A stretch of DNA of 64,000 bases, from NCBI RefSeq assembly GCF_030815865.1, contig NZ_JAUSXI010000001.1:1612001-1676000 (forward strand), read 5' to 3'. Each line of letters begins with the position of its first letter. Positions within the stretch are counted from its first letter, which is position 1. This DNA is from Arthrobacter globiformis. GTDB lineage: Bacteria > Actinomycetota > Actinomycetes > Actinomycetales > Micrococcaceae. The notes under the pieces were generated by a model. The model had not been told where the DNA came from. It ran no database searches and saw only the letters and a program-made list of their open reading frames with translations. Shown here piece after piece: positions 1 through 64,000 of the stretch. The translations under genes were made by a program, and so were the position numbers.

Positions 1-657
<657 letters not shown>

Positions 658-706
658 TTCGCCTGGGCCAACTCTCCGGCCCGCGGCTGAACTGTCGAGC
701 CAAAGG

Positions 707-745
707 AGCGCCCCGCCACTCGTTTGAGTAGCGGGGCGCTTCTTT
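707..745. terminator. Hairpin terminator between convergent icd and the SRPBCC gene
   Basis: A 10-bp stem (AGCGCCCCGC pairing with GCGGGGCGCT), extended by an inner ACTC/GAGT stem with a GTTT loop, is followed on the plus strand by TCTTTGCTTG and on the minus strand by a short T-rich stretch. It lies between two convergent genes and probably stops transcription from both sides. Confidence 0.75.
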
Positions 746-776
746 GCTTGCCGGGACTGCCGGCCTGCAGATTGAC

Positions 777-1715
777 CTACCGGTCGGGAATGTCGTCGCG
801 GCGGGTGTCCGCGTGCCGGGTTTCGGTCCGCGGCTCACCGGTGTCGTCGTCCCCGTACGGGGCATCGACCGCCATGTCAGGGTCCGTGCTGACGGGCCGC
901 TCGGTTGCCGAGGCGTCGTAGGCGTCGCCTGACTCGTAGCTGCGGCCCGGCACCGCGTCCATGCCGGCCCCCTCGGAGTAGCCGGTGCTCGCGCCCGGGT
1001 CGCCGTTGCCGCCGGCTGCTGTAGTCCCCATGCCGACGCCGGCCGCTCCGGCTCCTGCGCCGGCTCCTGCGCCTGCTCCCGTTGTCCCGGCTCCCGTCGT
1101 CCCGACACCCGTTGTCCCGGCACCCGTGGTCCCGGCTCCCGTCGTCCCAACTCCCGTCGTCCCGACTCCCGTTGTCCCGTCAACGGTGCCAGCCCCCAGG
1201 CCGGTTCCCATGCCGCCGCCGCCCGTGCCGGCCGCCGTCGGACCCGTATCACCTTCCACCTCGCCACCGCTCACGCTTTCACGCCAGGCGCCAGTTTCCG
1301 TGTCGCGTTCCTCGATGAATTTCTTGAACTTTCTCAGGTCCGAGGCGACCTGCCGGGAATCGAGTCCGGTGGCCGCACCGAGCTTCTCCACCGCGGATTC
1401 GGGCTCCCACGTCAGCTCGACGTTCACCTTGGTTTCGTTGGCGCCGAGGGACTCGAACCATACAGTGCCGGCATTGCGTGGCTCATTCAGGCTCTCCCAT
1501 GTGACCCGTTGGTCCGGCTCCTGGACGGTGATCTGGGCGTCATACTCGCGCTTCACACCGGCGATGCTGGTTTCGAAATGAACAGTGGTGTCGTCGAGCT
1601 GACGGACGGCGTCGACGCCGCTCATAAAATTGGGGAAATCCTCAAACTGGGTCCATTGGTTGTAGGCCTGGCGTACGGGGACATCGACGGTGATCGATTC
1701 CTGGACAGTTGCCAT
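777..1715 (-). CDS. SRPBCC (polyketide cyclase/Coq10-like) protein with repetitive Gly/Thr tail
   Basis: 312 aa, soluble. Residues 1-145 look like an SRPBCC ligand-binding domain of the cyclase/dehydrase type (ESITVDVPVRQAYNQWTQFEDF near the start; then WESLNEPRNAGTVWFE and VELTWEPES). The rest is low complexity: residues about 175-225 hold repeats of G(V/A)GTT, then an acidic, hydrophilic end. The start ATG at 1715 has a good AAGGAG site at the usual distance. It stands alone, divergent from the catalase gene. In Arthrobacter and mycobacteria such proteins are common and of unknown function; a role with stress functions is only suggested by the neighbouring catalase. The repeat tail is encoded by 15-bp tandem units and may vary in length between strains. 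Confidence 0.8.
   Translation of the reverse strand: MATVQESITVDVPVRQAYNQWTQFEDFPNFMSGVDAVRQLDDTTVHFETSIAGVKREYDAQITVQEPDQRVTWESLNEPRNAGTVWFESLGANETKVNVELTWEPESAVEKLGAATGLDSRQVASDLRKFKKFIEERDTETGAWRESVSGGEVEGDTGPTAAGTGGGGMGTGLGAGTVDGTTGVGTTGVGTTGAGTTGAGTTGVGTTGAGTTGAGAGAGAGAGAAGVGMGTTAAGGNGDPGASTGYSEGAGMDAVPGRSYESGDAYDASATERPVSTDPDMAVDAPYGDDDTGEPRTETRHADTRRDDIPDR
1076..1180. repeat. 15-bp tandem repeat in the SRPBCC gene (7 units)
   Basis: Seven consecutive 15-bp units close to CTCCCGTTGTCCCGG on the plus strand, encoding (TTGVG/TTGAG)n on the minus strand. The unit length is a multiple of three, so copy-number change would keep the frame. Confidence 0.85.
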
Positions 1716-1987
1716 GCTAGGTTCACTCCTTCGGCGTACGGGCGGACAGCCCGTGGTTCTGATTGCCCTCGTTCGGATGGAACACCTCCAACGTAGCGGG
1801 AAGCAGTCGGCATTTGAAGAGTGAAACTAAGTCTGCTGACTATGAAGCTCAGGCAGGCCAAATGACGGCCCGCGGTTGTGGGCGGCCACTCGGTTTCGTA
1901 GGGTACTAAGCAGGCTTATCTTTCGGCCAGGTGCCCAGCGCCGAGGCCGAGCCCGGCTAGGCCGCCGTTTCGGAAAGGATCGTCTCT

Positions 1988-4204
1988 GTGCCTGAAGAAC
2001 CAGCTATCCACATCCCGGGAGCGCCGGCAGGCGAGCAGCCCGCCGTCGTCGAACCCACCACCCCGCGGGAACCGCTGCCGCCCAAGCCGGACCAGCAGGG
2101 GCCGGAAGCGGTGTCTCCGACCGGCAGCCCCACGGGTGCGCCGGAACACTCCCGGGCGCAGTCCGGCCAGTACCTGACCACCGCACAGGGGCTCCGACTG
2201 GCGGACACAGACCACTCGCTGAAGGCGGGGCCTCGGGGACCGATCCTGCTCCAGGACCACCACCTCCGGGAGAAGATCACCCACTTCGACCACGAGAGGA
2301 TTCCGGAGCGCGTGGTGCACGCTCGGGGCGCCGGTGCCCACGGCGTCTTCCGTTCGTACGGCACGGCCGCCAACATCACCCGCGCAGGCTTTCTCGCCAA
2401 GGATGTGGAAACGCCGGTGTTCGTCAGGTTCTCCACGGTCCTGGGCTCACGCGGGTCCGCTGACACCGTCCGCGACACGCGGGGATTTTCCACCAAGTTC
2501 TACACCGACGAGGGAACCTATGACCTCGTGGGCAACAACATTCCTGTGTTCTTCATCCAGGACGGAATCAAGTTCCCGGACATCGTGCACGCCGCAAAGC
2601 CGCATCCGGACCGCGAGATCCCGCAGGCCCAGAGTGCCCACGACACGTTCTGGGACTTCGTGTCCCTTCACACCGAGGCGCAGGCGCACACCATGTGGAA
2701 CATGTCCGACCGCGGGATTCCGCGCTCCTACCGAACCATGGAAGGCTTCGGCGTCCACACCTTCCGCCTGGTTGACGCCGCCGGCGCCACGACGCTCGTC
2801 AAGTTCCACTGGAAGCCGAAGCAGGGCGTGCATTCCCTGGTCTGGGAGGAGGCCCAGATCATTAACGGCATGGATCCGGACTTCCACCGGCGCGACCTGG
2901 CCGATGCGATCGAGGGCGGCGCTTACCCGGAGTGGGAGCTGGGCATCCAGACCTTCCCCGACACCGATACCCAGATGTTCGAGGGGATCGACCTGCTTGA
3001 CCCCACAAAGTTTGTGCCTGAGGAACTCGCCCCGGTGCAGCCGATCGGCCTGATGACGCTCAACGCCAACCCGGTCAACTACTTCGCGGAAACAGAGCAG
3101 GTGGCCTTCCATCCGGGGCACCTCGTCCCGGGCATTGACGTCACCAACGACCCGCTGCTGCAGGTCAGGTTGTTCTCATACCTGGACACCCAGATTTCGC
3201 GGCTTGGCGGGCCGAACTTCGCGCAGATCCCCATCAACCGACCGCAGGCTCCGGTCAACGACATGCTGCGCGACGGCATGCACCAGACCGCCGTCCACGC
3301 CGGGGTGGCGCCCTACCGGCCCAATTCCCTCGATGGTGGCTGCCCGTTCAAGGCCGGGGCAGACCTCGGGGCGTTCGTGGATGTCCCGGAAGCGGTAGCC
3401 GAGGCCATCAAGCAGCGGAAGAATCCCGCTTCCTTCGACGACCACTACAGCCAGCCCCGGCTGTTCTTCCGGAGCCTCACGCCGGTGGAACAGGACCACG
3501 TGATCCACGCCTACACGTTCGAACTGGGCAAGTGCTACGAGAAGCCGGTCCGTGAGCGCCAGCTGCTCGCGCTGGCCAACATCGATACCTCGCTGTGCGC
3601 CGCCGTGGCCCGCGGGCTCGGTATGCCCGCCCCTGAGGCCACCGAGGACGTGCCGGACGCCCAGCTTAGCCCCGCCGTGTCCCAGCTGGGGAAGACCTGG
3701 CCGGTGGCCGGCCGCGTCGTCGGAATTGTGGCGGACGAGTCCAGTGATCTGGAGGCCGTCCGGGATGCCCGCAAGGCGCTCGACGACGCCGGCATCGTGC
3801 CGCTGGTGATCGCACCTTCCGGCGGGACGCTCGGGGGAGAGTCCGACGGCGGGATCCCGGTTCAGCGGACCTACCTCACCGCCCGCTCCACCGAGTTCGA
3901 CGCGGTCATCGTGGCAGGATCCGGGGCGCCGGCGGACGATGCCGAACAGGGGCTCGACGCGAAGGCCGGAGATCCCGGTGCTTCGCTTGATCCCCGCATC
4001 GTGTTGCTGCTGTCAGAGGCCTTCCGCCACGCCAAGGCCATCGGGGCGTGGGGATCCGGCTCCGCAGGGGTGGATGCGGCCAGCATCCCGGACGATGCGG
4101 CAGGCGTGGTGCTGGGGGACAGCGCCGGGCAGGTGGTTCCGCAGATCCAAGAGCTGCTGGCCGCCCACCGGGCGTGGGAGCGGTTCCCGGCAGCTGCTTC
4201 CTGA
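1988..4204 (+). CDS. katE: Large-subunit catalase (clade 2, HPII/KatE type)
   Basis: Splits hydrogen peroxide into water and oxygen with a haem cofactor, in the cytoplasm. 738 aa, the length of large-subunit catalases. The core shows the catalytic His (VVHARGAGAHG, residue 111), the distal Asn region (NNIPVFFIQDGIKFPD) and the proximal haem Tyr region (RLFSYLDTQISRLGG). From about residue 570 to the end is the extra flavodoxin/GATase-like C-terminal domain seen in HPII (VAGRVVGIVADESSDLEAV). Start GTG at 1988 is supported by GGAAAGGA at 1972-1979. Single gene. The enzyme type is usually induced in stationary phase or stress, but no clear stress-sigma promoter could be assigned upstream. Confidence 0.95.
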   Translation: MPEEPAIHIPGAPAGEQPAVVEPTTPREPLPPKPDQQGPEAVSPTGSPTGAPEHSRAQSGQYLTTAQGLRLADTDHSLKAGPRGPILLQDHHLREKITHFDHERIPERVVHARGAGAHGVFRSYGTAANITRAGFLAKDVETPVFVRFSTVLGSRGSADTVRDTRGFSTKFYTDEGTYDLVGNNIPVFFIQDGIKFPDIVHAAKPHPDREIPQAQSAHDTFWDFVSLHTEAQAHTMWNMSDRGIPRSYRTMEGFGVHTFRLVDAAGATTLVKFHWKPKQGVHSLVWEEAQIINGMDPDFHRRDLADAIEGGAYPEWELGIQTFPDTDTQMFEGIDLLDPTKFVPEELAPVQPIGLMTLNANPVNYFAETEQVAFHPGHLVPGIDVTNDPLLQVRLFSYLDTQISRLGGPNFAQIPINRPQAPVNDMLRDGMHQTAVHAGVAPYRPNSLDGGCPFKAGADLGAFVDVPEAVAEAIKQRKNPASFDDHYSQPRLFFRSLTPVEQDHVIHAYTFELGKCYEKPVRERQLLALANIDTSLCAAVARGLGMPAPEATEDVPDAQLSPAVSQLGKTWPVAGRVVGIVADESSDLEAVRDARKALDDAGIVPLVIAPSGGTLGGESDGGIPVQRTYLTARSTEFDAVIVAGSGAPADDAEQGLDAKAGDPGASLDPRIVLLLSEAFRHAKAIGAWGSGSAGVDAASIPDDAAGVVLGDSAGQVVPQIQELLAAHRAWERFPAAAS

Positions 4205-4229
4205 CGGGGTAAGAAGCTTCGGATCGAGT

Positions 4230-4270
4230 AAGAACAAGGGCTGGTCCCCGGGGGACTAGTCCTTGTTCTT
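4230..4270. terminator. Hairpin between convergent katE and lipoprotein gene
   Basis: AAGAACAAGG (4230-4239) pairs with CCTTGTTCTT (4261-4270), with a further near-complementary inner part CTGGTCC/GGACTAG. The right arm overlaps the last codons of the minus-strand lipoprotein gene (stop at 4256-4258). Both flanks read as T-rich on the relevant strand, fitting a shared terminator. Confidence 0.6.
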
Positions 4271-4792
4271 GCCCGAACCCTTGTCCTTGCTCCCCTCCGA
4301 GCTGCCCTTGCCGGAGTTGTCCTGCCGTCCGCTGTTCGCGGGAGCCGGCACGGGGGCAGGGGCGGGAGTCGGGGCCACCACTGCGGGCGCAGTCGTCGGT
4401 GAGGGTTTCGGGGCTGCCGTGGGCTTCGCGGCGGCAGCCTGGGCAGCAGCTTCCGCAGCCGCCTTTTTGGCTGCCTGCGCTGCCGTGAGGTCGGCCCGCA
4501 CGGAGTTGATGGCCGCCGTTATGCTCCGGTGGCGTTTGAAGGAAACCTGCCCGGCAGCCGCCGCAGCATCCAGATCAGAGGACAGACGGTCCAGGGACTT
4601 CAGGGCGGCGGCAGGGTTGCTTCCCGCAGCAGACCTGGTGACCTCCAGGACCAGCTGCTGAAACTTTGCAGCCGCGTTCGTCTCGAGCTCCGGGGCGGCG
4701 CCGGCGCAGCCTGCCAGTCCGGCTGCCAATATGCACCCGGTGAGGACTGTCATCGCCCGGCGCCACACGGCCGGTGCCCGGCTTGGGCTCAT
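4256..4792 (-). CDS. Ala/Pro-rich lipoprotein, operon partner of Ser/Thr kinase
   Basis: 178 aa, no recognised family. The N-terminus has a basic region, a hydrophobic stretch and a lipobox (LAGC near residue 29), so it should be exported and lipid-anchored. The middle is Ala-rich and helical with a KKAAAEAAAQAAAAK stretch; then comes a Pro/Ala-rich part and a Lys/Gly/Ser tail ending GSGKNKD. Its ATG overlaps the TGA of the upstream kinase gene (ATGA, 4789-4792), so the two are translationally coupled. That pairing hints that the lipoprotein works with the kinase, for instance as an extracytoplasmic partner; this is inference from position only. Confidence 0.75.
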   Translation of the reverse strand: MSPSRAPAVWRRAMTVLTGCILAAGLAGCAGAAPELETNAAAKFQQLVLEVTRSAAGSNPAAALKSLDRLSSDLDAAAAAGQVSFKRHRSITAAINSVRADLTAAQAAKKAAAEAAAQAAAAKPTAAPKPSPTTAPAVVAPTPAPAPVPAPANSGRQDNSGKGSSEGSKDKGSGKNKD

Positions 4793-5997
4793 GGTTCAAC
4801 GCTCCTTTGGAGCTCCACGAGATGGTCGCCCAAGGTGCCGCTCACGCTGGGGTAAGGAACGACGTCGGGCGTTACAGCTGAATTGGCGGCGACGGTCACG
4901 GCGGCGGCTCCGCCCAGCAGGACTGCCGCAGCAAGGGCGGCGCCAATGCGAAAGCGCCGGCTCCGGCGTTTCGTGCCTGCCGCGCGGCTGCTCCGGCCGG
5001 AAGTAGCTGACCTGGCCGGTGTCTTGGCTGTTGTTTTGGCGGTGGTCTGCGTCGCAGAAAGCCCGACCGGAAGAATCGACGGCGGCCGCGACGGGAGTGC
5101 GGGGAGAACGCGGGTGTGCTCCTCGGCCAGGTCTCCGGGAACGGAATCCGGTGAAACGAGGGCGTGCCGAAGAGCCACTTCCAGATCAGCGGCGGAAGGC
5201 CGCTCCAGCGGGTCGAGGGCGGTCATGGAGGCCAGCAGGTGCTGCCATTGTGTGGGCAGGTCGGCAGGGATTTCAGGGGCCCGATGCAACCGGGCCACCG
5301 CCGATTCCACCGCGCCGCCCGGATACTCCATCGTGCCCTTGATGCATTCAAGCAGCACGAGGCCGAGCGAATAGATGTCTGACGCGGGCGAAAGTGGGGA
5401 GCCCATCGCCTGCTCAGGGCTCAGGTACGCTGCTGTGCCCACCATGGTGCCGGTGGCCGTGAGGCGGGTCCCGTCCACGATCCGCGCAATGCCGAAGTCC
5501 GTCAGTTTGGGCCGCACCGGCTCGCCGGGACGAACCTGGATGAGGAGAATGTTGGCGGGTTTGATGTCGCGGTGGATGATGCCCAGCCCATGAACGTAGG
5601 CTAGGGCATCCGCGATCCCGGCGCCGATGACGGACAGTTCCTCGAGCGGAACCCGGCTGTGCCGGAGGCGGCTGCGCAGGTCCTGCCCATCCACGAGTTC
5701 CATGGTGAGGAAGGGCCTGGGCTGGTCCGGGACGCGGGTATCCACGCCGGCGTCGAAAAGCGTGACAAGGCTGGGATGGTTCAGCGTCGCCAGGAGCCGG
5801 ATCTCGGCTTCCTGGCGTTTGAGTTCATCGGCATCTGCGGCTTGGGGGGCGAAAAGCTTCAGGGCCACGTCCCTGCCGAGGTTCTGGTCCCTGGCAGTAT
5901 AGACCGACGACATCCCGCCGCGTCCGATCACCCCACCCAGCAGGTAGCGCCCGCCCAGTACCTCCGTTGTCACCCCGCTGTGCGTTTCTTTCAACAC
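4789..5997 (-). CDS. Transmembrane Ser/Thr protein kinase (PknB-like)
   Basis: 402 aa. Kinase domain at about residues 18-270: glycine loop GRGGMSSVY (25-33), ATP-binding Lys47 (ALKLF), catalytic HRDIKPANILL, DFGIAR, and activation loop TGTMVGTAAYLSPEQ. A basic juxtamembrane linker is followed by one membrane span (IGAALAAAVLLGGAAAVTVA, about 350-370) and only about 35 outside residues, without PASTA repeats. Start GTG at 5997 is preceded by AAGGA. It is the first gene of a two-gene unit with the lipoprotein. Substrates cannot be told from sequence. The short outer part suggests that any signal is sensed by a partner protein. Confidence 0.9.
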   Translation of the reverse strand: MLKETHSGVTTEVLGGRYLLGGVIGRGGMSSVYTARDQNLGRDVALKLFAPQAADADELKRQEAEIRLLATLNHPSLVTLFDAGVDTRVPDQPRPFLTMELVDGQDLRSRLRHSRVPLEELSVIGAGIADALAYVHGLGIIHRDIKPANILLIQVRPGEPVRPKLTDFGIARIVDGTRLTATGTMVGTAAYLSPEQAMGSPLSPASDIYSLGLVLLECIKGTMEYPGGAVESAVARLHRAPEIPADLPTQWQHLLASMTALDPLERPSAADLEVALRHALVSPDSVPGDLAEEHTRVLPALPSRPPSILPVGLSATQTTAKTTAKTPARSATSGRSSRAAGTKRRSRRFRIGAALAAAVLLGGAAAVTVAANSAVTPDVVPYPSVSGTLGDHLVELQRSVEP

Positions 5998-6084
5998 GTT
6001 GCCGTCCTTCTCAGTTCTGGCTCGGTGTTAAGAGTAATACGTCTACTTACTAATTGAGGTCGCTGGTTGATTTCCTGGGAGTGG

Positions 6085-6140
6085 CCCGGTTCCCGAACGC
6101 CCGGTTCCCGAACGCCCGGTTCCCGAACGCCCGGTTCCCG
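6085..6140. repeat. 15-bp tandem repeat between kinase and surface-protein genes
   Basis: Three full copies of a 15-bp unit (CCCGGTTCCCGAACG) and a partial fourth copy lie in the 271-bp gap between 5998 and 6268. The rest of the gap holds the upstream region of the kinase gene and no gene that could be supported. Confidence 0.85.
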
Positions 6141-6268
6141 GCGGGCGGGGGCGCGGCTTGCGGGCGCGAGGCTTCGCCGGCGGCCCGGCACCCGGTAGTC
6201 CAGAGGACTGCCGCGATGCGGACCGCCGACGAAGGGCGGTTATTCCTGTCCGGACAGGATCCGGACCG

Positions 6269-7966
6269 TTAGGCCTTCTTCCTGCGGATCACCAGCAGCG
6301 CGCCGATGGCGAGCAGGACCAGGGCGACTGGCAGCAGTCCAGCGTCGGCTCCGGTGTTGGCGAGCATCTGCTGTGCAGTGGCCATGTTGCCCGTGGCCAC
6401 GTTTGCCGTGTTTGCGGTGTTTGCGGTGTTGGCCGATGCAGAGGCGCCTGTTGTCAGGGAGCCGGCGGGCAGGATGGCAGCACCCGAAGTCGTGGTCACA
6501 GTGCCATTGTCCGTGCCAGTTGCGGTGTCGGTGCCAGTTGCGGCTCCACCGGTGGTGTCCGTGCCGGTGCCACTACCGTCGGTGCCGGTCGTCGCGGTTC
6601 CGTCTGTGGCGTCGGTGCCGTCGGTTCCGGTTCCGTCTGTGGCGGTTCCATCAGTGCCCGTGCCGTCGGTTCCGGTTCCGTCTGTGGCGGTTCCATCAGT
6701 GCCCGTGCCGTCGGTTCCGGTTCCGGCTCCATCGGTACCGGTTCCATCCGTTCCGTCACCCGGATCGGAGCCGTTGCCGGTTCCATCACCGGGATCAGCG
6801 GCAGGCGGCGTTGTCACAGTTCCTGCGCCAAGTCCGATGCCCAAGTCGACACCCAGGTCCACGGATGCATCAGTCACCGTGCCGAGCCCGAGGTCAACGG
6901 TGCCTTCAGCACCACTTCCCAAAGAACCCGTGTTGCCGAGGTTGACGTCGAGTGCGGCTGCCACGTCTGCGGCCGGAGTCGTGCTACCAGTTCCCGTGGT
7001 GTTTCCGAGGTTCACGTCGACCAGGGCTGCGACGTCGGCGGTGGGAACAGTGGTGTCGGTTCCCGTGCCGGTGGTGTTGCCGAGGTTGACGTCGACCAGG
7101 GCTGCGACGTCGGCGGTGGGAACAGTGGTGTCGGTTCCCGTCACTGTGGTGTTGCCGAGGTTGACGTCGAGTGCGGCTGCTACGTCTGCGGCGGGAACAG
7201 TGGTGTCGGTTCCCGTCACCGCGGTGTTGCCGAGGTTGACGTCGAGTGCGGCTGCCACGTTGGCGGTGGGAACAGTGGTGTCGGTTCCCGTCACTGTGGT
7301 GTTGCCGAGGTTGACGTCGACCAGGGCTGCCACGTTGGCGGCGGGAACAGTGGTGTCGGTTCCCGTCACTGTGGTGTTGCCGAGGTTGACGTCGACCAGG
7401 GCTGCCACGTCTGCGGCGGGAACAGTGGTGTCGGTTCCCGTCACTGTGGTGTTGCCGAGGTTGACGTCTGCGGCGGCTGCCACGTTGGCGGCGGGAACAG
7501 TGGTGTCCGTTCCCGTCACTGCGGTGTTGCCGAGGTTGACGTCGACCACGGCGGCGCCGTCGGCTACGGGAGCAGCCGGGGTGGTACCCGTCGTCGTGTT
7601 GCCGAGGTGTACGTCGACCACGGCGGTGGCGTCAGACGCAGGAGCAGTCGTCCCAGTTCCCGTTCCCGTGCCACCGAGATTGACGTCGACCAGGGCGGTG
7701 GCGGCCGGTGCCACGGCGGCAGTGCTGCCGTTCGAGGTACCCGTGTTGAGGTCGGCATTGACGTTGACCGCGGAAGAATTCGACGGCGCTGGGCCACCCA
7801 GCAGACCCAGCGACGTCGAAGCATTTAGGTCCGCTGAAGCGGTTTCAGACGCGATGTTGACCGCGCCCGTGGCAGTGGTATCCGCGCTCGCCGCGGTTGC
7901 GCCGAGGGCAAGTAGCCCGCCGGCAAAGAGGGTGCCTAATAGGCCCCTGCGAACTGTCTGGTGCAT
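6269..7966 (-). CDS. Repetitive cell-wall protein with LANTG sorting signal
   Basis: 565 aa. Signal peptide at residues 1-28 (LLGTLFAGGLLALGATAASA). Residues about 70-350 hold 11 repeats around a (V/L)DV(N/H)LG(N/G) core, mostly 25 residues apart (75 bp), with the motif TGTDTTVP between cores. A Gly/Thr/Asp-rich region follows (GTDGTGTDGT). The C-terminus is a classic sorting signal: LANTG, a hydrophobic span (LPVALVLLAIGALLVI) and RRKKA. LAxTG motifs are typical class E sortase substrates in high-GC actinobacteria, so it should be linked to peptidoglycan. No sortase gene is in the window. The start has CAGGAGA upstream. Function unknown. The Asp-rich cores could bind metal ions, which is a guess. 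Confidence 0.8.
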   Translation of the reverse strand: MHQTVRRGLLGTLFAGGLLALGATAASADTTATGAVNIASETASADLNASTSLGLLGGPAPSNSSAVNVNADLNTGTSNGSTAAVAPAATALVDVNLGGTGTGTGTTAPASDATAVVDVHLGNTTTGTTPAAPVADGAAVVDVNLGNTAVTGTDTTVPAANVAAAADVNLGNTTVTGTDTTVPAADVAALVDVNLGNTTVTGTDTTVPAANVAALVDVNLGNTTVTGTDTTVPTANVAAALDVNLGNTAVTGTDTTVPAADVAAALDVNLGNTTVTGTDTTVPTADVAALVDVNLGNTTGTGTDTTVPTADVAALVDVNLGNTTGTGSTTPAADVAAALDVNLGNTGSLGSGAEGTVDLGLGTVTDASVDLGVDLGIGLGAGTVTTPPAADPGDGTGNGSDPGDGTDGTGTDGAGTGTDGTGTDGTATDGTGTDGTGTDGTATDGTGTDGTDATDGTATTGTDGSGTGTDTTGGAATGTDTATGTDNGTVTTTSGAAILPAGSLTTGASASANTANTANTANVATGNMATAQQMLANTGADAGLLPVALVLLAIGALLVIRRKKA

Positions 7967-8053
7967 TGTGATGTCTCCTGAAAAGTTGTTGTCAGGTGCT
8001 CATGGCAACCTGATTGGCCGTGTGTCTGCCGCAGGGAGGCAGAAGGGGCCCAA

Positions 8054-9250
8054 CTAGTCAGGAGAGGAGCCGGGGTCGATGGCCACCGGCGAAGGAACAT
8101 GCTGAAGGGGTCCGCTGACAGGGACAAAGCCCATGAGCGGCAGGTATTCAAAGGGGCTGTTCAGCCAGGCGGCCGAAGCGGAAGGGCCACCGGATGACGT
8201 GCCGCTTCCCGAGCCCGAGGCCGGAGCCGGAAGCAACGCCTCCGGTGATGGCGTGCGGTCTTCACCGGATGGCGAGTCTCCGCCGGCGGGAACCTCAGGG
8301 GCGGATCCCGTGGGGTTGGCAGCTTTCGGCGCAACAGGGTGGCTGAAATGAGCAGGTGATCCGACGGCCGGGTGGACAGGCAGCGCGGACGCCACAGAGG
8401 GCCCGGCGACGATGCCAAGCGAGGCCTCTGGACTTGTGGAAATTTGCCTCGTTTCGGCGAGGTCGACTGCGGGTAGCCATTCTGGAACCGCGACAGCACC
8501 CGCCACGACGTCCCTGACGGGCACGGTGATCGGTGCCGTGAGAGGAGGTGCCTGGCTGGGCACGTCAGTGACCGTCTCGACGGGAAGCTCGACAGTATCA
8601 GTCGCCGGGCTCACGACGTCGGTTACTGGTTCCACGACCTCGGCTACTGGCTTAACGGCCTCAGCCACAGGCTTCACGATAGTTTCGGCCGTGTCCGTCA
8701 GCGCTCCATCAGCAACGGAGGCTACGGGGCCGGTAACTCCAGCCACGGTGTCATCAGGAAGCGCCTCGCCCATAGGCTGTCCGCCGAGAGCGGCGTCAGC
8801 GGGCTCCACAATGTCCGCCACAACCGGAGAAACGACGGCGACAGGTGGCGCGGGCATGGAAGGAACGGGAGTCACAGGTGGCGTCGCAACCACCGTAGCC
8901 TGTTCGGCCGGCGCCGGCGCAACCGTAGCCGGAAATGATGCCGGGAGGGCAGCCGGATCGACGGCCGGAAGCGGCAGGGGAGCTACAGCCGGCGTGGGCT
9001 GAGCAACGACGCCGGCTTCATGTGCTTTCGGGGAGACCAGCGCGCCAACGCTCCCCGCCACGCTGTCCGTACTGCCTTTGACGGACGAGACGGCCGAGGA
9101 AATGCTGCCGGCCAGCACATCAGTTCCGTGTGAATTATCGGCGTCGGCCGCCGGGGCGGATACCGCCAGCCAGGCCGCAGCAGCCGCGCCGGCCAAAAGA
9201 ACCGGGCGCAAAGGGCGCAGCGCAGACCACGACAAAGCCGCAATGGTCAT
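8054..9250 (-). CDS. Secreted Ala/Pro/Val-rich protein of unknown function
   Basis: About 398 aa from ATG 9250, chosen because a GGGGGTGG stretch lies just upstream; an in-frame ATG at 9265 would add five residues. The N-terminus is a signal peptide (SALRPLRPVLLAGAAAAAWLAVSAPA) and the mature protein starts near ADADNSHG. The body is low complexity, rich in Ala, Pro and Val, with a repeated VKPVAEAVKPVAEVVEPV-like section. There is no sorting motif or second membrane span, so it is probably released or loosely wall-bound. It lies 87 bp upstream of the LANTG surface-protein gene on the same strand, so both may be made together. Confidence 0.65.
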   Translation of the reverse strand: MTIAALSWSALRPLRPVLLAGAAAAAWLAVSAPAADADNSHGTDVLAGSISSAVSSVKGSTDSVAGSVGALVSPKAHEAGVVAQPTPAVAPLPLPAVDPAALPASFPATVAPAPAEQATVVATPPVTPVPSMPAPPVAVVSPVVADIVEPADAALGGQPMGEALPDDTVAGVTGPVASVADGALTDTAETIVKPVAEAVKPVAEVVEPVTDVVSPATDTVELPVETVTDVPSQAPPLTAPITVPVRDVVAGAVAVPEWLPAVDLAETRQISTSPEASLGIVAGPSVASALPVHPAVGSPAHFSHPVAPKAANPTGSAPEVPAGGDSPSGEDRTPSPEALLPAPASGSGSGTSSGGPSASAAWLNSPFEYLPLMGFVPVSGPLQHVPSPVAIDPGSSPD

Positions 9251-9373
9251 GCTTACCACCCCCAAAGCCCATCGAGTGAACCGACGATCGACTACAGCCT
9301 AAGCCTGCCCCAAAGTGAGAGTCCAGACCCGGGAGAATAATTCTTCCGATTCGATGAAAGGCCGGAAGGCTCC

Positions 9374-10444
9374 TCAGTGGGCATCGTTCGGATACGCGAC
9401 ACCGAGCTGGGCGCGCACGCCGTCGAACAGCCGCATCGTGTTGAGTGAGTCCTCCAGTGGCATGACCGGGCTCTCGGTGAGGCCCTGCTGGACGCACCGG
9501 GTCACCTCACGAAGCTCGTACGTATAACCCCGCCCCGTCACCTCGAAGTGTTCCGTCCGGGGTGTCTCCTGCCCGATCCCCACCACCAGCTTTTTGGGGT
9601 TGTTGATCGAGCCGAGTGTCTGCAGGTACCCCAGGCTGCCGGCAACAGTTGCGGCGCGGGGGCCGTGGGCGAGCAGGGACGAGGTGAGCTGTGCCTGCGC
9701 ACCGTCGTGGTACCCCAGCGTAAGCGCATTCTGGGCGTCCACGCCGTCGTCGTTCAAAGTGCCCATGGCACTGACCGTCTGCGGGAAACCCAAGGTCCCG
9801 AGGGCCCACAGCAGCGGGTAGACGGTGATGTCCAGAAGCGCGCCGCCGCCGTCCTGGACGGCCCAGAGCCTGGCGGTGGGAGAGTAGGGCGCCGGGAAGC
9901 CTAGGTCCGCAGTGACCCACTGGACGGTGCCGAGTTCGCCGGAATGCGCGATCTCGAAGGCCCTCTGCATGCTGGGCAGGAAGCGGCTCCACACGGCTTC
10001 CATCAGGAACAGCTTCTTTTCGCGGGCCACGTCGATAAGCTCGGCAGCCTCACGGGCGTTGATGGTGAACGCCTTTTCGCAGAGCACATGCTTGCCTGCC
10101 CGAAGCGCAGCCAGCACCACCCGGTGGTGCTGGGCGTGCGGCGTGGCCACGTAGACCACGTCCACAGAGTCGTCGGCGAGGAGCCGTTCATAGCCGTGCT
10201 GTCCGCCGTCGTCCCCGTACCCCACGGCAAAGCCGAACTCGCCTGCAAACGCGTCCGCGGTGTTCTGGGCACGGGAGCTGACGGCGTACAGTTCCGCGTC
10301 CTCCAGAAGCGCCAAGTCCCGCGACACCAGGGAAGCGATCCGGCCGGTGGCAATGACACCCCAGCGCAGCCGGCGGCCTGTGGCGGCAAGGGGATCCTGG
10401 TTGGACTGGCTGAAGAGCCACGGCTTGGCGATCGGTGACGTCAT
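9374..10444 (-). CDS. Gfo/Idh/MocA family NAD(P)-dependent oxidoreductase
   Basis: 356 aa. N-terminal Rossmann fold (residues about 25-150: RWGVIATGRIA, DVVYVATPHAQHH, AGKHVLCEKAFTIN, the last carrying the conserved EK motif of the family) and C-terminal alpha/beta substrate domain. The GKHVLCEK, MEAVWSRFLP and GGGALLDITVYPL stretches resemble dimeric dihydrodiol/D-xylose dehydrogenase-like members. The substrate is probably a sugar or polyol, but this cannot be fixed from sequence. Single gene on the minus strand, with a 32-bp tandem repeat upstream. Confidence 0.85.
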   Translation of the reverse strand: MTSPIAKPWLFSQSNQDPLAATGRRLRWGVIATGRIASLVSRDLALLEDAELYAVSSRAQNTADAFAGEFGFAVGYGDDGGQHGYERLLADDSVDVVYVATPHAQHHRVVLAALRAGKHVLCEKAFTINAREAAELIDVAREKKLFLMEAVWSRFLPSMQRAFEIAHSGELGTVQWVTADLGFPAPYSPTARLWAVQDGGGALLDITVYPLLWALGTLGFPQTVSAMGTLNDDGVDAQNALTLGYHDGAQAQLTSSLLAHGPRAATVAGSLGYLQTLGSINNPKKLVVGIGQETPRTEHFEVTGRGYTYELREVTRCVQQGLTESPVMPLEDSLNTMRLFDGVRAQLGVAYPNDAH

Positions 10445-10480
10445 GACGCCATCCTCTCACCCGCGTGCGGGAGCGTTCGG

Positions 10481-10576
10481 TCAAAACCGGCAGGAAGTGA
10501 GGAAGGATCGGGTAAAAACCTGCGAAAGGTGAGGAAGGATCGAGTTGGAACGTGCGAAAGGTGAGGGAGGGTGTTC
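10481..10576. repeat. Three 32-bp imperfect tandem repeats
   Basis: Units at 10481-10512, 10513-10544 and 10545-10576 share GTGAGGAAGGATCG (decayed in the third) and, in the last two, TGCGAAAG ahead of it. The array sits in the 193-bp gap between the oxidoreductase start and the ABC transporter end. No open frame or palindrome explains it. Confidence 0.85.
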
Positions 10577-10637
10577 GGCCCGCCCCCACCTTTCCGTGCA
10601 AACCCGACTGCCGGCTACTTAGAGCGTCGACGGCGAC

Positions 10638-11345
<708 letters not shown>

Positions 11346-11347
11346 GG

Positions 11348-12805
11348 CTATTCTCCTCGGAGGACTTCGATGGGGCGGATGCGGGCGGTGAGCAGGGCCG
11401 GAACCAGCGCGCCGATGATGGCGACGCCGAACACTGCCGCGATGCCGGCGGCAAGGATGCCGGGGGACACGCTGGCGGTGACGGAGGTGAGCAGCTGGGA
11501 GGCGCCGCCAAACGGTCCGCCCTGGCCGCCGGGGAATCCGCCGGACGCGCCGGCGAGTCCGCCGCCGCGCTGCCCGGTGGGGGCCGCCGTCGTGCTGGTG
11601 CTGGAGCTGACCAGCGCGGAGGCGATGCTGCCGCTGGCGAAGGAGGCGATGACGGCGCCCACCACGCTGCCGAGCGCCACCAGGACCAGGGCCTCGAGCA
11701 CGAACTGCAGGCCGATGGTGCGGTTGGGTGCGCCGATGGCCTTCAGAACGCCGATTTCGCGGCGGCGCTCGCGGACCAGCATGATCATGATCAGCAGGAT
11801 GATGAGCCCAGCGGTACCCAGTGCCGCGATGAACGCCACCATGGAGATGCTCTTGACGCTGTCCAGCGAGGTGACGGCGGTCTCGAGGTTGCGCTGGCCC
11901 TGCGTGACGTCTGCCTTGTCGGTGCCGAGAGCGTTCTGCAGTGCCGTCTTGGCGGCGTCGACGTTCTCCATGCTGTCCACCGTGACGGTCATCGTGGACA
12001 GTTCGCCCGGCAGCTCGGCCAGGGTCTGGGCGGTGGGGAGCGTGACGTATAGGGCGTTGTTGCCGAACGTGGTGCCGGCGTCGAACAGGCCGGCGACGGT
12101 GAAGGTCTTGCTGTTGATCGTGAAGGTGGAGCCGACCTTGAGGTTGTTCTTTTCAGCAAGGGTGGTGCCCAGCAGCGCCTTGCTGGACTCGGCCGTGTAG
12201 TCACCCAGCCCGGTGCCTGAGGTCAGTTCAAGTGCCTTGCCGGTGCTGTCCACCTCTGCGCCGGTGCCGGTGGCCGTGATGGGAAGGGACCGCGCCGGCT
12301 GGGTAGTTGCGGTGGTCCCGGTACTTCCCGTGGTTCCGGTTGTTCCGGAGCTGTCCTGGTTGCGCGCGCCCAGCGTTCCGGCGTCGACTGCCGCGGTGAG
12401 GCTGGTGGTCAGCGTGGTGGTGGTCTGACCGCCGGGGCCGCCCTGCCCGCCGCCCGGGCCGGTCTGGGTGCCGGCTGCCGTCTGTGCTGCGGCCTCGGTC
12501 GCGTTGCGCAGCCTGAGCGCCTTGGTTCCGACGACGGCGGTCACGTTCGGGACGTCCGCCGCCGTGGCTGCCTGCTCAGCGGTGAGCGGCTCGCCGCCGC
12601 CTTCGAAGCCCTGGCCGCCGGCCGGGTTCACCGTCAGCACGGTCCCCACCGAGGCGTTCAGCTCCTGGACTTTGGCGCCCACGGCCTGGTTGGCCACCAG
12701 CATGGCCAAAGCCAGGCCAATGGCGACCGCCAATACGGCCACAACCGCCGCTGTTCGGACCTTGTTTCTAAACGCATTGCCTACACTTCGGGCGAGGACG
12801 CTCAC
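11348..12805 (-). CDS. MacB-like ABC transporter permease (FtsX domain)
   Basis: 485 aa from GTG 12805, chosen because AAGGAG stands 5 nt upstream; the open frame runs further upstream but those residues are not membrane-like. The N-terminal span (VRTAAVVAVLAVAIGLALAM) is followed by a large outside domain (about residues 50-310) with a Gly/Thr-rich insert, then three spans of the FtsX domain (VAFIAALGTAGLIILLIMIM; LQFVLEALVLVALGSVVGAV; near the C-terminus AGIAAVFGVAIIGALVPALL). The motif VRERRREIGVLKAIGAPN is typical of MacB-type permeases. The partner ATPase follows directly. Confidence 0.9.
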   Translation of the reverse strand: MSVLARSVGNAFRNKVRTAAVVAVLAVAIGLALAMLVANQAVGAKVQELNASVGTVLTVNPAGGQGFEGGGEPLTAEQAATAADVPNVTAVVGTKALRLRNATEAAAQTAAGTQTGPGGGQGGPGGQTTTTLTTSLTAAVDAGTLGARNQDSSGTTGTTGSTGTTATTQPARSLPITATGTGAEVDSTGKALELTSGTGLGDYTAESSKALLGTTLAEKNNLKVGSTFTINSKTFTVAGLFDAGTTFGNNALYVTLPTAQTLAELPGELSTMTVTVDSMENVDAAKTALQNALGTDKADVTQGQRNLETAVTSLDSVKSISMVAFIAALGTAGLIILLIMIMLVRERRREIGVLKAIGAPNRTIGLQFVLEALVLVALGSVVGAVIASFASGSIASALVSSSTSTTAAPTGQRGGGLAGASGGFPGGQGGPFGGASQLLTSVTASVSPGILAAGIAAVFGVAIIGALVPALLTARIRPIEVLRGE

Positions 12806-12932
12806 TGCACTCCTTGGGATCACATGCCGGGAATTGGCCGGCTTCGGATCCCACACTGGTACCCGCTGCTGTGCGCGAAACGGGCCGAACCTATGTTTGC
12901 GCTGTGAAGAGACACCCGGGCGCGGCAAAGGA

Positions 12933-12985
12933 AGAGCCCCGGCCCTCCCTGGTGAACTGGTCACTTGCGGGGGAGCCGGGGCTCT
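12933..12985 (-). terminator. Terminator of the sugar-transport operon
   Basis: An 11-bp perfect stem, AGAGCCCCGGC pairing with GCCGGGGCTCT, with a 31-nt loop, lies 22 bp past the stop of the minus-strand substrate-binding protein gene. On the minus strand it is followed by TTCCTTTGCC. It separates the sugar operon from the MacB-like permease gene. Confidence 0.65.
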
Positions 12986-13006
12986 GTGGAGACAGCGCCT
13001 GCGGTG

Positions 13007-14119
13007 TTACTTGGTGATCGGGCCGAGGACCGGATCGTCCACGTAGGCCGTCTTGACGTTTTCCTTGGTCACGATGACCGGCTCCAGCAGGTAGGCCGGA
13101 ACGGTCTTGACCTTGTTGTTGTAAGACTTGTCGTCGTTGATCTCAGGCGTCTTGCCGGCCTGGATGTCCTTCACCATGGTGATCGCGTGCTCAACGAGCT
13201 TGCGGGTGTCCTTGTTGATGGTGGAGTACTGCTCGCCGGCCATGATGGACTTGACGGACTGAACCTCGGAGTCCTGCCCGGTGATGACCGGAACAGGTTT
13301 GCCGTCGGCCTTGACAGACGTCAGCACGGCGCGGGCCAGAAGATCATTCGGGGACAGTACGCCGTCCAGGGGAGCGCTACTGTAGGAGCCGCTCAGGAGG
13401 GTATCGGCGCGCCTCTGGGCGTTTTCACTCTTCCAAGCCTGGGTTACGGCCTGTTCGAAGGATGTCTGGCCGGAAAGCACCTTGAGGGTGCCGTCGTCGA
13501 TCTTCGGCTTCAGGACGCTCATGGCGCCGTCGAAGAAGACCCTCGCGTTGGCGTCGTCAGGGGAGCCGGCGAAGAGCTCGATGTTGTAGGGGCCGGAAGG
13601 CTTCTTGGCCTTCAAGCCGTCCAGCAGCGCCTGGCCCTGGAGCTCACCGACCTTGAAGTTGTCGTAGGCCACGTAGTAGTCCACGTTCTCGGTGTTCAGC
13701 AGCAGGCGGTCGTAAGCGATGATGGTGGCGCCGGCGTCCTTGGCCTGCTTCAGCTGGGTGCCGAGCTGGGCGCCGTCGATTGCGCCGACGATGATGACCT
13801 TGGCGCCCTTGGTGATCATGGCGCTGATCTGGTTCTGCTGCTCGGATACGCCGGCGTTGGCGAACTGTACATCCGGCTTGAAGCCTGCCTGGCTGAGGCC
13901 GTCGTTGAACAGCTTCTCTGCCAGGACCCAGTTCTCACTGGTCTTCTGGGGGAGTGCGACGCCGATCGAGGAGCCCTTGGGGAAGGCCTCGCCGCCGGCG
14001 GTTCCGCCGCCCGTTGTGCCGGTATCGGAACGGCCGCAGGCTGTCAGCGCCAGTGCCGCAATGGCAGCGATCGCTGCCGCCTTTCCTGCTTTACCAATCA
14101 TTCGCATTGCTTGGTTCAC
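13007..14119 (-). CDS. chvE: Sugar ABC transporter substrate-binding lipoprotein (ChvE-like)
   Basis: 370 aa. Signal peptide with lipobox LTAC (about residue 27), then a type I periplasmic-binding fold: IGVALPQKTSENWVLA, IIVGAIDGAQLGTQL, IIAYDRLLLNTENVDYYVAYDN, and near the end KVKTVPAYLLEPVIVTKENV, which is typical of ChvE/multiple-monosaccharide receptors. It should bind aldoses outside the membrane and deliver them to the MmsB permease encoded just upstream. Start GTG 14119 is used here; ATG at 14107 is an alternative, and neither has a strong Shine-Dalgarno. Last gene of the mmsA-mmsB-chvE unit. The exact sugar is not predictable. Confidence 0.88.
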   Translation of the reverse strand: MNQAMRMIGKAGKAAAIAAIAALALTACGRSDTGTTGGGTAGGEAFPKGSSIGVALPQKTSENWVLAEKLFNDGLSQAGFKPDVQFANAGVSEQQNQISAMITKGAKVIIVGAIDGAQLGTQLKQAKDAGATIIAYDRLLLNTENVDYYVAYDNFKVGELQGQALLDGLKAKKPSGPYNIELFAGSPDDANARVFFDGAMSVLKPKIDDGTLKVLSGQTSFEQAVTQAWKSENAQRRADTLLSGSYSSAPLDGVLSPNDLLARAVLTSVKADGKPVPVITGQDSEVQSVKSIMAGEQYSTINKDTRKLVEHAITMVKDIQAGKTPEINDDKSYNNKVKTVPAYLLEPVIVTKENVKTAYVDDPVLGPITK

Positions 14120-14160
14120 TTTCTTTAGGGGTGGGACATGCTTCCGGGGAGCGGCAGGGC

Positions 14161-15438
14161 TCAGGCTTCCCGGGAGATGGTTTCTTTCGTGGAAGTAACT
14201 TCGTCAGGCTGGAGCGGGGTGCCGCCGCTGGGGCGGTTGAAGCTCTGCGTCAGCATGCCGATGATGGAGCGCTTGCCCTGGCTCTTGTTGTAGACGTCGA
14301 ACGCGACGGCGATCAGCAGGACCAGGCCCTTAATGATCTGGGTCAGGTCGGCGCCGACGCCGAGGAGCTGCAGGCCGTTGTTCAGCACGGCCATGACCAG
14401 GCCACCGACGATCGAGCCGATCACGGTACCCACGCCGCCGGTCACCGCTGCACCGCCAATGAACACAGCTGCGATGGCGTCCAGTTCCCAGCCCACGCCG
14501 TCGAACGGTCCGGAGGCCGTGGAACGGCCCACGAAGATCATGCCGGCGAGGCCAGCGAGGATGGCCATGTTCATCATGACCAGGAAGTTGACCTTCTTGG
14601 ACTGGACGCCGGAGAGCTCGGCCGCGTGGCGGTTGCCGCCAACCGCGTAGATGTGGCGGCCGACGACGGTTTTGGAGGCGACAAAACCGTAGATCAGAAC
14701 CAGGACGGCAAGGATGAGGCCGGGGATCGGGAACGAGGTTCCCGGCCGGCCCGTGGCGAACAGGTACGTGGCGTACAGGATGGCGCCGCAGACCAGCACG
14801 AGCTTGGTGACGACGACCCAGCCCTCGGGGACCTCGGCGCCGAGGGCCTTGGCGGTGCGGCGGGCGCGGAGTTCACTGAAGATCACGAACGCGACGCCCA
14901 GCAGGCCGAGCAGCAGGGTGAGGTTGTTGAACCCGGTGTTCGGGCCGACCTCGGGAAGGTAGCCGGAACCGATGTACTGGAAATCGGCGGGGACGGGGAT
15001 GGTGTTGGACTTTCCGACGAACTGGTTGAAGCCGCGGAACAGCAGCATGCCGGCCAGCGTCACGATGAAGGCTGGAATCCCCACATAGGCCGTCCAGAAC
15101 CCTTGCCAGGCGCCGATCAGGGCTCCCAGCGCGAGTCCGAGCAGAATGCCCAGATACCAGGGGATGCCCCAGTCCCTGATGGCCAGGGCCACTGTGACGC
15201 CGACAAATGCCGCCACGGAGCCGACCGACAGGTCGATGTGGCCAGCGATGATCACCAGCACCATGCCGATGGCCAGGATCAGGATGTAGGAGTTGCCATT
15301 GAAGAGGTTGATGACGTTGCCCGGGGTGAGCGTGCGGCCTTCGGTGGCGATTTGGAAGAAAACGATCAGTGCAACCAGGGCGAAGATCATGCCGAATTGA
15401 CGGGTGTTGCCGCCAAAGAGCTTCTTGAGCGCGTTCAT
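14161..15438 (-). CDS. mmsB: Multiple-monosaccharide ABC transporter permease (MmsB/GguB)
   Basis: 425 aa integral membrane protein of the BPD_transp_2 (RbsC/XylH) family with about 10-12 hydrophobic segments, beginning FALVALIVFFQIATEG. The family motif AGHIDLSVGSVAAFVG and the later GGAAVTGGVGTVIGSIVGGL are clear. The length exceeds RbsC (about 320 aa) and fits the longer XylH/GguB group. An AAGGA site lies upstream of ATG 15438. It sits between mmsA (44 bp away) and chvE (41 bp away), forming the membrane channel of the importer. Confidence 0.92.
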   Translation of the reverse strand: MNALKKLFGGNTRQFGMIFALVALIVFFQIATEGRTLTPGNVINLFNGNSYILILAIGMVLVIIAGHIDLSVGSVAAFVGVTVALAIRDWGIPWYLGILLGLALGALIGAWQGFWTAYVGIPAFIVTLAGMLLFRGFNQFVGKSNTIPVPADFQYIGSGYLPEVGPNTGFNNLTLLLGLLGVAFVIFSELRARRTAKALGAEVPEGWVVVTKLVLVCGAILYATYLFATGRPGTSFPIPGLILAVLVLIYGFVASKTVVGRHIYAVGGNRHAAELSGVQSKKVNFLVMMNMAILAGLAGMIFVGRSTASGPFDGVGWELDAIAAVFIGGAAVTGGVGTVIGSIVGGLVMAVLNNGLQLLGVGADLTQIIKGLVLLIAVAFDVYNKSQGKRSIIGMLTQSFNRPSGGTPLQPDEVTSTKETISREA

Positions 15439-15482
15439 TGTGTCAGTCCTTGTTCTGGAAGGTTCTGGAGGATTCCAGAGGT

Positions 15483-17039
<1,557 letters not shown>

Positions 17040-17107
17040 GTGCCCTTACGCCTCCAATGCATTGACTTCGTTGTCTTCCCTGCAATCCGCAGGGCCGTCT
17101 GATGAAA

Positions 17108-17155
17108 AAAGTAGATGGAGCATGCCCTTGTCGTCAAGTCTTTAACGCAACGGCG
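17108..17155 (-). promoter_or_regulatory. Promoter and likely ROK operator of mmsA-mmsB-chvE
   Basis: On the minus strand a -35 box TTGACG (17137-17132) and a -10 TACTTT (17113-17108) are 18 bp apart. The -35 lies in a 30-bp element (17126-17155) that, read on the plus strand, is CCTTGT-N-GTCAAG-N3-TTAACGCAACG and recurs at 18385-18414 ahead of the ROK regulator gene. Shared placement over two -35 boxes argues for a common repressor site. Confidence 0.6.
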
Positions 17156-17168
17156 GGATAACGAAACG

Positions 17169-18359
17169 CTACGTGCGCCGGATTCCGGCGTGCTGGAAGA
17201 CCAGAGACGCGGCCCCCAGGGCCTCGGCCCGGTCATTCAGCGAGGACATGGTCAGGGTGGTGGTTTCGCCGATGACCGGCACGGCGTGCCGCACCAAACC
17301 TCGCCGGATGGGGTCCAGCAGGATGTCGCCCAGCCCCGCCAGTGGGCCGCCCACCACAATGACCTCCGGGTTGATCAGGTTGGCTACATTCCCGAGCGCC
17401 CGGCCCACCGCGAGGCCGGCATCGTCCACCACGCGCAGGGTGGCGGCATCCCTCGCAAGGGCTTTGCGAACGATGTCCCCGGGGGTCAGCGGGCGCTCCT
17501 CGCCGCGGCTGAGCAGCTCGATCATGGTGGTGGTGGAGGCGATGGTCTCCAGGCACCCCCTGTTGCCGCAGCGGCAGATCAGCCCGTGTTCGTGGATGGT
17601 CGCATGGCCGATCTCGCCGGTGATCCCGACGTTGCCGTAGTACGGGTTGCCGTTGAGGATCAGGCCCGCGCCAATGCCGGATCCAATTTTCATGAACAGC
17701 AGGTTGCTGATGCCGCTGTGCGGTCCCCAGGTGACCTCGGACAGTGCACCGAGATTCGAGTCATTGTCAACGAATATGGGAAACTGGAACGCCTCTTCGA
17801 GTCGCTCCAGGATGTCGATGCCCACCCACTCGGGCAGGATCGCCCCCTGTGCCACGGTGCTGGTCCGGCGGTCAATCGGGCCGGGGATTCCGACGCCGGC
17901 ACCCACCACGGCGCTGCGCTCCACGCCGCTGTCCGCCAGCAGTTTTTCGAGCAGGGCGACGGCGGCCTGGATGCCCTGCTCTGCCTGGTGTCCGAGGGGC
18001 AGGAGCACCGATTCCTCGGCGATGATGTGGTAGCTGAGCGAGGCGAGAACCACCCGCAGGTGCCGCCGGCCGAAGTCGATGCCCACCGCCACGGCGCCGT
18101 TGCTGTTGAGCCGGACGTTGAGTGCGCGCCGCCCGGAACTGGTGGTCGGCTCGGTGGAGGCAAGACCGGAGTCCTGCATGATCTTGACGATGTTGGACAC
18201 TGTTGCGGTGGACAGTCCCGTCTGCCGCGCGAGCTCCGCCTGGGTCGAAGGGCCGTTTAGCAGGCATTCGATGATCCGCTGCTGGTTCAGGTGCCTGAGT
18301 GCGGATTGCGACCCGGGGTTCTTGGTTCGGCTCCTCGTTGAGCTCGATGGTGAGGGCAT
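17169..18359 (-). CDS. ROK family transcriptional regulator (XylR/NagC type)
   Basis: 396 aa. An N-terminal winged HTH (residues about 20-80: LNQQRIIECLLNGPSTQAELARQTGLSTATVSNIV) is fused to a ROK sugar-kinase-like domain with GIDFGRRHLRVVLA and the zinc motif CRCGNRGCLE. Such proteins are sugar-responsive repressors. It lies 130 bp upstream of the mmsA operon on the same strand and its own upstream region carries the same 30-bp element, so it likely controls itself and the importer. ATG 18359 follows the -10 box by 7 nt without a Shine-Dalgarno, so the message is probably leaderless. The inducer is unknown, presumably a sugar carried by the importer. Confidence 0.88.
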   Translation of the reverse strand: MPSPSSSTRSRTKNPGSQSALRHLNQQRIIECLLNGPSTQAELARQTGLSTATVSNIVKIMQDSGLASTEPTTSSGRRALNVRLNSNGAVAVGIDFGRRHLRVVLASLSYHIIAEESVLLPLGHQAEQGIQAAVALLEKLLADSGVERSAVVGAGVGIPGPIDRRTSTVAQGAILPEWVGIDILERLEEAFQFPIFVDNDSNLGALSEVTWGPHSGISNLLFMKIGSGIGAGLILNGNPYYGNVGITGEIGHATIHEHGLICRCGNRGCLETIASTTTMIELLSRGEERPLTPGDIVRKALARDAATLRVVDDAGLAVGRALGNVANLINPEVIVVGGPLAGLGDILLDPIRRGLVRHAVPVIGETTTLTMSSLNDRAEALGAASLVFQHAGIRRT

Positions 18360-18366
18360 GGAATGA

Positions 18367-18414
18367 ACATTGCACCATCGGCGACCTTGTAGTCAAGAAG
18401 TTAACGCAACGACG
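18367..18414 (-). promoter_or_regulatory. Promoter and likely ROK operator of the ROK gene
   Basis: Minus-strand -35 TTGACT (18396-18391) and -10 CAATGT (18372-18367), 18 bp apart, with the start codon 7 nt after the -10 box. The -35 sits inside the 30-bp element at 18385-18414, which is the same in layout as that before mmsA (23-bp core with 19 identities). Confidence 0.55.
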
Positions 18415-18569
18415 CGGCATGTGGAAGGAAGCAGGTGCCGGGCAATCCGTCCCGAAGGTGGTTCAGGGCGGTGCAAATGGACCGCATCGGCAGCCGCCGC
18501 CCGCGGATACGCTGAAGGGAACGGCGTCCGGTGTTGGGCGGGCGTTCACGAAGACTTGAGGTGATCACG

Positions 18570-19388
18570 GTGAAGCTGGCGCTGATGCAGGCGAACTCCA
18601 GTGTTTTGGACATCGAACGGAACTGCGGAGCCATTGAGCGCGCGGCGCGGGCGGCTGCGGAGGCGGGTGCCGCGGTGCTCCTGACCCCCGAGCTTTTCCC
18701 CGTGGGCTACGCCCCGCTGCGAGTCAGGGCGGAGCTGGATCCCGACGTCCTGCCCGGCATCCGGCAGACCCTTGCCGGCATCGCTGCCACACATCGCATC
18801 GCGCTGGTCTACAGCCTGCCGGCCGTCACGGCCGACGGGCAGTGGCGGATCACCGCTACGGTCCTGGACAACCGCGGGAACGAATTGCTCAGCTATGCCA
18901 AGGTCCACCTTTTTGGTCCGGAGGAGGCCAGGGCGTTCAGCCCTGCGGAAGCACCCCCCGCCGTCGTCGATCTGGGCGGCATCAAAGCCTCGCTGGCCAT
19001 CTGCTACGACGTGGAGTTCCCGGAGACGGTGCGGGCGGCCGCCGCGGCCGGCGCCGACCTGCTCCTGGTTCCCACTGCCCTGGCCCACGGCTTCGAGTCC
19101 GTTCCACAGGTGCTGCTGCGTGCCCGGGCGCTGGAGAGCCAGCTGACAGTCGCCTATGCCAACCACTCCGGGGAGGAGGACGGCTGCGTCTTCCTGGGCG
19201 GAAGCGTCATTGCCGGGCCCGACGGCGAACTGCTCGCCGCCGCGGGCCCCGGCCCGGAACTGCTGTACGCGGAGGTCAGCGCCGAAGCGGCCCGCAAGGC
19301 TCGCGAGGACGTGCCCTACCTGCGCGAACGCCGCCCTGATGTTTACCGCGCCTGGGAGGAGAACGGCGGCGGCATTAATCAGGGCTAG
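18570..19388 (+). CDS. davA: Nitrilase-superfamily amidase, DavA-like (5-aminopentanamidase)
   Basis: 272 aa. The catalytic triad of the carbon-nitrogen hydrolase fold is present: Glu41 (TPELFPVGY), Lys111 (SYAKVHLFG) and Cys145 (ICYDVEFPE). The SYxKxHLFG, ICYDxEFPE and YANxSGxED-like stretches resemble P. putida DavA as I remember it, which turns 5-aminopentanamide into 5-aminovalerate. A DavB-like flavoprotein, whose product would be that amide, is encoded 4.5 kb downstream in the same cluster. Start GTG 18570 is chosen for GAGGTGA at 18558-18564. The 3' end overlaps the convergent pucR-type gene by 14 bp. Alternative: another omega-amidase or carbamoylase of the family. Confidence 0.68.
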   Translation: MKLALMQANSSVLDIERNCGAIERAARAAAEAGAAVLLTPELFPVGYAPLRVRAELDPDVLPGIRQTLAGIAATHRIALVYSLPAVTADGQWRITATVLDNRGNELLSYAKVHLFGPEEARAFSPAEAPPAVVDLGGIKASLAICYDVEFPETVRAAAAAGADLLLVPTALAHGFESVPQVLLRARALESQLTVAYANHSGEEDGCVFLGGSVIAGPDGELLAAAGPGPELLYAEVSAEAARKAREDVPYLRERRPDVYRAWEENGGGINQG

Positions 19389-21012
19389 GTGGCAGCCCGT
19401 CCACGTACTGCAGCGCAATCCAGAGTTCGGCCCGGACCTGCGCCTGGTTCAGGTCGGTGTCCAATAGCTCGGCCACCGCGTTGATCTGCCGCCGGACGCT
19501 GTTCCGGTGCAGGCCCAGCGCCTTGGCGCTGGCATCCCAGTTCCCGTTCTCGCCGAGCCACGCCCTCAGTACGGACAGGTGGGCGGTCCGGCGGTCGCTA
19601 TCCTGGCTGAGCACCGGCTCCAGCAGCCGCTCGGCCAGCATGGTTCCGGCTTCCTGCCCCAGCAGTCCGGCGACCGTCCACGTCACTTCACCCACCCGGG
19701 CGCTCTGGCCGGTGCTCTGGACGCGCTGCCGCAGCGCCGTCACCTGCTGGTAGGCGCTGCCCAGATCCGTGAGCTCGGTGGTGTCCCCGATAACCAACCG
19801 CCACCCGAGCTTCTCGACCTCGGCAAGCAGTGCGTCGTCCACCCTTAGCCGGGTGATGGCGGCGAAGCCGTAGTCTGTGATTTCCACGAGCTTGGTGTCG
19901 AACAGGCGGCGCCACTGCAGCAGCTCCCGGACCGGGCCCTCCGCGGTGCGTCCGGCGGCCTGCCCCGCCCTGGTGGCCGGCTCCGCCCTGATGCCCTGCA
20001 CAACGCGCAACGGACCGGAGCGCGTGGAGGAAGTGCTCTGGGCCAGCAGGTCCCTGAGCCCGTTGATGTGCCGCGCCCCGCCGGCGGTCAGGCTGTCGGG
20101 GTGCAGCAGCAGCGACGTCGCCAACTGGCTCGGTGCCAGTGACCCGCTGGTCCGTTGCCGGACCAATAGCTCAAGGAGCCCGACGGCGGAGGAGACCACG
20201 CTGTTCTGCGCGGGCGTCAGCGGCGAGTCAGTACCCAGCACCAGCGCGCCAAGGTTCGCGTCGCGGGTGCTGCGCAGCGGGTGCCCGAACACGAGCGAAG
20301 ATCCGGGGACGTCGAAGGAATCCATCTCCACCCTCGGCCCGCTGCCGCCCAGGAGCCGGTCGAGCAGCGGCTGCAGGGTGGCGACCTCGACGCCTGAGCC
20401 CGCCCGGGCGCGCACCCGCCCGTCCGCGCCGACCAACATGGCCCATACGGGAACCCGCTGCACCAGCGCAGCCAGGAGCTCATGTTCGGGCCGGGCGGAC
20501 AGGACGGCGCGCATCAGTTGCCTGTTCGTGTCCGCGAGGTGGCGGAACACCTTCGCGTTGTCCGACTCCAGTAGCTGGGAGAACTCGAGCCCGATGGCCG
20601 CGAATGGGACCGTGCTGGGCACCTTCACCAGGGTCAGGTTGTGCCGGACGCAGGCGTCCACCACAGTGTCCGGGACAGCACTGAAGTACGGCTCCAGGCC
20701 GAAGCCCAGTGCCCCGACCCCGGCCTTCACCAGGCGCCCGACGTAGGCGTCAACCCGGGCAGCGTCACCCGCGTCGCCAACGAACGGCAAACCTGCCGTG
20801 AGGAGGAATTCGCCGTCGAGCAGGTATGGCGTGGGGTCCTCCAGTTCACTCGGCTCAACCCACCGCAGCAGCCCGGAAGCGTTGCCGCCGTCGTGCAGTA
20901 CCGTGAGCTCGGGCGGCAGTTTCGCCAGGAACTGTTCCAGGGTGACGACACTCAGCCGCTCCGCCGCCGCACTGGCTACCGGGGCGATTCGCGTTCCTGC
21001 CTCAGGCGACAT
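19375..21012 (-). CDS. PucR family transcriptional regulator
   Basis: 545 aa from ATG 21012. N-terminal PucR sensory domain (LSVVTLEQFLAKLPPEL onward, with LDGEFLLTAGLPF and GFGLEPYF), a GAF-like middle, and a C-terminal PucR HTH (LRAWLGENGNWDASAKALGL then HRNSVRRQINAV). PucR regulators usually activate catabolism of purines, amino acids or amides in response to the substrate. The start overlaps the end of the Alr-like gene by 11 bp (TGA at 21004-21002), so both are cotranscribed. The position inside the DavA/DavB/permease cluster makes it the likely cluster regulator. Confidence 0.87.
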   Translation of the reverse strand: MSPEAGTRIAPVASAAAERLSVVTLEQFLAKLPPELTVLHDGGNASGLLRWVEPSELEDPTPYLLDGEFLLTAGLPFVGDAGDAARVDAYVGRLVKAGVGALGFGLEPYFSAVPDTVVDACVRHNLTLVKVPSTVPFAAIGLEFSQLLESDNAKVFRHLADTNRQLMRAVLSARPEHELLAALVQRVPVWAMLVGADGRVRARAGSGVEVATLQPLLDRLLGGSGPRVEMDSFDVPGSSLVFGHPLRSTRDANLGALVLGTDSPLTPAQNSVVSSAVGLLELLVRQRTSGSLAPSQLATSLLLHPDSLTAGGARHINGLRDLLAQSTSSTRSGPLRVVQGIRAEPATRAGQAAGRTAEGPVRELLQWRRLFDTKLVEITDYGFAAITRLRVDDALLAEVEKLGWRLVIGDTTELTDLGSAYQQVTALRQRVQSTGQSARVGEVTWTVAGLLGQEAGTMLAERLLEPVLSQDSDRRTAHLSVLRAWLGENGNWDASAKALGLHRNSVRRQINAVAELLDTDLNQAQVRAELWIALQYVDGLPPSPD

Positions 21013-22234
21013 GCGGTGCCCCGTCCCCGGGCTCCTCGTAATCCGGGCACTCGTGCGCCTGCGGGAGGCTGTAGGCCCTGGGCAGCCGCGGCGCGATCCT
21101 GTTGATGATCTCGTCGCCGTGGCTTCCAATGGCGGCGCCCCATTCATCGGCGCTCGCGGCCCCGTCCCGGGGGTCGCCAAACAGGACGGCCGTATCACCA
21201 ACATTGATTCCGCCGGGCTCGGGGCCCAGGTCCACCATGAACTGATCCATGCACACCTTGCCGATCACCGGAACCCTCCTGCCGCCCAGCTGCACCACGC
21301 TCCGGCCGGAAATGCCCTTCGGAATGCCGTCCGCGTAGCCCAGCGGGATCAGTCCCAGGAACCTCGGCTCGTGGGTGATGGCCTGGTGCTCGTAGCTCAC
21401 ACCGGTGCCGGCCGGAACCTTCTTCACCAGCACCACGGGAGCGGTAACTGCCAGGGCAGGCCGGAGGCCGTAGTCGGCGGGGTCAAGGTGGTCCGCCGGA
21501 GCCAGGCCGTAGATGGCCAGCCCCGCCCGCACCATGTCGAACGAAAATTCCGGCCGGTCCAGGATGTTCGCCGAACTGGAGACGTGCCGCAGTTCCGGAT
21601 CCAGCCCTGCCTCGCGGGCTTGCCTGACGGCTTCCTCGAAGGCGTCCACCGCACCGGCATTCCCGGGGTGGGCGGGAACGTCCGCCCAGGCCAGGTGGGT
21701 CCAAATGCCCCTCACATGGAGATTCCCAGCCAGTTCCGCCCTCCGTGCAGCGGCCACCAGGTCAGGCCAGTCCTCGGCACGGGCGCCGCCGCGGCTCAGG
21801 CCGCTGTCCAGCTCAAGGTGGACGGCGGCGGCCTGTCCCAGCGAGCGCGCTATGCCGGCGACGGCGTCGAGTTGGGCGATGCTGCCCAGGGACATGTCGA
21901 CGTCGTGGCTGACTGCCTCACGGATGGTTTCGCTCGACCCGGAGGCGAGGTACAGCCACGACAGAACCGGTGCCGTGATGCCCGCCTGGCGCAGGGCCAG
22001 GGCCTCGGTGAGCTGCGCCGTGCCCAGCCAGTCCGCGCCGGCGGCGAGGGCTGCGCGGGCCACGTCGATCAGGCCATGGCCGTAGCCGTTCCCTTTCACC
22101 ACGGCCATGAAATGGGGTGCAGGAGTGAGGGCCCGGAGGGCACGCACGTTGTCTGAAATGGCGGACAGGTCCACGCTGACCTGCCCGGAAAGCACCGCCT
22201 CGGGCGCGTTTGTTTGTTGTGCATTACGTCTCAT
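21002..22234 (-). CDS. alr: Alanine racemase-fold amino acid racemase, possibly broad-specificity
   Basis: 410 aa, PLP-dependent fold III racemase. The PLP Lys47 sits in AVVKGNGYGHG (usual form KANAYGHG). The second catalytic base, equivalent to Tyr265 of Geobacillus Alr, is the Tyr of VSYEHQ, 19 residues before GYADG, as expected. At the position aligning with Tyr354 of that enzyme, which limits substrate size, the sequence reads APRLPRAY, giving Pro. Together with a cluster containing a cationic amino acid permease and a lysine monooxygenase-like protein, this raises the chance that it racemises lysine or other larger amino acids. A housekeeping alanine racemase remains possible. ATG 22234 follows a TATAGT -10 box by 8 nt. 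Confidence 0.82.
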   Translation of the reverse strand: MRRNAQQTNAPEAVLSGQVSVDLSAISDNVRALRALTPAPHFMAVVKGNGYGHGLIDVARAALAAGADWLGTAQLTEALALRQAGITAPVLSWLYLASGSSETIREAVSHDVDMSLGSIAQLDAVAGIARSLGQAAAVHLELDSGLSRGGARAEDWPDLVAAARRAELAGNLHVRGIWTHLAWADVPAHPGNAGAVDAFEEAVRQAREAGLDPELRHVSSSANILDRPEFSFDMVRAGLAIYGLAPADHLDPADYGLRPALAVTAPVVLVKKVPAGTGVSYEHQAITHEPRFLGLIPLGYADGIPKGISGRSVVQLGGRRVPVIGKVCMDQFMVDLGPEPGGINVGDTAVLFGDPRDGAASADEWGAAIGSHGDEIINRIAPRLPRAYSLPQAHECPDYEEPGDGAPHVA

Positions 22235-22242
22235 GCCAGAAC

Positions 22243-22281
22243 ACTATAGGTCATTTTGCACACCCGTGAGACACGGCTCAC
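22243..22281 (-). promoter_or_regulatory. alr promoter with GTGAG-N6-CTCAC palindrome
   Basis: Minus-strand -10 TATAGT (22248-22243) precedes ATG 22234. A perfect inverted repeat GTGAG-N6-CTCAC (22266-22281) covers the -35 position. It lies in the divergent gap between the racemase-pucR unit and the permease-davB unit, so it is a candidate site for the PucR-type regulator or another factor. Confidence 0.5.
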
Positions 22282-22336
22282 ACACCTAGGCTGGAGACAC
22301 GGAAAGCCCCCAACTACCCACGAACGGACGTCAACG

Positions 22337-23875
22337 ATGACTGTGCCCACCCAAGCAGGACAACGGCCTCCCGTGCAGGCCGTCCGCCCCGGACTGGCAG
22401 CCCAGCTGCTCCGCCGCAAGCCGATCGGGCAGATGGTCCAGGAAGCCGAGACAGGCCAGGGCGGAACGCGCCTCGTCCGCAGCTTCGGAGTCATGCAGCT
22501 GACGATGATCAGCGTGGGCGCCACCCTCGGCACCGGCATCCTGGTGATCCTGGGCGAGTCCGTGCCGCTGGCCGGGCCGGCCATCTGGATCTCGTTCGCC
22601 ATCGCCGGCCTGGCCGCGCTGCTGTCCGCGGTGTCCTACGCCGAAATGGCCGGTCTGGTGCCGGCTGCGGGCTCCAGCTACTCCTACACGTACGCCACGA
22701 TGGGCGAGGGCATGGCCTGGATCTGCGGCTGGTGCCTCGTGCTCGAATACGCCGTTTCCGTGGCTGCCGTGGCAGTGGGCGCCGGCCAGTACGTCAACGA
22801 ATCGCTGGCGGTCTTCGGGCTGGCCCTGCCGGATGCGGTGTCGCAGCCGCCGGGCGGCGGCGGCTTAGTCAACATCCCGGCCATGGTGATTGTGGTGCTG
22901 GCCATGGTTCTGCTGGTCCGCGGCGCCAAGGAAAGCGCGTGGATCAACACCGCGATCGTGCTGGTCAAGGTGGGGATCCTGGTCTTCTTCTGCGCGGTGG
23001 CCTTCACCGCGTTCAACGGCGGGCACTTCGAGCCGCTGCTGCCGATGGGGGCCGCCGGCGTCTCCGCCGCCGCCTCCCGGGTCTTCTTTTCCTACATCGG
23101 CTTCGACGCCGCCTCCACCGCGGGCGAGGAAGCCCGCAACCCTAAGCGCGACCTGCCCCGGGCAATCATGCTCTCGATGCTGATCGTCACCACCATCTAC
23201 GTGCTGGTTGCCGTTGCCGCCATCGGCGCCCGCCCGTGGGGCTGGTTCGACGGCACGGAAGCCGCACTGGTGAAGATCCTGGAGGAAATCACCGGCCAGC
23301 CGTGGATCGCGCTGATGTTCGCCGTCGGCGCTGTGCTCGCAATTGCCAGCATCGTGCTGACTGTCCTCTACGGACAGACCCGCATCCTTCTTTCCATGTC
23401 CCGCGACGGGTTGGTTCCCCGCATCTTTGGCCGCGTCTCCCACCGCACCGGCACGCCCGTTGCCGGAACCCTTATCGTGGGAACCGCCGTCGCCCTCACC
23501 GCCGGGCTGGTCCCGCTCGGGGCGCTCGCAGACGCCACCAGCATCGGCACCCTGTTCGCCTTCGCCCTGGTGAACGTGGCCGTCATCCACCTCCGCCGCA
23601 CCCGGCCGGAGCTTCCGCGGACCTTTCGGGTTCCGCTGTTCCCGCTGACACCGATCCTGGGCGCGCTGATGTGCGTCTACCTGATGGCCAACCTGGGCGC
23701 CGAGACGTGGGTGACCTTCGGGATCTGGATGCTCGTGGGACTGGCCGCCTACTTCGGCTATGGCAGGCGGCACTCGCGGGTGGCCGCGCTGGGGCAGGAG
23801 GAATACCGTGAACTATCCGCCCGTGATTCTTCCCCAGCTCCCGCACCTGCTGAACAGACAACTTCGCACCAGTAA
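22337..23875 (+). CDS. APC/CAT family cationic amino acid permease
   Basis: 512 aa from ATG 22337. About 12 transmembrane segments (for instance ISFAIAGLAALLSAVSYAEM, IPAMVIVVLAMVLLV, IALMFAVGAVLAIASIVLTV). SYSYTYATMGEGMAWICGW and CLVLEYAV match the pattern of CAT-type transporters for lysine, arginine and ornithine, and FFSYIGFDAASTAGEEARNP is the family's second hallmark. An in-frame start at 22256 would add a hydrophilic leader with no match to the family. It stands 33 bp upstream of the davB-like gene, so the pair should import and then oxidise the same amino acid. Divergent from alr-pucR. Confidence 0.85.
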   Translation: MTVPTQAGQRPPVQAVRPGLAAQLLRRKPIGQMVQEAETGQGGTRLVRSFGVMQLTMISVGATLGTGILVILGESVPLAGPAIWISFAIAGLAALLSAVSYAEMAGLVPAAGSSYSYTYATMGEGMAWICGWCLVLEYAVSVAAVAVGAGQYVNESLAVFGLALPDAVSQPPGGGGLVNIPAMVIVVLAMVLLVRGAKESAWINTAIVLVKVGILVFFCAVAFTAFNGGHFEPLLPMGAAGVSAAASRVFFSYIGFDAASTAGEEARNPKRDLPRAIMLSMLIVTTIYVLVAVAAIGARPWGWFDGTEAALVKILEEITGQPWIALMFAVGAVLAIASIVLTVLYGQTRILLSMSRDGLVPRIFGRVSHRTGTPVAGTLIVGTAVALTAGLVPLGALADATSIGTLFAFALVNVAVIHLRRTRPELPRTFRVPLFPLTPILGALMCVYLMANLGAETWVTFGIWMLVGLAAYFGYGRRHSRVAALGQEEYRELSARDSSPAPAPAEQTTSHQ

Positions 23876-23908
23876 GACAACACACGAGACCACGGAGACA
23901 GACCTTCC

Positions 23909-25633
23909 ATGACAACCGCTACCGAACTGCCGGCATCCGACCCGTCCAGCGCCACCACGGCGTCGGGCCTGCCCGGAGCACCAGGCCAGGCCCCGGTGAC
24001 CATGCTGAACCCGGACTTCCCGTTCAGCTACGACCACTATCTCTCCCACCCTGACGGACTGGGTTCGGTGCCGCCGGAACTGTACGGCACCGAAGTCGCC
24101 GTGGTGGGTGCCGGACTGTCCGGGCTGGTGACAGCGTACGAGCTGATGAGGCTTGGGCTGCGTCCGGTGCTTTACGAGGCGGACCAGCTTGGCGGACGCC
24201 TGCGCACGGCCAGCTTCCCGTCTGCCCCGGATGTGGTGGCAGACCTGGGCGGCATGCGGTTCCCGGTGTCCGGCAAGGCGTTCTACCACTATGTGGACCT
24301 GCTGGGACTGGAGACGCGGGACTTCCCCAACCCGCTGGCCCCGGTAACCTCCAGCACCGTGATTGAGCTGGCGGGGCAGAAGCATTACGCCACCACCTCG
24401 GCAGACCTGCCGCCGTTCTTCCGCGAAGTGGCCGACGCCTGGAAGGCCGCCGTGAACGACGGCGCGCAGTTCACGCAGATGCAGGAAGCCATCCGGGCGA
24501 GGGACACGGCCCGGATCAAGGAGCTGTGGAACGAGCTTCTTCCGGAGCTGGACGAGGAGACCTTTTACGGCTTCATCGCCGGCAGCCAGGCGTTCCGGAA
24601 GGCGGGCTTCGCGCACCGCGAGGCATTCGGCCAGGTCGGCTTCGGCACCGGCGGCTGGGACACCGACTTCCCCAACTCCATCCTGGAAATCCTCCGCGTC
24701 GTCTACACCGACGCCGACGACCAGCACCGCCTCATCGCCGGGGGAGCGCAAAGGCTCCCCGAGACACTCTGGCGCCACGCGCCGTCGGGCATGGTGCACT
24801 GGCCGGCAGGGACGTCCCTGGCGTCCCTGCACTCAGGCTCCCCGCGCGGAGCCGTGGAACGGATCAGCCGTGAGGCGGACGGCAACCTCCGCATCCGGGA
24901 GCGCTGGGGGAGGGAAGCCTCCTACCCGGCGGTGGTCACCACCTGCCAGTCGTGGCTGCTGTCCACCCGGATCCACACCGAGGAGGCGCTGTTCCCGGCT
25001 GAGCTGTGGACGGCGATCGAGCGCTCGCACTACATGCAGTCGTCCAAGACGTTCGTGATGGTGGACCGGCCGTTCTGGAAGGACATCGACCCGGAAACCG
25101 GCAGGGAGGTCCTGTCCATGACGCTGACGGACCGGCTGAACCGGGCCACCTACCTGCTGGACAACGGCCCGGACCAGCCCGCCGTGATCCTGCTGTCCTA
25201 CACGTGGAACGACGACGCGCTCAAGTGGCTGGCGCTCGACGCCGACGAACGCGTGGAGCTGATGCTGCACTCGCTCGAGCAGATCTACCCCGGCGTGGAC
25301 ATCGCCAGCCACATCGTGGGCCAGCCCATCACCGTCTCCTGGGAGGCCGACCCCAACTTCATGGGCGCGTTCAAGGCCAACCTGCCCGGCCACTACCGCT
25401 ACCAGCAGCGGCTTTTCACCCACTTCAAGCAGGACCAGCTGCCGGAATCCCAGCGCGGCATCTTCCTCGCCGGCGACGACGTGTCCTTCACGGCAGGCTG
25501 GGCCGAGGGTGCGGTGACCACGGGACTAAACGCGGTGTGGGGCGTGGTGAACCACCTCGGCGGCTCATCGGCACCCGGCAACCCCGGCCCAGGCGACCTG
25601 CTGGACGAGCTGGGCCCGATCAGCCTGGACTAG
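23909..25633 (+). CDS. davB: FAD-dependent amino acid monooxygenase, DavB-like (lysine 2-monooxygenase)
   Basis: 574 aa. The FAD-binding site VAVVGAGLSGLVTAYELMRLG is near residue 70, followed by YEADQLGGRLRT and DLGGMRFPVSGKAFYHYVD. Several long stretches (FGTGGWDTDFPNSILEI, MQSSKTFVMVDRPFWKD, VSWEADPNFMGAFKANLPGH, GIFLAGDDVSFTAGW) resemble lysine/phenylalanine/tryptophan 2-monooxygenases of the amine oxidase family as I recall them, more than plain monoamine oxidases. That reaction gives an amide, CO2 and water; with lysine the product is 5-aminopentanamide, which the DavA-like amidase of this cluster would hydrolyse. A GGAG site lies 11 nt before ATG 23909. Tryptophan 2-monooxygenase or L-amino acid oxidase activity is the main alternative. 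Confidence 0.75.
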   Translation: MTTATELPASDPSSATTASGLPGAPGQAPVTMLNPDFPFSYDHYLSHPDGLGSVPPELYGTEVAVVGAGLSGLVTAYELMRLGLRPVLYEADQLGGRLRTASFPSAPDVVADLGGMRFPVSGKAFYHYVDLLGLETRDFPNPLAPVTSSTVIELAGQKHYATTSADLPPFFREVADAWKAAVNDGAQFTQMQEAIRARDTARIKELWNELLPELDEETFYGFIAGSQAFRKAGFAHREAFGQVGFGTGGWDTDFPNSILEILRVVYTDADDQHRLIAGGAQRLPETLWRHAPSGMVHWPAGTSLASLHSGSPRGAVERISREADGNLRIRERWGREASYPAVVTTCQSWLLSTRIHTEEALFPAELWTAIERSHYMQSSKTFVMVDRPFWKDIDPETGREVLSMTLTDRLNRATYLLDNGPDQPAVILLSYTWNDDALKWLALDADERVELMLHSLEQIYPGVDIASHIVGQPITVSWEADPNFMGAFKANLPGHYRYQQRLFTHFKQDQLPESQRGIFLAGDDVSFTAGWAEGAVTTGLNAVWGVVNHLGGSSAPGNPGPGDLLDELGPISLD

Positions 25634-25651
25634 TTCCCGGTGGGGAGCGAA

Positions 25652-25887
25652 ACCAAGCCCGCTGGTTGAGCCTGTCGAAACCAAGCCCGCTGGTTGAGCC
25701 TGTCGAAACCAAGCCCGCTGGTTGAGCCTGTCGAAACCAAGCCCGCTGGTTGAGCCTGTCGAAACCAAGCCCGCTGGTTGAGCCTGTCGAAACCAAGCCC
25801 GCTGGTTGAGCCTGTCGAAACCAAGCCCGCTGGTTCAGCCTGTCGAAACCAAGCCCGCTGGTTGAGCCTGTCGAAACCAAGCCCGCT
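25652..25887. repeat. 28-bp tandem array (8.4 copies) of a GTTGAGCCTGTCGAAA element
   Basis: Eight full 28-bp units start every 28 bp from 25652 to 25875, plus a partial ninth. Each holds GCCCGCTGGTTGAGCCTGTC; the seventh unit has GTTCAGCC instead. There are no spacers between units, so it is a satellite and not CRISPR. It begins 18 bp after the davB stop. The core is a variant of a dispersed element (GGTTGAGCTTGTCGAAACC) that also appears inside mazG. Confidence 0.95.
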
Positions 25888-25900
25888 AACCTTGATCTCG

Positions 25901-26000
25901 ACAAGCTCGATCAGCGGTTGCCCAGCTCGATCAGCGGTTGCCCAGCTCGGTCAGCGGTTGCCAAGCTCGATCAGCGGTTGCCCAGCTCGGTCAGCGGCCG
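25901..26000. repeat. 20-bp tandem array (5 copies) of a CAAGCTCGATCAGCGG element
   Basis: Five exact-length 20-bp units close to CCCAGCTCGATCAGCGGTTG. The stop codon of the minus-strand gamma-carbonic-anhydrase-like gene (TGA, complement of 25991-25993) and its last two codons lie in the fifth unit, so the array supplies that gene's C-terminus. With the 28-bp array it fills the 357-bp gap between the davB stop and that gene. Confidence 0.92.
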
Positions 26001-26518
26001 TCTGCGTGGAGTTCGCGATGCGCCTTGGCGAGCTCGCGGTAGTGCGCCGCGTTGCGCTGGACGCCGTCGAACTCCTCGGCGGTGAGCTCGCGGCGCACCT
26101 TGGCCGGGACCCCGGCCACCAGCGAACGGGGCGGGACTACCGTCCCTTCCAGCACGACGGCGCCGGCCGCCACGAGCGAGCCGGCGCCGATCACCGCGCC
26201 GTTGAGGATGGTGGCGCTCATGCCGATGAGGCAGTCGTCTTCCACGGTGCAGCCATGGACGACGGCGCCGTGCCCGACGCTGACCCGCGCCCCCACGCTG
26301 CAGGGGAAGCCGGGGTCGGCGTGCAGCACCACGTTGTCCTGCAGGTTGCTGCCGGTGCCCACGGTGATGGCGGCGGTGTCCGCGCGCACCGAAACGCCGT
26401 AGAACGCGCTGGCGTCCTCGGCGAGCGTGGCACGGCCGATGACTGACGCCGTCGGCGCCAGGAAAACGGAGGGGTGGATGTCCGGCGTGTCACCGGCGAA
26501 GGGGTAAATGGGAGCCAT
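25991..26518 (-). CDS. Gamma-carbonic anhydrase-like hexapeptide-repeat protein
   Basis: 175 aa from ATG 26518. Left-handed beta-helix protein of the YrdA/PaaY/CaiE group: repeating hexapeptides (VIGRATLAEDASAFYGVSVR, then NGAVIGAGSLVAAGAVV) and the metal-binding His pattern QDNVVLHAD ... VSVGHGAVVHGC. The RADTAAITVGTGSNLQDN stretch is typical of gamma-CA relatives. It may hydrate CO2 or act as an acyltransferase-like or scaffold protein; many members show no proven activity. Its last residues (DGR and stop) are encoded by the neighbouring 20-bp repeat array. It lies 50 bp downstream of the SMR gene end on the same strand. Confidence 0.88.
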   Translation of the reverse strand: MAPIYPFAGDTPDIHPSVFLAPTASVIGRATLAEDASAFYGVSVRADTAAITVGTGSNLQDNVVLHADPGFPCSVGARVSVGHGAVVHGCTVEDDCLIGMSATILNGAVIGAGSLVAAGAVVLEGTVVPPRSLVAGVPAKVRRELTAEEFDGVQRNAAHYRELAKAHRELHADGR

Positions 26519-26568
26519 GCCCCCAAGCCTAGGACACCGGCTTGGTTCGCCGGGGTGGGCCGGAACCG

Positions 26569-26889
26569 TCAGTGGGCTCCGCCGACGTTCAGGACGACGA
26601 CGCCGGCGACCACCAGCCCGATCCCGAGGATCTTCGTCAGGTTCAGTTCCTCGCCGAGGAAGACGGCACCGATCGCCACAATGGCAACCGTTCCGAGGCC
26701 TGACCACAAGGCATAGGCGACGCCGACGGGCACACTCTTGACCACCTGCGACAGCAGGGCGAAGGCAACCCCGTAGGACGCCAGGCACCAGACGCTGGGC
26801 CAGAGCCGGCTAAATCCTTCTGTCGACTTCAGCAGGCTGGTGCCCAGGACCTCCGTGGCGATCGCCAGTGCCAGATAGACGTAGCCCAA
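26569..26889 (-). CDS. Small multidrug resistance (SMR/EmrE-like) efflux protein
   Basis: 106 aa, the normal SMR size, with four membrane segments. Start TTG 26889 is chosen because AAAGGA lies 9 nt upstream and it gives GYVYLALAIATEVLGTSLLK, in which the Glu of ATEVLG is the family's essential proton/substrate-binding residue. Further marks are VGVAYALWSGLGTV and ILGIGLVVAGVVVLN. SMR proteins work as dimers and exchange protons for cationic compounds (or guanidinium in the SugE/Gdx branch). The substrate is not clear from sequence. It lies 95 bp downstream of the MocR-type regulator gene on the same strand. Confidence 0.9.
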   Translation of the reverse strand: MGYVYLALAIATEVLGTSLLKSTEGFSRLWPSVWCLASYGVAFALLSQVVKSVPVGVAYALWSGLGTVAIVAIGAVFLGEELNLTKILGIGLVVAGVVVLNVGGAH

Positions 26890-26984
26890 GAAGATGTGTC
26901 CTTTCCCAATGCTGGGGCCTAACCGGCGTGCTGCCGGCGTTGCGCACCCAGGGTCCCATCCTAGGCGCGCGCGGAACGGCGGAG

Positions 26985-28397
26985 TCACCCGAGGGTCCGC
27001 GAAAGCTCCTGGCCGAGAATCCGGGTGCCCTCGGGGAAGGCGCCCGGGTTGGGGCCCGCGTAGTTGAGCCGGATGAAAGGCCCCGCGGGTTCGGCGGGGA
27101 ACCACTCCGTTCCGGCCGCAATGATGACGCCGGCGGTTTCGCAGTACCTGGCGAGCTGTTCGACGTCGGTCCCGTCGGGAAGCCGTGCCCAGAGATTCAG
27201 TCCACCTTTGGGGACGTTCTCGACGTGCGCCTGCGGTGCGTGCTGAAGCAGGCTCGTGAGCAGGAGATCGCGGCGGGACTGGAGCTGGTGCCGGAGGCTT
27301 TTCAGATGGGTCTGCCAGCCCGGCTGCGTGACGACCTCGAGTGCCGCCGCCTGGAGCAGGCCACTGACATACATCGACTCGGCTGCCCGGTCGGCAAGGA
27401 TGCGTTCGCGCGCAGGCCCGCGGGCGATGACGGCGGCCACACGGACGGCAGGGGAGACGCTTTTGGTCAGTGACCGGAGATACACAACGTGGCCGGAGTC
27501 GTCGCGGGCCGCCACAGGCTGGGCTGTGGTGGTGATGCCGAAGTCGTGTGCCCAGTCGTCTTCGAGGAGGAAGGCGCCGTTTTTCCGCACGACGTCCAGC
27601 ACCTGTTCGCAGCGCCGGCCGTCCCACTGCGCGCCGGTGGGGTTCGCGTAGTTCGGCTGGGCATAGAACATCCGTGCCCCCGTCTCCGCGAAGGCGCGGG
27701 CCAGTTCCTCCGGGTCGGGTCCGCCGGCGCCGCTGGGCACGGGGATGACCCGGACGCCGGCCTGCGCCGCGGCCAGGATGGCCCCCCAGTAGGTCGGGGA
27801 CTCGACGAGGAGCGGCTGCCCGTAGCCGACGAGCGCCCTGAAGATGGAGCTGAGGCCGCTTTGGCTGCCCGGAAGCACGACGACGTCGCTCGGGGTTGGC
27901 GGGGAAATGCCGGCTGGGGTGGAGCTTCCGAGCTCGTGGGCGAACCAGGATTGCAGCTCGGGCAGCCCTGCAGCCGGGGGACGCGATAACGCCGCCTCGC
28001 CGCGGGCCGCCCGTGTTAGCGCTGCGCGCACCAGCCGCTCGGGGAGGAGTTCGCGGTCCGGATAGCCGGAATGGAACGCAATGACATCGTTCGGTGCGGT
28101 GCGCATCGCGGCGGAGGCCGGCCGCAGCGGCGCCTGTGGTGATCGCAGGGCGGCCGTCTGCCAGCCGTAATCCGACGGCCGCGCTGTCCGGACGGCCCGC
28201 ACGAATGTCCCCACGCCTGGGCGGCTCTCGATGACACCTTCCCTCGTGAGGGCCTGCAGCGCCTTCTGGACGGTGACGGGGCTGGCCTGATACTCCGCGA
28301 CGAGCGACCGGGTTGACGGCAGTCTCGACCCCGGTGCCGCGCCGGCAACCCATTCCCTCAGCCGCAACGCGATCCGGGAACTGCTATCGTTGTTCAT
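26985..28397 (-). CDS. MocR/PdxR family regulator (GntR HTH fused to aminotransferase fold)
   Basis: 470 aa from ATG 28397. GntR winged HTH at residues about 5-75 (RLPSTRSLVAEYQASPVTVQ) followed by a fold-type I aminotransferase domain with ESPTYWGAILAAAQAG, YAQPNYANPTGAQW, EDDWAHDF and the PLP Lys in YLRSLTKSVSP. Such proteins regulate vitamin B6, GABA or efflux genes after binding PLP or an amine. The start codon overlaps that of the divergent EamA transporter gene on a CATG (28395-28398), and a perfect 12-bp palindrome lies 10 bp away. It probably controls this EamA transporter and perhaps itself. Confidence 0.88.
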   Translation of the reverse strand: MNNDSSSRIALRLREWVAGAAPGSRLPSTRSLVAEYQASPVTVQKALQALTREGVIESRPGVGTFVRAVRTARPSDYGWQTAALRSPQAPLRPASAAMRTAPNDVIAFHSGYPDRELLPERLVRAALTRAARGEAALSRPPAAGLPELQSWFAHELGSSTPAGISPPTPSDVVVLPGSQSGLSSIFRALVGYGQPLLVESPTYWGAILAAAQAGVRVIPVPSGAGGPDPEELARAFAETGARMFYAQPNYANPTGAQWDGRRCEQVLDVVRKNGAFLLEDDWAHDFGITTTAQPVAARDDSGHVVYLRSLTKSVSPAVRVAAVIARGPARERILADRAAESMYVSGLLQAAALEVVTQPGWQTHLKSLRHQLQSRRDLLLTSLLQHAPQAHVENVPKGGLNLWARLPDGTDVEQLARYCETAGVIIAAGTEWFPAEPAGPFIRLNYAGPNPGAFPEGTRILGQELSRTLG

Positions 28398-28419
28398 GAG
28401 AGACAATAGTAGCGCTACT
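28385..28419. promoter_or_regulatory. Back-to-back promoters with palindromic operator, MocR/EamA
   Basis: Plus strand: -10 TATCGT (28385-28390), 5 nt before ATG 28396. Minus strand: -10 TACTAT (28411-28406), 8 nt before ATG 28397. The perfect palindrome AGTAGCGCTACT (28408-28419), with near-matching flanks, overlaps the minus-strand -10 box and lies just inside the EamA reading frame. It is a strong candidate for the MocR-type regulator's own site. Confidence 0.5.
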
Positions 28420-29403
28420 GTTCCGGATCGCCCAGTGATATCGCCGCCCAGCGGCTCGTCATCCACCCGGCCCGTACCCACTGGATCGTCCCGCGCCGGA
28501 ATATGGTGGGGCCTCTTGGGAGTAGCGGCTTTCTCGTTCACTGTTCCTTTCACCCGCCTGGCAGTAGAGGGGCTGTCGCCGTTGTTCATTGGCTCAGCCC
28601 GGGCAGTGGTGGCGGCTGTCCTTGCCGCCGCGGCACTGGTGCTGGCGCGGCAGCGCCTGCCCCGCGGCGTGCAGTGGCTTCGCCTGGCGGTGGTCGCCGC
28701 AGGGGTGGTCGTCGGCTTCCCCATGCTCACGTCCTTCGCACTCACTGCCGCGCCGGCCAGTCATGGGGCCGTGGTTATCGCCCTGCTTCCTGCTGCAACG
28801 GCGACGCTGGCGGTGCTCCGCGGCCGCGAGCGCCCACGAGCAGCCTTTTGGGTCGCGACCGGAGCGGGGGCCATAGCTGCTGTCGGCTTCGCCGTCGCGC
28901 AGCCCGGTGGCTTTGGCCAGCTGCGTTGGACGGACCTGCTGTTCTTCGGCGCCGTGCTGGCCGCTGCCGTGGGGTACGCCGAGGGTGGACTGCTGGCCCG
29001 CGAGCTTGGCCCGTGGCAGACCATATCCTGGGCCCTCGTCCTGGCCTCGCCCCTGATGGTGGGTCTTGTGGCTTTCTCCGTGTCCCGGCAGCCGCCCTCG
29101 GGCACTCCGGTGCAGTGGGCCGCCTTTGCTTACCTCGGCGTCGTCAGCATGTTCCTGGGCTTCTTTGCCTGGTACCACGGCCTCGCCATCGGACCCATGG
29201 CCCAGGTGAGCCAGGTCCAGCTCGCCCAGCCGGTGATGAGTATCTGCTGGGCTGCGCTTCTGCTCGGCGAGCAGCTGACGTGGGCGACCATGGTCGGCGG
29301 ACTCGCCGTCATACTCTGCGCCGGCGCCGCGGTCCGGGTAAGGCTCAACCGGTCGCCAGCGCCCCAGAGCCGCCCACTGCCCGTCCCGGTGGACCGGAGA
29401 TAG
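28396..29403 (+). CDS. EamA/DMT family transporter
   Basis: 335 aa, with ten hydrophobic segments arranged as two EamA halves (LLGVAAFSFTVPFTRLAVEG opens the first; LLFFGAVLAAAVGYAEGGLL the second). These are drug/metabolite transporters, most often exporters of amino acids or metabolites. A hydrophilic leader of about 35 residues comes before the first span, so a shorter start such as GTG 28435 is possible. ATG 28396 has no Shine-Dalgarno and would be near-leaderless. Divergent from, and probably controlled by, the MocR-type regulator. Confidence 0.85.
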   Translation: MRDNSSATVPDRPVISPPSGSSSTRPVPTGSSRAGIWWGLLGVAAFSFTVPFTRLAVEGLSPLFIGSARAVVAAVLAAAALVLARQRLPRGVQWLRLAVVAAGVVVGFPMLTSFALTAAPASHGAVVIALLPAATATLAVLRGRERPRAAFWVATGAGAIAAVGFAVAQPGGFGQLRWTDLLFFGAVLAAAVGYAEGGLLARELGPWQTISWALVLASPLMVGLVAFSVSRQPPSGTPVQWAAFAYLGVVSMFLGFFAWYHGLAIGPMAQVSQVQLAQPVMSICWAALLLGEQLTWATMVGGLAVILCAGAAVRVRLNRSPAPQSRPLPVPVDRR

Positions 29404-29445
29404 CAGTGGGGATTCAGTTCGAGCGGGAGTCAGCTCCGGCGGTGG

Positions 29446-29805
29446 TCAAGGGAGGACGACGGCGATCGGCGCACCCGCTTCTGCCACCCGCTCAAGCTCC
29501 CGCACGACGTCGTCCGCCTGGTCTGCCGTGAGGCCCTCCAGCGACTGGACAGCCCAGACTGCCGGGAACGTATTTGCGGCGAACGGCAGGCGCGTGGGCT
29601 CCGCCACCGACACGCTCAGGCGGCGGGCCATGGCGTACCTCACGTTGCCGTCGAAGGGATCAACGCCCGTGTAGTGGATGCCGGCCTGAACGAACCGGAG
29701 ACCGTCGTCGCCCGGGCCGCAGCACACGTCCAGCACTGCGTGCCTGCCCTGTGCCTTGAGCAGTGCGATGAAGGGTTCCAGCGAAGTTTCTGTCAGCAGA
29801 GTCAT
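29446..29805 (-). CDS. Small class I SAM-dependent methyltransferase-like protein
   Basis: 119 aa. SAM-binding motif I is clear (HAVLDVCCGPGDDGLRF), followed by the acidic residue at the next strand (YTGVDPFDGNVRYA) and a motif IV-like AVWAVQSLEGL. It is much shorter than most methyltransferases (usually 200 aa or more), ending just after motif VI (APIAVVLP), so it lacks the substrate-binding C-terminal part. It may be a compact family or a remnant. Substrate unknown. It lies between EamA and purU with no clear operon partner. Confidence 0.65.
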   Translation of the reverse strand: MTLLTETSLEPFIALLKAQGRHAVLDVCCGPGDDGLRFVQAGIHYTGVDPFDGNVRYAMARRLSVSVAEPTRLPFAANTFPAVWAVQSLEGLTADQADDVVRELERVAEAGAPIAVVLP

Positions 29806-29924
29806 TGTGTTAACCAGTCTTGGTTAAAACCCGCCGGGTGTGAACCGCTGCGCGCCCACGGGAACCCGGAACCGCCGCCGCGGGCATGCTGTCCGCGGGC
29901 GGCGTGTGCTCGGTTGAAGCGGGA

Positions 29925-30785
29925 TCAGTTAAAGACGACCGTCCGGTTGCCGTCCAAGAGCACGCGGTGTTCGGCGTGCCACTGCACGGCCTGGGCGAGG
30001 GTGCGTCCTTCCACGTCCCGGCCCATCTGCACGAACTGCTCCGGCGTGCGCGCGTGGTCCACCCGGATGACTTCCTGCTCGATGATCGGGCCCTCGTCCA
30101 ATGCGGCGGTGACGTAGTGCGCAGTGGCACCGATCAGCTTGACGCCGCGGGCATGGGCCTGGTGGTACGGCTTGGCGCCCTTGAAGGACGGCAGGAAGGA
30201 GTGGTGGATGTTGATGGCCTTGCCGGTCAGCTCGGTGCACATGTCGTCGGAGATGATCTGCATGTAACGGGCCAGGACGGTCAGTTCGACGCCCTCTTCG
30301 GCGATGATCTTGCGCAGCTGGTCCTCGGCCTGTTCCTTCGTGTCGGCCGTCACCGGGATGTAGTGGAACGGGATGCCGTAGAACTCGGCCAGCCCGGCCA
30401 GGTCGCGGTGGTTGGAGACAATCGCCGGAATCTCGATGGGGAGGGTGCCGGAGCGCTGCAGGAACAGGAGGTCGTTCAGGCAGTGGGCGGACTTGCTGGC
30501 CATCAGCAAGGTACGCACTTTGCGGCCCACGGGGTTCAGGCTCCACTGCATGCCAAAGGCCTCGGCCACCGGCTCCAGGGCGGCGACCACCTCAGTGTGG
30601 GGTGCGGTGGTGGTGGCTTCCACGCGCATGAAGAAGGTGCCGGTGGATTCGCTGCCGTACTGCTGGGAGTCCGTAATATTGCAGCCCGCCACGAGCAGGG
30701 CGCCGGCCACGGCGTGGACGATTCCCGGGCGGTCGGGGCAGGACAGGGTTACTACGTACGATTTGGCGAGCTGGTCTTCATTCAC
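29925..30785 (-). CDS. purU: Formyltetrahydrofolate deformylase
   Basis: 286 aa. Hydrolyses 10-formyl-THF to formate and THF, balancing the one-carbon pool. N-terminal ACT domain ([20 protein letters not shown], about 8-85) and C-terminal formyltransferase domain with [19 protein letters not shown] and the catalytic Asp in [13 protein letters not shown]. Start GTG 30785 is chosen because a TAGGCT -10 box lies exactly 7 nt upstream, giving a leaderless message; there is no Shine-Dalgarno. It is divergent from glyA-folD, so three folate-related genes share this intergenic region. Confidence 0.95.
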
Positions 30786-30792
30786 GAAGAAC

Positions 30793-30798
30793 AGCCTA
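30793..30798 (-). promoter_or_regulatory. purU -10 box, leaderless start
   Basis: TAGGCT on the minus strand, 7 nt before the GTG start at 30785. No convincing -35 box. It decides the start of purU, because longer in-frame starts would lie upstream of the transcription start. Confidence 0.5.
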
Positions 30799-30830
30799 CC
30801 CGCGCGTCGGTCCCGCATTTGATAGTGTGG

Positions 30831-30910
30831 TGGCGTCGCAACTGGCGTTTGGGTGGCTAACCACCAGGGAGCGGCATTCACGAAGACCACGGATCGTACG
30901 CCTGGGCCGA
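30831..30910 (+). promoter_or_regulatory. ZTP (pfl) riboswitch upstream of glyA-folD
   Basis: The conserved blocks of the pfl motif appear in order: CGTCGCAACTGGCG (30834-30847), a GGTGG/CCACC hairpin (30852-30865) followed by AGGGAGCG (30866-30873), and, after a variable insert, the distal block TACGCCTGGGC (30897-30907). ZTP riboswitches sense ZMP/ZTP, the AICAR forms that build up when 10-formyl-THF is short, and switch on folate and purine genes. glyA and folD downstream are classic members of that regulon. About 180 nt separate the aptamer from the glyA start; no single terminator could be assigned there. Confidence 0.87.
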
Positions 30911-31088
30911 GGGTCATGTTTTGCCGGTAGCGCTGCGCTTCTCGAAGAGCGGCCACCCCATTGCGCTGCGGCGCCCTCATAGACCTGCGCCCGGAACGCT
31001 TTCCGGATGGTGGTCTTCGACGGGCGGAGCAACGTTCCAGCCGGTAGCCTGACCTTTAGCAGTGCCCATCCCTAGCCAGGAGTTCTTC

Positions 31089-32393
31089 GTGACCACTTCA
31101 CCGACTTCCGTTAGCACCTCCTTCGTCAGCAACCAGCCGCTGGCTGAGCTCGATCCCGAGATCGCCGCAGTACTGGACCAGGAACTCGGCCGCCAGCGCG
31201 GCACCCTGGAAATGATCGCCTCCGAAAACTTCGCCCCCCGCGCGGTCATGGAAGCCCAGGGCTCCGTTCTGACCAACAAGTACGCCGAGGGCTACCCGGG
31301 CCGCCGCTACTACGGCGGCTGCGAGTACGTGGACGTCGCCGAGCAGCTGGCGATTGACCGGGTCAAGGACCTGTTCGGCGCCGAATACGCCAACGTCCAG
31401 CCGCACTCCGGCGCGCAGGCCAACGCCGCCGCGCTCTCCGCCATGATCACCCCCGGTGACAAGATCCTGGGCCTGTCCCTGGCCCATGGCGGACACCTCA
31501 CGCACGGCATGAAGCTGAACTTCTCCGGCAAGCTCTACAACGTGGCCGCCTACCAGGTGGAGCAGGACAACTTCCGCGTCGACATGGACAAGCTCCGCGA
31601 GCAGGCCATCGCCGAAAAGCCGCAGGTGATCATCGCCGGCTGGTCCGCGTACCCGCGCCACCTCGACTTCGCCGCGTTCCGCTCCATCGCCGATGAAGTG
31701 GGCGCCCTGCTCTGGACGGACATGGCACACTTCGCCGGCCTCGTGGCAGCAGGCCTGCACCCGAGCCCGGTGCCGCACTCCGACGTCGTCACCTCCACCG
31801 TGCACAAGACCCTCGCCGGCCCCCGCTCCGGTGTGATCCTGGCCAAGCAGGAGTGGGCCAAGAAGCTCAACTCCAACGTCTTCCCGGGCCAGCAGGGCGG
31901 ACCGCTCATGCACGTCATCGCCGCCAAGGCAGTGGCCTTCAAGATCGCCGGCACCGCCGAATTCAAGGAGCGCCAGGAGCGCGTCCTGGAAGGCGCCAAG
32001 ATCATCGCCGACCGCCTCAACCAGTCGGATGTTGCCGAGGCCGGCGTCTCCGTCCTCACCGGCGGCACCGACGTTCACCTGGTGCTCGTCGACCTGCGCA
32101 ACTCGCAGCTGGACGGCCAGCAGGCCGAGGACCTCCTGCACTCCGTGGGCATCACCGTCAACCGCAACGCCGTGCCGTTCGACCCGCGCCCGCCGATGGT
32201 CACCTCCGGCCTGCGCATCGGCACCCCGGCCCTGGCCACCCGCGGCTTCGGCGCCACCGAATTCACGGAGGTTGCCGAGATCATCGCCACCGCCCTGAAG
32301 GCCGGCTCCGCCACGGACGTCGAGGCCCTGCAGGCCCGCGTGGACAAGCTCGCCGCTGACTTCCCGCTGTACCCGCAGCACGAGCAGTGGTAA
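31089..32393 (+). CDS. glyA: Serine hydroxymethyltransferase
   Basis: 434 aa. PLP enzyme that turns serine and THF into glycine and 5,10-methylene-THF. Marks: [54 protein letters not shown], and the PLP Lys in [13 protein letters not shown]. Start GTG 31089 has AGGAG at 31078-31082; an in-frame start at 31062 would place the ribosome site inside the gene. folD begins 9 bp after its stop, and a ZTP riboswitch precedes it, so both genes respond together to one-carbon shortage. Confidence 0.96.
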
Positions 32394-32401
32394 ACCCGTC
32401 T

Positions 32402-33295
32402 ATGGCGCAGACCGCCAAGGTTCTTGACGGCAAGGCAGCCTCGGCCGCCATCAAGTCCGAGCTGGCTGAGCGTGTCGCGGCCCTGAAGGCCCGCGGCGTC
32501 ACTCCGGGCATTGCCACCGTGCTCGTGGGCGCGGACCCCGCCTCTCAGCTGTACGTGTCCATGAAGCACAAGCAGTCTGTGAAGATCGGGATGAACTCGA
32601 TCCAGCGCGAGCTTCCGGCGGACGCCACCCAGGCCCAGGTTGAGGCCCTCATTGACGATCTCAATGCGGACCCCGCCTGCCACGGCTATATTGTGCAGTT
32701 GCCGCTGCCCAAGCACCTGGACACGCACGCCATCCTCGAGCGGATCGACCCCGCCAAGGATGCCGACGGCCTGCACCCGACCAACCTTGGCCGGCTGGTG
32801 CTCAACGTCAACGACGAGATCACCTCGCCGCTGCCGTGCACGCCCCGTGGCGTCATCGAGCTCCTGGAGCGCAACGGCTACAGCCTCGCGGGCAAGCACG
32901 TCGTGGTGGTCGGCCGCGGCGTCACGATCGGCCGCTCGATCGGCCTGCTGCTTACCCGGCGGGCCGTGAACGCCACCGTGACGCTGACGCATACCGGAAC
33001 CAAGAACCTTTCGGAGCTGCTGCGGCAGGCGGACGTTATTGTGGGCGCGGCGGGTGCCAAGCACATCGTCAAGGCTGCCGACGTAAAGCCGGGCGCGGCG
33101 GTGATCGACGTCGGTGTCACCCGTGAAACCGACCCCGAGACGGGCAAGAGCAAGGTCCACGGCGACATCGATCCCGCCGCTGCCGAGGTAGCTGGCTGGA
33201 TTTCGCCGAACCCCGGCGGCGTCGGTCCCATGACAGTGGCTCTGCTCATGACCAACGTGGTCGAAGCCGCGGAACGCCAGGCGGGCATCAGCTGA
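32402..33295 (+). CDS. folD: Bifunctional methylene-THF dehydrogenase/methenyl-THF cyclohydrolase
   Basis: 297 aa. Converts 5,10-methylene-THF to 10-formyl-THF in two steps with NADP. Family marks: [21 protein letters not shown] (the catalytic Lys lies in the SMKHK part), [31 protein letters not shown] and [14 protein letters not shown] (NADP site). ATG 32402 is used; GTG 32387, overlapping the glyA stop, is an alternative, and neither has a clear Shine-Dalgarno, so coupling to glyA is likely. The stop codon lies inside the first unit of a 17-bp tandem repeat array. Confidence 0.95.
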
Positions 33296-33390
33296 ACTGT
33301 TGCTCGAGCTGAACTGTTGCTCGAGCTGAACCGCTGATCGAGCTGAACCGCTGATCGAGCTGAAGCGCTGATCGAGCTTGTCGAGATCCA
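33291..33390. repeat. 17-bp tandem array (5 copies) ending in a GATCGAGCTTGTCGAGATC element
   Basis: Five 17-bp units (GCTGAACTGTTGCTCGA twice, GCTGAACCGCTGATCGA twice, then a variant), followed by GCTTGTCGAGATCCA. The first unit contains the folD stop codon (TGA 33293-33295). It is the same element family as 25901-26000, in reverse orientation. Confidence 0.9.
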
Positions 33391-33399
33391 GGGTTTCGT

Positions 33400-33440
33400 C
33401 CCCACCCGCCCCTGGCCTCGCAAGCTCGGCCAGGGAACGG
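33400..33440. repeat. Dispersed GC-rich repeat, copy 1 (short)
   Basis: CCCCACCCGCCCCTGGCCTC followed by GCAAGCTCGGCCAGGGAAC. The same sequence recurs at 35898-36013 (degenerate, longer) and, in reverse, at 43909-43967. All copies are intergenic. Confidence 0.8.
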
Positions 33441-33483
33441 CGTAGGGCGCCTACTCCTTCGGGAGTAGGCGCCCTACGCCGTT
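33436..33483. terminator. Perfect 22-bp hairpin with TTCG loop after folD
   Basis: AACGGCGTAGGGCGCC plus TACTCC on the left arm pairs without mismatch with the right arm across a TTCG tetraloop (33458-33461), an exceptionally stable loop. No T-run follows, as in many actinobacterial terminators. It separates folD from the two-component system genes. Confidence 0.65.
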
Positions 33484-33512
33484 AAGCCGACGACGGTCCG
33501 GGCCTACCCGGC

Positions 33513-33518
33513 TAGGCT
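33513..33518 (+). promoter_or_regulatory. -10 box of the histidine kinase gene, leaderless start
   Basis: TAGGCT lies 7 nt before ATG 33526, and there is no Shine-Dalgarno. This spacing puts the transcription start on the start codon. Confidence 0.45.
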
Positions 33519-33525
33519 CGGACGT

Positions 33526-34722
33526 ATGCAGCGCCGTTTCCGGGGACCGCCCACAGCAGCCATTGTGGTTGCCGTGGCCGTCTTCGAGGTGGTGGGCACC
33601 GTCTTCGCCTCCGCCCGGCAGCCGGACCACCGGCCGCTGGATGCCCTCGCGTTCGTCCTGCTGCTCGCGGGACCGGCCTCCCTGTCGCTGCGGCGCCGCG
33701 CTCCGCTGGTGATGCTTCCGGCCGCGGCGGCGTCCGTCGCGGCGTATCTGGCGCTCGGCTACGCGTGGGGTCCGGTGTTCCTGTCGCTGGCGCTGGCGAT
33801 CGTGCTCTCCACCGCGGCCGGGAAGCGCTGGCAGACCTGGACCGTGGCCGGCGCATGTGCAGCCGTCCTGGTGGCGGGCGCGGCAGTCAGCGGCGACGAG
33901 TTCGCCCTGATCCGGGTATTCGCCGGCACCTCGTGGCTGGCCATTCTTGTGCTGCTGGGGGAGGGCGCGCGGCTGCGCACCGAGCGGGTGGCGGAACGGC
34001 GCCGCCAGCACGAGGCCCGCGAACAGGCCGCCCGCGACGAGTACCGGCTGGCGCTCGCCCGGGACATCCATGACGTCGTTGCCCACTCCCTGTCGCTCAT
34101 CAACGTCCGCGCCTCGGTGGCGCTCCACCTGGGGGAGAAGGACCCTGCCCAGTTCCGCCCCGCGCTGGAAGCCATCAAGGCGGCGAGCAAGGACTCGCTC
34201 GCGGAGGTCCGCCAGCTCCTGGGCGTGCTCCGCGAGGACGCCCCGCTGAGTCCCGCGCCGCCGCCGCGGCTGGATCGGATTCCCGGGCTAGCCGACGACG
34301 CCCGCCGCGCGGGGCTTGAGGTCAGCCTCACCCAGCCGGAGGCCGCCGTTGTGCAGCAGCTTCCGGACGCCGTACAGGAAGCGGCGTACCGGATCGTCCA
34401 GGAGGCCCTGACCAACGTGGTGCGGCATTCCGGAGCCCGGAAGGCCGCCGTCGTCCTTGCCCTGGAGGGCACGACGCCGGTGGAGAGCCCCGGAAAGCAG
34501 CTCACCGTTACCGTTGACGACGACGGCGCCGGGGCCACCGGAGTGCCGGAAGGCAACGGAGTGACGGGGATGCGGGAGAGGGCGGCCGCCGTGGGCGGTT
34601 CGCTGCACGTGGCGCCGCTGAACCTTGCGCCGCTGCATCCGGGCTGGCGGGTCCGCGCGGTGATACCGGTAGCGGGACCGCTGGCCGGCCCCTTGCCAGC
34701 TCCCGAACGGGAGGCGCGGTGA
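33526..34722 (+). CDS. Sensor histidine kinase (HisKA_3/NarX-like)
   Basis: 398 aa. Four to five N-terminal membrane segments (AAIVVAVAVFEVVGTVFA; ALAFVLLLAGPASLSL; VFLSLALAIVLST; WLAILVLLGEG) with little outside sequence, then a coiled linker and HisKA_3 domain with phospho-His in ALARDIHDVVAHSLSL (near residue 184), and an HATPase domain with VQEALTNVVRHSGA and GNGVTGMRERAAAVGG. It should phosphorylate the response regulator encoded next (4-bp overlap). The lack of a sensor domain outside suggests that it senses the membrane or a partner. An ABC exporter lies 1.4 kb downstream and is a plausible target. Confidence 0.92.
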   Translation: MQRRFRGPPTAAIVVAVAVFEVVGTVFASARQPDHRPLDALAFVLLLAGPASLSLRRRAPLVMLPAAAASVAAYLALGYAWGPVFLSLALAIVLSTAAGKRWQTWTVAGACAAVLVAGAAVSGDEFALIRVFAGTSWLAILVLLGEGARLRTERVAERRRQHEAREQAARDEYRLALARDIHDVVAHSLSLINVRASVALHLGEKDPAQFRPALEAIKAASKDSLAEVRQLLGVLREDAPLSPAPPPRLDRIPGLADDARRAGLEVSLTQPEAAVVQQLPDAVQEAAYRIVQEALTNVVRHSGARKAAVVLALEGTTPVESPGKQLTVTVDDDGAGATGVPEGNGVTGMRERAAAVGGSLHVAPLNLAPLHPGWRVRAVIPVAGPLAGPLPAPEREAR

Positions 34723-35384
34723 TCCGCATCCTGCTGGCCGACGACCAGAATCTCATCCGCGCCGGCTTCCGCGCCCTCCTGAACGCCGAACCGGACATGG
34801 AGGTGGTGGCCGAGTGCGGCACCGGCCGCGACGCCGTCCGGCTGGCTGCCCGGGAGCGTCCCGACGTGGTGCTTATGGACATCCGGATGCCCGAGACGGA
34901 CGGGCTGGAGGCCACCAGGAAGATTATGGCGGACCAGGGCCTTGCCGGCACGCGCATCATCATCCTCACCACCTTCGAGCTGGACGAATACATCGCGGAG
35001 GCGGTGCGGGCCGGGGCGGCAGGGTTCCTGGTGAAGGACACCGAACCCGAGGAGTTGCTCCGGGCCGTGCGCGTGGTCCACGACGGAGACGCGCTGCTCT
35101 CGCCGTCGGTCACCCGGCGCATCATGGCCCAGCTGGCGCTGCAGTCCCGGGCGGCTGCGGCTCCGGTGTCGCTGGCGAACATCACCGAGCGTGAGCGTGA
35201 AGTCCTGCGGCTCGTGGGCGAGGGCCTGAACAACGCCGAGATCGCAGAGCGGCTGGTGATCACGCCGCTCACCGCCAAAACGCACGTCTCGCGCATCATG
35301 ACCAAGCTGCTGGTCCGGGACCGGGCGCAGCTGGTGGTGCTGGCCTACGAATCGGGGCTCGTCCGGCCCGGCTGGGCCGGCTGA
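34719..35384 (+). CDS. LuxR/NarL family response regulator
   Basis: 221 aa. Receiver domain with phospho-acceptor Asp54 (DVVLMDIRMPETDG), switch Thr (IIILTTFELDEY) and Lys (AGFLVKDTEPEELL). C-terminal LuxR-type HTH (LTEREREVLRLVGEGLNNAE-like: ITEREREVLRLVGEGLNN, KTHVSRIMTKL). GTG start at 34719 overlaps the kinase stop by 4 bp. Target genes are unknown; the SHOCT and ABC-2 genes downstream on the same strand are candidates. Confidence 0.94.
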   Translation: MIRILLADDQNLIRAGFRALLNAEPDMEVVAECGTGRDAVRLAARERPDVVLMDIRMPETDGLEATRKIMADQGLAGTRIIILTTFELDEYIAEAVRAGAAGFLVKDTEPEELLRAVRVVHDGDALLSPSVTRRIMAQLALQSRAAAAPVSLANITEREREVLRLVGEGLNNAEIAERLVITPLTAKTHVSRIMTKLLVRDRAQLVVLAYESGLVRPGWAG

Positions 35385-35523
35385 GGTAGCGGGCGCGTGA
35401 CTCCCGGCGGAGTACGCCGGGCACCCAAGGTGACTCCCGGTGGCAGACGACCCGCCGCCGTCGGACGGCCAGACTCGAACCAGAGCCGAAAGACGGCCCT
35501 TACCGAGATTTTGGGAGCACGAC

Positions 35524-35832
35524 ATGACTTCATCCCTAGCCACCACTTTCGCGGTCCAGTCCGCGCAGCTGCTGGCCGATCCCGTCGCCCACGGCCCGTG
35601 GGGCACAGGATTCTCGCCATGGTTCCTGCTGTTCCCGCTGTTCTGGATCCTGGTGATCGGACTGTTCATCTTCTTCGCCCGGCGCACCTGGCGCAGGAAC
35701 CACGAGTGGGCCACCGCCCGCGGCGGCGAAAGCGTCCTTCGCGAGCGCTACGCACGCGGCGAAATTGACGAGACCGAATACCACCAGCGGCTTGAGGTCC
35801 TGCGGGGGGAGCCGCGGGGGAACCGCAGGTAA
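35524..35832 (+). CDS. Small membrane protein with SHOCT domain
   Basis: 102 aa from ATG 35524, with GGGAG at 35513-35517. One membrane span (FLLFPLFWILVIGLFIFFA) is followed by a basic stretch and a C-terminal SHOCT motif (VLRERYARGEIDETEYHQRL). SHOCT modules are short C-terminal helices found on many membrane proteins and thought to help oligomerisation. Its specific role is unknown. It follows the two-component genes by 139 bp. The following 245 bp to the ABC gene hold a degenerate GC-rich repeat and a promoter region. Confidence 0.8.
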   Translation: MTSSLATTFAVQSAQLLADPVAHGPWGTGFSPWFLLFPLFWILVIGLFIFFARRTWRRNHEWATARGGESVLRERYARGEIDETEYHQRLEVLRGEPRGNRR

Positions 35833-35897
35833 CGCCACCCGCAACGCGGGGTCGGATATCGCCCGATTATGCGTCCCCCTTGGGCGACATCTGACCC

Positions 35898-36013
35898 TCC
35901 CCACCCGCCCCTTCCCTCGCAAGTCCGATCCGGCTCCCTGCCCTCGCAAGCTCGGGCCGGGGCCCTCGCCGGAGCGGCTCCACGGCCAGGGAACCCGGCG
36001 GACGTGGGCCCAC
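35898..36013. repeat. Dispersed GC-rich repeat, copy 2 (long, degenerate)
   Basis: Starts CCCCACCCGCCCCTTCCCTC, contains GCAAGCTCGGGCC, and ends CAGGGAACCCGGCGGACG-TGGGCCCA. It is a diverged version of the copies at 33400 and 43909, with an internal duplication of CCCTCGCAAG. Confidence 0.7.
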
Positions 36014-36077
36014 GTTGCTGTTCGGTTTTTGAGATTTAGCTATTCCTTTGGCCTCCGCCGCGTACTAGCGTGATGGG

Positions 36078-37091
36078 GTGCCCGAACTCCATTCCGCCCA
36101 AGGAACCTCCAACAAGCCTGTGCCCGCCAACGAAAGAGGTCCCAAGAGTGATAACGAGCCCGCCGCCCCGCGGTACGTGATTACCGCAGAGAACCTGACC
36201 AAGACCTACGGCGACGTCACCGCCGTCGACGGCATTTCCTTGAGCGTTCCAGCGGGGGAGGCCTTCGGGCTGCTCGGGCCGAACGGCGCGGGCAAGTCCA
36301 CCACCATGAAAATGATCGGCGGAGTGTCCCAGCGGACGTCCGGGAACCTGACCATCATGGGGCTGGATCCCGAGCAGAACGGGCCCGAGGTCCGCGCGCA
36401 CCTGGGCGTGGTGCCGCAGCAGGACAACCTGGACGAAGAACTCAAGGTCCGGGACAACCTGCTGGTCTACGGCCGCTACTTCGGCCTGCCCATGAGCTAC
36501 CTCAAGCCCAAGGCCGATGAACTGCTCGAATTCGCGCAGCTGACGGACAAGGCCAAGTCCAAGGTGGACGCCCTGTCCGGCGGCATGAAGCGCCGCCTCA
36601 CCATCGCGCGCTCGCTGATCAATGAGCCCCGCATCCTGCTGCTCGACGAGCCCACCACCGGCCTGGACCCGCAGGCGAGGCACATCCTGTGGGACCGGCT
36701 GTTCCGCCTGAAGGAGCAGGGCGTCACGCTGATCCTCACCACGCACTACATGGATGAGGCGGAGCAGCTTTGCGACCGGCTGATCGTGGTGGACAAGGGC
36801 CGGATCATGGCGGAGGGCTCGCCGGCTGCGCTCATCCGGGACTACTCCACCCGCGAGGTCCTGGAGCTGAGGTTCGGGTCGGAACGCAACGCCAGCATCG
36901 GGGCCGAGCTCGAGGGCATCGGCGAACGCCTGGAAACGCTCCCGGACCGGGTGCTCATCTACACACACGACGGCGAGGCCGCGCTGGAGGAAGTCTCGGC
37001 GCGAGGGCTGCGCCCGCTGACGTCGCTGGTGCGCAGGTCCTCGCTGGAGGACGTGTTCCTCCGGCTCACCGGCAGGAGCCTCGTTGACTGA
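36078..37091 (+). CDS. ABC-2 type exporter ATP-binding protein (DrrA/NodI-like)
   Basis: 337 aa. Walker A GPNGAGKSTTMKM, Q-loop VPQQDNLDEELKV, signature LSGGMKRRLTIARSL, Walker B ILLLDEPTTGLDPQAR, and switch His in TTHYMDEAEQLCDR. The C-terminal part (STREVLELRFG onward) is the regulatory extension common in DrrA/NodI/CcmA-like exporters. Start GTG 36078 has no good ribosome site; a TACTAG -10 box lies 9 nt upstream. The two permease genes follow with 8-bp and 4-bp overlaps, so the unit encodes a heteromeric exporter, probably of a lipid, drug or polysaccharide. Confidence 0.93.
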   Translation: MPELHSAQGTSNKPVPANERGPKSDNEPAAPRYVITAENLTKTYGDVTAVDGISLSVPAGEAFGLLGPNGAGKSTTMKMIGGVSQRTSGNLTIMGLDPEQNGPEVRAHLGVVPQQDNLDEELKVRDNLLVYGRYFGLPMSYLKPKADELLEFAQLTDKAKSKVDALSGGMKRRLTIARSLINEPRILLLDEPTTGLDPQARHILWDRLFRLKEQGVTLILTTHYMDEAEQLCDRLIVVDKGRIMAEGSPAALIRDYSTREVLELRFGSERNASIGAELEGIGERLETLPDRVLIYTHDGEAALEEVSARGLRPLTSLVRRSSLEDVFLRLTGRSLVD

Positions 37092-37995
37092 GCCGTCCAC
37101 TGCCGGGCGCGCTGCCGGACCCGCGAGCGGGCCCGGCAGCGCCAGTTCGTCGGAAAGCCCGACGGCGGGAGGCACCTTGCGCGCCCACCCTCCAGAGGTG
37201 TCGGCCGCCAAGGCGCGGCGCTGGGGCGCCTTCTACTACGCCGAGCAGGTCCTGCGCGTCATGAAGGGGTACGGCTGGTCCATCTTCCTGTACAGCGTGG
37301 GCCAGCCCGCCGCGTACCTCTTCGCGATGGGCGTCGGCCTGGCCACGCTGGTGGACACCAACGCTGTCTCCGCGTTCGGCGGCGTCAGCTACATCGCCTT
37401 CATCGCCCCGGCACTGCTCGTCTCTGCCGCGGTCATGACGGCGGCCACCGAATTCACGTTCCCGGTGATGGACGGCTTCAAATGGCGCCGCGTCTACTAC
37501 GGGCCGCACGCCTCCCCGCTGACCCCGGAGCAGATCGCGGCGGGGCAGATCATCGCGGTGACCCTGCGGTTCCTGCTGCAGTCCGTCATCTACTTCGTCA
37601 TCGTCGCCCTGTTTGGCGCGTCACCCAGTGGCTGGGGCTGGGGCTCCGTGCTGGTGGCAACCCTGGCCGGGCTCTCGTTCGGCCTGCCGCTCATGGCCTA
37701 CGCCACATCCATCAAGGAGGACAAGGGCCAGTTCGCCATGGTGATGCGGTTCATCGTCATGCCGCTGTTCCTGTTCTCCGGCACGTTCTTCCCGCTGGAC
37801 ACCCTGCCAGTGCTGGTCCGCTGGATCGGCTGGATCTCGCCCATCTGGCACGGCACGGAGCTGGGCCGGGTGATGACTTTCGGCTACGAGGAATCCCCGG
37901 TGCTGACCGTCATCCATGTCCTGTTCCTGCTGGGCCTGGCCTGGTTCGGCTGGGTCCTCACCAAGCGCCAATTCATCAGGAGGATGGGGCAGTGA
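37084..37995 (+). CDS. ABC-2 type exporter permease, first subunit (NodJ-like)
   Basis: 303 aa. Hydrophilic N-terminus of about 50 residues, then six membrane segments of the ABC2_membrane family (SYIAFIAPALLVSAAVMTAA; FLLQSVIYFVIVALFGA; LPLMAYATS; VLFLLGLAWFGWVL). The motif FIVMPLFLFSGTFFPLDTLP is the family's conserved late segment. It starts inside the end of the ATPase gene and its TGA overlaps the GTG of the second permease. It pairs with that protein to form the pore. Confidence 0.9.
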   Translation: MTEPSTAGRAAGPASGPGSASSSESPTAGGTLRAHPPEVSAAKARRWGAFYYAEQVLRVMKGYGWSIFLYSVGQPAAYLFAMGVGLATLVDTNAVSAFGGVSYIAFIAPALLVSAAVMTAATEFTFPVMDGFKWRRVYYGPHASPLTPEQIAAGQIIAVTLRFLLQSVIYFVIVALFGASPSGWGWGSVLVATLAGLSFGLPLMAYATSIKEDKGQFAMVMRFIVMPLFLFSGTFFPLDTLPVLVRWIGWISPIWHGTELGRVMTFGYEESPVLTVIHVLFLLGLAWFGWVLTKRQFIRRMGQ

Positions 37996-38825
37996 CACTC
38001 CTGACCCACGGGCACGCCGTCACCGAGGAAGCCCGGAACCGGCGCTTCGGCCCGCTGTATTCACGCAATGCCCGGGCGGTGATCGGGCGCGGGCTGATGG
38101 CCACCAAGAGCAGCAACTGGATGGTCATGCTGTCCGGGTTCTTCGAGCCGGTACTGTTCCTGATTTCCATGGGCGTCGGGTTGGGTGCCGTGGTGGGATC
38201 CGTCGCCGGTCCGGGCGGCCAGGAGATCAGCTATGCGGCGTACATCGCGCCGGCGCTCCTGGCGGTCTCGGCCATGAACGGGGCGGTGTATGACTCCACT
38301 TGGAACGTCTTCTTCAAAATGAACTTCGCCAAGCTCTACCAAGGGATGCTGTACACCTCGCTCGGGCCCCTGGACGTGGCCATCGGCGAGATCTTCCTGG
38401 CCCTGCTGCGCGGTCTGCTGTATGCCACCGGGTTCACGGCGGTCATGGGGCTGATGGGCCTGATCACCACCCCGTGGGCGCTTCTGATGATTCCGGCCTC
38501 GGTGCTGATCGCGTTCGGGTTCGCCAGCTTCGGCATGGGCATCACGAGCTTCATGAAGACCTTCCAGCAGATGGACTGGGTGAACTTCATCATGCTGCCA
38601 ATGTTCCTGTTCAGTGCCACCTTCTATCCGCTGAGCGTCTACCCCGAGTACATCCAGTGGCTGATACAGGCCATGCCGCTGTGGCACGGCGTGGAGCTGC
38701 TGCGGCAGATCAGCGCGGCCTCCTTCACGCCGGCGACGGCCATCCACGTGGGCTACTACCTGGTGATGATCGTATTGGGCCTCATGCTCACCACCGGCCG
38801 GCTGCGGAGCCTGTTCCTGAAGTAG
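37992..38825 (+). CDS. ABC-2 type exporter permease, second subunit (NodJ-like)
   Basis: 277 aa from GTG 37992, which overlaps the upstream stop by 4 bp. Six membrane segments (FEPVLFLISMGVGLGAVVG; AYIAPALLAVSAMNG; FTAVMGLMGLITTPWALLMI; GYYLVMIVLGLMLT). It shares the late motif FIMLPMFLFSATFYPLSVYP with the first subunit, showing that the two permeases arose by duplication. Last gene of the exporter unit. Confidence 0.9.
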   Translation: MTLLTHGHAVTEEARNRRFGPLYSRNARAVIGRGLMATKSSNWMVMLSGFFEPVLFLISMGVGLGAVVGSVAGPGGQEISYAAYIAPALLAVSAMNGAVYDSTWNVFFKMNFAKLYQGMLYTSLGPLDVAIGEIFLALLRGLLYATGFTAVMGLMGLITTPWALLMIPASVLIAFGFASFGMGITSFMKTFQQMDWVNFIMLPMFLFSATFYPLSVYPEYIQWLIQAMPLWHGVELLRQISAASFTPATAIHVGYYLVMIVLGLMLTTGRLRSLFLK

Positions 38826-38925
38826 GGCTGCTTTCCGGGAGGTGTCCGCCGGCTGCACGCCTGCAAGGTGTTCGCCGCCGGTGGAAGCGTCCTGGAGCCG
38901 CCCGGCGATTTGAGAGAATAGCTTC

Positions 38926-39489
38926 ATGCAATCTCTGGGCAGCTCCAAGTCTTCATCCACCCCGGGCCGGGGCGGATTTTCCATGTTCCGCATCAGCGGT
39001 CCGGGCCTGCTGGTCCTGATCACCGCCTTCCTCGTGGCAGTGATCTTCGCCGCCAACCAGAACGACGTCGTCGGCTGGGTTGTTGCGGTCATCGCGCTGT
39101 TCTGGCTGGCGCTGGCGTCCTTCGTGGTCTTCAGCATCCAGCGGGCGGCCAAGAAGGCCGGGGCGAAGATCAACGAGGCGCACAACGCGTTCAACGCCGC
39201 CACGGGCCGCGCCCCTTCCACCGTTTCGGCCGACCACGGCGGAACCCGCCTGGTCCGCGAACGCGGCGAGGTGGAGGAGCTCCGGGACATGAAGCTCGAC
39301 CACTCCTTCAAGATCGTGCAGGTGCAGGTGCGCGTGGTGGAGCAGGAGCGGGCCAAGGGCGCAGCCGCCGACCAGGACACCATCCGCCGCGCCCTGGAGA
39401 CCATCGAAATCACCGCCACCAACGCACGTGACATGATCAAGTCGTCCGGCGGCTCCGGCGAGCCCGTGACCGGAACCATCATCGACTAG
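38926..39489 (+). CDS. Conserved actinobacterial membrane protein, unknown function
   Basis: 187 aa. Two adjacent membrane segments (GPGLLVLITAFLVAVIFAAN and VVGWVVAVIALFWLALASFVVF) are followed by a charged cytoplasmic part with helical, basic AAKKAGAKINEAHNAFN and an amphipathic stretch (HSFKIVQVQVRVVEQERAKG). No family recognised. ATG 38926 has no Shine-Dalgarno; a GAGAAT box lies 6 nt upstream. Its stop overlaps the -10 box of the exonuclease III gene. Confidence 0.7.
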   Translation: MQSLGSSKSSSTPGRGGFSMFRISGPGLLVLITAFLVAVIFAANQNDVVGWVVAVIALFWLALASFVVFSIQRAAKKAGAKINEAHNAFNAATGRAPSTVSADHGGTRLVRERGEVEELRDMKLDHSFKIVQVQVRVVEQERAKGAAADQDTIRRALETIEITATNARDMIKSSGGSGEPVTGTIID

Positions 39490-39492
39490 AGT
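39487..39492 (+). promoter_or_regulatory. xth -10 box, overlapping the upstream stop codon
   Basis: TAGAGT lies 7 nt before GTG 39500 and includes the TAG stop of the previous gene (39487-39489). This supports GTG 39500, not 39491, as the xth start, since 39491 would lie within the -10 box. Confidence 0.5.
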
Positions 39493-39499
39493 GGAACGG

Positions 39500-42055
<2,556 letters not shown>

Positions 42056-43113
42056 ACGTGCGCAGCTGCTGCTGGAGGTCATCCGCAAGCAGGTGGAGTG
42101 GGGCAAGGCCCGCAGGTCCGGCCAGGGAGCGTTTCCCCAGCTCATGGCCCTGGTCCAGTGGCTGCAGGCCCGGCTGAACGCCTTCCGCCCGATGCGGGCC
42201 TGGCAGCACTACACACGGCAGCACGGCCCGCTGATGAGCGCGGGCACCGGCTTCAACATGTTCTTCTCCATCACCGGCCTGCTAGCCATAGGCTTCTCCG
42301 TCGCGGGGCTGGCGCTCCGCGGCCAGCCCGCGCTCCTGGACCGGATCATCGCCAGCGTGGCCGAAAGCGCCCCCGGGCTGCTGAAGGTCGACGGCGGCGA
42401 CGGGTTGGTGGACCCCAAGGACCTCCTGAACCCGGACGGTCTCGGCTGGACGGCAGTGATCGCCGCCGTCGTCACCATCATTACGTCCCTGGGCTGGATC
42501 GCCGGCCTCCGGGAGGGGCTCCGCGGCGTGATGATGCTGGGACCGCTCAAACTCAATCCGGTGGTCCTGAAACTACACGACGCCGGTACGTTGCTTCTGC
42601 TCGGCGTCGCCCTGATTATCAGCTCGGGTGCGTCCCTCGTGTTCGGCACCGCGGCGGGCTGGGCGATGGAGCAGCTCCGCCTGGACCCGGCCGCGGCCGG
42701 TCCGCTGGCGGCGCTGATCAAGATCGCCGTGCCGCTGGTCCTGAGCTGGATCACGGCGTTGATCATGTTCCGCCTGGCCGGCGGCCTGAAGCTGTCCCGG
42801 CGGGCGCTGCTGGAAGGAACGATCCTCGCGGGCGTGGGCACCACTGTGCTGCAGGTCTTCAGCACCGAACTGCTGGCCGGTGCCGGACGCAACCCCATCC
42901 TGGCGCCGTTCGCGATCATTATCGGGCTGCTGATCTGGTTCAACCTGGTCAGCCAGGTTTACCTTGTCGCCGCGTCCTGGTCAGCCATCCGTGAGGAGGA
43001 CCTGAAGGCCTCGCCTGCAGCCAAGACCACCGGCTGGGGGTCACGGCAGGTGCAGCCCGGAAAGACGCCTGTGGAAGGGCGCCACCCGGCCGAGCACCCG
43101 CGCCCCGTGGGCG

Positions 43114-43884
43114 TCAGTGTCCGGCGTCGAGGTACTGGTCGGCCCACGCCGCGATAATCTTCGCGGCCCGCGCCGCCTGCCCCTTGCCGGTCAGCAGGTG
43201 GTCGCTGCCCTCCAGCGAGACGAAGTTCCGCGGATGGCGGGCGGTCTGGAAGATCGTGCTGGCGTTCTCGATGCCCACGGTGTTGTCCGTGGGGGAGTGC
43301 AGGACCATCAGTGGCTTGTGCAGCCGCTTGATGCAGTCCGTGAGGTCGGCGTTCTCGAGGTCCTCCACGAAATGCCGGCGGATCTCCACGCGCTTGCCGC
43401 CCAGGTCCACCTCGGCGCTGCCTTCGCTGAGGATCCTGTCGAGCGCCGCGTCGAACACGTGGGCCACATGCTTGGGGGAGAAGGGCGCCCCGACAGTGGC
43501 GACCGCATCGAGTTCCGGGATCTGGGACGCGGCCGCGAGGACGGCGGCGCCGCCGAAGGAATGCCCCACCAGCAGTGAGATGGCCCGGCCCTCGGCCCGC
43601 ATGTACTCCGCAGCCCGGACGGTGTCCGCCACCTTGTGGCTGAACGACCCGGCGGACCACTGGCCCCCTGAGCCGCCGAGGCCCACGTTGTCGAACCGGA
43701 GCATGCCGATCCCGTTGTCCGCCAGCGCCTTGCACATCCGGGACGCCGCGGGGCTGTCCTTGCCCAGCGTGAAGCCGTGCGAAAAGACGCCCCAGCCCTT
43801 CACCGGGCCGTCCGGCACATCGAGAATGCCGGAGAGCAGTTCGCCGGTGGTGCCTTTGAACGAGACTTTTTCCGAGCGGTGCAT
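43114..43884 (-). CDS. Alpha/beta hydrolase (S9/Aes-like, unknown substrate)
   Basis: 256 aa from ATG 43884, with a good AGGGAGGA site upstream. Alpha/beta hydrolase fold: oxyanion HG in WGVFSHGFTLGKDS, nucleophile elbow GHSFGGAAV, catalytic acid region VLHSPTDNTVG and final His in LEGSDHLLTG. The beginning (SEKVSFKGTTGELLSGILDVP) fits the YfhR/OsmC-linked hydrolase group in which an OsmC domain is often fused; here only the hydrolase part exists. Monocistronic, convergent with the YihY gene (44-bp overlap). Confidence 0.85.
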   Translation of the reverse strand: MHRSEKVSFKGTTGELLSGILDVPDGPVKGWGVFSHGFTLGKDSPAASRMCKALADNGIGMLRFDNVGLGGSGGQWSAGSFSHKVADTVRAAEYMRAEGRAISLLVGHSFGGAAVLAAASQIPELDAVATVGAPFSPKHVAHVFDAALDRILSEGSAEVDLGGKRVEIRRHFVEDLENADLTDCIKRLHKPLMVLHSPTDNTVGIENASTIFQTARHPRNFVSLEGSDHLLTGKGQAARAAKIIAAWADQYLDAGH

Positions 43885-43908
43885 CTGTGTCCTCCCTGGT
43901 GGTTGAGC

Positions 43909-43967
43909 TGGGCCCACGTCCGCCGGGTTCCCTGGCCGAGCTTGCGAGGTCAGGGGGCGGGTGGGGA
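43909..43967. repeat. Dispersed GC-rich repeat, copy 3 (reverse orientation)
   Basis: TGGGCCCACGTCCGCCGGGT continuing TCCCTGGCCGAGCTTGCGAG and on to GGGTGGGGA is the reverse complement of the element at 33400 and 35898. It is followed at 43976 by GATCTCGACGGGCTCGATCA, a variant of the element in the 25901 and 33291 arrays. Together these fill the gap upstream of the hydrolase gene. Confidence 0.8.
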
Positions 43968-44010
43968 GAAACCGGGATCTCGACGGGCTCGATCACCAAT
44001 ATCTGAAACG

Positions 44011-44064
44011 ACGACGGCGCCGCTCACCGTACGTTTACCGTACGTGGTGAGCGACGCCGTCGTC
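44011..44064 (-). terminator. Terminator of the sdhCDAB operon
   Basis: A long stem pairs ACGACGGCG...CGCTCACC with GGTGAGCG-ACGCCGTCGT, with an inner CGTACG/CGTACG part. It lies 13 bp past the sdhB stop, reading on the minus strand, and is followed by CGTTTCAG. It ends the succinate dehydrogenase operon. Confidence 0.75.
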
Positions 44065-44076
44065 CGCGTTGAAACC

Positions 44077-44859
44077 TTAGATCTTGCGGGCCAGGATGGC
44101 CTGCTTGACCTCTGCGATGGCCTGCGTGACCTGGATGCCGCGGGGGCACGCCTCTGAGCAGTTGAAGGTGGTGCGGCAGCGCCACACGCCTTCCTTGTCG
44201 TTGAGGATCTCCAGGCGCATGTCGCCGGCGTCGTCACGGGAGTCGAAGATGAACCGGTGGGCGTTCACGATTGCTGCCGGGCCGAAGTACTGGCCATCGG
44301 TCCAGAACACGGGGCAGGAGGACGTGCACGCAGCGCACAGGATGCACTTGGTGGTGTCATCGAAGCGCTCACGGTCCTCGGCGGACTGCAGGCGTTCCTT
44401 CGTGGGCGCGTGGCCCTTGTTGATGAGGAACGGCATAACCTCGCGGAAGGACTGGAAGAACGGCTCCATGTCCACGATCAGGTCCTTCTCCACCGGCAGG
44501 CCCTTGATGGGCTCAACAGTGATGGGCTTGGACGTGTCCAGGTCCTTCAGCAGGGTCTTGCAGGCAAGGCGGTTGCGGCCGTTGATGCGCATGGCGTCGG
44601 AACCGCAGACGCCGTGGGCGCAGGAACGGCGGAAGGAGACGCTGCCGTCCACTTCCCACTTGATCTTGTGCAGGGCGTCCAGCACGCGGTCCGTGCCGTA
44701 CATGGTCAGCTTGAAGTCGTCCCAGCGGGCTTCCGCGGAAACCTCGGGATCGTAGCGGCGGACGCGCAGGGTGATGTCGAACGTCGGGATTTCCCCGCCG
44801 CCGCCAACACCGGCGGGAAGTTCGATCTTGGAGGCTGGCTCAGCAAGTTCAGCGGACAT
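44077..44859 (-). CDS. sdhB: Succinate dehydrogenase iron-sulfur subunit
   Basis: 260 aa. Carries electrons from the flavin subunit to quinone. Three cluster motifs are visible: SCAHGVCGSDAMRINGRNRL followed by AC (2Fe-2S), CILCAACTSSCPVFW (4Fe-4S) and CSEACPRGIQV (3Fe-4S). The length and the Cys spacing are normal. It is the last gene of sdhCDAB, 1 bp after the sdhA stop, and is followed by a strong hairpin. Confidence 0.96.
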   Translation of the reverse strand: MSAELAEPASKIELPAGVGGGGEIPTFDITLRVRRYDPEVSAEARWDDFKLTMYGTDRVLDALHKIKWEVDGSVSFRRSCAHGVCGSDAMRINGRNRLACKTLLKDLDTSKPITVEPIKGLPVEKDLIVDMEPFFQSFREVMPFLINKGHAPTKERLQSAEDRERFDDTTKCILCAACTSSCPVFWTDGQYFGPAAIVNAHRFIFDSRDDAGDMRLEILNDKEGVWRCRTTFNCSEACPRGIQVTQAIAEVKQAILARKI

Positions 44860-44860
44860 A

Positions 44861-46663
44861 TTAGTACTTCCTCACCATCGGCTCGTAGCGCGTAAAGACA
44901 ACCGGCTTGGTGGCAAGCCGGACACCGGCGATTGCCTCCTCCGCGGAACCGTCGGCCGGTGCGTGGTCTTCTTTGTACGCCATGGAGTGCTTCATGAATT
45001 TTTCGTCGTTGCGGTCCGGGAAGTCCTCGCGGAAGTGGCCGCCGCGGGATTCCTCACGGTGCAGGGCAGCAACCGTCATGACCCTGGCCAGCTCCAGCAG
45101 GAACCCGAGCTCAACAGCCTCCAGCAGGTCAAGGTTGAAGCGCTTTCCCTTGTCCTGGACGTTGATGCGCTGGTACCGCTCCTCGAAGGACTCGATGTCC
45201 CTGAGGACCTGGTTGAGCGTGTCTGCCGTGCGGAACACCTGCATGTTGGCGTCCATGGTGTCCTGCAGTTCCTTGCGGATCGCGGAAACCTTCTCGGTGC
45301 CGTTAGCGTTGCGGGCCACATCGAGCAGGCGGATGGTGAAGTCTTCCGGGTTCTCCGGCAGCTCCACGAAGTCGGCCGTCTTGGCGTATTCGGCGGCCGC
45401 AATGCCGGCGCGCTTGCCGAACACGTTGATGTCCAGCAGGGAGTTGGTGCCCAGGCGGTTGGAGCCGTGCACGGAAACGCAGGCCACCTCGCCGGCAGCG
45501 TACAGGCCCGGAACCACGGTGTCGTTGTCCTGCAGGACCTCGGTGGTGATGTTCGTCGGGATGCCGCCCATGGCGTAGTGCGCCGTCGGGAAGACGGGAA
45601 CCGGCTCCGTGTAGGGCTCCACGCCGAGGTAGGTGCGGGCGAACTCGGTGATGTCCGGCAGCTTGGCGTCGATGTGGGCGGGCTCAAGGTGCGTCAGGTC
45701 AAGGAGCACGTAGTCCTTGTTCGGGCCGCAGCCGCGGCCTTCGCGGACCTCGTTGGCCATGGAGCGGGCCACGATGTCACGCGGGGCGAGGTCCTTGATG
45801 GTGGGGGCATAGCGCTCCATGAAGCGTTCACCCTCGGAGTTGCGCAGGATGGCACCTTCGCCGCGGGCCGCCTCGGACAGGAGGATGCCGAGGCCGGCGA
45901 GGCCGGTCGGGTGGAACTGGAAGAACTCCATGTCCTCCAAAGGGATGCCGCGGCGGAACGCGATCCCCATGCCGTCACCGGTCAGGGTGTGGGCGTTGGA
46001 GGTCGTCTTGAAGACCTTTCCGGCGCCGCCGGAGGCGAACACCACGGACTTGGCCTGGAAGACGTGCAGCTCGCCGGAGGCGAGGTCGTAGGACACGACG
46101 CCGGCCACGCGCTTCTGCTTGAACGGCGTGCCGTCTTCGCGCACGGCGTCTTCCTCGACGGTCAGGAGGTCCAGGACGTAGTACTCGTTGTAGAACTCAA
46201 CGTTGTGCTTGACGCAGTTTTGGTACAGGGTCTGGAGGATCATGTGGCCCGTACGGTCGGCGGCGTAGCACGCGCGGCGCACCGGAGCCTTGCCGTGGTC
46301 ACGGGTGTGGCCGCCGAAGCGGCGCTGGTCGATGCGGCCCTCGGGCGTGCGGTTGAACGGCAGGCCCATCTTCTCGAGGTCCAGCACCGCGTCGATGGCT
46401 TCCTTGGCCATGACCTCGGCGGCGTCCTGGTCAACCAGGTAGTCGCCGCCCTTAATGGTGTCGAAGGTGTGCCATTCCCAGTTGTCTTCCTCGACATTGG
46501 CCAGGGCTGCACACATGCCGCCCTGCGCCGCACCCGTGTGGGAGCGGGTGGGGTACAGCTTGGTCAGTACTGCTGTTCGCGCACGCTGACCGGACTCGAT
46601 CGCGGCGCGCATCCCGGCGCCACCGGCACCGACGATGACGACGTCGTACTTATGGACCTGCAT
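44861..46663 (-). CDS. sdhA: Succinate dehydrogenase flavoprotein subunit
   Basis: 600 aa from ATG 46663. N-terminal FAD site VVIVGAGGAGMRAAIESGQR; the covalent-FAD His in RSHTGAAQGG; the succinate site region HPTGLAGLGILLSEAARGEG; and HYAMGGIPTN. Oxidises succinate to fumarate as part of complex II at the inner side of the membrane. The open frame continues upstream but the family starts at MQVHKYDVVIV. 105 bp separate it from sdhD. Confidence 0.96.
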   Translation of the reverse strand: MQVHKYDVVIVGAGGAGMRAAIESGQRARTAVLTKLYPTRSHTGAAQGGMCAALANVEEDNWEWHTFDTIKGGDYLVDQDAAEVMAKEAIDAVLDLEKMGLPFNRTPEGRIDQRRFGGHTRDHGKAPVRRACYAADRTGHMILQTLYQNCVKHNVEFYNEYYVLDLLTVEEDAVREDGTPFKQKRVAGVVSYDLASGELHVFQAKSVVFASGGAGKVFKTTSNAHTLTGDGMGIAFRRGIPLEDMEFFQFHPTGLAGLGILLSEAARGEGAILRNSEGERFMERYAPTIKDLAPRDIVARSMANEVREGRGCGPNKDYVLLDLTHLEPAHIDAKLPDITEFARTYLGVEPYTEPVPVFPTAHYAMGGIPTNITTEVLQDNDTVVPGLYAAGEVACVSVHGSNRLGTNSLLDINVFGKRAGIAAAEYAKTADFVELPENPEDFTIRLLDVARNANGTEKVSAIRKELQDTMDANMQVFRTADTLNQVLRDIESFEERYQRINVQDKGKRFNLDLLEAVELGFLLELARVMTVAALHREESRGGHFREDFPDRNDEKFMKHSMAYKEDHAPADGSAEEAIAGVRLATKPVVFTRYEPMVRKY

Positions 46664-46768
46664 ACCAGACGCTCTTTCTCTCAAAATTCGCAATAAAACA
46701 GCGGGCGGTCTGAGCCGTCTCCGCACAGAACTGCGGCCCGCCAATGGATGGCGGGCCGCCACGGGATG

Positions 46769-47260
46769 CTACGCGGGGCAGAAGCCGCCGGGCAGCTGGA
46801 CGCCGTCCACCACCGGGCACGGGTTGAAGGTGAAGATCACCAGGGTGCCGAGGATGATGATGACGGCAGAGGCTGCGTAGAGGACCATCTTGAGCCAAAA
46901 GCGGGTGGAGTCCTTCTCGGCGTAGTCGTTGATGATGGTGCGCACGCCGTTGGTGCCGTGCAGCATGGCGAGCCACAGCATGGCCAGGTCCCAGAACTGC
47001 CAGAACGGATCTGCCCACTTGCCGGCTACGAAGCCGAAGTCGATGGCATGGATGCCTTCGCCCACCAGGAGGTTCACGATGAGGTGGCCGAAGATCAGCA
47101 CTACCAGCACCACGCCGGAGAGGCGCATGAACAGCCAGGCCAGCATTTCGAAGTTGCCGCGCGAGTTGCCGTTGCGGCGGTATTTCGGGGCGATCTTGCC
47201 GGACTCGGGCTTGCCGGCGATCTGTCCGCTGCGCGGGGACTGGATCTCAGTTGCAGACAT
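46769..47260 (-). CDS. sdhD: Succinate dehydrogenase membrane anchor subunit D
   Basis: 163 aa. Three membrane segments (MRLSGVVLVVLIFGHLIVNL; FWDLAMLWLAMLHGTNGVRT; VLYAASAVIIILGTLVIFTF), with the haem-ligand type His in FGHLIVN and the LHGTNGVR motif of actinobacterial SdhD. The soluble N-terminus is about 40 residues. Anchors SdhAB and helps bind quinone/haem together with SdhC. It starts 3 bp after the sdhC stop. Confidence 0.9.
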   Translation of the reverse strand: MSATEIQSPRSGQIAGKPESGKIAPKYRRNGNSRGNFEMLAWLFMRLSGVVLVVLIFGHLIVNLLVGEGIHAIDFGFVAGKWADPFWQFWDLAMLWLAMLHGTNGVRTIINDYAEKDSTRFWLKMVLYAASAVIIILGTLVIFTFNPCPVVDGVQLPGGFCPA

Positions 47261-47263
47261 GGC

Positions 47264-47644
47264 TTAGTGACCTCCGAGCGCGAGGGACAGGTGGCGGATG
47301 GCGAAGGCGACCATGGTGACGACCCACAGGCCCAGCACCACCCAAAGCATCTGACGCTGGTACTTGGCGCCCTTCTTCCAGAAGTCGACAGCGATGATGC
47401 GCAGGCCGTTGAAGGCGTGGAACACGATCGCTGCGACGAGGCCCGTTTCACCCAGGGCCATCAGCGGGTTCTTGTAAGCACCGATTACTGCGGTGTAGGC
47501 CTCAGGCGACACCCTCACCAGGGAGGTGTCCAGCACATGGACCAACAAGAAGAAAAAGATCACTACACCAGTAATGCGGTGTCCAACCCAAGACCACATG
47601 CCCTCACGGCCGCGGTACAAGGTGCCAGCTGGTTTCGTCGGCAC
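47264..47644 (-). CDS. sdhC: Succinate dehydrogenase cytochrome b556 subunit
   Basis: 126 aa from GTG 47644, chosen because GGGAGG lies 8-9 nt upstream. Three membrane segments (GVVIFFFLLVHVLDTSLV; TGLVAAIVFHAFNGLRIIAV; MLWVVLGLWVVTMVAFAI). The conserved HRITGV near the N-terminus and FHAFNGLR with a haem-ligand His identify SdhC. First gene of sdhCDAB, about 80 nt downstream of the predicted transcription start. Confidence 0.93.
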   Translation of the reverse strand: MPTKPAGTLYRGREGMWSWVGHRITGVVIFFFLLVHVLDTSLVRVSPEAYTAVIGAYKNPLMALGETGLVAAIVFHAFNGLRIIAVDFWKKGAKYQRQMLWVVLGLWVVTMVAFAIRHLSLALGGH

Positions 47645-47733
47645 TGAATAAACCTCCCTGCAAAACAGTGGCGCTGGCGTGGGATCCACGCGGGGGGAAC
47701 GCCTACTGCGAGAGCACTCGTAGCTCAGGCCTA

Positions 47734-47762
47734 AATCTAGGCTTCGCTCACAGCTTATTCAA
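47734..47762 (-). promoter_or_regulatory. Housekeeping-type promoter of sdhCDAB
   Basis: On the minus strand, -35 TTGAAT (47762-47757) and -10 TAGATT (47739-47734) are exactly 17 bp apart, close to the consensus of the main sigma factor. The transcription start would be near 47727, giving an 80-nt leader to sdhC. The rest of the 257-bp gap to manC shows no gene. Confidence 0.72.
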
Positions 47763-47901
47763 TTCAGGCGTTCCTTGCCCGCCACGTACTGTGCGGATTT
47801 TCGGCTATTTTGAGACGAAGACCACATCTATTTCCACTGTATCCACATGCTGGCCGGCCGCGAAAGACGGCCTTGAGGTGCGTCGGCTAAAGTAGGGCCT
47901 G

Positions 47902-49035
47902 ATGAGTAACGACAAAGTGACAAGCCAGGATTCACCTCTCAGCCGTTTTATCGCTGTGATTCCTGCAGGCGGTGTGGGGACCCGCCTCTGGCCTCTGTCA
48001 CGTGCAGCAGCTCCCAAATTCCTTCATGACCTCACAGGTTCGGGCAGCACGCTCCTGCGTGCCACGTACGACCGTCTTGAACCGCTGGCCGGTAACCGCG
48101 TCCTCGTGGTCACTGGCGTGGCGCACCGGAACGCCGTGTGCAGCCAGCTGCCCGAGGTTCAGGACGGCGACCTCGTGCTCGAGAGTGAACCCAAGGACTC
48201 CGGCGCCGCCATCGGCCTGGCCGCAGCCATCCTGCACCAGCGGGACCCGGACATCATCATGGGTTCCTTCGCTGCAGACCACGTAATCAGCCCCGACGGT
48301 CTCTTCCAGGAGGCCGTCCGCGAAGCCATCCACACCGCCGCAGCCGGCAAAATCGTGACCATCGGCATCAAGCCGACGCACCCGTCTACGGGCTTCGGCT
48401 ACATCCGGTCCGGAAACTCGCTGAACATCCCCGGCGCGCCCAGTGCCCAAGCGGTGGTGGAGTTCGTGGAGAAGCCGGACGAGGACGTCGCCCAGCAGTA
48501 CGTGGACAGCGGCGAGTACGTCTGGAACGCCGGCATGTTCGTAGCGCCCGTTTCCCTCATGCTCAAGCACCTGGAAGCGAACCAGCCCGAGCTGTTCAAC
48601 GGCCTCCAGGAAATCGCACAGGCCTGGGACACCCCGCAGCGGGACGAAGTCACGGCCCGGATCTGGCCCACCCTGCCCAAGATCGCCATTGACTACGCGG
48701 TCGCCGAGCCCGCAGCGCTGGCCGGGGACGTCGCGGTCGTACCCGGCTCCTTCCGCTGGGACGACGTCGGTGACTTCGCCTCCGTGGGCCGGCTCAACAG
48801 CGCCAAGGAAGTGGACGAGGTGACCGTCCTCGGCGAGGGCGCCCGCGTCTTCACCGAAAACGCGAGCGGCGTGGTGGTCTCGGACACGAAACGCGTCATC
48901 GCACTGATCGGTATCAAGGATGTCGTCATTGTGGACACCCCGGATGCGCTGCTGGTCACCACCAAGCAGCACTCCCAGCGGGTGAAGCAGGCAGTGGACG
49001 CGCTGAAGGCCAGCGGCGACACCGACGTTCTATAG
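47902..49035 (+). CDS. manC: Mannose-1-phosphate guanylyltransferase
   Basis: 377 aa. Makes GDP-mannose from mannose-1-phosphate and GTP for glycans and mannolipids. Nucleotidyltransferase signature VIPAGGVGTRLWPLSRAAAP with PKFL, then GSFAADHVI, GYIRSG, VVEFVEKPDE, VWNAGMFVA and FRWDDVGDF. The C-terminus is the usual beta-helix part, and no phosphomannose isomerase domain is fused. ATG 47902 follows a TAAAGT box by 8 nt without a Shine-Dalgarno, so a leaderless or near-leaderless message is likely. Monocistronic, with a hairpin 16 bp after the stop. Confidence 0.92.
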   Translation: MSNDKVTSQDSPLSRFIAVIPAGGVGTRLWPLSRAAAPKFLHDLTGSGSTLLRATYDRLEPLAGNRVLVVTGVAHRNAVCSQLPEVQDGDLVLESEPKDSGAAIGLAAAILHQRDPDIIMGSFAADHVISPDGLFQEAVREAIHTAAAGKIVTIGIKPTHPSTGFGYIRSGNSLNIPGAPSAQAVVEFVEKPDEDVAQQYVDSGEYVWNAGMFVAPVSLMLKHLEANQPELFNGLQEIAQAWDTPQRDEVTARIWPTLPKIAIDYAVAEPAALAGDVAVVPGSFRWDDVGDFASVGRLNSAKEVDEVTVLGEGARVFTENASGVVVSDTKRVIALIGIKDVVIVDTPDALLVTTKQHSQRVKQAVDALKASGDTDVL

Positions 49036-49050
49036 CGGGCCGACCATATT

Positions 49051-49080
49051 GGAGGGTGCCCAAGCAATCCGGCGCCCTCC
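49051..49080 (+). terminator. Hairpin after manC
   Basis: GGAGGGTGCC pairs with GGCGCCCTCC (one G-T pair) across a 10-nt loop, 15 nt after the manC stop. No T-run follows. The rest of the gap up to 49172 has nothing recognisable. Confidence 0.5.
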
Positions 49081-49172
49081 AGCCATAGGTAATGCCATCC
49101 AGCACCACCTAAAGCCGAGACGGCGAACACGTAACGCGGAGAAGGCGATGCCGCTAATTTTCCCGGCCTCGC

Positions 49173-49178
49173 TACAGT
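49173..49178 (+). promoter_or_regulatory. -10 box of M20 amidohydrolase gene, leaderless start
   Basis: TACAGT is followed after 6 nt by GTG 49185. A weak -35 region. The spacing supports transcription starting at the start codon. Confidence 0.5.
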
Positions 49179-49184
49179 TGAGGT

Positions 49185-50384
49185 GTGCGCAATTACACTA
49201 CTGAAGCTGAGCCCACCGCCCTGGTGGGGCCGTGGCTAGAGCCCCTGTTGCCGGAACTGATCGATTTTCGCCGTGACCTGCATGCGCACCCCGAACTGTC
49301 CTTCAGGGAATTTCGGACCACCGACAAGCTGGCGGAGCGGCTCGAGGCTGCAGGCCTCGAGCCCCGCCGGCTGGAGGGCACCGGCCTGACCGTGGACATC
49401 GGCGAGGGTCCGATCGCCACGGCGCTGCGCGGCGACATCGATGCGCTCCCGATCATCGAGGAAACCGGACTGCCCTTCGCCTCGAAGAACCACGGCGTCA
49501 CGCACGCTTGCGGCCACGACGTGCACACCACCACCATGCTGGGCATCGCGCTGGTGTTGCACCGGATGCACCAGGAGTCCCCGCTGGGCGGTACCGTTCG
49601 CATCATCTTCCAGCCTGCCGAGGAAACCATGCCCGGCGGGGCGCACTCCTGCATCGAGCAGGGCGTCCTAAAAGGCGTGCCCCGCATTCTGGCACTGCAC
49701 TGCGACCCGCGCATCGAAGTCGGCAAGATTGGCACGCGCATCGGCGCCATCACCTCGGCGTCGGACACCATCAGGATTGAACTGTCCGGCCGCGGCGGGC
49801 ACACCTCGCGCCCGCACCTGACCGAGGACCTCGTTTTCGTGCTGGCGCAGATTGCCGTGAACGTGCCGGCCGTCCTGTCCCGCCGGGTGGATGTCCGCAG
49901 CGGCGTCTCCGTGGTGTGGGGACACATCTCCGCGGGCTCGGCGCCCAACGCGATCCCCGGCACCGGATACATGGCAGGGACCATGCGGTGCCTGGACCGC
50001 GACGCTTGGCACAGCGCCGGTGAACTGCTGGATGAAGTGGTGCACCAGGTGGCCGCGCCCTACGGCGTCGACGTGCGGCTGGAGCACACCCGGGGCGTTC
50101 CTCCGGTGGTCAACTCCGAGCATGAGACGGCACTGATCGAGGCCTCGGCGCGCGCCGAGATCGGCGAGGGCGCAGTGGTGCTGACCCCGCAGTCCATGGG
50201 CGGGGAGGACTTCGCCTGGTTCCTTGCCGAGCTGCCGGGAGCCATGATGCGCCTCGGCACCAAAACTCCCGGCGGCGAGGAGTACGACCTTCACCGCGGC
50301 GACTACATCCTGGACGAGCGTGCCCTCGGCTACGGTATCCAGGTCCTAACCGCCGCAGCGCTCCGCACCATCCGCGACCTTTAG
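49185..50384 (+). CDS. M20 family amidohydrolase (hippurate hydrolase-like peptidase)
   Basis: 399 aa. Two-domain M20D metal-dependent amidohydrolase: the FRRDLHAHPELSF start, ALRGDIDALPI, the metal site THACGHDVHTTTMLG, catalytic Glu in FQPAEETMPGGA, the lid domain with SGRGGHTSRPH, and SMGGEDFAWFL near the end. Relatives cleave N-acyl amino acids or small amides; the substrate here is unknown. Start GTG 49185 is inferred as leaderless. Monocistronic, followed by an inverted-repeat element. Confidence 0.88.
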   Translation: MRNYTTEAEPTALVGPWLEPLLPELIDFRRDLHAHPELSFREFRTTDKLAERLEAAGLEPRRLEGTGLTVDIGEGPIATALRGDIDALPIIEETGLPFASKNHGVTHACGHDVHTTTMLGIALVLHRMHQESPLGGTVRIIFQPAEETMPGGAHSCIEQGVLKGVPRILALHCDPRIEVGKIGTRIGAITSASDTIRIELSGRGGHTSRPHLTEDLVFVLAQIAVNVPAVLSRRVDVRSGVSVVWGHISAGSAPNAIPGTGYMAGTMRCLDRDAWHSAGELLDEVVHQVAAPYGVDVRLEHTRGVPPVVNSEHETALIEASARAEIGEGAVVLTPQSMGGEDFAWFLAELPGAMMRLGTKTPGGEEYDLHRGDYILDERALGYGIQVLTAAALRTIRDL

Positions 50385-50407
50385 GCCGGCGCAACCCCAC
50401 CGCTCCC

Positions 50408-50495
50408 AGCGCGAACGCACACTTAAGCCCCCGGCTTCGAGCGCGAACGGACACACTTAAGCCCCCAGTCCGGGCCGCAAGTGTCCGTTCGCGCA
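50408..50495. repeat. Inverted-repeat element GCGCGAACGGACAC, copy 1 (with extra half)
   Basis: An AGCGCGAACGCACACTTAAG half-copy, a second GAGCGCGAACGGACACACTT, and then AAGTGTCCGTTCGCGC in reverse. The same element appears at 52516-52574 as a clean hairpin. It sits between the M20 gene and ohrR. Confidence 0.85.
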
Positions 50496-50513
50496 TTCCT
50501 TTGCCCGGGTAAG

Positions 50514-50542
50514 TTGTGCGCAATTGAATTGCCCGCTACCGT
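50514..50542 (+). promoter_or_regulatory. ohrR promoter with OhrR operator in the spacer
   Basis: -35 TTGTGC (50514-50519) and -10 TACCGT (50537-50542) are 17 bp apart, and ATG 50550 follows after 7 nt. The spacer contains the 13-bp inverted repeat GCAATT-G-AATTGC (50520-50532). OhrR operators in Bacillus and Xanthomonas share this AATT-N-AATT core, so the site is very likely where OhrR blocks its own promoter. Confidence 0.75.
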
Positions 50543-50549
50543 TGTGGGT

Positions 50550-50984
50550 ATGCCCGATGCTCCGCGTCTTGACCGCCAAGTGTGCTTTGCCCTCTACTCC
50601 GCGTCGCGGGCTGCCACCGCCGTTTACCGCCCGCTCCTGGAGGAGCTGGGCCTGACGTACCCGCAGTACCTTGTCATGCTCGTGCTCTGGGAAAACGAGC
50701 CGCGCGGCGTGCGGGAACTGGGGGAGGAGCTTGGGCTCGACTCGGGAACCCTCTCGCCCCTTCTGAAGCGGCTCGAAGCGCTGGGACTCGTTGAGCGGCG
50801 GCGCTCGGCGGCGGATGAACGCCGCGTCGCCGTGCACCTGACCGACGCCGGCAAGGCCCTGAGCGGCAAAGCCTCCGGCGTGCCCCAGCACCTCGCGGCC
50901 GCAGCGGGCCTGAGCCCCGGCGACCTTGACCAGCTGCGCGAAACCCTCGGCAAGCTCACAGCAGCCCTGCACGATTCGCTCTAA
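50550..50984 (+). CDS. ohrR: MarR-family peroxide-sensing repressor OhrR
   Basis: 144 aa from ATG 50550. The peroxide-sensing cysteine is at Cys12 in LDRQVCFALYSASRA, the one-Cys/two-Cys OhrR hallmark, followed by LGLTYPQYLVMLVLWE and a winged HTH (LGLDSGTLSPLLKRLEALGL, RSAADERRVAVHLT). Organic hydroperoxides oxidise the Cys and release DNA. The start is fixed by the -10 box 7 nt upstream. ohr follows 52 bp downstream, and the AATT-N-AATT operator is in its promoter, making this an autoregulated ohrR-ohr unit. Confidence 0.93.
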   Translation: MPDAPRLDRQVCFALYSASRAATAVYRPLLEELGLTYPQYLVMLVLWENEPRGVRELGEELGLDSGTLSPLLKRLEALGLVERRRSAADERRVAVHLTDAGKALSGKASGVPQHLAAAAGLSPGDLDQLRETLGKLTAALHDSL

Positions 50985-51036
50985 CGCAGCGCCCAAAACA
51001 CCAAACCACCAAGCCTCCCCACCAGAAGGAAACACA

Positions 51037-51468
51037 GTGAAGACTCTCTACACAGCCGAGGCCTTGGCGTCCGGCGAAGGCCGCGACGGTTCCGCGCGAA
51101 CCAAGGACGGCAAACTCGACGTCAACCTCGCCAGCCCGGTGGAGCTGGGCGGCAGCGGCCAGGGCACTAACCCGGAGCAGTTATTCGCCGCCGGCTATGC
51201 GGCATGCTTCCACTCCGCGCTCCGCGTGGTCGGCCGGCAGGCCCGGGCAGACCTCACGGACTCCGCTGTCGCCGCCAAGATCCACTTTGGCGCCCTCGAG
51301 GACCGCGACGGCTACGGCCTGGCCGCCGAGCTGGAAGTCGCACTCCCCGCACTGGACCGCGGCACTGCCGAGGGCCTCATGGCCAAGGCGCACAGCATTT
51401 GCCCGTATTCCAACGTGACCCGCGGCAACATGGACGTCGCACTCACGCTCGTGGAGTTCGCAGCGTGA
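51037..51468 (+). CDS. ohr: Organic hydroperoxide resistance protein Ohr
   Basis: 143 aa OsmC/Ohr-family thiol peroxidase. Both catalytic cysteines are present: Cys57 (AACFHSAL) and Cys122 (SICPYSNVTRGN). It reduces organic hydroperoxides using lipoyl-type donors. Start GTG 51037 has AGAAGGA at 51025-51030. Its TGA overlaps the GTG of the following oxidoreductase gene by 4 bp. It lies downstream of ohrR and should be induced by lipid or organic peroxides. Confidence 0.94.
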   Translation: MKTLYTAEALASGEGRDGSARTKDGKLDVNLASPVELGGSGQGTNPEQLFAAGYAACFHSALRVVGRQARADLTDSAVAAKIHFGALEDRDGYGLAAELEVALPALDRGTAEGLMAKAHSICPYSNVTRGNMDVALTLVEFAA

Positions 51469-52493
51469 GCGCGGGCGCAGCAACAGCGTTCCCGGTGACC
51501 ACCCGGGAGATCCAGCTGGCCTCCCGGCCGGAAGGGCGGCCGGTCCCGGAGAACTTCAGGCTGGCCGAGACGGCAGTCCCGGCCCTCAAGGAGGGCCAGG
51601 TCCTGGTCCGGAACCTGTTCATCTCGGTGGACCCGTACATGCGCGGCCGCATGAACGACGCCAAATCCTATTCAGCGCCGTTTGCGCTGGACAAAGCGCT
51701 CGACGGCGGTGCGGTGGGTGAGGTGATCGCGTCCCGGTCCGATGAGCGCAGGGTGGGGGACGTCGTCGTACATCAACTCGGCTGGCGGGAGCATGCGGTG
51801 GTGGATGCGGAGCGGACAGCTCCCGCGGACACGGACCTCGCCCCGGCCTCAGCCTTCCTGGGTGCGTTGGGCATGACCGGACTCACCGCGTACGCGGGCC
51901 TGCTGAAGGTTGCGGAGTTCAAGCCCGGCGATGCCGTGTTCGTCTCGGGCGCCGCCGGCGCGGTGGGCTCGCTCGTGGGGCAGATCGCCAAGGCGAGGGG
52001 GGCCTCAAAGGTGATTGGCAGCGCGGGCACGCCGGAGAAAGTGACCCGGCTGCTGGACCTGGGCTTCGACGCGGCGTTCAACTACCGCGATGCCTCGGTC
52101 CTGGAGCAGCTGAAGGCCGCCGCCGGCAGTGATGGCATAGACGTGTACTTCGACAACGTCGGCGGTGACCATCTTGAAGCGGCGCTGTCCGTCCTGAACG
52201 TGGGCGGCCGTGTGGCCATGTGCGGAGCCATCGCCCAGTACAACTCGACGGAGCCGCCGGCCGCGCCGCGCAACCTCGCCGTGGCTATCGGGAAACAGCT
52301 CACGCTGCGCGGGTTCCTGGTGGGCGGCCAGCGCCAGCACTCCGCCGAGTTCGCCGGGCAGATGGCCGGCTGGCTGGCCGACGGCACCGTCCGGTACGAC
52401 GAGACGGTGGTTGACGGCCTGGAGAACGCGCCGCAGGCCTTCATGGACATGCTCGACGGCGGGAACACCGGGAAGATGCTCGTCCGGATCTAA
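51465..52493 (+). CDS. NADP-dependent oxidoreductase, MDR superfamily (leukotriene B4/curcumin reductase-like)
   Basis: 342 aa, zinc-free medium-chain reductase. ISVDPYMRGRMNDAKSY is typical of the leukotriene B4 12-hydroxydehydrogenase/CurA group. NADP-binding AAGAVGSLVGQIAKARG and then VYFDNVGGDHLEAAL are clear. It reduces alpha,beta-unsaturated carbonyls. The 4-bp overlap with ohr suggests that it clears reactive aldehydes or enones formed by lipid peroxidation as part of the same response. That link is inferred from position. Confidence 0.9.
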   Translation: MSAGAATAFPVTTREIQLASRPEGRPVPENFRLAETAVPALKEGQVLVRNLFISVDPYMRGRMNDAKSYSAPFALDKALDGGAVGEVIASRSDERRVGDVVVHQLGWREHAVVDAERTAPADTDLAPASAFLGALGMTGLTAYAGLLKVAEFKPGDAVFVSGAAGAVGSLVGQIAKARGASKVIGSAGTPEKVTRLLDLGFDAAFNYRDASVLEQLKAAAGSDGIDVYFDNVGGDHLEAALSVLNVGGRVAMCGAIAQYNSTEPPAAPRNLAVAIGKQLTLRGFLVGGQRQHSAEFAGQMAGWLADGTVRYDETVVDGLENAPQAFMDMLDGGNTGKMLVRI

Positions 52494-52515
52494 CCAGTGC
52501 AACTGCCGTCACTCC

Positions 52516-52574
52516 CGAGCGCGAACGGACACTTATGCCCCTGCTGAGGGGCCGCAAGTGTCCGTTCGCGCTCG
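52516..52574. repeat. Inverted-repeat element, copy 2: perfect 19-bp arms
   Basis: CGAGCGCGAACGGACACTT (52516-52534) pairs perfectly with AAGTGTCCGTTCGCGCTCG (52556-52574) across a 21-nt centre that itself has CCCCT/AGGGG. It would form a strong hairpin after the oxidoreductase gene and could act as a terminator. Copy 1 lies at 50408-50495. Confidence 0.9.
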
Positions 52575-52603
52575 GCGCGTTACCCGGACAGGGAGCAGGA
52601 CAC

Positions 52604-52609
52604 TAAAGT
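52604..52609 (+). promoter_or_regulatory. -10 box ahead of the cdd region
   Basis: TAAAGT lies 6 nt before an ATG at 52616 that opens a 19-codon frame. The layout is the same as for the leaderless genes of this window. It is the probable promoter of the cdd-deoA unit. Confidence 0.5.
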
Positions 52610-52615
52610 GGGCTC

Positions 52616-52675
52616 ATGAGTGCGCTGCGGCGCACCAGGGTGCCGGCCAGCGGCATCCCGTACGCCAAGGGGTGA
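52616..52675 (+). CDS. Short leaderless frame (19 aa) just upstream of cdd
   Basis: ATG 52616 to TGA 52673-52675 encodes a basic 19-residue peptide (MSALRRTRVPASGIPYAKG). It starts 6 nt after a -10 box and its stop is 5 bp before the cdd GTG; the cdd ribosome site AAGGGG lies in its last codons. It may be a leader that couples translation to cdd. Alternatively it could be a leftover 3' end of a lost upstream gene such as a nucleoside permease, or simply a chance frame in the cdd leader. Confidence 0.4.
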   Translation: MSALRRTRVPASGIPYAKG

Positions 52676-52680
52676 CGGCC

Positions 52681-53103
52681 GTGCAGAACGACGCCAACGA
52701 AATGGGCGCCAGCATCGACTGGCCGGCCCTGGAGGCCGCTGCGCTCGACGCCATGAAGGCCGCCTACGCGCCCTATTCGAACTTTCCGGTGGGTGCCGCG
52801 GCCGTCACGGCGGACGGCCGGATCGTGAGCGGCTGCAACGTGGAGAATGCCAGCTACGGCCTGACGCTGTGCGCCGAGTGCGTCCTCGTGGGAAACCTGC
52901 AGATGACCGGCGGCGGCCTGCTGCGGGCCTTCTGCTGCGTGGACGGCGGCGGCAACGTGCTCATGCCCTGCGGACGCTGCCGGCAGCTGCTGTACGAGTT
53001 CCGGGCGCCCGGTATGGAGCTCATGACGACGCGTGGGATCAAGACCATTGACCAGGTGCTGCCCGACGCATTTGGACCCGAACACCTGGAGGGAACCCGG
53101 TGA
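52681..53103 (+). CDS. cdd: Cytidine deaminase
   Basis: 140 aa, homotetramer-type. Zinc ligands and catalytic Glu are in NVENASYGLTLCAEC and PCGRCRQLLYEF; the YAPYSNFPVGAAAVTADGR start is typical. Deaminates cytidine and deoxycytidine to uridine forms in pyrimidine salvage. GTG 52681 has AAGGGG 8 nt upstream. Overlaps deoA by 4 bp, so the two are coupled. Confidence 0.95.
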   Translation: MQNDANEMGASIDWPALEAAALDAMKAAYAPYSNFPVGAAAVTADGRIVSGCNVENASYGLTLCAECVLVGNLQMTGGGLLRAFCCVDGGGNVLMPCGRCRQLLYEFRAPGMELMTTRGIKTIDQVLPDAFGPEHLEGTR

Positions 53104-54413
53104 CCCAGAGGACCGAGGCGTTCGACGCCGTCGACATCATCCGGACCAAGCGCGACAAGGGCGCACTGAGCCCCGAACAGATCGACTGGACCATCGACGC
53201 GTATACCCGTGGCGTCATCGCGGAGGAGCAGATGGCCGCCCTGAACATGGCCATCCTGCTCAACGGCATGGACCGTGCCGAGATCGCGCAGTGGACCGCG
53301 GCAATGATCGCCTCGGGCGAACGGATGGACTTTTCCGGTCTCCGGCGGCCCGACGGCGGCGTGAAGGTAACCACCGACAAACACTCCACGGGCGGGGTTG
53401 GGGACAAGATCACTTTGCCGCTCGCGCCGCTCGTGGCCGTCTTCGGCGTGGCTGTGCCGCAGCTGTCCGGGCGCGGACTGGGCCACACCGGCGGCACGCT
53501 GGACAAACTGGAATCCATTCCGGGCTGGCGCGCGGCCCTGAGCAACGACGAGATGATGGCCCAGCTCCAGGATGTGGGCGCCGTCATCTGCGCCGCCGGC
53601 GCCGGGCTCGCTCCCGCCGATAAGAAGCTCTACGCGCTCCGCGACGTCACCGGCACGGTGGAAGCGATCCCACTGCTTGCCTCCTCGATCATGAGCAAGA
53701 AGATAGCAGAGGGCACGGGCTCGCTGGTGCTCGACGTCAAGGTGGGCAGCGGGGCCTTCATGAAGGACGAGGCCGGCGCGCGCGAACTGGCCGAGACCAT
53801 GGTGGCGCTGGGCAAGGCCGCCGGGGTGGAAACCGTGGCCCTGCTGACCAACATGGGCACCCCGCTCGGGCTGACCGCGGGCAACGCCATCGAGGTGGAG
53901 GAATCCGTAGAGGTCCTCGCCGGCGGCGGCCCGGCCGACGTGGTCGAACTGACGGTGAGGCTCGCGGAGGAGATGCTGCGGTGCGCCGGTGTTCCCGACG
54001 CCGATCCGGCCGCGGCACTCAAAGACGGCAGGGCCATGGACGTCTGGAACCGGATGATCGAGGCCCAGGGCGGGGACCCGCGGGCGAAGCTGCCGGTGGC
54101 TCGGGAATCTGAAACCATCTACGCGCCCGCCGACGGAGTCCTCGTGGAGCTCGACGCGTTCGCCGTGGGTGTGTCGGCCTGGCGGCTCGGTGCCGGGAGG
54201 GCCAGGAAGGAAGACGCCGTGCAGGCCGCCGCGGGCGTCCGCCTGCACGCCAAGCCTGGCGCAACTGTGCGTGCCGGCGAACCGCTGATGACCCTATTGA
54301 CGGACACGCCGGAGAAGTTTGCCCGGGCCAAGGAGGCGCTTGAACACGCCGTCACCATCGCACCGGTTGGCTCCAGGCCTGCCCAGCAGCTCATCATCGA
54401 CCGCATCGCCTGA
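53100..54413 (+). CDS. deoA: Thymidine phosphorylase
   Basis: 437 aa. Cleaves thymidine or deoxyuridine with phosphate to base and deoxyribose-1-phosphate. The phosphate-binding motif is in DKHSTGGVGDKITLPLAPLV; SGRGLGHTGGTLDKLESIPG is the family signature. Three-domain organisation ending in the PYNP C-terminal domain (VSAWRLGAGRARKEDAVQ, AGVRLHAKPGATV). Coupled to cdd by a 4-bp overlap; products of Cdd feed it. A DedA gene follows after 2 bp. Confidence 0.95.
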   Translation: MTQRTEAFDAVDIIRTKRDKGALSPEQIDWTIDAYTRGVIAEEQMAALNMAILLNGMDRAEIAQWTAAMIASGERMDFSGLRRPDGGVKVTTDKHSTGGVGDKITLPLAPLVAVFGVAVPQLSGRGLGHTGGTLDKLESIPGWRAALSNDEMMAQLQDVGAVICAAGAGLAPADKKLYALRDVTGTVEAIPLLASSIMSKKIAEGTGSLVLDVKVGSGAFMKDEAGARELAETMVALGKAAGVETVALLTNMGTPLGLTAGNAIEVEESVEVLAGGGPADVVELTVRLAEEMLRCAGVPDADPAAALKDGRAMDVWNRMIEAQGGDPRAKLPVARESETIYAPADGVLVELDAFAVGVSAWRLGAGRARKEDAVQAAAGVRLHAKPGATVRAGEPLMTLLTDTPEKFARAKEALEHAVTIAPVGSRPAQQLIIDRIA

Positions 54414-54415
54414 CC

Positions 54416-55033
54416 GTGCAGGCCATCAATGACTTCATCCTGGCTGCGGCCGGGCAGCCCTGGGTGCTTTTCATAGTCCTGGCCTGTTGCGTCATCGACG
54501 GCTTCTTCCCGCCCATTCCCAGTGAATCGGTGGTGGTGGGGCTGGCAGCCGTCGCCGCGACGGCGGACGTCCCCAACCCGTGGCTGCTCGCCGCCGTAGC
54601 AGGACTGGGCGCCTTCACCGGCGACAACGCCGCCTACCTCATCGGCCGGGGTGTGGGCACACAGCGCTGGGCCTGGATGCGCGGGCCGCGCATGCAGCGC
54701 GCGTTCCGGTGGGCCGGGCGGGAGCTGCGCAAACGGCCGGCGTCGCTGATCCTCGTTGCGCGGTTCGTCCCCATCGGCCGGGTGGCAGTCAACCTGACCG
54801 CGGGTGCCACCCACTATTCGCATCCGCGCTTCATCGGGCTGACTGTGGTTTCCGCCACCCTCTGGGCCTCGTATTCCGTCGCCATCGGGCTGTTCTTCGG
54901 CCAGTGGTTCGAGGAGAACCACCTGCTGGGGGCCGTGATCGCCATTGTTTGCGCCATTGTGCTGGGCATCCTGGTGGACCTCGGCATTAACCGGCTGCGG
55001 GGCCGCATACAGGATCCGCTCCAGGAAAGTTGA
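54416..55033 (+). CDS. DedA family membrane protein (first copy)
   Basis: 205 aa. Family marks: an acidic residue near the start (CVIDGFFPPIPSESVVV), GAFTGDNAAYLIGR and RFVPIGRVAVNLTAGATH, the re-entrant/Arg region of DedA (VTT/SNARE-associated) proteins, with 4-5 further membrane segments. DedA proteins are thought to move lipids such as undecaprenyl phosphate or phosphatidylethanolamine across the membrane. GTG 54416 lies 2 bp after deoA, so it may be cotranscribed with nucleoside genes although no functional link is obvious. A second DedA gene follows. Confidence 0.88.
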   Translation: MQAINDFILAAAGQPWVLFIVLACCVIDGFFPPIPSESVVVGLAAVAATADVPNPWLLAAVAGLGAFTGDNAAYLIGRGVGTQRWAWMRGPRMQRAFRWAGRELRKRPASLILVARFVPIGRVAVNLTAGATHYSHPRFIGLTVVSATLWASYSVAIGLFFGQWFEENHLLGAVIAIVCAIVLGILVDLGINRLRGRIQDPLQES

Positions 55034-55089
55034 CTTTCCAATCAAGGCGTAGCGGACTATCCTCCGGCCGTGCGACACTAAAGAGCGAT

Positions 55090-55116
55090 TTGCGTCACTT
55101 CCTGTCCTGTTATATT
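55090..55116 (+). promoter_or_regulatory. Possible promoter of the second DedA gene
   Basis: TTGCGT (55090-55095) and TATATT (55111-55116) are 15 bp apart, short of the ideal 17, in a relatively AT-rich patch just upstream of the ribosome site at 55121. Confidence 0.35.
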
Positions 55117-55135
55117 GCCGAGGAGCAACACCCGC

Positions 55136-55819
55136 GTGGAGTTTATTAATGAGGCCGTGCTCCATGCAGCGGGTCAGTGGTGGATTTATCCCGTTCTCCT
55201 CATGTTCTTCTTCGTTGACGGGTTCGCGATGGTGGTCCCCAGCGAGACGCTCATCGTGGCGCTGGCGGCCTTTTCCCGGCACAGCGGGGAGCCCAACCTG
55301 TGGATCCTCGGCCTGACTGCCCTGACCGGCGCCATGGCGGGCGACAACATGGCCTACATGCTGGGCCGGAAGATCGGCCTGGAGCGCTGGAAGTGGATGC
55401 GCAGGCCCAGGGTGCAGAAAGTCTTCGGCTGGGCGCGCTACGAACTGGAGAAGCGCGGCGCTGTGCTGATCTTCACGGCGCGCTACATCCCGTGGGGACG
55501 CGTGGCGGTGAACTACGTCGCCGGCACCACCGGATACCCGCACCGCCGGTTCTTCCTGCTGGACGCCTTGGCCTGCTTCACGTGGGTGGGTTATTCGATC
55601 GGGATCGGCCTCGTCGCCAGCTCTTTTCCGTGGCTCCACAGCAACCCGCTGCTGGGCGCCGGCATCGCCGTCGTGTTTGCCATCCTGCTGGGCATCGTCA
55701 TCGACCACGCCCTGCGCTGGTGGCACAAGCGACTCGGCCGCAATGATGCCGCGGTTCCGGAAGAGAGCCCGGCGGCGGATCAGGGCAACGTCACGGAACA
55801 GAGCAGCCGCGTGGCTTAG
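55136..55819 (+). CDS. DedA family membrane protein (second copy)
   Basis: 227 aa from GTG 55136, with AGGAG at 55121-55125. Similar in layout to the first copy: FFFVDGFAMVVPSETLIVAL, GAMAGDNMAYMLGRKIGLER and ARYIPWGRVAVNYVAGTTGY, then membrane segments and a hydrophilic C-terminal tail. The pair probably arose by duplication, but they differ enough that they are not recent copies. A TTG at 55115 is an alternative start. Confidence 0.87.
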   Translation: MEFINEAVLHAAGQWWIYPVLLMFFFVDGFAMVVPSETLIVALAAFSRHSGEPNLWILGLTALTGAMAGDNMAYMLGRKIGLERWKWMRRPRVQKVFGWARYELEKRGAVLIFTARYIPWGRVAVNYVAGTTGYPHRRFFLLDALACFTWVGYSIGIGLVASSFPWLHSNPLLGAGIAVVFAILLGIVIDHALRWWHKRLGRNDAAVPEESPAADQGNVTEQSSRVA

Positions 55820-55883
55820 GGCCGGTGCTTGGCAGCACGGCTGAGCGGCCATCCGGGCCGCCCGTCGCCATGCAGCGCGCCCG

Positions 55884-55913
55884 TTGGCATTGCCGCCGGT
55901 GCAACCCTAGAGT
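55884..55913 (+). promoter_or_regulatory. add promoter, leaderless start
   Basis: -35 TTGGCA (55884-55889) and -10 TAGAGT (55908-55913) are 18 bp apart, with GTG 55920 after 6 nt. This is the best full promoter among the leaderless genes here. Confidence 0.62.
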
Positions 55914-55919
55914 TGGTAC

Positions 55920-57065
55920 GTGACTGAGCCAATCGTTGACGCCGCCCCTGCCCTTGACTTCGACCTGAAGAGCCTGCCCAAGGTATCCCTTCACGACCAC
56001 CTGGACGGCGGCCTGCGCCCTGCCACCATCATCGAGCTGGCGGAGGCCGTGGGGCACGCCCTCCCGTCGACAGACCCGACCGCGCTGGGCGAATGGTTCC
56101 GCGAATCCGCCGACTCCGGCTCGCTGGTCCGCTACCTTGAGACGTTCGACCACACGGTCGCCGTCATGCAGACCAAGGAAGGCCTGGTCCGTGTCGCCAA
56201 GGAGTTCGTGGAGGATCTGGCGGACGACGGCGTGGTGTACGGCGAAGTGCGCTGGGCGCCGGAGCAGCACCTCCAGAACGGACTGACGCTGGACGAGGTT
56301 GTCGAAGCCGTCCAGGAGGGCCTCGACGCCGGCGTGGAGGCCGTGGCCGAGACCGGCCGCGAGATCCAGGTGGGCCAGCTGATCACGGCCATGCGGCACG
56401 CCGACCGCGGCCAGGAAATCGCCGAGCTCGCCGTTCGGCACCGCGACAAGGGCGCTGTAGGGTTCGACATTGCCGGAGCCGAAGACGGCTTCCTGCCGTC
56501 GCGTTTCCGGGACGCCTTCACCTACCTGGCCGAACACAACTTCCCGGCCACGGTGCACGCCGGCGAAGCCGCCGGACTGGACAGCATCCAGTCCGCCCTG
56601 GTTGACGGCCGCGCGCTGCGCCTGGGCCACGGTGTGCGCATCGCCGAGGACATCATGGTGGAGTTCGACGAGGACGACGCCGACGACGAGGACAGCGACA
56701 ACATCGGCGTGGTCACCCTCGGCAACCTGTCCAGCTGGATCCGCGACCGCGGCATCGCCCTGGAAATCTGCCCGTCCTCCAACCTGCAGACCGGTGCCAT
56801 TGCCGGCTTCGGTGAGGGCATCGAAAGCCACCCGCTGGACATGCTTTACCAGCTGGGCTTCAACGTAACCATCAACACGGACAACCGCCTCATGAGCGGC
56901 GTGACACTCACCGACGAGTTCGAGCTCCTAGTGGAGACCTTCGACTACGACCTCGACGACCTGCTGGAACTCACGCTCAACGCAGCCGAAGCATCCTTCC
57001 TTCCCTTGGAGGAAAAGGAAGCCCTCGTGGAGTACATCAACGACGCGTACGGCGACCTTGGCTGA
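55920..57065 (+). CDS. add: Adenosine deaminase
   Basis: 381 aa. Zinc amidohydrolase converting adenosine to inosine. Motifs: VSLHDHLDGGLRP (metal His pair), TVHAGEAAGLDSIQ (His and catalytic Glu), LGHGVRI, CPSSNLQT and NTDNRLMSG (metal Asp). An acidic insert (EFDEDDADDEDSDNIG, about residues 248-263) is unusual against typical Add proteins. GTG 55920 is inferred as leaderless. mazG begins at TTG 57058 inside its last codons. Confidence 0.94.
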   Translation: MTEPIVDAAPALDFDLKSLPKVSLHDHLDGGLRPATIIELAEAVGHALPSTDPTALGEWFRESADSGSLVRYLETFDHTVAVMQTKEGLVRVAKEFVEDLADDGVVYGEVRWAPEQHLQNGLTLDEVVEAVQEGLDAGVEAVAETGREIQVGQLITAMRHADRGQEIAELAVRHRDKGAVGFDIAGAEDGFLPSRFRDAFTYLAEHNFPATVHAGEAAGLDSIQSALVDGRALRLGHGVRIAEDIMVEFDEDDADDEDSDNIGVVTLGNLSSWIRDRGIALEICPSSNLQTGAIAGFGEGIESHPLDMLYQLGFNVTINTDNRLMSGVTLTDEFELLVETFDYDLDDLLELTLNAAEASFLPLEEKEALVEYINDAYGDLG

Positions 57066-57927
57066 AATTCCTGAACCCGCCAGTGAAACGGCGGAGCTGC
57101 TGAGGGTGATCGCCGCCCTCCGCGAGCACTGCCCCTGGATGGGTGCACTGACTCACGAGTCGCTCGTGGAGTATCTGCTGGAGGAGGCCTATGAAGTGGC
57201 CGAGACCATCGAGACGGGTGCGGATGAAGCTGAACTGAAAGGCGAGCTGGGCGATGTGCTGCTCCAGGTGGTGCTGCACGCCCGGCTCGCCGAGGAGCGA
57301 GGCGTGTTCGGCTTCGGTGACGTCGCCCGCGGCCTCACCCATAAGATGATCCGCCGCAATCCCCACGTGTTTCGTCCGGACGGAACCCTCCAGGACTCCT
57401 TTCCCGCCACGGTGGCGGAGATCGTGCTCAAGTGGGACGCCGTGAAAAAGGCCGAAAGCCCGCAGCGCAGCACGCCGTTCGAAGGCATCCCGGTGGCTCT
57501 GCCCGCGTTGGCCCGGGCCCAGAAAACCCTTGACCGGGCCGAGCGGGCCGGGCTGCAAGCCCCGGTGGTAGAACGAACCCCGTTGGTTGAACGAACCCCG
57601 TTGGTTGAACGAACCCCGTTGGTTGAACGAACCCCGTTGGTTGAACGAACCCCGTTGGTTGAACGAACCCCGTTGGTTGAACGAACCCCGTTGGTTGAAC
57701 GAACCCCGTTGGTTGAACGAACCCCGTTGGTTGAACGAACCCCGTTGGTTGAGCTTGTCGAAACCGCTCTGGCCGAAACGATAAAAACCGAAGCCGAACT
57801 CGGCGAGCTGCTGCTCGCCGTCGTCCATTCGGCCCGGAACAGGGGGTTCGACGCCGAACGCGCCCTCCGCGGGGCCGTGCGGCGATACCAGAACCGCCAT
57901 CCGGAGACTTCCGCGCCCGGATCATGA
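57058..57927 (+). CDS. mazG: MazG nucleotide pyrophosphohydrolase with in-frame hexapeptide expansion
   Basis: 289 aa. The N-terminal MazG domain (about 10-135: HCPWMGALTHESLVEYLLEE, with the EEAYEV and GDVLLQVVLHARLAEE metal-binding parts) hydrolyses non-canonical NTPs. A short C-terminal MazG-like half follows (LGELLLAVVHSARNRGFDAE ... RRYQNRHPE). Between them, residues 170-237 consist of VVERTP, nine LVERTP repeats and LVELVETA, encoded by 18-bp repeats. The repeat is in frame and lies in the hinge between the halves. Start TTG 57058 overlaps the add stop by 8 bp. Gene order mazG-eno fits mycobacterial Rv1021-Rv1023. Confidence 0.9.
   Translation: MAEIPEPASETAELLRVIAALREHCPWMGALTHESLVEYLLEEAYEVAETIETGADEAELKGELGDVLLQVVLHARLAEERGVFGFGDVARGLTHKMIRRNPHVFRPDGTLQDSFPATVAEIVLKWDAVKKAESPQRSTPFEGIPVALPALARAQKTLDRAERAGLQAPVVERTPLVERTPLVERTPLVERTPLVERTPLVERTPLVERTPLVERTPLVERTPLVERTPLVELVETALAETIKTEAELGELLLAVVHSARNRGFDAERALRGAVRRYQNRHPETSAPGS
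57571..57768. repeat. 18-bp tandem array (10 copies) inside mazG
   Basis: GAACGAACCCCGTTGGTT repeats every 18 bp from 57571 to 57750 without a single mismatch in the core, then ends in GGTTGAGCTTGTCGAAACC, the dispersed element that also makes up the array at 25652. Perfect copies suggest recent expansion. Confidence 0.97.
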
Positions 57928-57955
57928 CGTCCGGGTTCTGGATAGGTTTCCGTAA

Positions 57956-59329
<1,374 letters not shown>

Positions 59330-59347
59330 TAGCCAAAGAAACAGCTG

Positions 59348-59392
59348 ACCGGTGGCTATGGTGGAAAGACCATAGCCACCGGTTTTGTTTTA
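59348..59392 (+). terminator. Rho-independent terminator of eno
   Basis: A perfect 15-bp stem, ACCGGTGGCTATGGT pairing with ACCATAGCCACCGGT, around a GGAAAG loop, followed by TTTGTTTTA. The clearest intrinsic terminator in the window. Confidence 0.93.
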
Positions 59393-59417
59393 GGCGCCCA
59401 CACGTTACAGGAGTGTC

Positions 59418-60221
59418 ATGGCTACCCGCCGTCCCAAAGTTCCCAGGGTGACCCCACCAGCACAGCAGCCCTCCGCCGGCTCTGCCGGGGGAGACGTTAT
59501 CCAGGCGGACTTCCGCGGCCCCCGCTCGGCGCAAGCCACCCACGAAGCCGGAACGGGAACGGCACACGAGACCAAGGCAGCGGGCAGGGCCAACGGCGCT
59601 GGTATCCAATCTGGCGTTGCTGCGAAGACTGGCACGGGTTCCAGGGGCGCCACGGGCGCGAGTACCACAGGCGCCGGTGCGAAGGGCTCAGGTACGAGGG
59701 GCACCGGTTCAGAGGCTGGCGCTGCCCCAAAAGCTGGCGCGGGCACCCAGGCTAGCGCCGGAAAGACAGGCAGCAGCCGCGGAAAGTCCGGATCATCCGC
59801 CGTCACCGCCGGGGAAGACAACCTCGACCCTGTTCCTGCCAAGGCGTTCTCCGGCCGCATGCTGGCGCTGGCCGTGGTGATGGTTGCCATCACCATCATG
59901 CTGGCCCCCACCGTGAAGATCTTCATCGACAAGCGGGCAGAAATCGCGGCCCTGGAGTCGGACATCTCGGACAGCAAGGCGGACCAGGACAACCTCAAAC
60001 GGCAGGTCTCGCGCTGGCAGGACCCCAACTATGTCAAGCAGCAGGCACGCGATCGCATTAACATGGTTATGCCGGGTGAGACCGGCTACTGGGTTTTCGG
60101 CAGCGACCTGCCGGCCGGCGCATCAGGCAGCCAGCCCAGTGCTGCAGAAACACAAGACCCCGCCGACGTGCCCTGGGTGGATTCCCTCTGGGAGTCCATC
60201 AGGCGCTCGGCAACAGACTAG
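59418..60221 (+). CDS. FtsB/DivIC-like septum formation initiator protein
   Basis: 267 aa. A low-complexity Gly/Ala/Thr N-terminal region of about 140 residues (GTGSRGATGAST, GAGAKGSGTRG), one membrane span (MLALAVVMVAITIMLAPTVK), then a coiled coil (EIAALESDISDSKADQDNLK RQ) and the conserved DivIC end (WQDPNYVKQQARDRINMVMP GE). FtsB/DivIC proteins link FtsQ and FtsL in the divisome. The long disordered cytoplasmic N-terminus is much larger than in E. coli FtsB. Position after eno matches mycobacterial Rv1024. Confidence 0.9.
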   Translation: MATRRPKVPRVTPPAQQPSAGSAGGDVIQADFRGPRSAQATHEAGTGTAHETKAAGRANGAGIQSGVAAKTGTGSRGATGASTTGAGAKGSGTRGTGSEAGAAPKAGAGTQASAGKTGSSRGKSGSSAVTAGEDNLDPVPAKAFSGRMLALAVVMVAITIMLAPTVKIFIDKRAEIAALESDISDSKADQDNLKRQVSRWQDPNYVKQQARDRINMVMPGETGYWVFGSDLPAGASGSQPSAAETQDPADVPWVDSLWESIRRSATD

Positions 60222-60296
60222 GAGCGGCGCCCGCCGCGGGACTGCCTACCGGAATTTCGGGGCAGCCAGATCCGGGCAGGAAGGACGGCCACGCCA

Positions 60297-60971
60297 GTGG
60301 ACGACAACACGGCAACCGCCCCCGGTGACGCCAGGCAGCCATCAGCACAGGACCTCGACGTGCTCAGCCGCCAGCTTGGGAGGCCGGTGCGCGACGTTGT
60401 GGAAATCCCGGCGCGCTGCGTCTGCGGGAACCCGCTTGTGGCCGCGACATCCCCGCGCCTCAGCAACGGAACTCCCTTCCCCACCACGTTCTACCTGACG
60501 CACCCCGTCATCACGTCAGCGGTCTCCCGGCTTGAGGCCGGCGGCCTCATGAACGACATGAATGACCGGCTTGCCGCCGACGAGTCCCTGGCAGCCTCCT
60601 ACCAAGCGGCGCATGAGGCATACCTGGCTGCCCGTGCCGCCATCGGGGCACGGTCGGGGATCGGCGACGTCCCGGAGATCGACGGCGTCTCGGCGGGCGG
60701 CATGCCCACCCGAGTCAAGTGCCTGCACGTCCTGGTGGGACACTCGCTGGCCGCCGGTGCGGGCGTGAATCCGCTGGGCGACGAAGCCATCGCAGCCATC
60801 AGCGAATGGTGGACCGCCGACCGCTGCCACTGCGAGGGTGCATGGGACACGGCCGGCGAGGCGCCGTCCAGGGACCTCAGCCGCCACGGGCCGCAGGGAC
60901 TGCCGGATATCGTCGGCCGGCCGGCGCCCGTCCGCAAATCCAAGACGGACGCAGCGGAGGCAGGCGCATGA
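60297..60971 (+). CDS. DUF501 family protein
   Basis: 224 aa. Conserved actinobacterial protein of unknown function. Visible marks: DLDVLSRQLGRPVRDVVEIP, RCVCGNPLVAATSPRLSNGT, PFPTTFYLTHPVI, GGMPTRVKCLHVLVGHSLAA and WWTADRCHCEG. Several Cys and His (CVCG, CLHVLVGH, RCHC) might bind a metal. Start GTG 60297 has GGAAGGAC upstream. Overlaps the ppx-like gene by 4 bp, the same arrangement as Rv1025-Rv1026. Confidence 0.9.
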   Translation: MDDNTATAPGDARQPSAQDLDVLSRQLGRPVRDVVEIPARCVCGNPLVAATSPRLSNGTPFPTTFYLTHPVITSAVSRLEAGGLMNDMNDRLAADESLAASYQAAHEAYLAARAAIGARSGIGDVPEIDGVSAGGMPTRVKCLHVLVGHSLAAGAGVNPLGDEAIAAISEWWTADRCHCEGAWDTAGEAPSRDLSRHGPQGLPDIVGRPAPVRKSKTDAAEAGA

Positions 60972-61925
60972 CCCGGGTGGCCGCCATCGACTGCGGAACC
61001 AACTCCATCCGCCTGCTCATCGCCGACATCGACCGCAGCAACGGCACCACGAAGCTCACCGACGTCGTGCGTGAAATGCGGGTGGTGCGGCTCGGCCAGG
61101 GCGTGGACGCCACCGGGGAGCTGGCGCCCGAAGCGCTGGAACGAACCTTCGCAGCCACGGCCGACTACGCGGCGCTCATCCGCGAGTACCAGGCCCAGAA
61201 AGTCCGGTTCGTGGCCACCTCGGCCAGCCGAGACGCCCGGAACCGCCAGGCGTTCGTGGACGGCATCCAGAACCTCATTGGGGTGGAGCCCGAGGTGATC
61301 ACCGGCCACGAGGAAGCCGCGCTTTCCTTCGCCGGCGCCAGCAGCGTGCTCCCCATTTCGGCAGAGGACAAGGTGCTGGTGGTGGACCTGGGCGGCGGCA
61401 GCACGGAGTTCGTGCTCGGCGACGCCAGCGGCGTGATCGCCGCAAGGTCCGTGGACATCGGCTGCGTCAGGCTCACCGAACGCCACCTCACATCGGACCC
61501 CGCCCACGACGGAGCAGATCGCCGCCGCGGAGGCCGACGTCGACGCCGCCATCGCCGAAGCGCGACTGGACGTTCCGCTCGAACGCAGCACCGCCGTCGT
61601 CGGGGTTGCCGGCTCTATCACCACCATCACTGCGCACGCCCTCAGGCTGCCCGAATACCTGCCGGGGGCCATCCACGGCGCAGAACTGTCCATCTCCGCT
61701 GTCCAGGCCGCGGCCACCGATCTGCTGCAGATGACGCGGGCGCAGCGGGCGGAACTGCCGTACATGCACCCCGGCCGGGTGGACGTCATCGGCGCCGGCG
61801 CGCTGGTCTGGCGGCGCATCCTCACCCGCATGGGCGAGCTCAGCGGCGGCCGCATAATTACGGCCACCGCCAGTGAGCACGATATTCTGGACGGAATTGC
61901 CCTGAGTGCCGAGGCACCGAGTTAA
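60968..61925 (+). pseudogene. ppx: Exopolyphosphatase Ppx/GppA family, frameshifted
   Basis: Start VAAIDCGTNSIRLLIADID and phosphate-binding VLVVDLGGGSTEFVLGD are normal up to about residue 178 (RHLTSDP). There the frame is lost: a run of four C at 61498-61501 shifts it by +1. Reading with three C, the protein continues PTTEQIAAAEADVDAAIAEA, VGVAGSITTITAHALRL, MTRAQRAELPYMHPGRVDVI and ends at 61925, giving about 318 aa, the normal size. Without correction the frame runs on as Arg/His-rich nonsense to 61876. The change may be a sequencing error in a C-run or a real mutation. The enzyme would degrade polyphosphate or pppGpp. Confidence 0.9.
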
Positions 61926-61943
61926 CCGAAAATTGGATTCTGA

Positions 61944-63341
61944 ATGACCAGAGCAACAGCCCGGCTTCGCCGGACGGTCTCGGCCCTTCTGTCCGCGGTG
62001 CTTGCCGGTGGCATCGCCGCGTCCGCCGTCGCCACCGCACCGGCCGCGCAGGCCGATTCCTGGCGGGACAAGGAGTACTGGCTCAAGGAAGCCGGCATCA
62101 CCAAGGCCTGGGAAGTCTCCAAAGGCGCCAACGTGAAGGTCGCTGTGATCGACAGCGGCGTGGACGGAAGCCATCCTGACCTCAAGGGCGTGCTGGCCGG
62201 CGGCCATGACGTTTCCGGTGCCGGCGCCCCCGACGGCGAGAAGAGCATCGGTGCCAAGCCCGAGCACGGCACACTCGTGGCCACCATGCTTGCGGGCCGC
62301 GGGCACCAGGCGCCGAAGAAGACGTCGGCCAGCTCCAAGCCCTCCCAGAACGCCACCGCGACGGCATCCAAAGCCATGCCGGACGGCATTATCGGCGTGG
62401 CGCCCGAGGCGCAGATCCTCTCCGTATCCACTTGGCTGGGATCGGCCAACCCTGGCGGCAAGAGCGACCAGGACCAGATCCCGGAGGCTGTGCGCTGGGC
62501 GGTGGACAGTGGCGCAAAGGTCATCAACATTTCGCTGGGCAGCACGTCGCCGGAGTGGCCGCAAAGCTGGGACGCCGCCTTTCTGTACGCCGAGCAGAAG
62601 GACGTGGTCATCGTGGCCGCGGCCGGTAACCGCGTCGGCGGCAACGTGCAGGTGGGGGCTCCGGCCACCATCCCCGGCGTGCTGACCGTTGCCGGCGTGG
62701 ACCGGACCGGACAGGCGAGCACCGATTCCTCCTCCCAGGGCATCAGCATCGGCGTGGCCGCGCCGGCGGAGAAGCTCGCCGGCGGACTGCCCGGCGGCAG
62801 CTACGCGGAATGGGCCGGCACGTCCGGTGCCACCCCCATCGTCTCCGGCGTTGCGGCGCTGATCCGCTCCAAGTGGCCGGAGATGAGTGCCAAGCAGGTC
62901 ATCAACAGGATCGTCTCCACCGCCAAGGACGAGGGCGCGCCGGGCAAGGACCCGCTGTACGGCTTCGGGGTCCTCAATGCGGAGGCTGCGCTCAAGGACG
63001 ATGTGGCCGAAACGAAGGCCAACCCGCTGGGTTCCATCGCGGAGTGGATCCGTGTCCACCGGCGCGGGAACTTTGCCACTCCCGCGCCCGAGCCGACGGC
63101 AGGGGTGCCCACCCCGCAGGCTACGCTGCCCAAGGCGACGGTGCCGGTCGCCGTGCCGCCGTCACAGCTGGACAGTGCGTTGCCGGCGGCAGTGGTCATC
63201 GGGTTCGGCGCGCTCTTCATAGCCATTATTGCGGCGGGTGCTGTCCAGTTGAGGCGGGCCTATCGTGCGTCGGGCGGGGGAGTGGACGAGCCGGAGACTG
63301 GCGCGGTCACGAGGGTGGATCCGGCAGACCGGCCAAGTTAG
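61944..63341 (+). CDS. S8 subtilisin-like serine protease, mycosin-like, membrane anchored
   Basis: 465 aa. Signal peptide (LLSAVLAGGIAASAVATAPA, cut near ADSW), then the S8 domain with catalytic Asp70 (VAVIDSGVDGSHPDL), His108 (EHGTLVATMLAG) and Ser294 (AGTSGATPIVSG), and oxyanion Asn in VAAAGNRVGG. After a Pro-rich linker comes a C-terminal membrane span (AAVVIGFGALFIAIIAAGAV) and a short basic tail, as in mycosins of type VII secretion. No type VII genes are in the window, so it may serve another surface process. It follows the ppx gene by 18 bp. Confidence 0.9.
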   Translation: MTRATARLRRTVSALLSAVLAGGIAASAVATAPAAQADSWRDKEYWLKEAGITKAWEVSKGANVKVAVIDSGVDGSHPDLKGVLAGGHDVSGAGAPDGEKSIGAKPEHGTLVATMLAGRGHQAPKKTSASSKPSQNATATASKAMPDGIIGVAPEAQILSVSTWLGSANPGGKSDQDQIPEAVRWAVDSGAKVINISLGSTSPEWPQSWDAAFLYAEQKDVVIVAAAGNRVGGNVQVGAPATIPGVLTVAGVDRTGQASTDSSSQGISIGVAAPAEKLAGGLPGGSYAEWAGTSGATPIVSGVAALIRSKWPEMSAKQVINRIVSTAKDEGAPGKDPLYGFGVLNAEAALKDDVAETKANPLGSIAEWIRVHRRGNFATPAPEPTAGVPTPQATLPKATVPVAVPPSQLDSALPAAVVIGFGALFIAIIAAGAVQLRRAYRASGGGVDEPETGAVTRVDPADRPS

Positions 63342-63363
63342 TGAAGATTTTCACAAAGTACTG

Positions 63364-63369
63364 TATTCT
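63364..63369 (+). promoter_or_regulatory. ndh -10 box, leaderless start
   Basis: TATTCT is 6 nt before ATG 63376. The GGAG between them (63370-63373) is too close to the ATG to serve as a ribosome site, so a leaderless transcript is more likely. Confidence 0.5.
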
Positions 63370-63375
63370 GGAGTT

Positions 63376-64000
63376 ATGGCAACCACCCCACAGCTCCAGG
63401 ATCGTCCGCGTGTGCTCGTCGTCGGCGGCGGGTACGTCGGCCTCTACGTAGCCCTCAAACTGCAGAAGAAGATCGCGAACGCAGGCGGCATCGTCACTGT
63501 CGTTGATCCGCTGCCCTACATGACTTACCAGCCCTTCCTGCCGGAAGTTGCGGGCGGAAACATCGAGGCCCGCCACGCAGTGGTCTCGCACCGCCAGCAC
63601 CTCAAGCAGAGCGAGCTCATCCAGGGCCGCGTCGTCTCCATTGACCACGCCAACCGCACGGCCGTGGTTGCCCCTGCTGACGGCGGCGACAACTTCGAGA
63701 TGCCGTACTTCGACGTCGTGCTTTCCGCTGGCGCCATCACCCGCACGTTCCCCATCAAGGGCCTGGCGGACAAGGGCATCGGCCTGAAGACCATCGAGGA
63801 AGCCGTTGCGCTGCGCAACAAGGTCCTTGACCGCATCGAGGTCGGTTCCACCATGACCGACCCCGCCGAACGCGCCCGCGCCCTGACCTTCGTGGTGGTG
63901 GGTGGCGGCTTCGCCGGCATCGAGTGCATCACCGAAATGGAAGACCTCGCCCGCGCTGCGGTGAAGAACAACCCGCGCGTCAAGCAGGAGGAAATCCGCT
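63376..64000 (+). CDS. ndh: Type II NADH dehydrogenase (NDH-2), 5' part
   Basis: 208 codons seen; the gene runs off the window end. FAD site RVLVVGGGYVGLYVALKLQK, then MTYQPFLPEVAGGNIEARHA and the second nucleotide (NADH) site LTFVVVGGGFAGIECITEME. This is the single-subunit, membrane-bound NADH:quinone oxidoreductase pattern, non-proton-pumping, common in Actinobacteria. ATG 63376 follows a -10 box by 6 nt. Confidence 0.92.
   Translation, partial: MATTPQLQDRPRVLVVGGGYVGLYVALKLQKKIANAGGIVTVVDPLPYMTYQPFLPEVAGGNIEARHAVVSHRQHLKQSELIQGRVVSIDHANRTAVVAPADGGDNFEMPYFDVVLSAGAITRTFPIKGLADKGIGLKTIEEAVALRNKVLDRIEVGSTMTDPAERARALTFVVVGGGFAGIECITEMEDLARAAVKNNPRVKQEEIR

Follow-up and report, generated by a model that had tools for sequence, protein, structure and literature searches.

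The window considered here, a stretch of 64,000 nucleotides of the Arthrobacter globiformis genome taken at its full length, carries a cluster of five open reading frames, all of them present, which code for an amidase, a PucR regulator, a racemase, a permease and a flavoprotein. The davA-like amidase gene is convergent with pucR-alr, and permease-davB is divergent. The features are as follows.

18570..19388, + strand: CN-hydrolase (nitrilase-fold) amidase; GTG start; PF00795, 141.7 bits
19375..21012, - strand: PucR-family transcriptional regulator; PF07905 and PF13556 (PucR and HTH_30)
21002..22234, - strand: Alr-fold PLP racemase; Ala_racemase_N/C, TIGR00492
22218..22262, no strand: inverted repeat TGTGCA-N33-TGCACA, candidate PucR operator, conserved in the promoter alignment
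22266..22281, no strand: second inverted repeat GTGAG-N6-CTCAC, adjoining the first
22337..23875, + strand: APC-superfamily amino acid permease (CAT/BcaP-like); PF13520 and PF13906 (AA_permease_2 and AA_permease_C)
23909..25633, + strand: flavin L-amino acid 2-monooxygenase; Amino_oxidase Pfam, 3we0 match, trees and pocket signature RWTDAHYTWFNAGW

The initial annotation had proposed these five genes in this layout, and both are borne out by the open reading frames and their Pfam matches; the amidase triad that it named, Glu41, Lys111 and Cys145, is read at those positions directly from the sequence. It had also remarked on an unusual arrangement, and rightly so: amidase, permease and PucR are placed unlike in the amidase-davB pairs, as the amidase gene lies 4.5 kb from that of the flavoprotein and the cluster adds, in comparison with AIU 813 or DavBA, PucR, a permease and an optional alr. 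In Micrococcaceae, where 80 named Arthrobacter-group loci (three of them short contigs) were kept of 218 found, the amidase gene is present in 76, pucR in 78, the permease gene in 79 and alr in only 29. The titles and abstract beginnings covered by a literature search held no description of the cluster.

Racemase, promoter and permease

While the Alr fold of the racemase stands, its role as an integral part of the cluster does not. The protein scores 282 bits against TIGR00492 (equivalog cut-off 168), and it is closer to solved alanine racemases (1vfh, 325 bits) than to the broad-specificity (4dyj, 113 bits) or lysine racemase (4dza, 96 bits); by its sequence it is of the alanine-racemase type, 45% identical to the product of the genome's second alr. 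Its gene, found in 32 of the 130 window-type loci, is absent from most relatives and thus not integral to the cluster, but an optional module. We infer only that it may open the use of a D-enantiomer to the strain.

The PucR reading frame, from an ATG at 21012, codes for 545 amino acids and overlaps the end of alr. The TGTGCA-N33-TGCACA repeat lies in the divergent promoter and is conserved across 18 aligned promoters, its strict 44-base pattern matching 30 of the 80 named loci. Reduced to its bare pattern, the repeat has a single match in the genome, a rarity that is no evidence because the reversed control pattern has three, and the repeat was sought and not found at the amidase gene or at the distant ureohydrolase gene described below. 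The second repeat has one match in the window, against 0.08 expected from shuffles. The permease, probably an importer of cationic amino acids to judge from its relatives, scores 491 bits with BcaP, 482 with 2A0306 and 310 with CAT TIGR00906, all below cut-off.

The flavoprotein and its pocket

The flavoprotein matches the L-amino acid oxidase/monooxygenase of Pseudomonas AIU 813 (3we0) with 819 bits and 61% identity, and by this score it belongs to the AIU 813-type monooxygenase family, AIU 813 being the reference used here for DavB. Tryptophan 2-monooxygenase (TMO; 4iv9) yields 201 bits, and the grouping with monoamine oxidases that had been named beforehand as refuting is not seen. In the tree, AIU 813 is grouped with the amidase-davB pairs of actinobacteria (15 of 73 rows, support 100) and the window flavoprotein falls outside; this group is recovered again without it when outgroups are added (100/100). 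The best tree rooted with the TMO-like genes of Pantoea and Caballeronia makes the window group sister to the AIU 813 group (94/100), yet the AU test rejects neither of the two alternatives (p 0.37 and 0.34). The root could thus lie elsewhere, and no single clade is claimed for the window-type and Streptomyces-like enzymes, whose common pocket signature could be ancestral. Two amine-oxidase paralogues of the genome were also tried as a root, and rejected for meaningless branch lengths of 10. The amidases of AIU 813-type loci likewise cluster together (support 90), apart from that of the window, whose best PDB matches are the 5jqn/3hkx amidases (234 bits).

AIU 813 (3WE0, 5YB6-8) and DavB/DavA have in common with the window the family, the aromatic cage, the equivalents of Arg102, Tyr416 and Asp238, and a nitrilase-fold amidase partner. 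In AIU 813 numbering, D238, which binds the cationic side chain, is kept in the window group (Asp253 in the window flavoprotein), as are W235, W418, Y416 and R102 in the window flavoprotein itself. What sets the window group apart, besides its separate place in the tree, are the changes Q258H, A515G and C254A, so that the pocket is that of AIU 813 at Asp238 and departs from it at Gln258 and Ala515. The structural study of AIU 813 connects glycine at position 515 with the widened pockets of TMO and PAO; it also shows that the enzyme accepts Orn, Lys and Arg, its monooxygenase kcat/Km, at different pH, being highest for ornithine (200, against 74 with Lys and 24 with Arg; PMC5832979). One 14-residue signature, RWTDAHYTWFNAGW, describes the pocket in 129 of 130 window-type loci and in all nine Streptomyces-like and Tsukamurella loci, against none of 17 AIU 813-type sequences. 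IaaM/IaaH belongs to the same superfamily and reaction type, but at about 30% identity, with Val for Asp238 and an amidase of another family; in place of a hydrophobic residue and an IaaH-type partner, the window has Asp253 and a PF00795 partner. A monooxygenase with a pocket for cationic side chains and a CN-hydrolase amidase are thus present, a combination which alone does not separate arginine from lysine.

Gene neighbourhoods of relatives

An agmatinase/guanidinobutyrase-type ureohydrolase gene lies at most 100 bp from davB in six of 49 window-type loci of other Micrococcaceae, in four genera (L123, L125, L130, L132, L168 and L174), and at most 8 kb away in 10 of the 49; there is none near davB in the 80 named Arthrobacter-group loci, nor in the window. 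AIU 813-type loci have it within 100 bp in 0 of 16, a contrast with six of 49 that is not decisive by count alone. Three genomes carry both types of copy (G447, G432 and G310): in all three the ureohydrolase gene is 60-99 bp from the window-type copy, and in all three there is none in the 20-kb stretch of the AIU 813-type copy. At one AIU 813-type locus, L119, a ureohydrolase gene, 48% identical, is found 1.4 kb off on the opposite strand. Co-occurrence at the level of whole genomes was rejected as evidence: nearly all Micrococcaceae genomes carry a ureohydrolase gene (221 of 245, against 76 of 245 with davB), which makes it uninformative.

Further genes accompany some of these loci. L125 also carries a GABA transaminase gene (TIGR00700, 611 bits, cut-off 507) and, 2 kb off, an acyl-CoA dehydrogenase gene 37% identical to that of L128; at L174 there is a gene of SSADH-like type (442 bits, short of the cut-off of 730). 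L128, the only one of the 16 AIU 813-type loci with a full lysine-like neighbourhood, has a GABA-type transaminase and an acyl-CoA dehydrogenase, together with a CoA transferase that scores best against the model for succinate-glutarate CoA-transferase (355 bits, cut-off 750 not reached).

In the genome of the window (G000), the best match of the CoA-transferase model NF052585 (320 bits) is below cut-off, as is that of L128, so that this search tells nothing either way; CsiD was sought in the same genome and not found. A GABA transaminase match lies at 4229536-4230783, and a guanidinobutyrase-type ureohydrolase at 1269318-1270508, about 360 kb from the cluster. Among solved structures the latter matches guanidinobutyrase best (3nio, 277 bits), followed by guanidinopropionase (266), proclavaminate amidinohydrolase (252) and agmatinase (232); its NCBIfam name is agmatinase.

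A plasmid operon of Tsukamurella tyrosinosolvens (NZ_LR134452.1) holds the same functions as this genome, ureohydrolase, permease, CN hydrolase and flavoprotein, the ureohydrolase being 65% identical to that of this genome and the permease 60% (59-60%) to that of the window. It differs in being a single operon, with the ureohydrolase gene 2.2 kb from that of the monooxygenase, and in its XRE regulator, no PucR or alr having been found in that stretch.

Candidate substrates

As an enzyme activity, arginine 2-monooxygenase has long been known. The literature searched hardly ties it to genes: among the papers listed, those that name it are not, by their titles, about a bacterial gene. Excerpts of work on azalomycin producers named Streptomyces violaceusniger describe an arginine monooxygenase that makes 4-guanidinobutyramide from arginine (PMC5082578, PMC10322714). 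A flavoprotein of the Streptomyces violaceusniger group (P0132) has the same 14-residue signature as the window, its tie to that activity being by species name only, and the amidase gene is beside davB in eight of eight Streptomyces-like loci. In these producers the product serves, once activated, as a polyketide starter, as excerpted from PMC5082578, whereas in the window it would probably be catabolised.

With fair though incomplete confidence, we understand the cluster as the first part, under PucR control, of the arginine monooxygenase ('oxygenase') pathway. Import by the permease would supply a cationic amino acid, of which L-arginine is the likeliest; the flavoprotein, probably an arginine 2-monooxygenase, would convert it by oxidative decarboxylation to 4-guanidinobutyramide, CO2 and H2O; and the amidase, probably a 4-guanidinobutyramide hydrolase, would release 4-guanidinobutyrate and NH3. 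The distant ureohydrolase could then form GABA and urea, and GABA transaminase would pass GABA onward. We observe the genes with their families and order, the groups in the trees and the residues of the pocket, and infer from there substrate, products, the part of that ureohydrolase in the route and control by PucR. In favour of arginine count the ureohydrolase, GABA transaminase and SSADH-like genes beside some window-type loci, the Tsukamurella operon, the three genomes with both types of copy, the contrasting neighbourhood of L128, the pocket signature shared with the Streptomyces-like loci and P0132, and the guanidinobutyrase match of this genome's ureohydrolase. Against it count the 80 named loci that lack a ureohydrolase gene nearby, the one near the AIU 813-type locus L119, the sister position in the best rooted tree, the acceptance of Orn, Lys and Arg by AIU 813 itself, the acyl-CoA dehydrogenase gene of L125, the agmatinase name, and a full lysine-like neighbourhood at L128 alone.

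The initial annotation had read a DavBA-type lysine route, in which the flavoprotein would make 5-aminopentanamide from L-lysine and the amidase 5-aminovalerate; glutarate would follow. Its monooxygenase and nitrilase-fold amidase chemistry is upheld, and identity to AIU 813, itself a lysine 2-monooxygenase/oxidase, the conserved pocket residues, the sister position in the best rooted tree, a CN-hydrolase partner (given, in an excerpt of PMC12462448, as a mark of lysine against tryptophan enzymes) and the name of lysine 2-monooxygenase that relatives bear in some sources would all agree with lysine. Against this substrate stand the place of the flavoprotein outside the AIU 813 group, the changes at 258, 515 and 254, the separate amidase, the ureohydrolase, GABA transaminase or SSADH-like genes that adjoin some relatives, and a genome without CsiD, so that we consider the lysine route rather unlikely. 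A broad monooxygenase of basic amino acids, leading from ornithine via 4-aminobutanamide directly to GABA with lysine and arginine as side substrates, would accord with the kinetic preference of AIU 813 and, needing no ureohydrolase, with the 80 named loci that have none nearby, but it leaves the adjacent ureohydrolases of the other loci unexplained and seems to us improbable. Lysine is thus the less likely substrate, though lysine, ornithine or mixed use is possible.

Tryptophan 2-monooxygenase, and with it an auxin route via indole-3-acetamide, is the name of relatives in several databases and in a paper on Arthrobacter pascens ZZ21, whose 'iaaM', according to an excerpt (PMC5855665), reportedly shares 88% identity with a protein from Arthrobacter sp. 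P2b, the strain of our locus L040. This reading was rejected, and we give it hardly any credence, on the low TMO score, the kept D238, where TMO has Val (PMC5832979), and the family of the amidase, PF00795, as against an 'amidase family protein' adjoining the Pantoea TMO-like gene; in the same excerpt, moreover, the ZZ21 iaaM transcript was unchanged with tryptophan (PMC5855665).

The arginine reading might be carried further, to a dedicated Arthrobacter PucR regulon for both arginine enantiomers, a speculative extension that we think doubtful. The alr-type enzyme would be an arginine racemase feeding D-arginine to the L-arginine 2-monooxygenase, one 45-bp operator would drive both transcripts, and the racemase would be a swappable module right behind that operator, whence nearly the same first codons of pucR where alr is missing.

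If the arginine pathway is real, a route from arginine to GABA exists in many soil bacteria of the Arthrobacter group, and residues 258 and 515 (AIU 813 numbering) provide a simple rule separating the two kinds of enzyme. Genes of the window group named lysine or tryptophan 2-monooxygenase, once for a claim of auxin synthesis, would then have to be renamed. Some near-identical genes in databases carry one or the other of these two names.

The monooxygenase and its substrate

The five genes proposed by the initial annotation were all found, in the layout it described, within a genome of 5.11 Mb in one contig, of which the window covers 1612001-1676000. The chemistry of the cluster is probably that of a 2-monooxygenase and an amidase, and to this extent the lysine route through DavB and DavA that had been put forward stands; its substrate probably does not, as the pocket of the enzyme and the neighbours of some related genes make arginine better supported than lysine. 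Degradation of arginine through an oxygenase has long been known in Streptomyces and Arthrobacter. The proposed route would lead from L-arginine, via 4-guanidinobutyramide and 4-guanidinobutyrate, to GABA.

The flavoprotein gene, davB, was found in 76 of 245 genomes of the window's family, at 80 places, and stretches of up to 20 kb were surveyed around 60 of these (61 counting the window), the 19 left out comprising 15 from the same genus and four others; a phylum-wide search gave a match in 12 of 296 genomes. The window's protein is 97-98% identical to its homologues in Arthrobacter ipis, Arthrobacter sp. AFG20 and A. globiformis NBRC 12137. A tree of 73 rows was built from the window, the Pseudomonas L-lysine 2-monooxygenase/oxidase AIU 813, five of 80 named loci from Micrococcaceae relatives and 66 of 74 other loci, eight near-duplicates being left off. 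AIU 813, Rhodobacterales and actinobacterial amidase-davB pairs (15 rows) fall on one side of a branch, and the window lies outside that group (support 100; 100/100 in a careful tree with outgroups), which speaks against taking its flavoprotein for DavB. The window's own Micrococcaceae group holds 49 rows (support 98; 98/97 with outgroups), and the remaining nine (support 100) join Tsukamurella to Streptomyces-like rows, a label for genomes whose enzyme matches Streptomyces proteins. The careful tree pairs the AIU 813 group with the window's, apart from the Streptomyces-like rows (94/100); two alternative arrangements were not rejected (AU p 0.37 and 0.34), and the branching order therefore gives the arginine reading no support. 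Identity to AIU 813 is 61% for the window, 56-63% for 130 window-type sequences and 63-68% for 11 AIU 813-type sequences from the window's family. Amidases of the 14 amidase-bearing AIU 813-type loci also cluster apart from the others (support 90, quick tree of 72 rows); since they separate as their davB do, both enzymes diverged in parallel.

The groups also differ in the pocket. In the account of AIU 813 in PMC5832979, Asp238 binds the side-chain cation, position 258 holds a water bridge to the alpha groups, position 515 lines the side chain, Gly there being tied to the wider pockets of TMO and PAO, and position 254 is linked to the balance between oxidase and monooxygenase. Asp238 is conserved in 72 of 73 rows. 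Position 258 is Gln in 15/15 AIU 813-type rows and His in 57/58 others; position 515 is Ala in 14/15 against Gly in 58/58; at position 254 the AIU 813-type rows carry Cys, Phe, Leu or Tyr, against Ala in 58/58. Across all 156 sequences, 129 of 130 window-type and 9 of 9 Streptomyces-like/Tsukamurella ones carry the 14-residue signature RWTDAHYTWFNAGW, against 0 of 17 AIU 813-type ones. Judged from these residues, the pocket would be wider yet still anionic, which would suit arginine. The one row with Asn for Asp238, L140, is a second, divergent davB copy in genome G436, with the signature RWTNAQYTWFNGGW; its enzyme perhaps acts on yet another substrate.

Source names for the relatives include lysine and tryptophan 2-monooxygenase, and many others give just the flavin monoamine oxidase family. 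PMC5855665 reports that the Arthrobacter pascens ZZ21 homologue was named iaaM from sequence similarity and that its transcript was unchanged by tryptophan; it also cites a protein of Arthrobacter sp. P2b (the strain of L040) as a tryptophan 2-monooxygenase of an auxin route, probably a misnaming. According to the rhizoSMASH paper, enzymes for lysine in Pseudomonas are often given tryptophan names by mistake, and the two can be separated there by the family of their amidase (PMC12462448); our data suggest that an additional division, arginine versus lysine, is needed.

Neighbouring genes and the rest of the proposed pathway

Outside the named set, 6 of 49 window-type loci have a ureohydrolase gene no more than 100 bp from davB, and 10 of 49 have one no more than 8 kb away; for AIU 813-type loci the first count is 0 of 16, with one at 1.4 kb (L119). 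Three genomes (G447, G432, G310) have one copy of each type, and the ureohydrolase adjoins the window-type copy only. L125 combines ureohydrolase-davB-permease, pucR and an amidase adjoining a GABA transaminase, but its davB also has an acyl-CoA dehydrogenase 2 kb away; L174 brings together an SSADH-like gene, ureohydrolase, davB and amidase. The Tsukamurella operon likewise combines ureohydrolase, permease, CN hydrolase and flavoprotein. Of the 16 AIU 813-type loci only L128 brings a transaminase, an acyl-CoA dehydrogenase and a CoA transferase together, a set resembling one that would take lysine to glutaryl-CoA; L134 has a CoA transferase and L107 a transaminase, and in 12 of the 16 the search for six such genes found none.

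The window's genome has three arginase-family matches, one of which (1269318-1270508) shares 65% identity with the ureohydrolase of Tsukamurella; its best match among solved structures is a guanidinobutyrase, and its NCBIfam name is agmatinase. In its region (1268657-1272181; L120:6657-10181) it is preceded by an XRE-type regulator that shares 40% identity with its Tsukamurella counterpart, and the gene after it resembles, from its first residues, a thiamine-diphosphate enzyme. There is one GABA transaminase above the curated cut-off in the genome, and CsiD was not found there. In Arthrobacter sp. KUJ 8602, a Zn-guanidinobutyrase is described as identical with D-arginase (Arakawa et al. 2003, cited in PMC11271267). 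The azalomycin papers report an arginine monooxygenase and a 4-guanidinobutyramide hydrolase (PMC5082578, PMC10322714), and a ureohydrolase-family amidinohydrolase is reported to act for amino-marginolactones (PMC4737276).

Racemase and divergent promoter

Among the named loci, the best 80 of 218 matches (three of them short contigs), the permease is present in 79, pucR in 78, the amidase in 76 and alr in 29, with a ureohydrolase in none. In the window, genes for a sugar ABC transporter and for a ROK repressor lie upstream of the amidase (13007-18359), and they adjoin it in many of these 80 too. Two tandem repeat arrays follow davB, one directly 3' of it (25648-25887, 28-bp unit x 8.6, 99% matches), the second at 25904-25997 (20-bp unit x 4.7); a separate search recovered the units of both.

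The cluster was said to have its own racemase; the gene is indeed present in the window, but it is an optional module, because on the tree of the 115 davB loci having permease and pucR (32 with alr, 83 without) at least seven changes are needed. It is absent from L014-L016, the three loci with the highest identity. The window's alr is not the genome's only one, since a second alanine racemase gene (match 4029246-4029641) is 45% identical to it. Two inverted repeats stand in the divergent promoter:

22218-22262, TGTGCA-N33-TGCACA, candidate PucR operator
22266-22281, GTGAG-N6-CTCAC

The bare pattern of the first has a single match genome-wide and its reversed control three, so that the argument for the repeat is conservation, not rarity. 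Its strict 44-base form is found in 30 of the 80 named loci (best 80 of 218), and a looser form in 29 of 32 alr-bearing loci versus 17 of 83 without alr. It may be the site that PucR binds. It overlaps the first codons of alr; in L014-L016 the corresponding stretch starts the pucR frame, MGRNAQQ... against MRRNAQQ... of alr, and these near-identical starts look as if alr had been excised, or inserted, directly behind the candidate operator.
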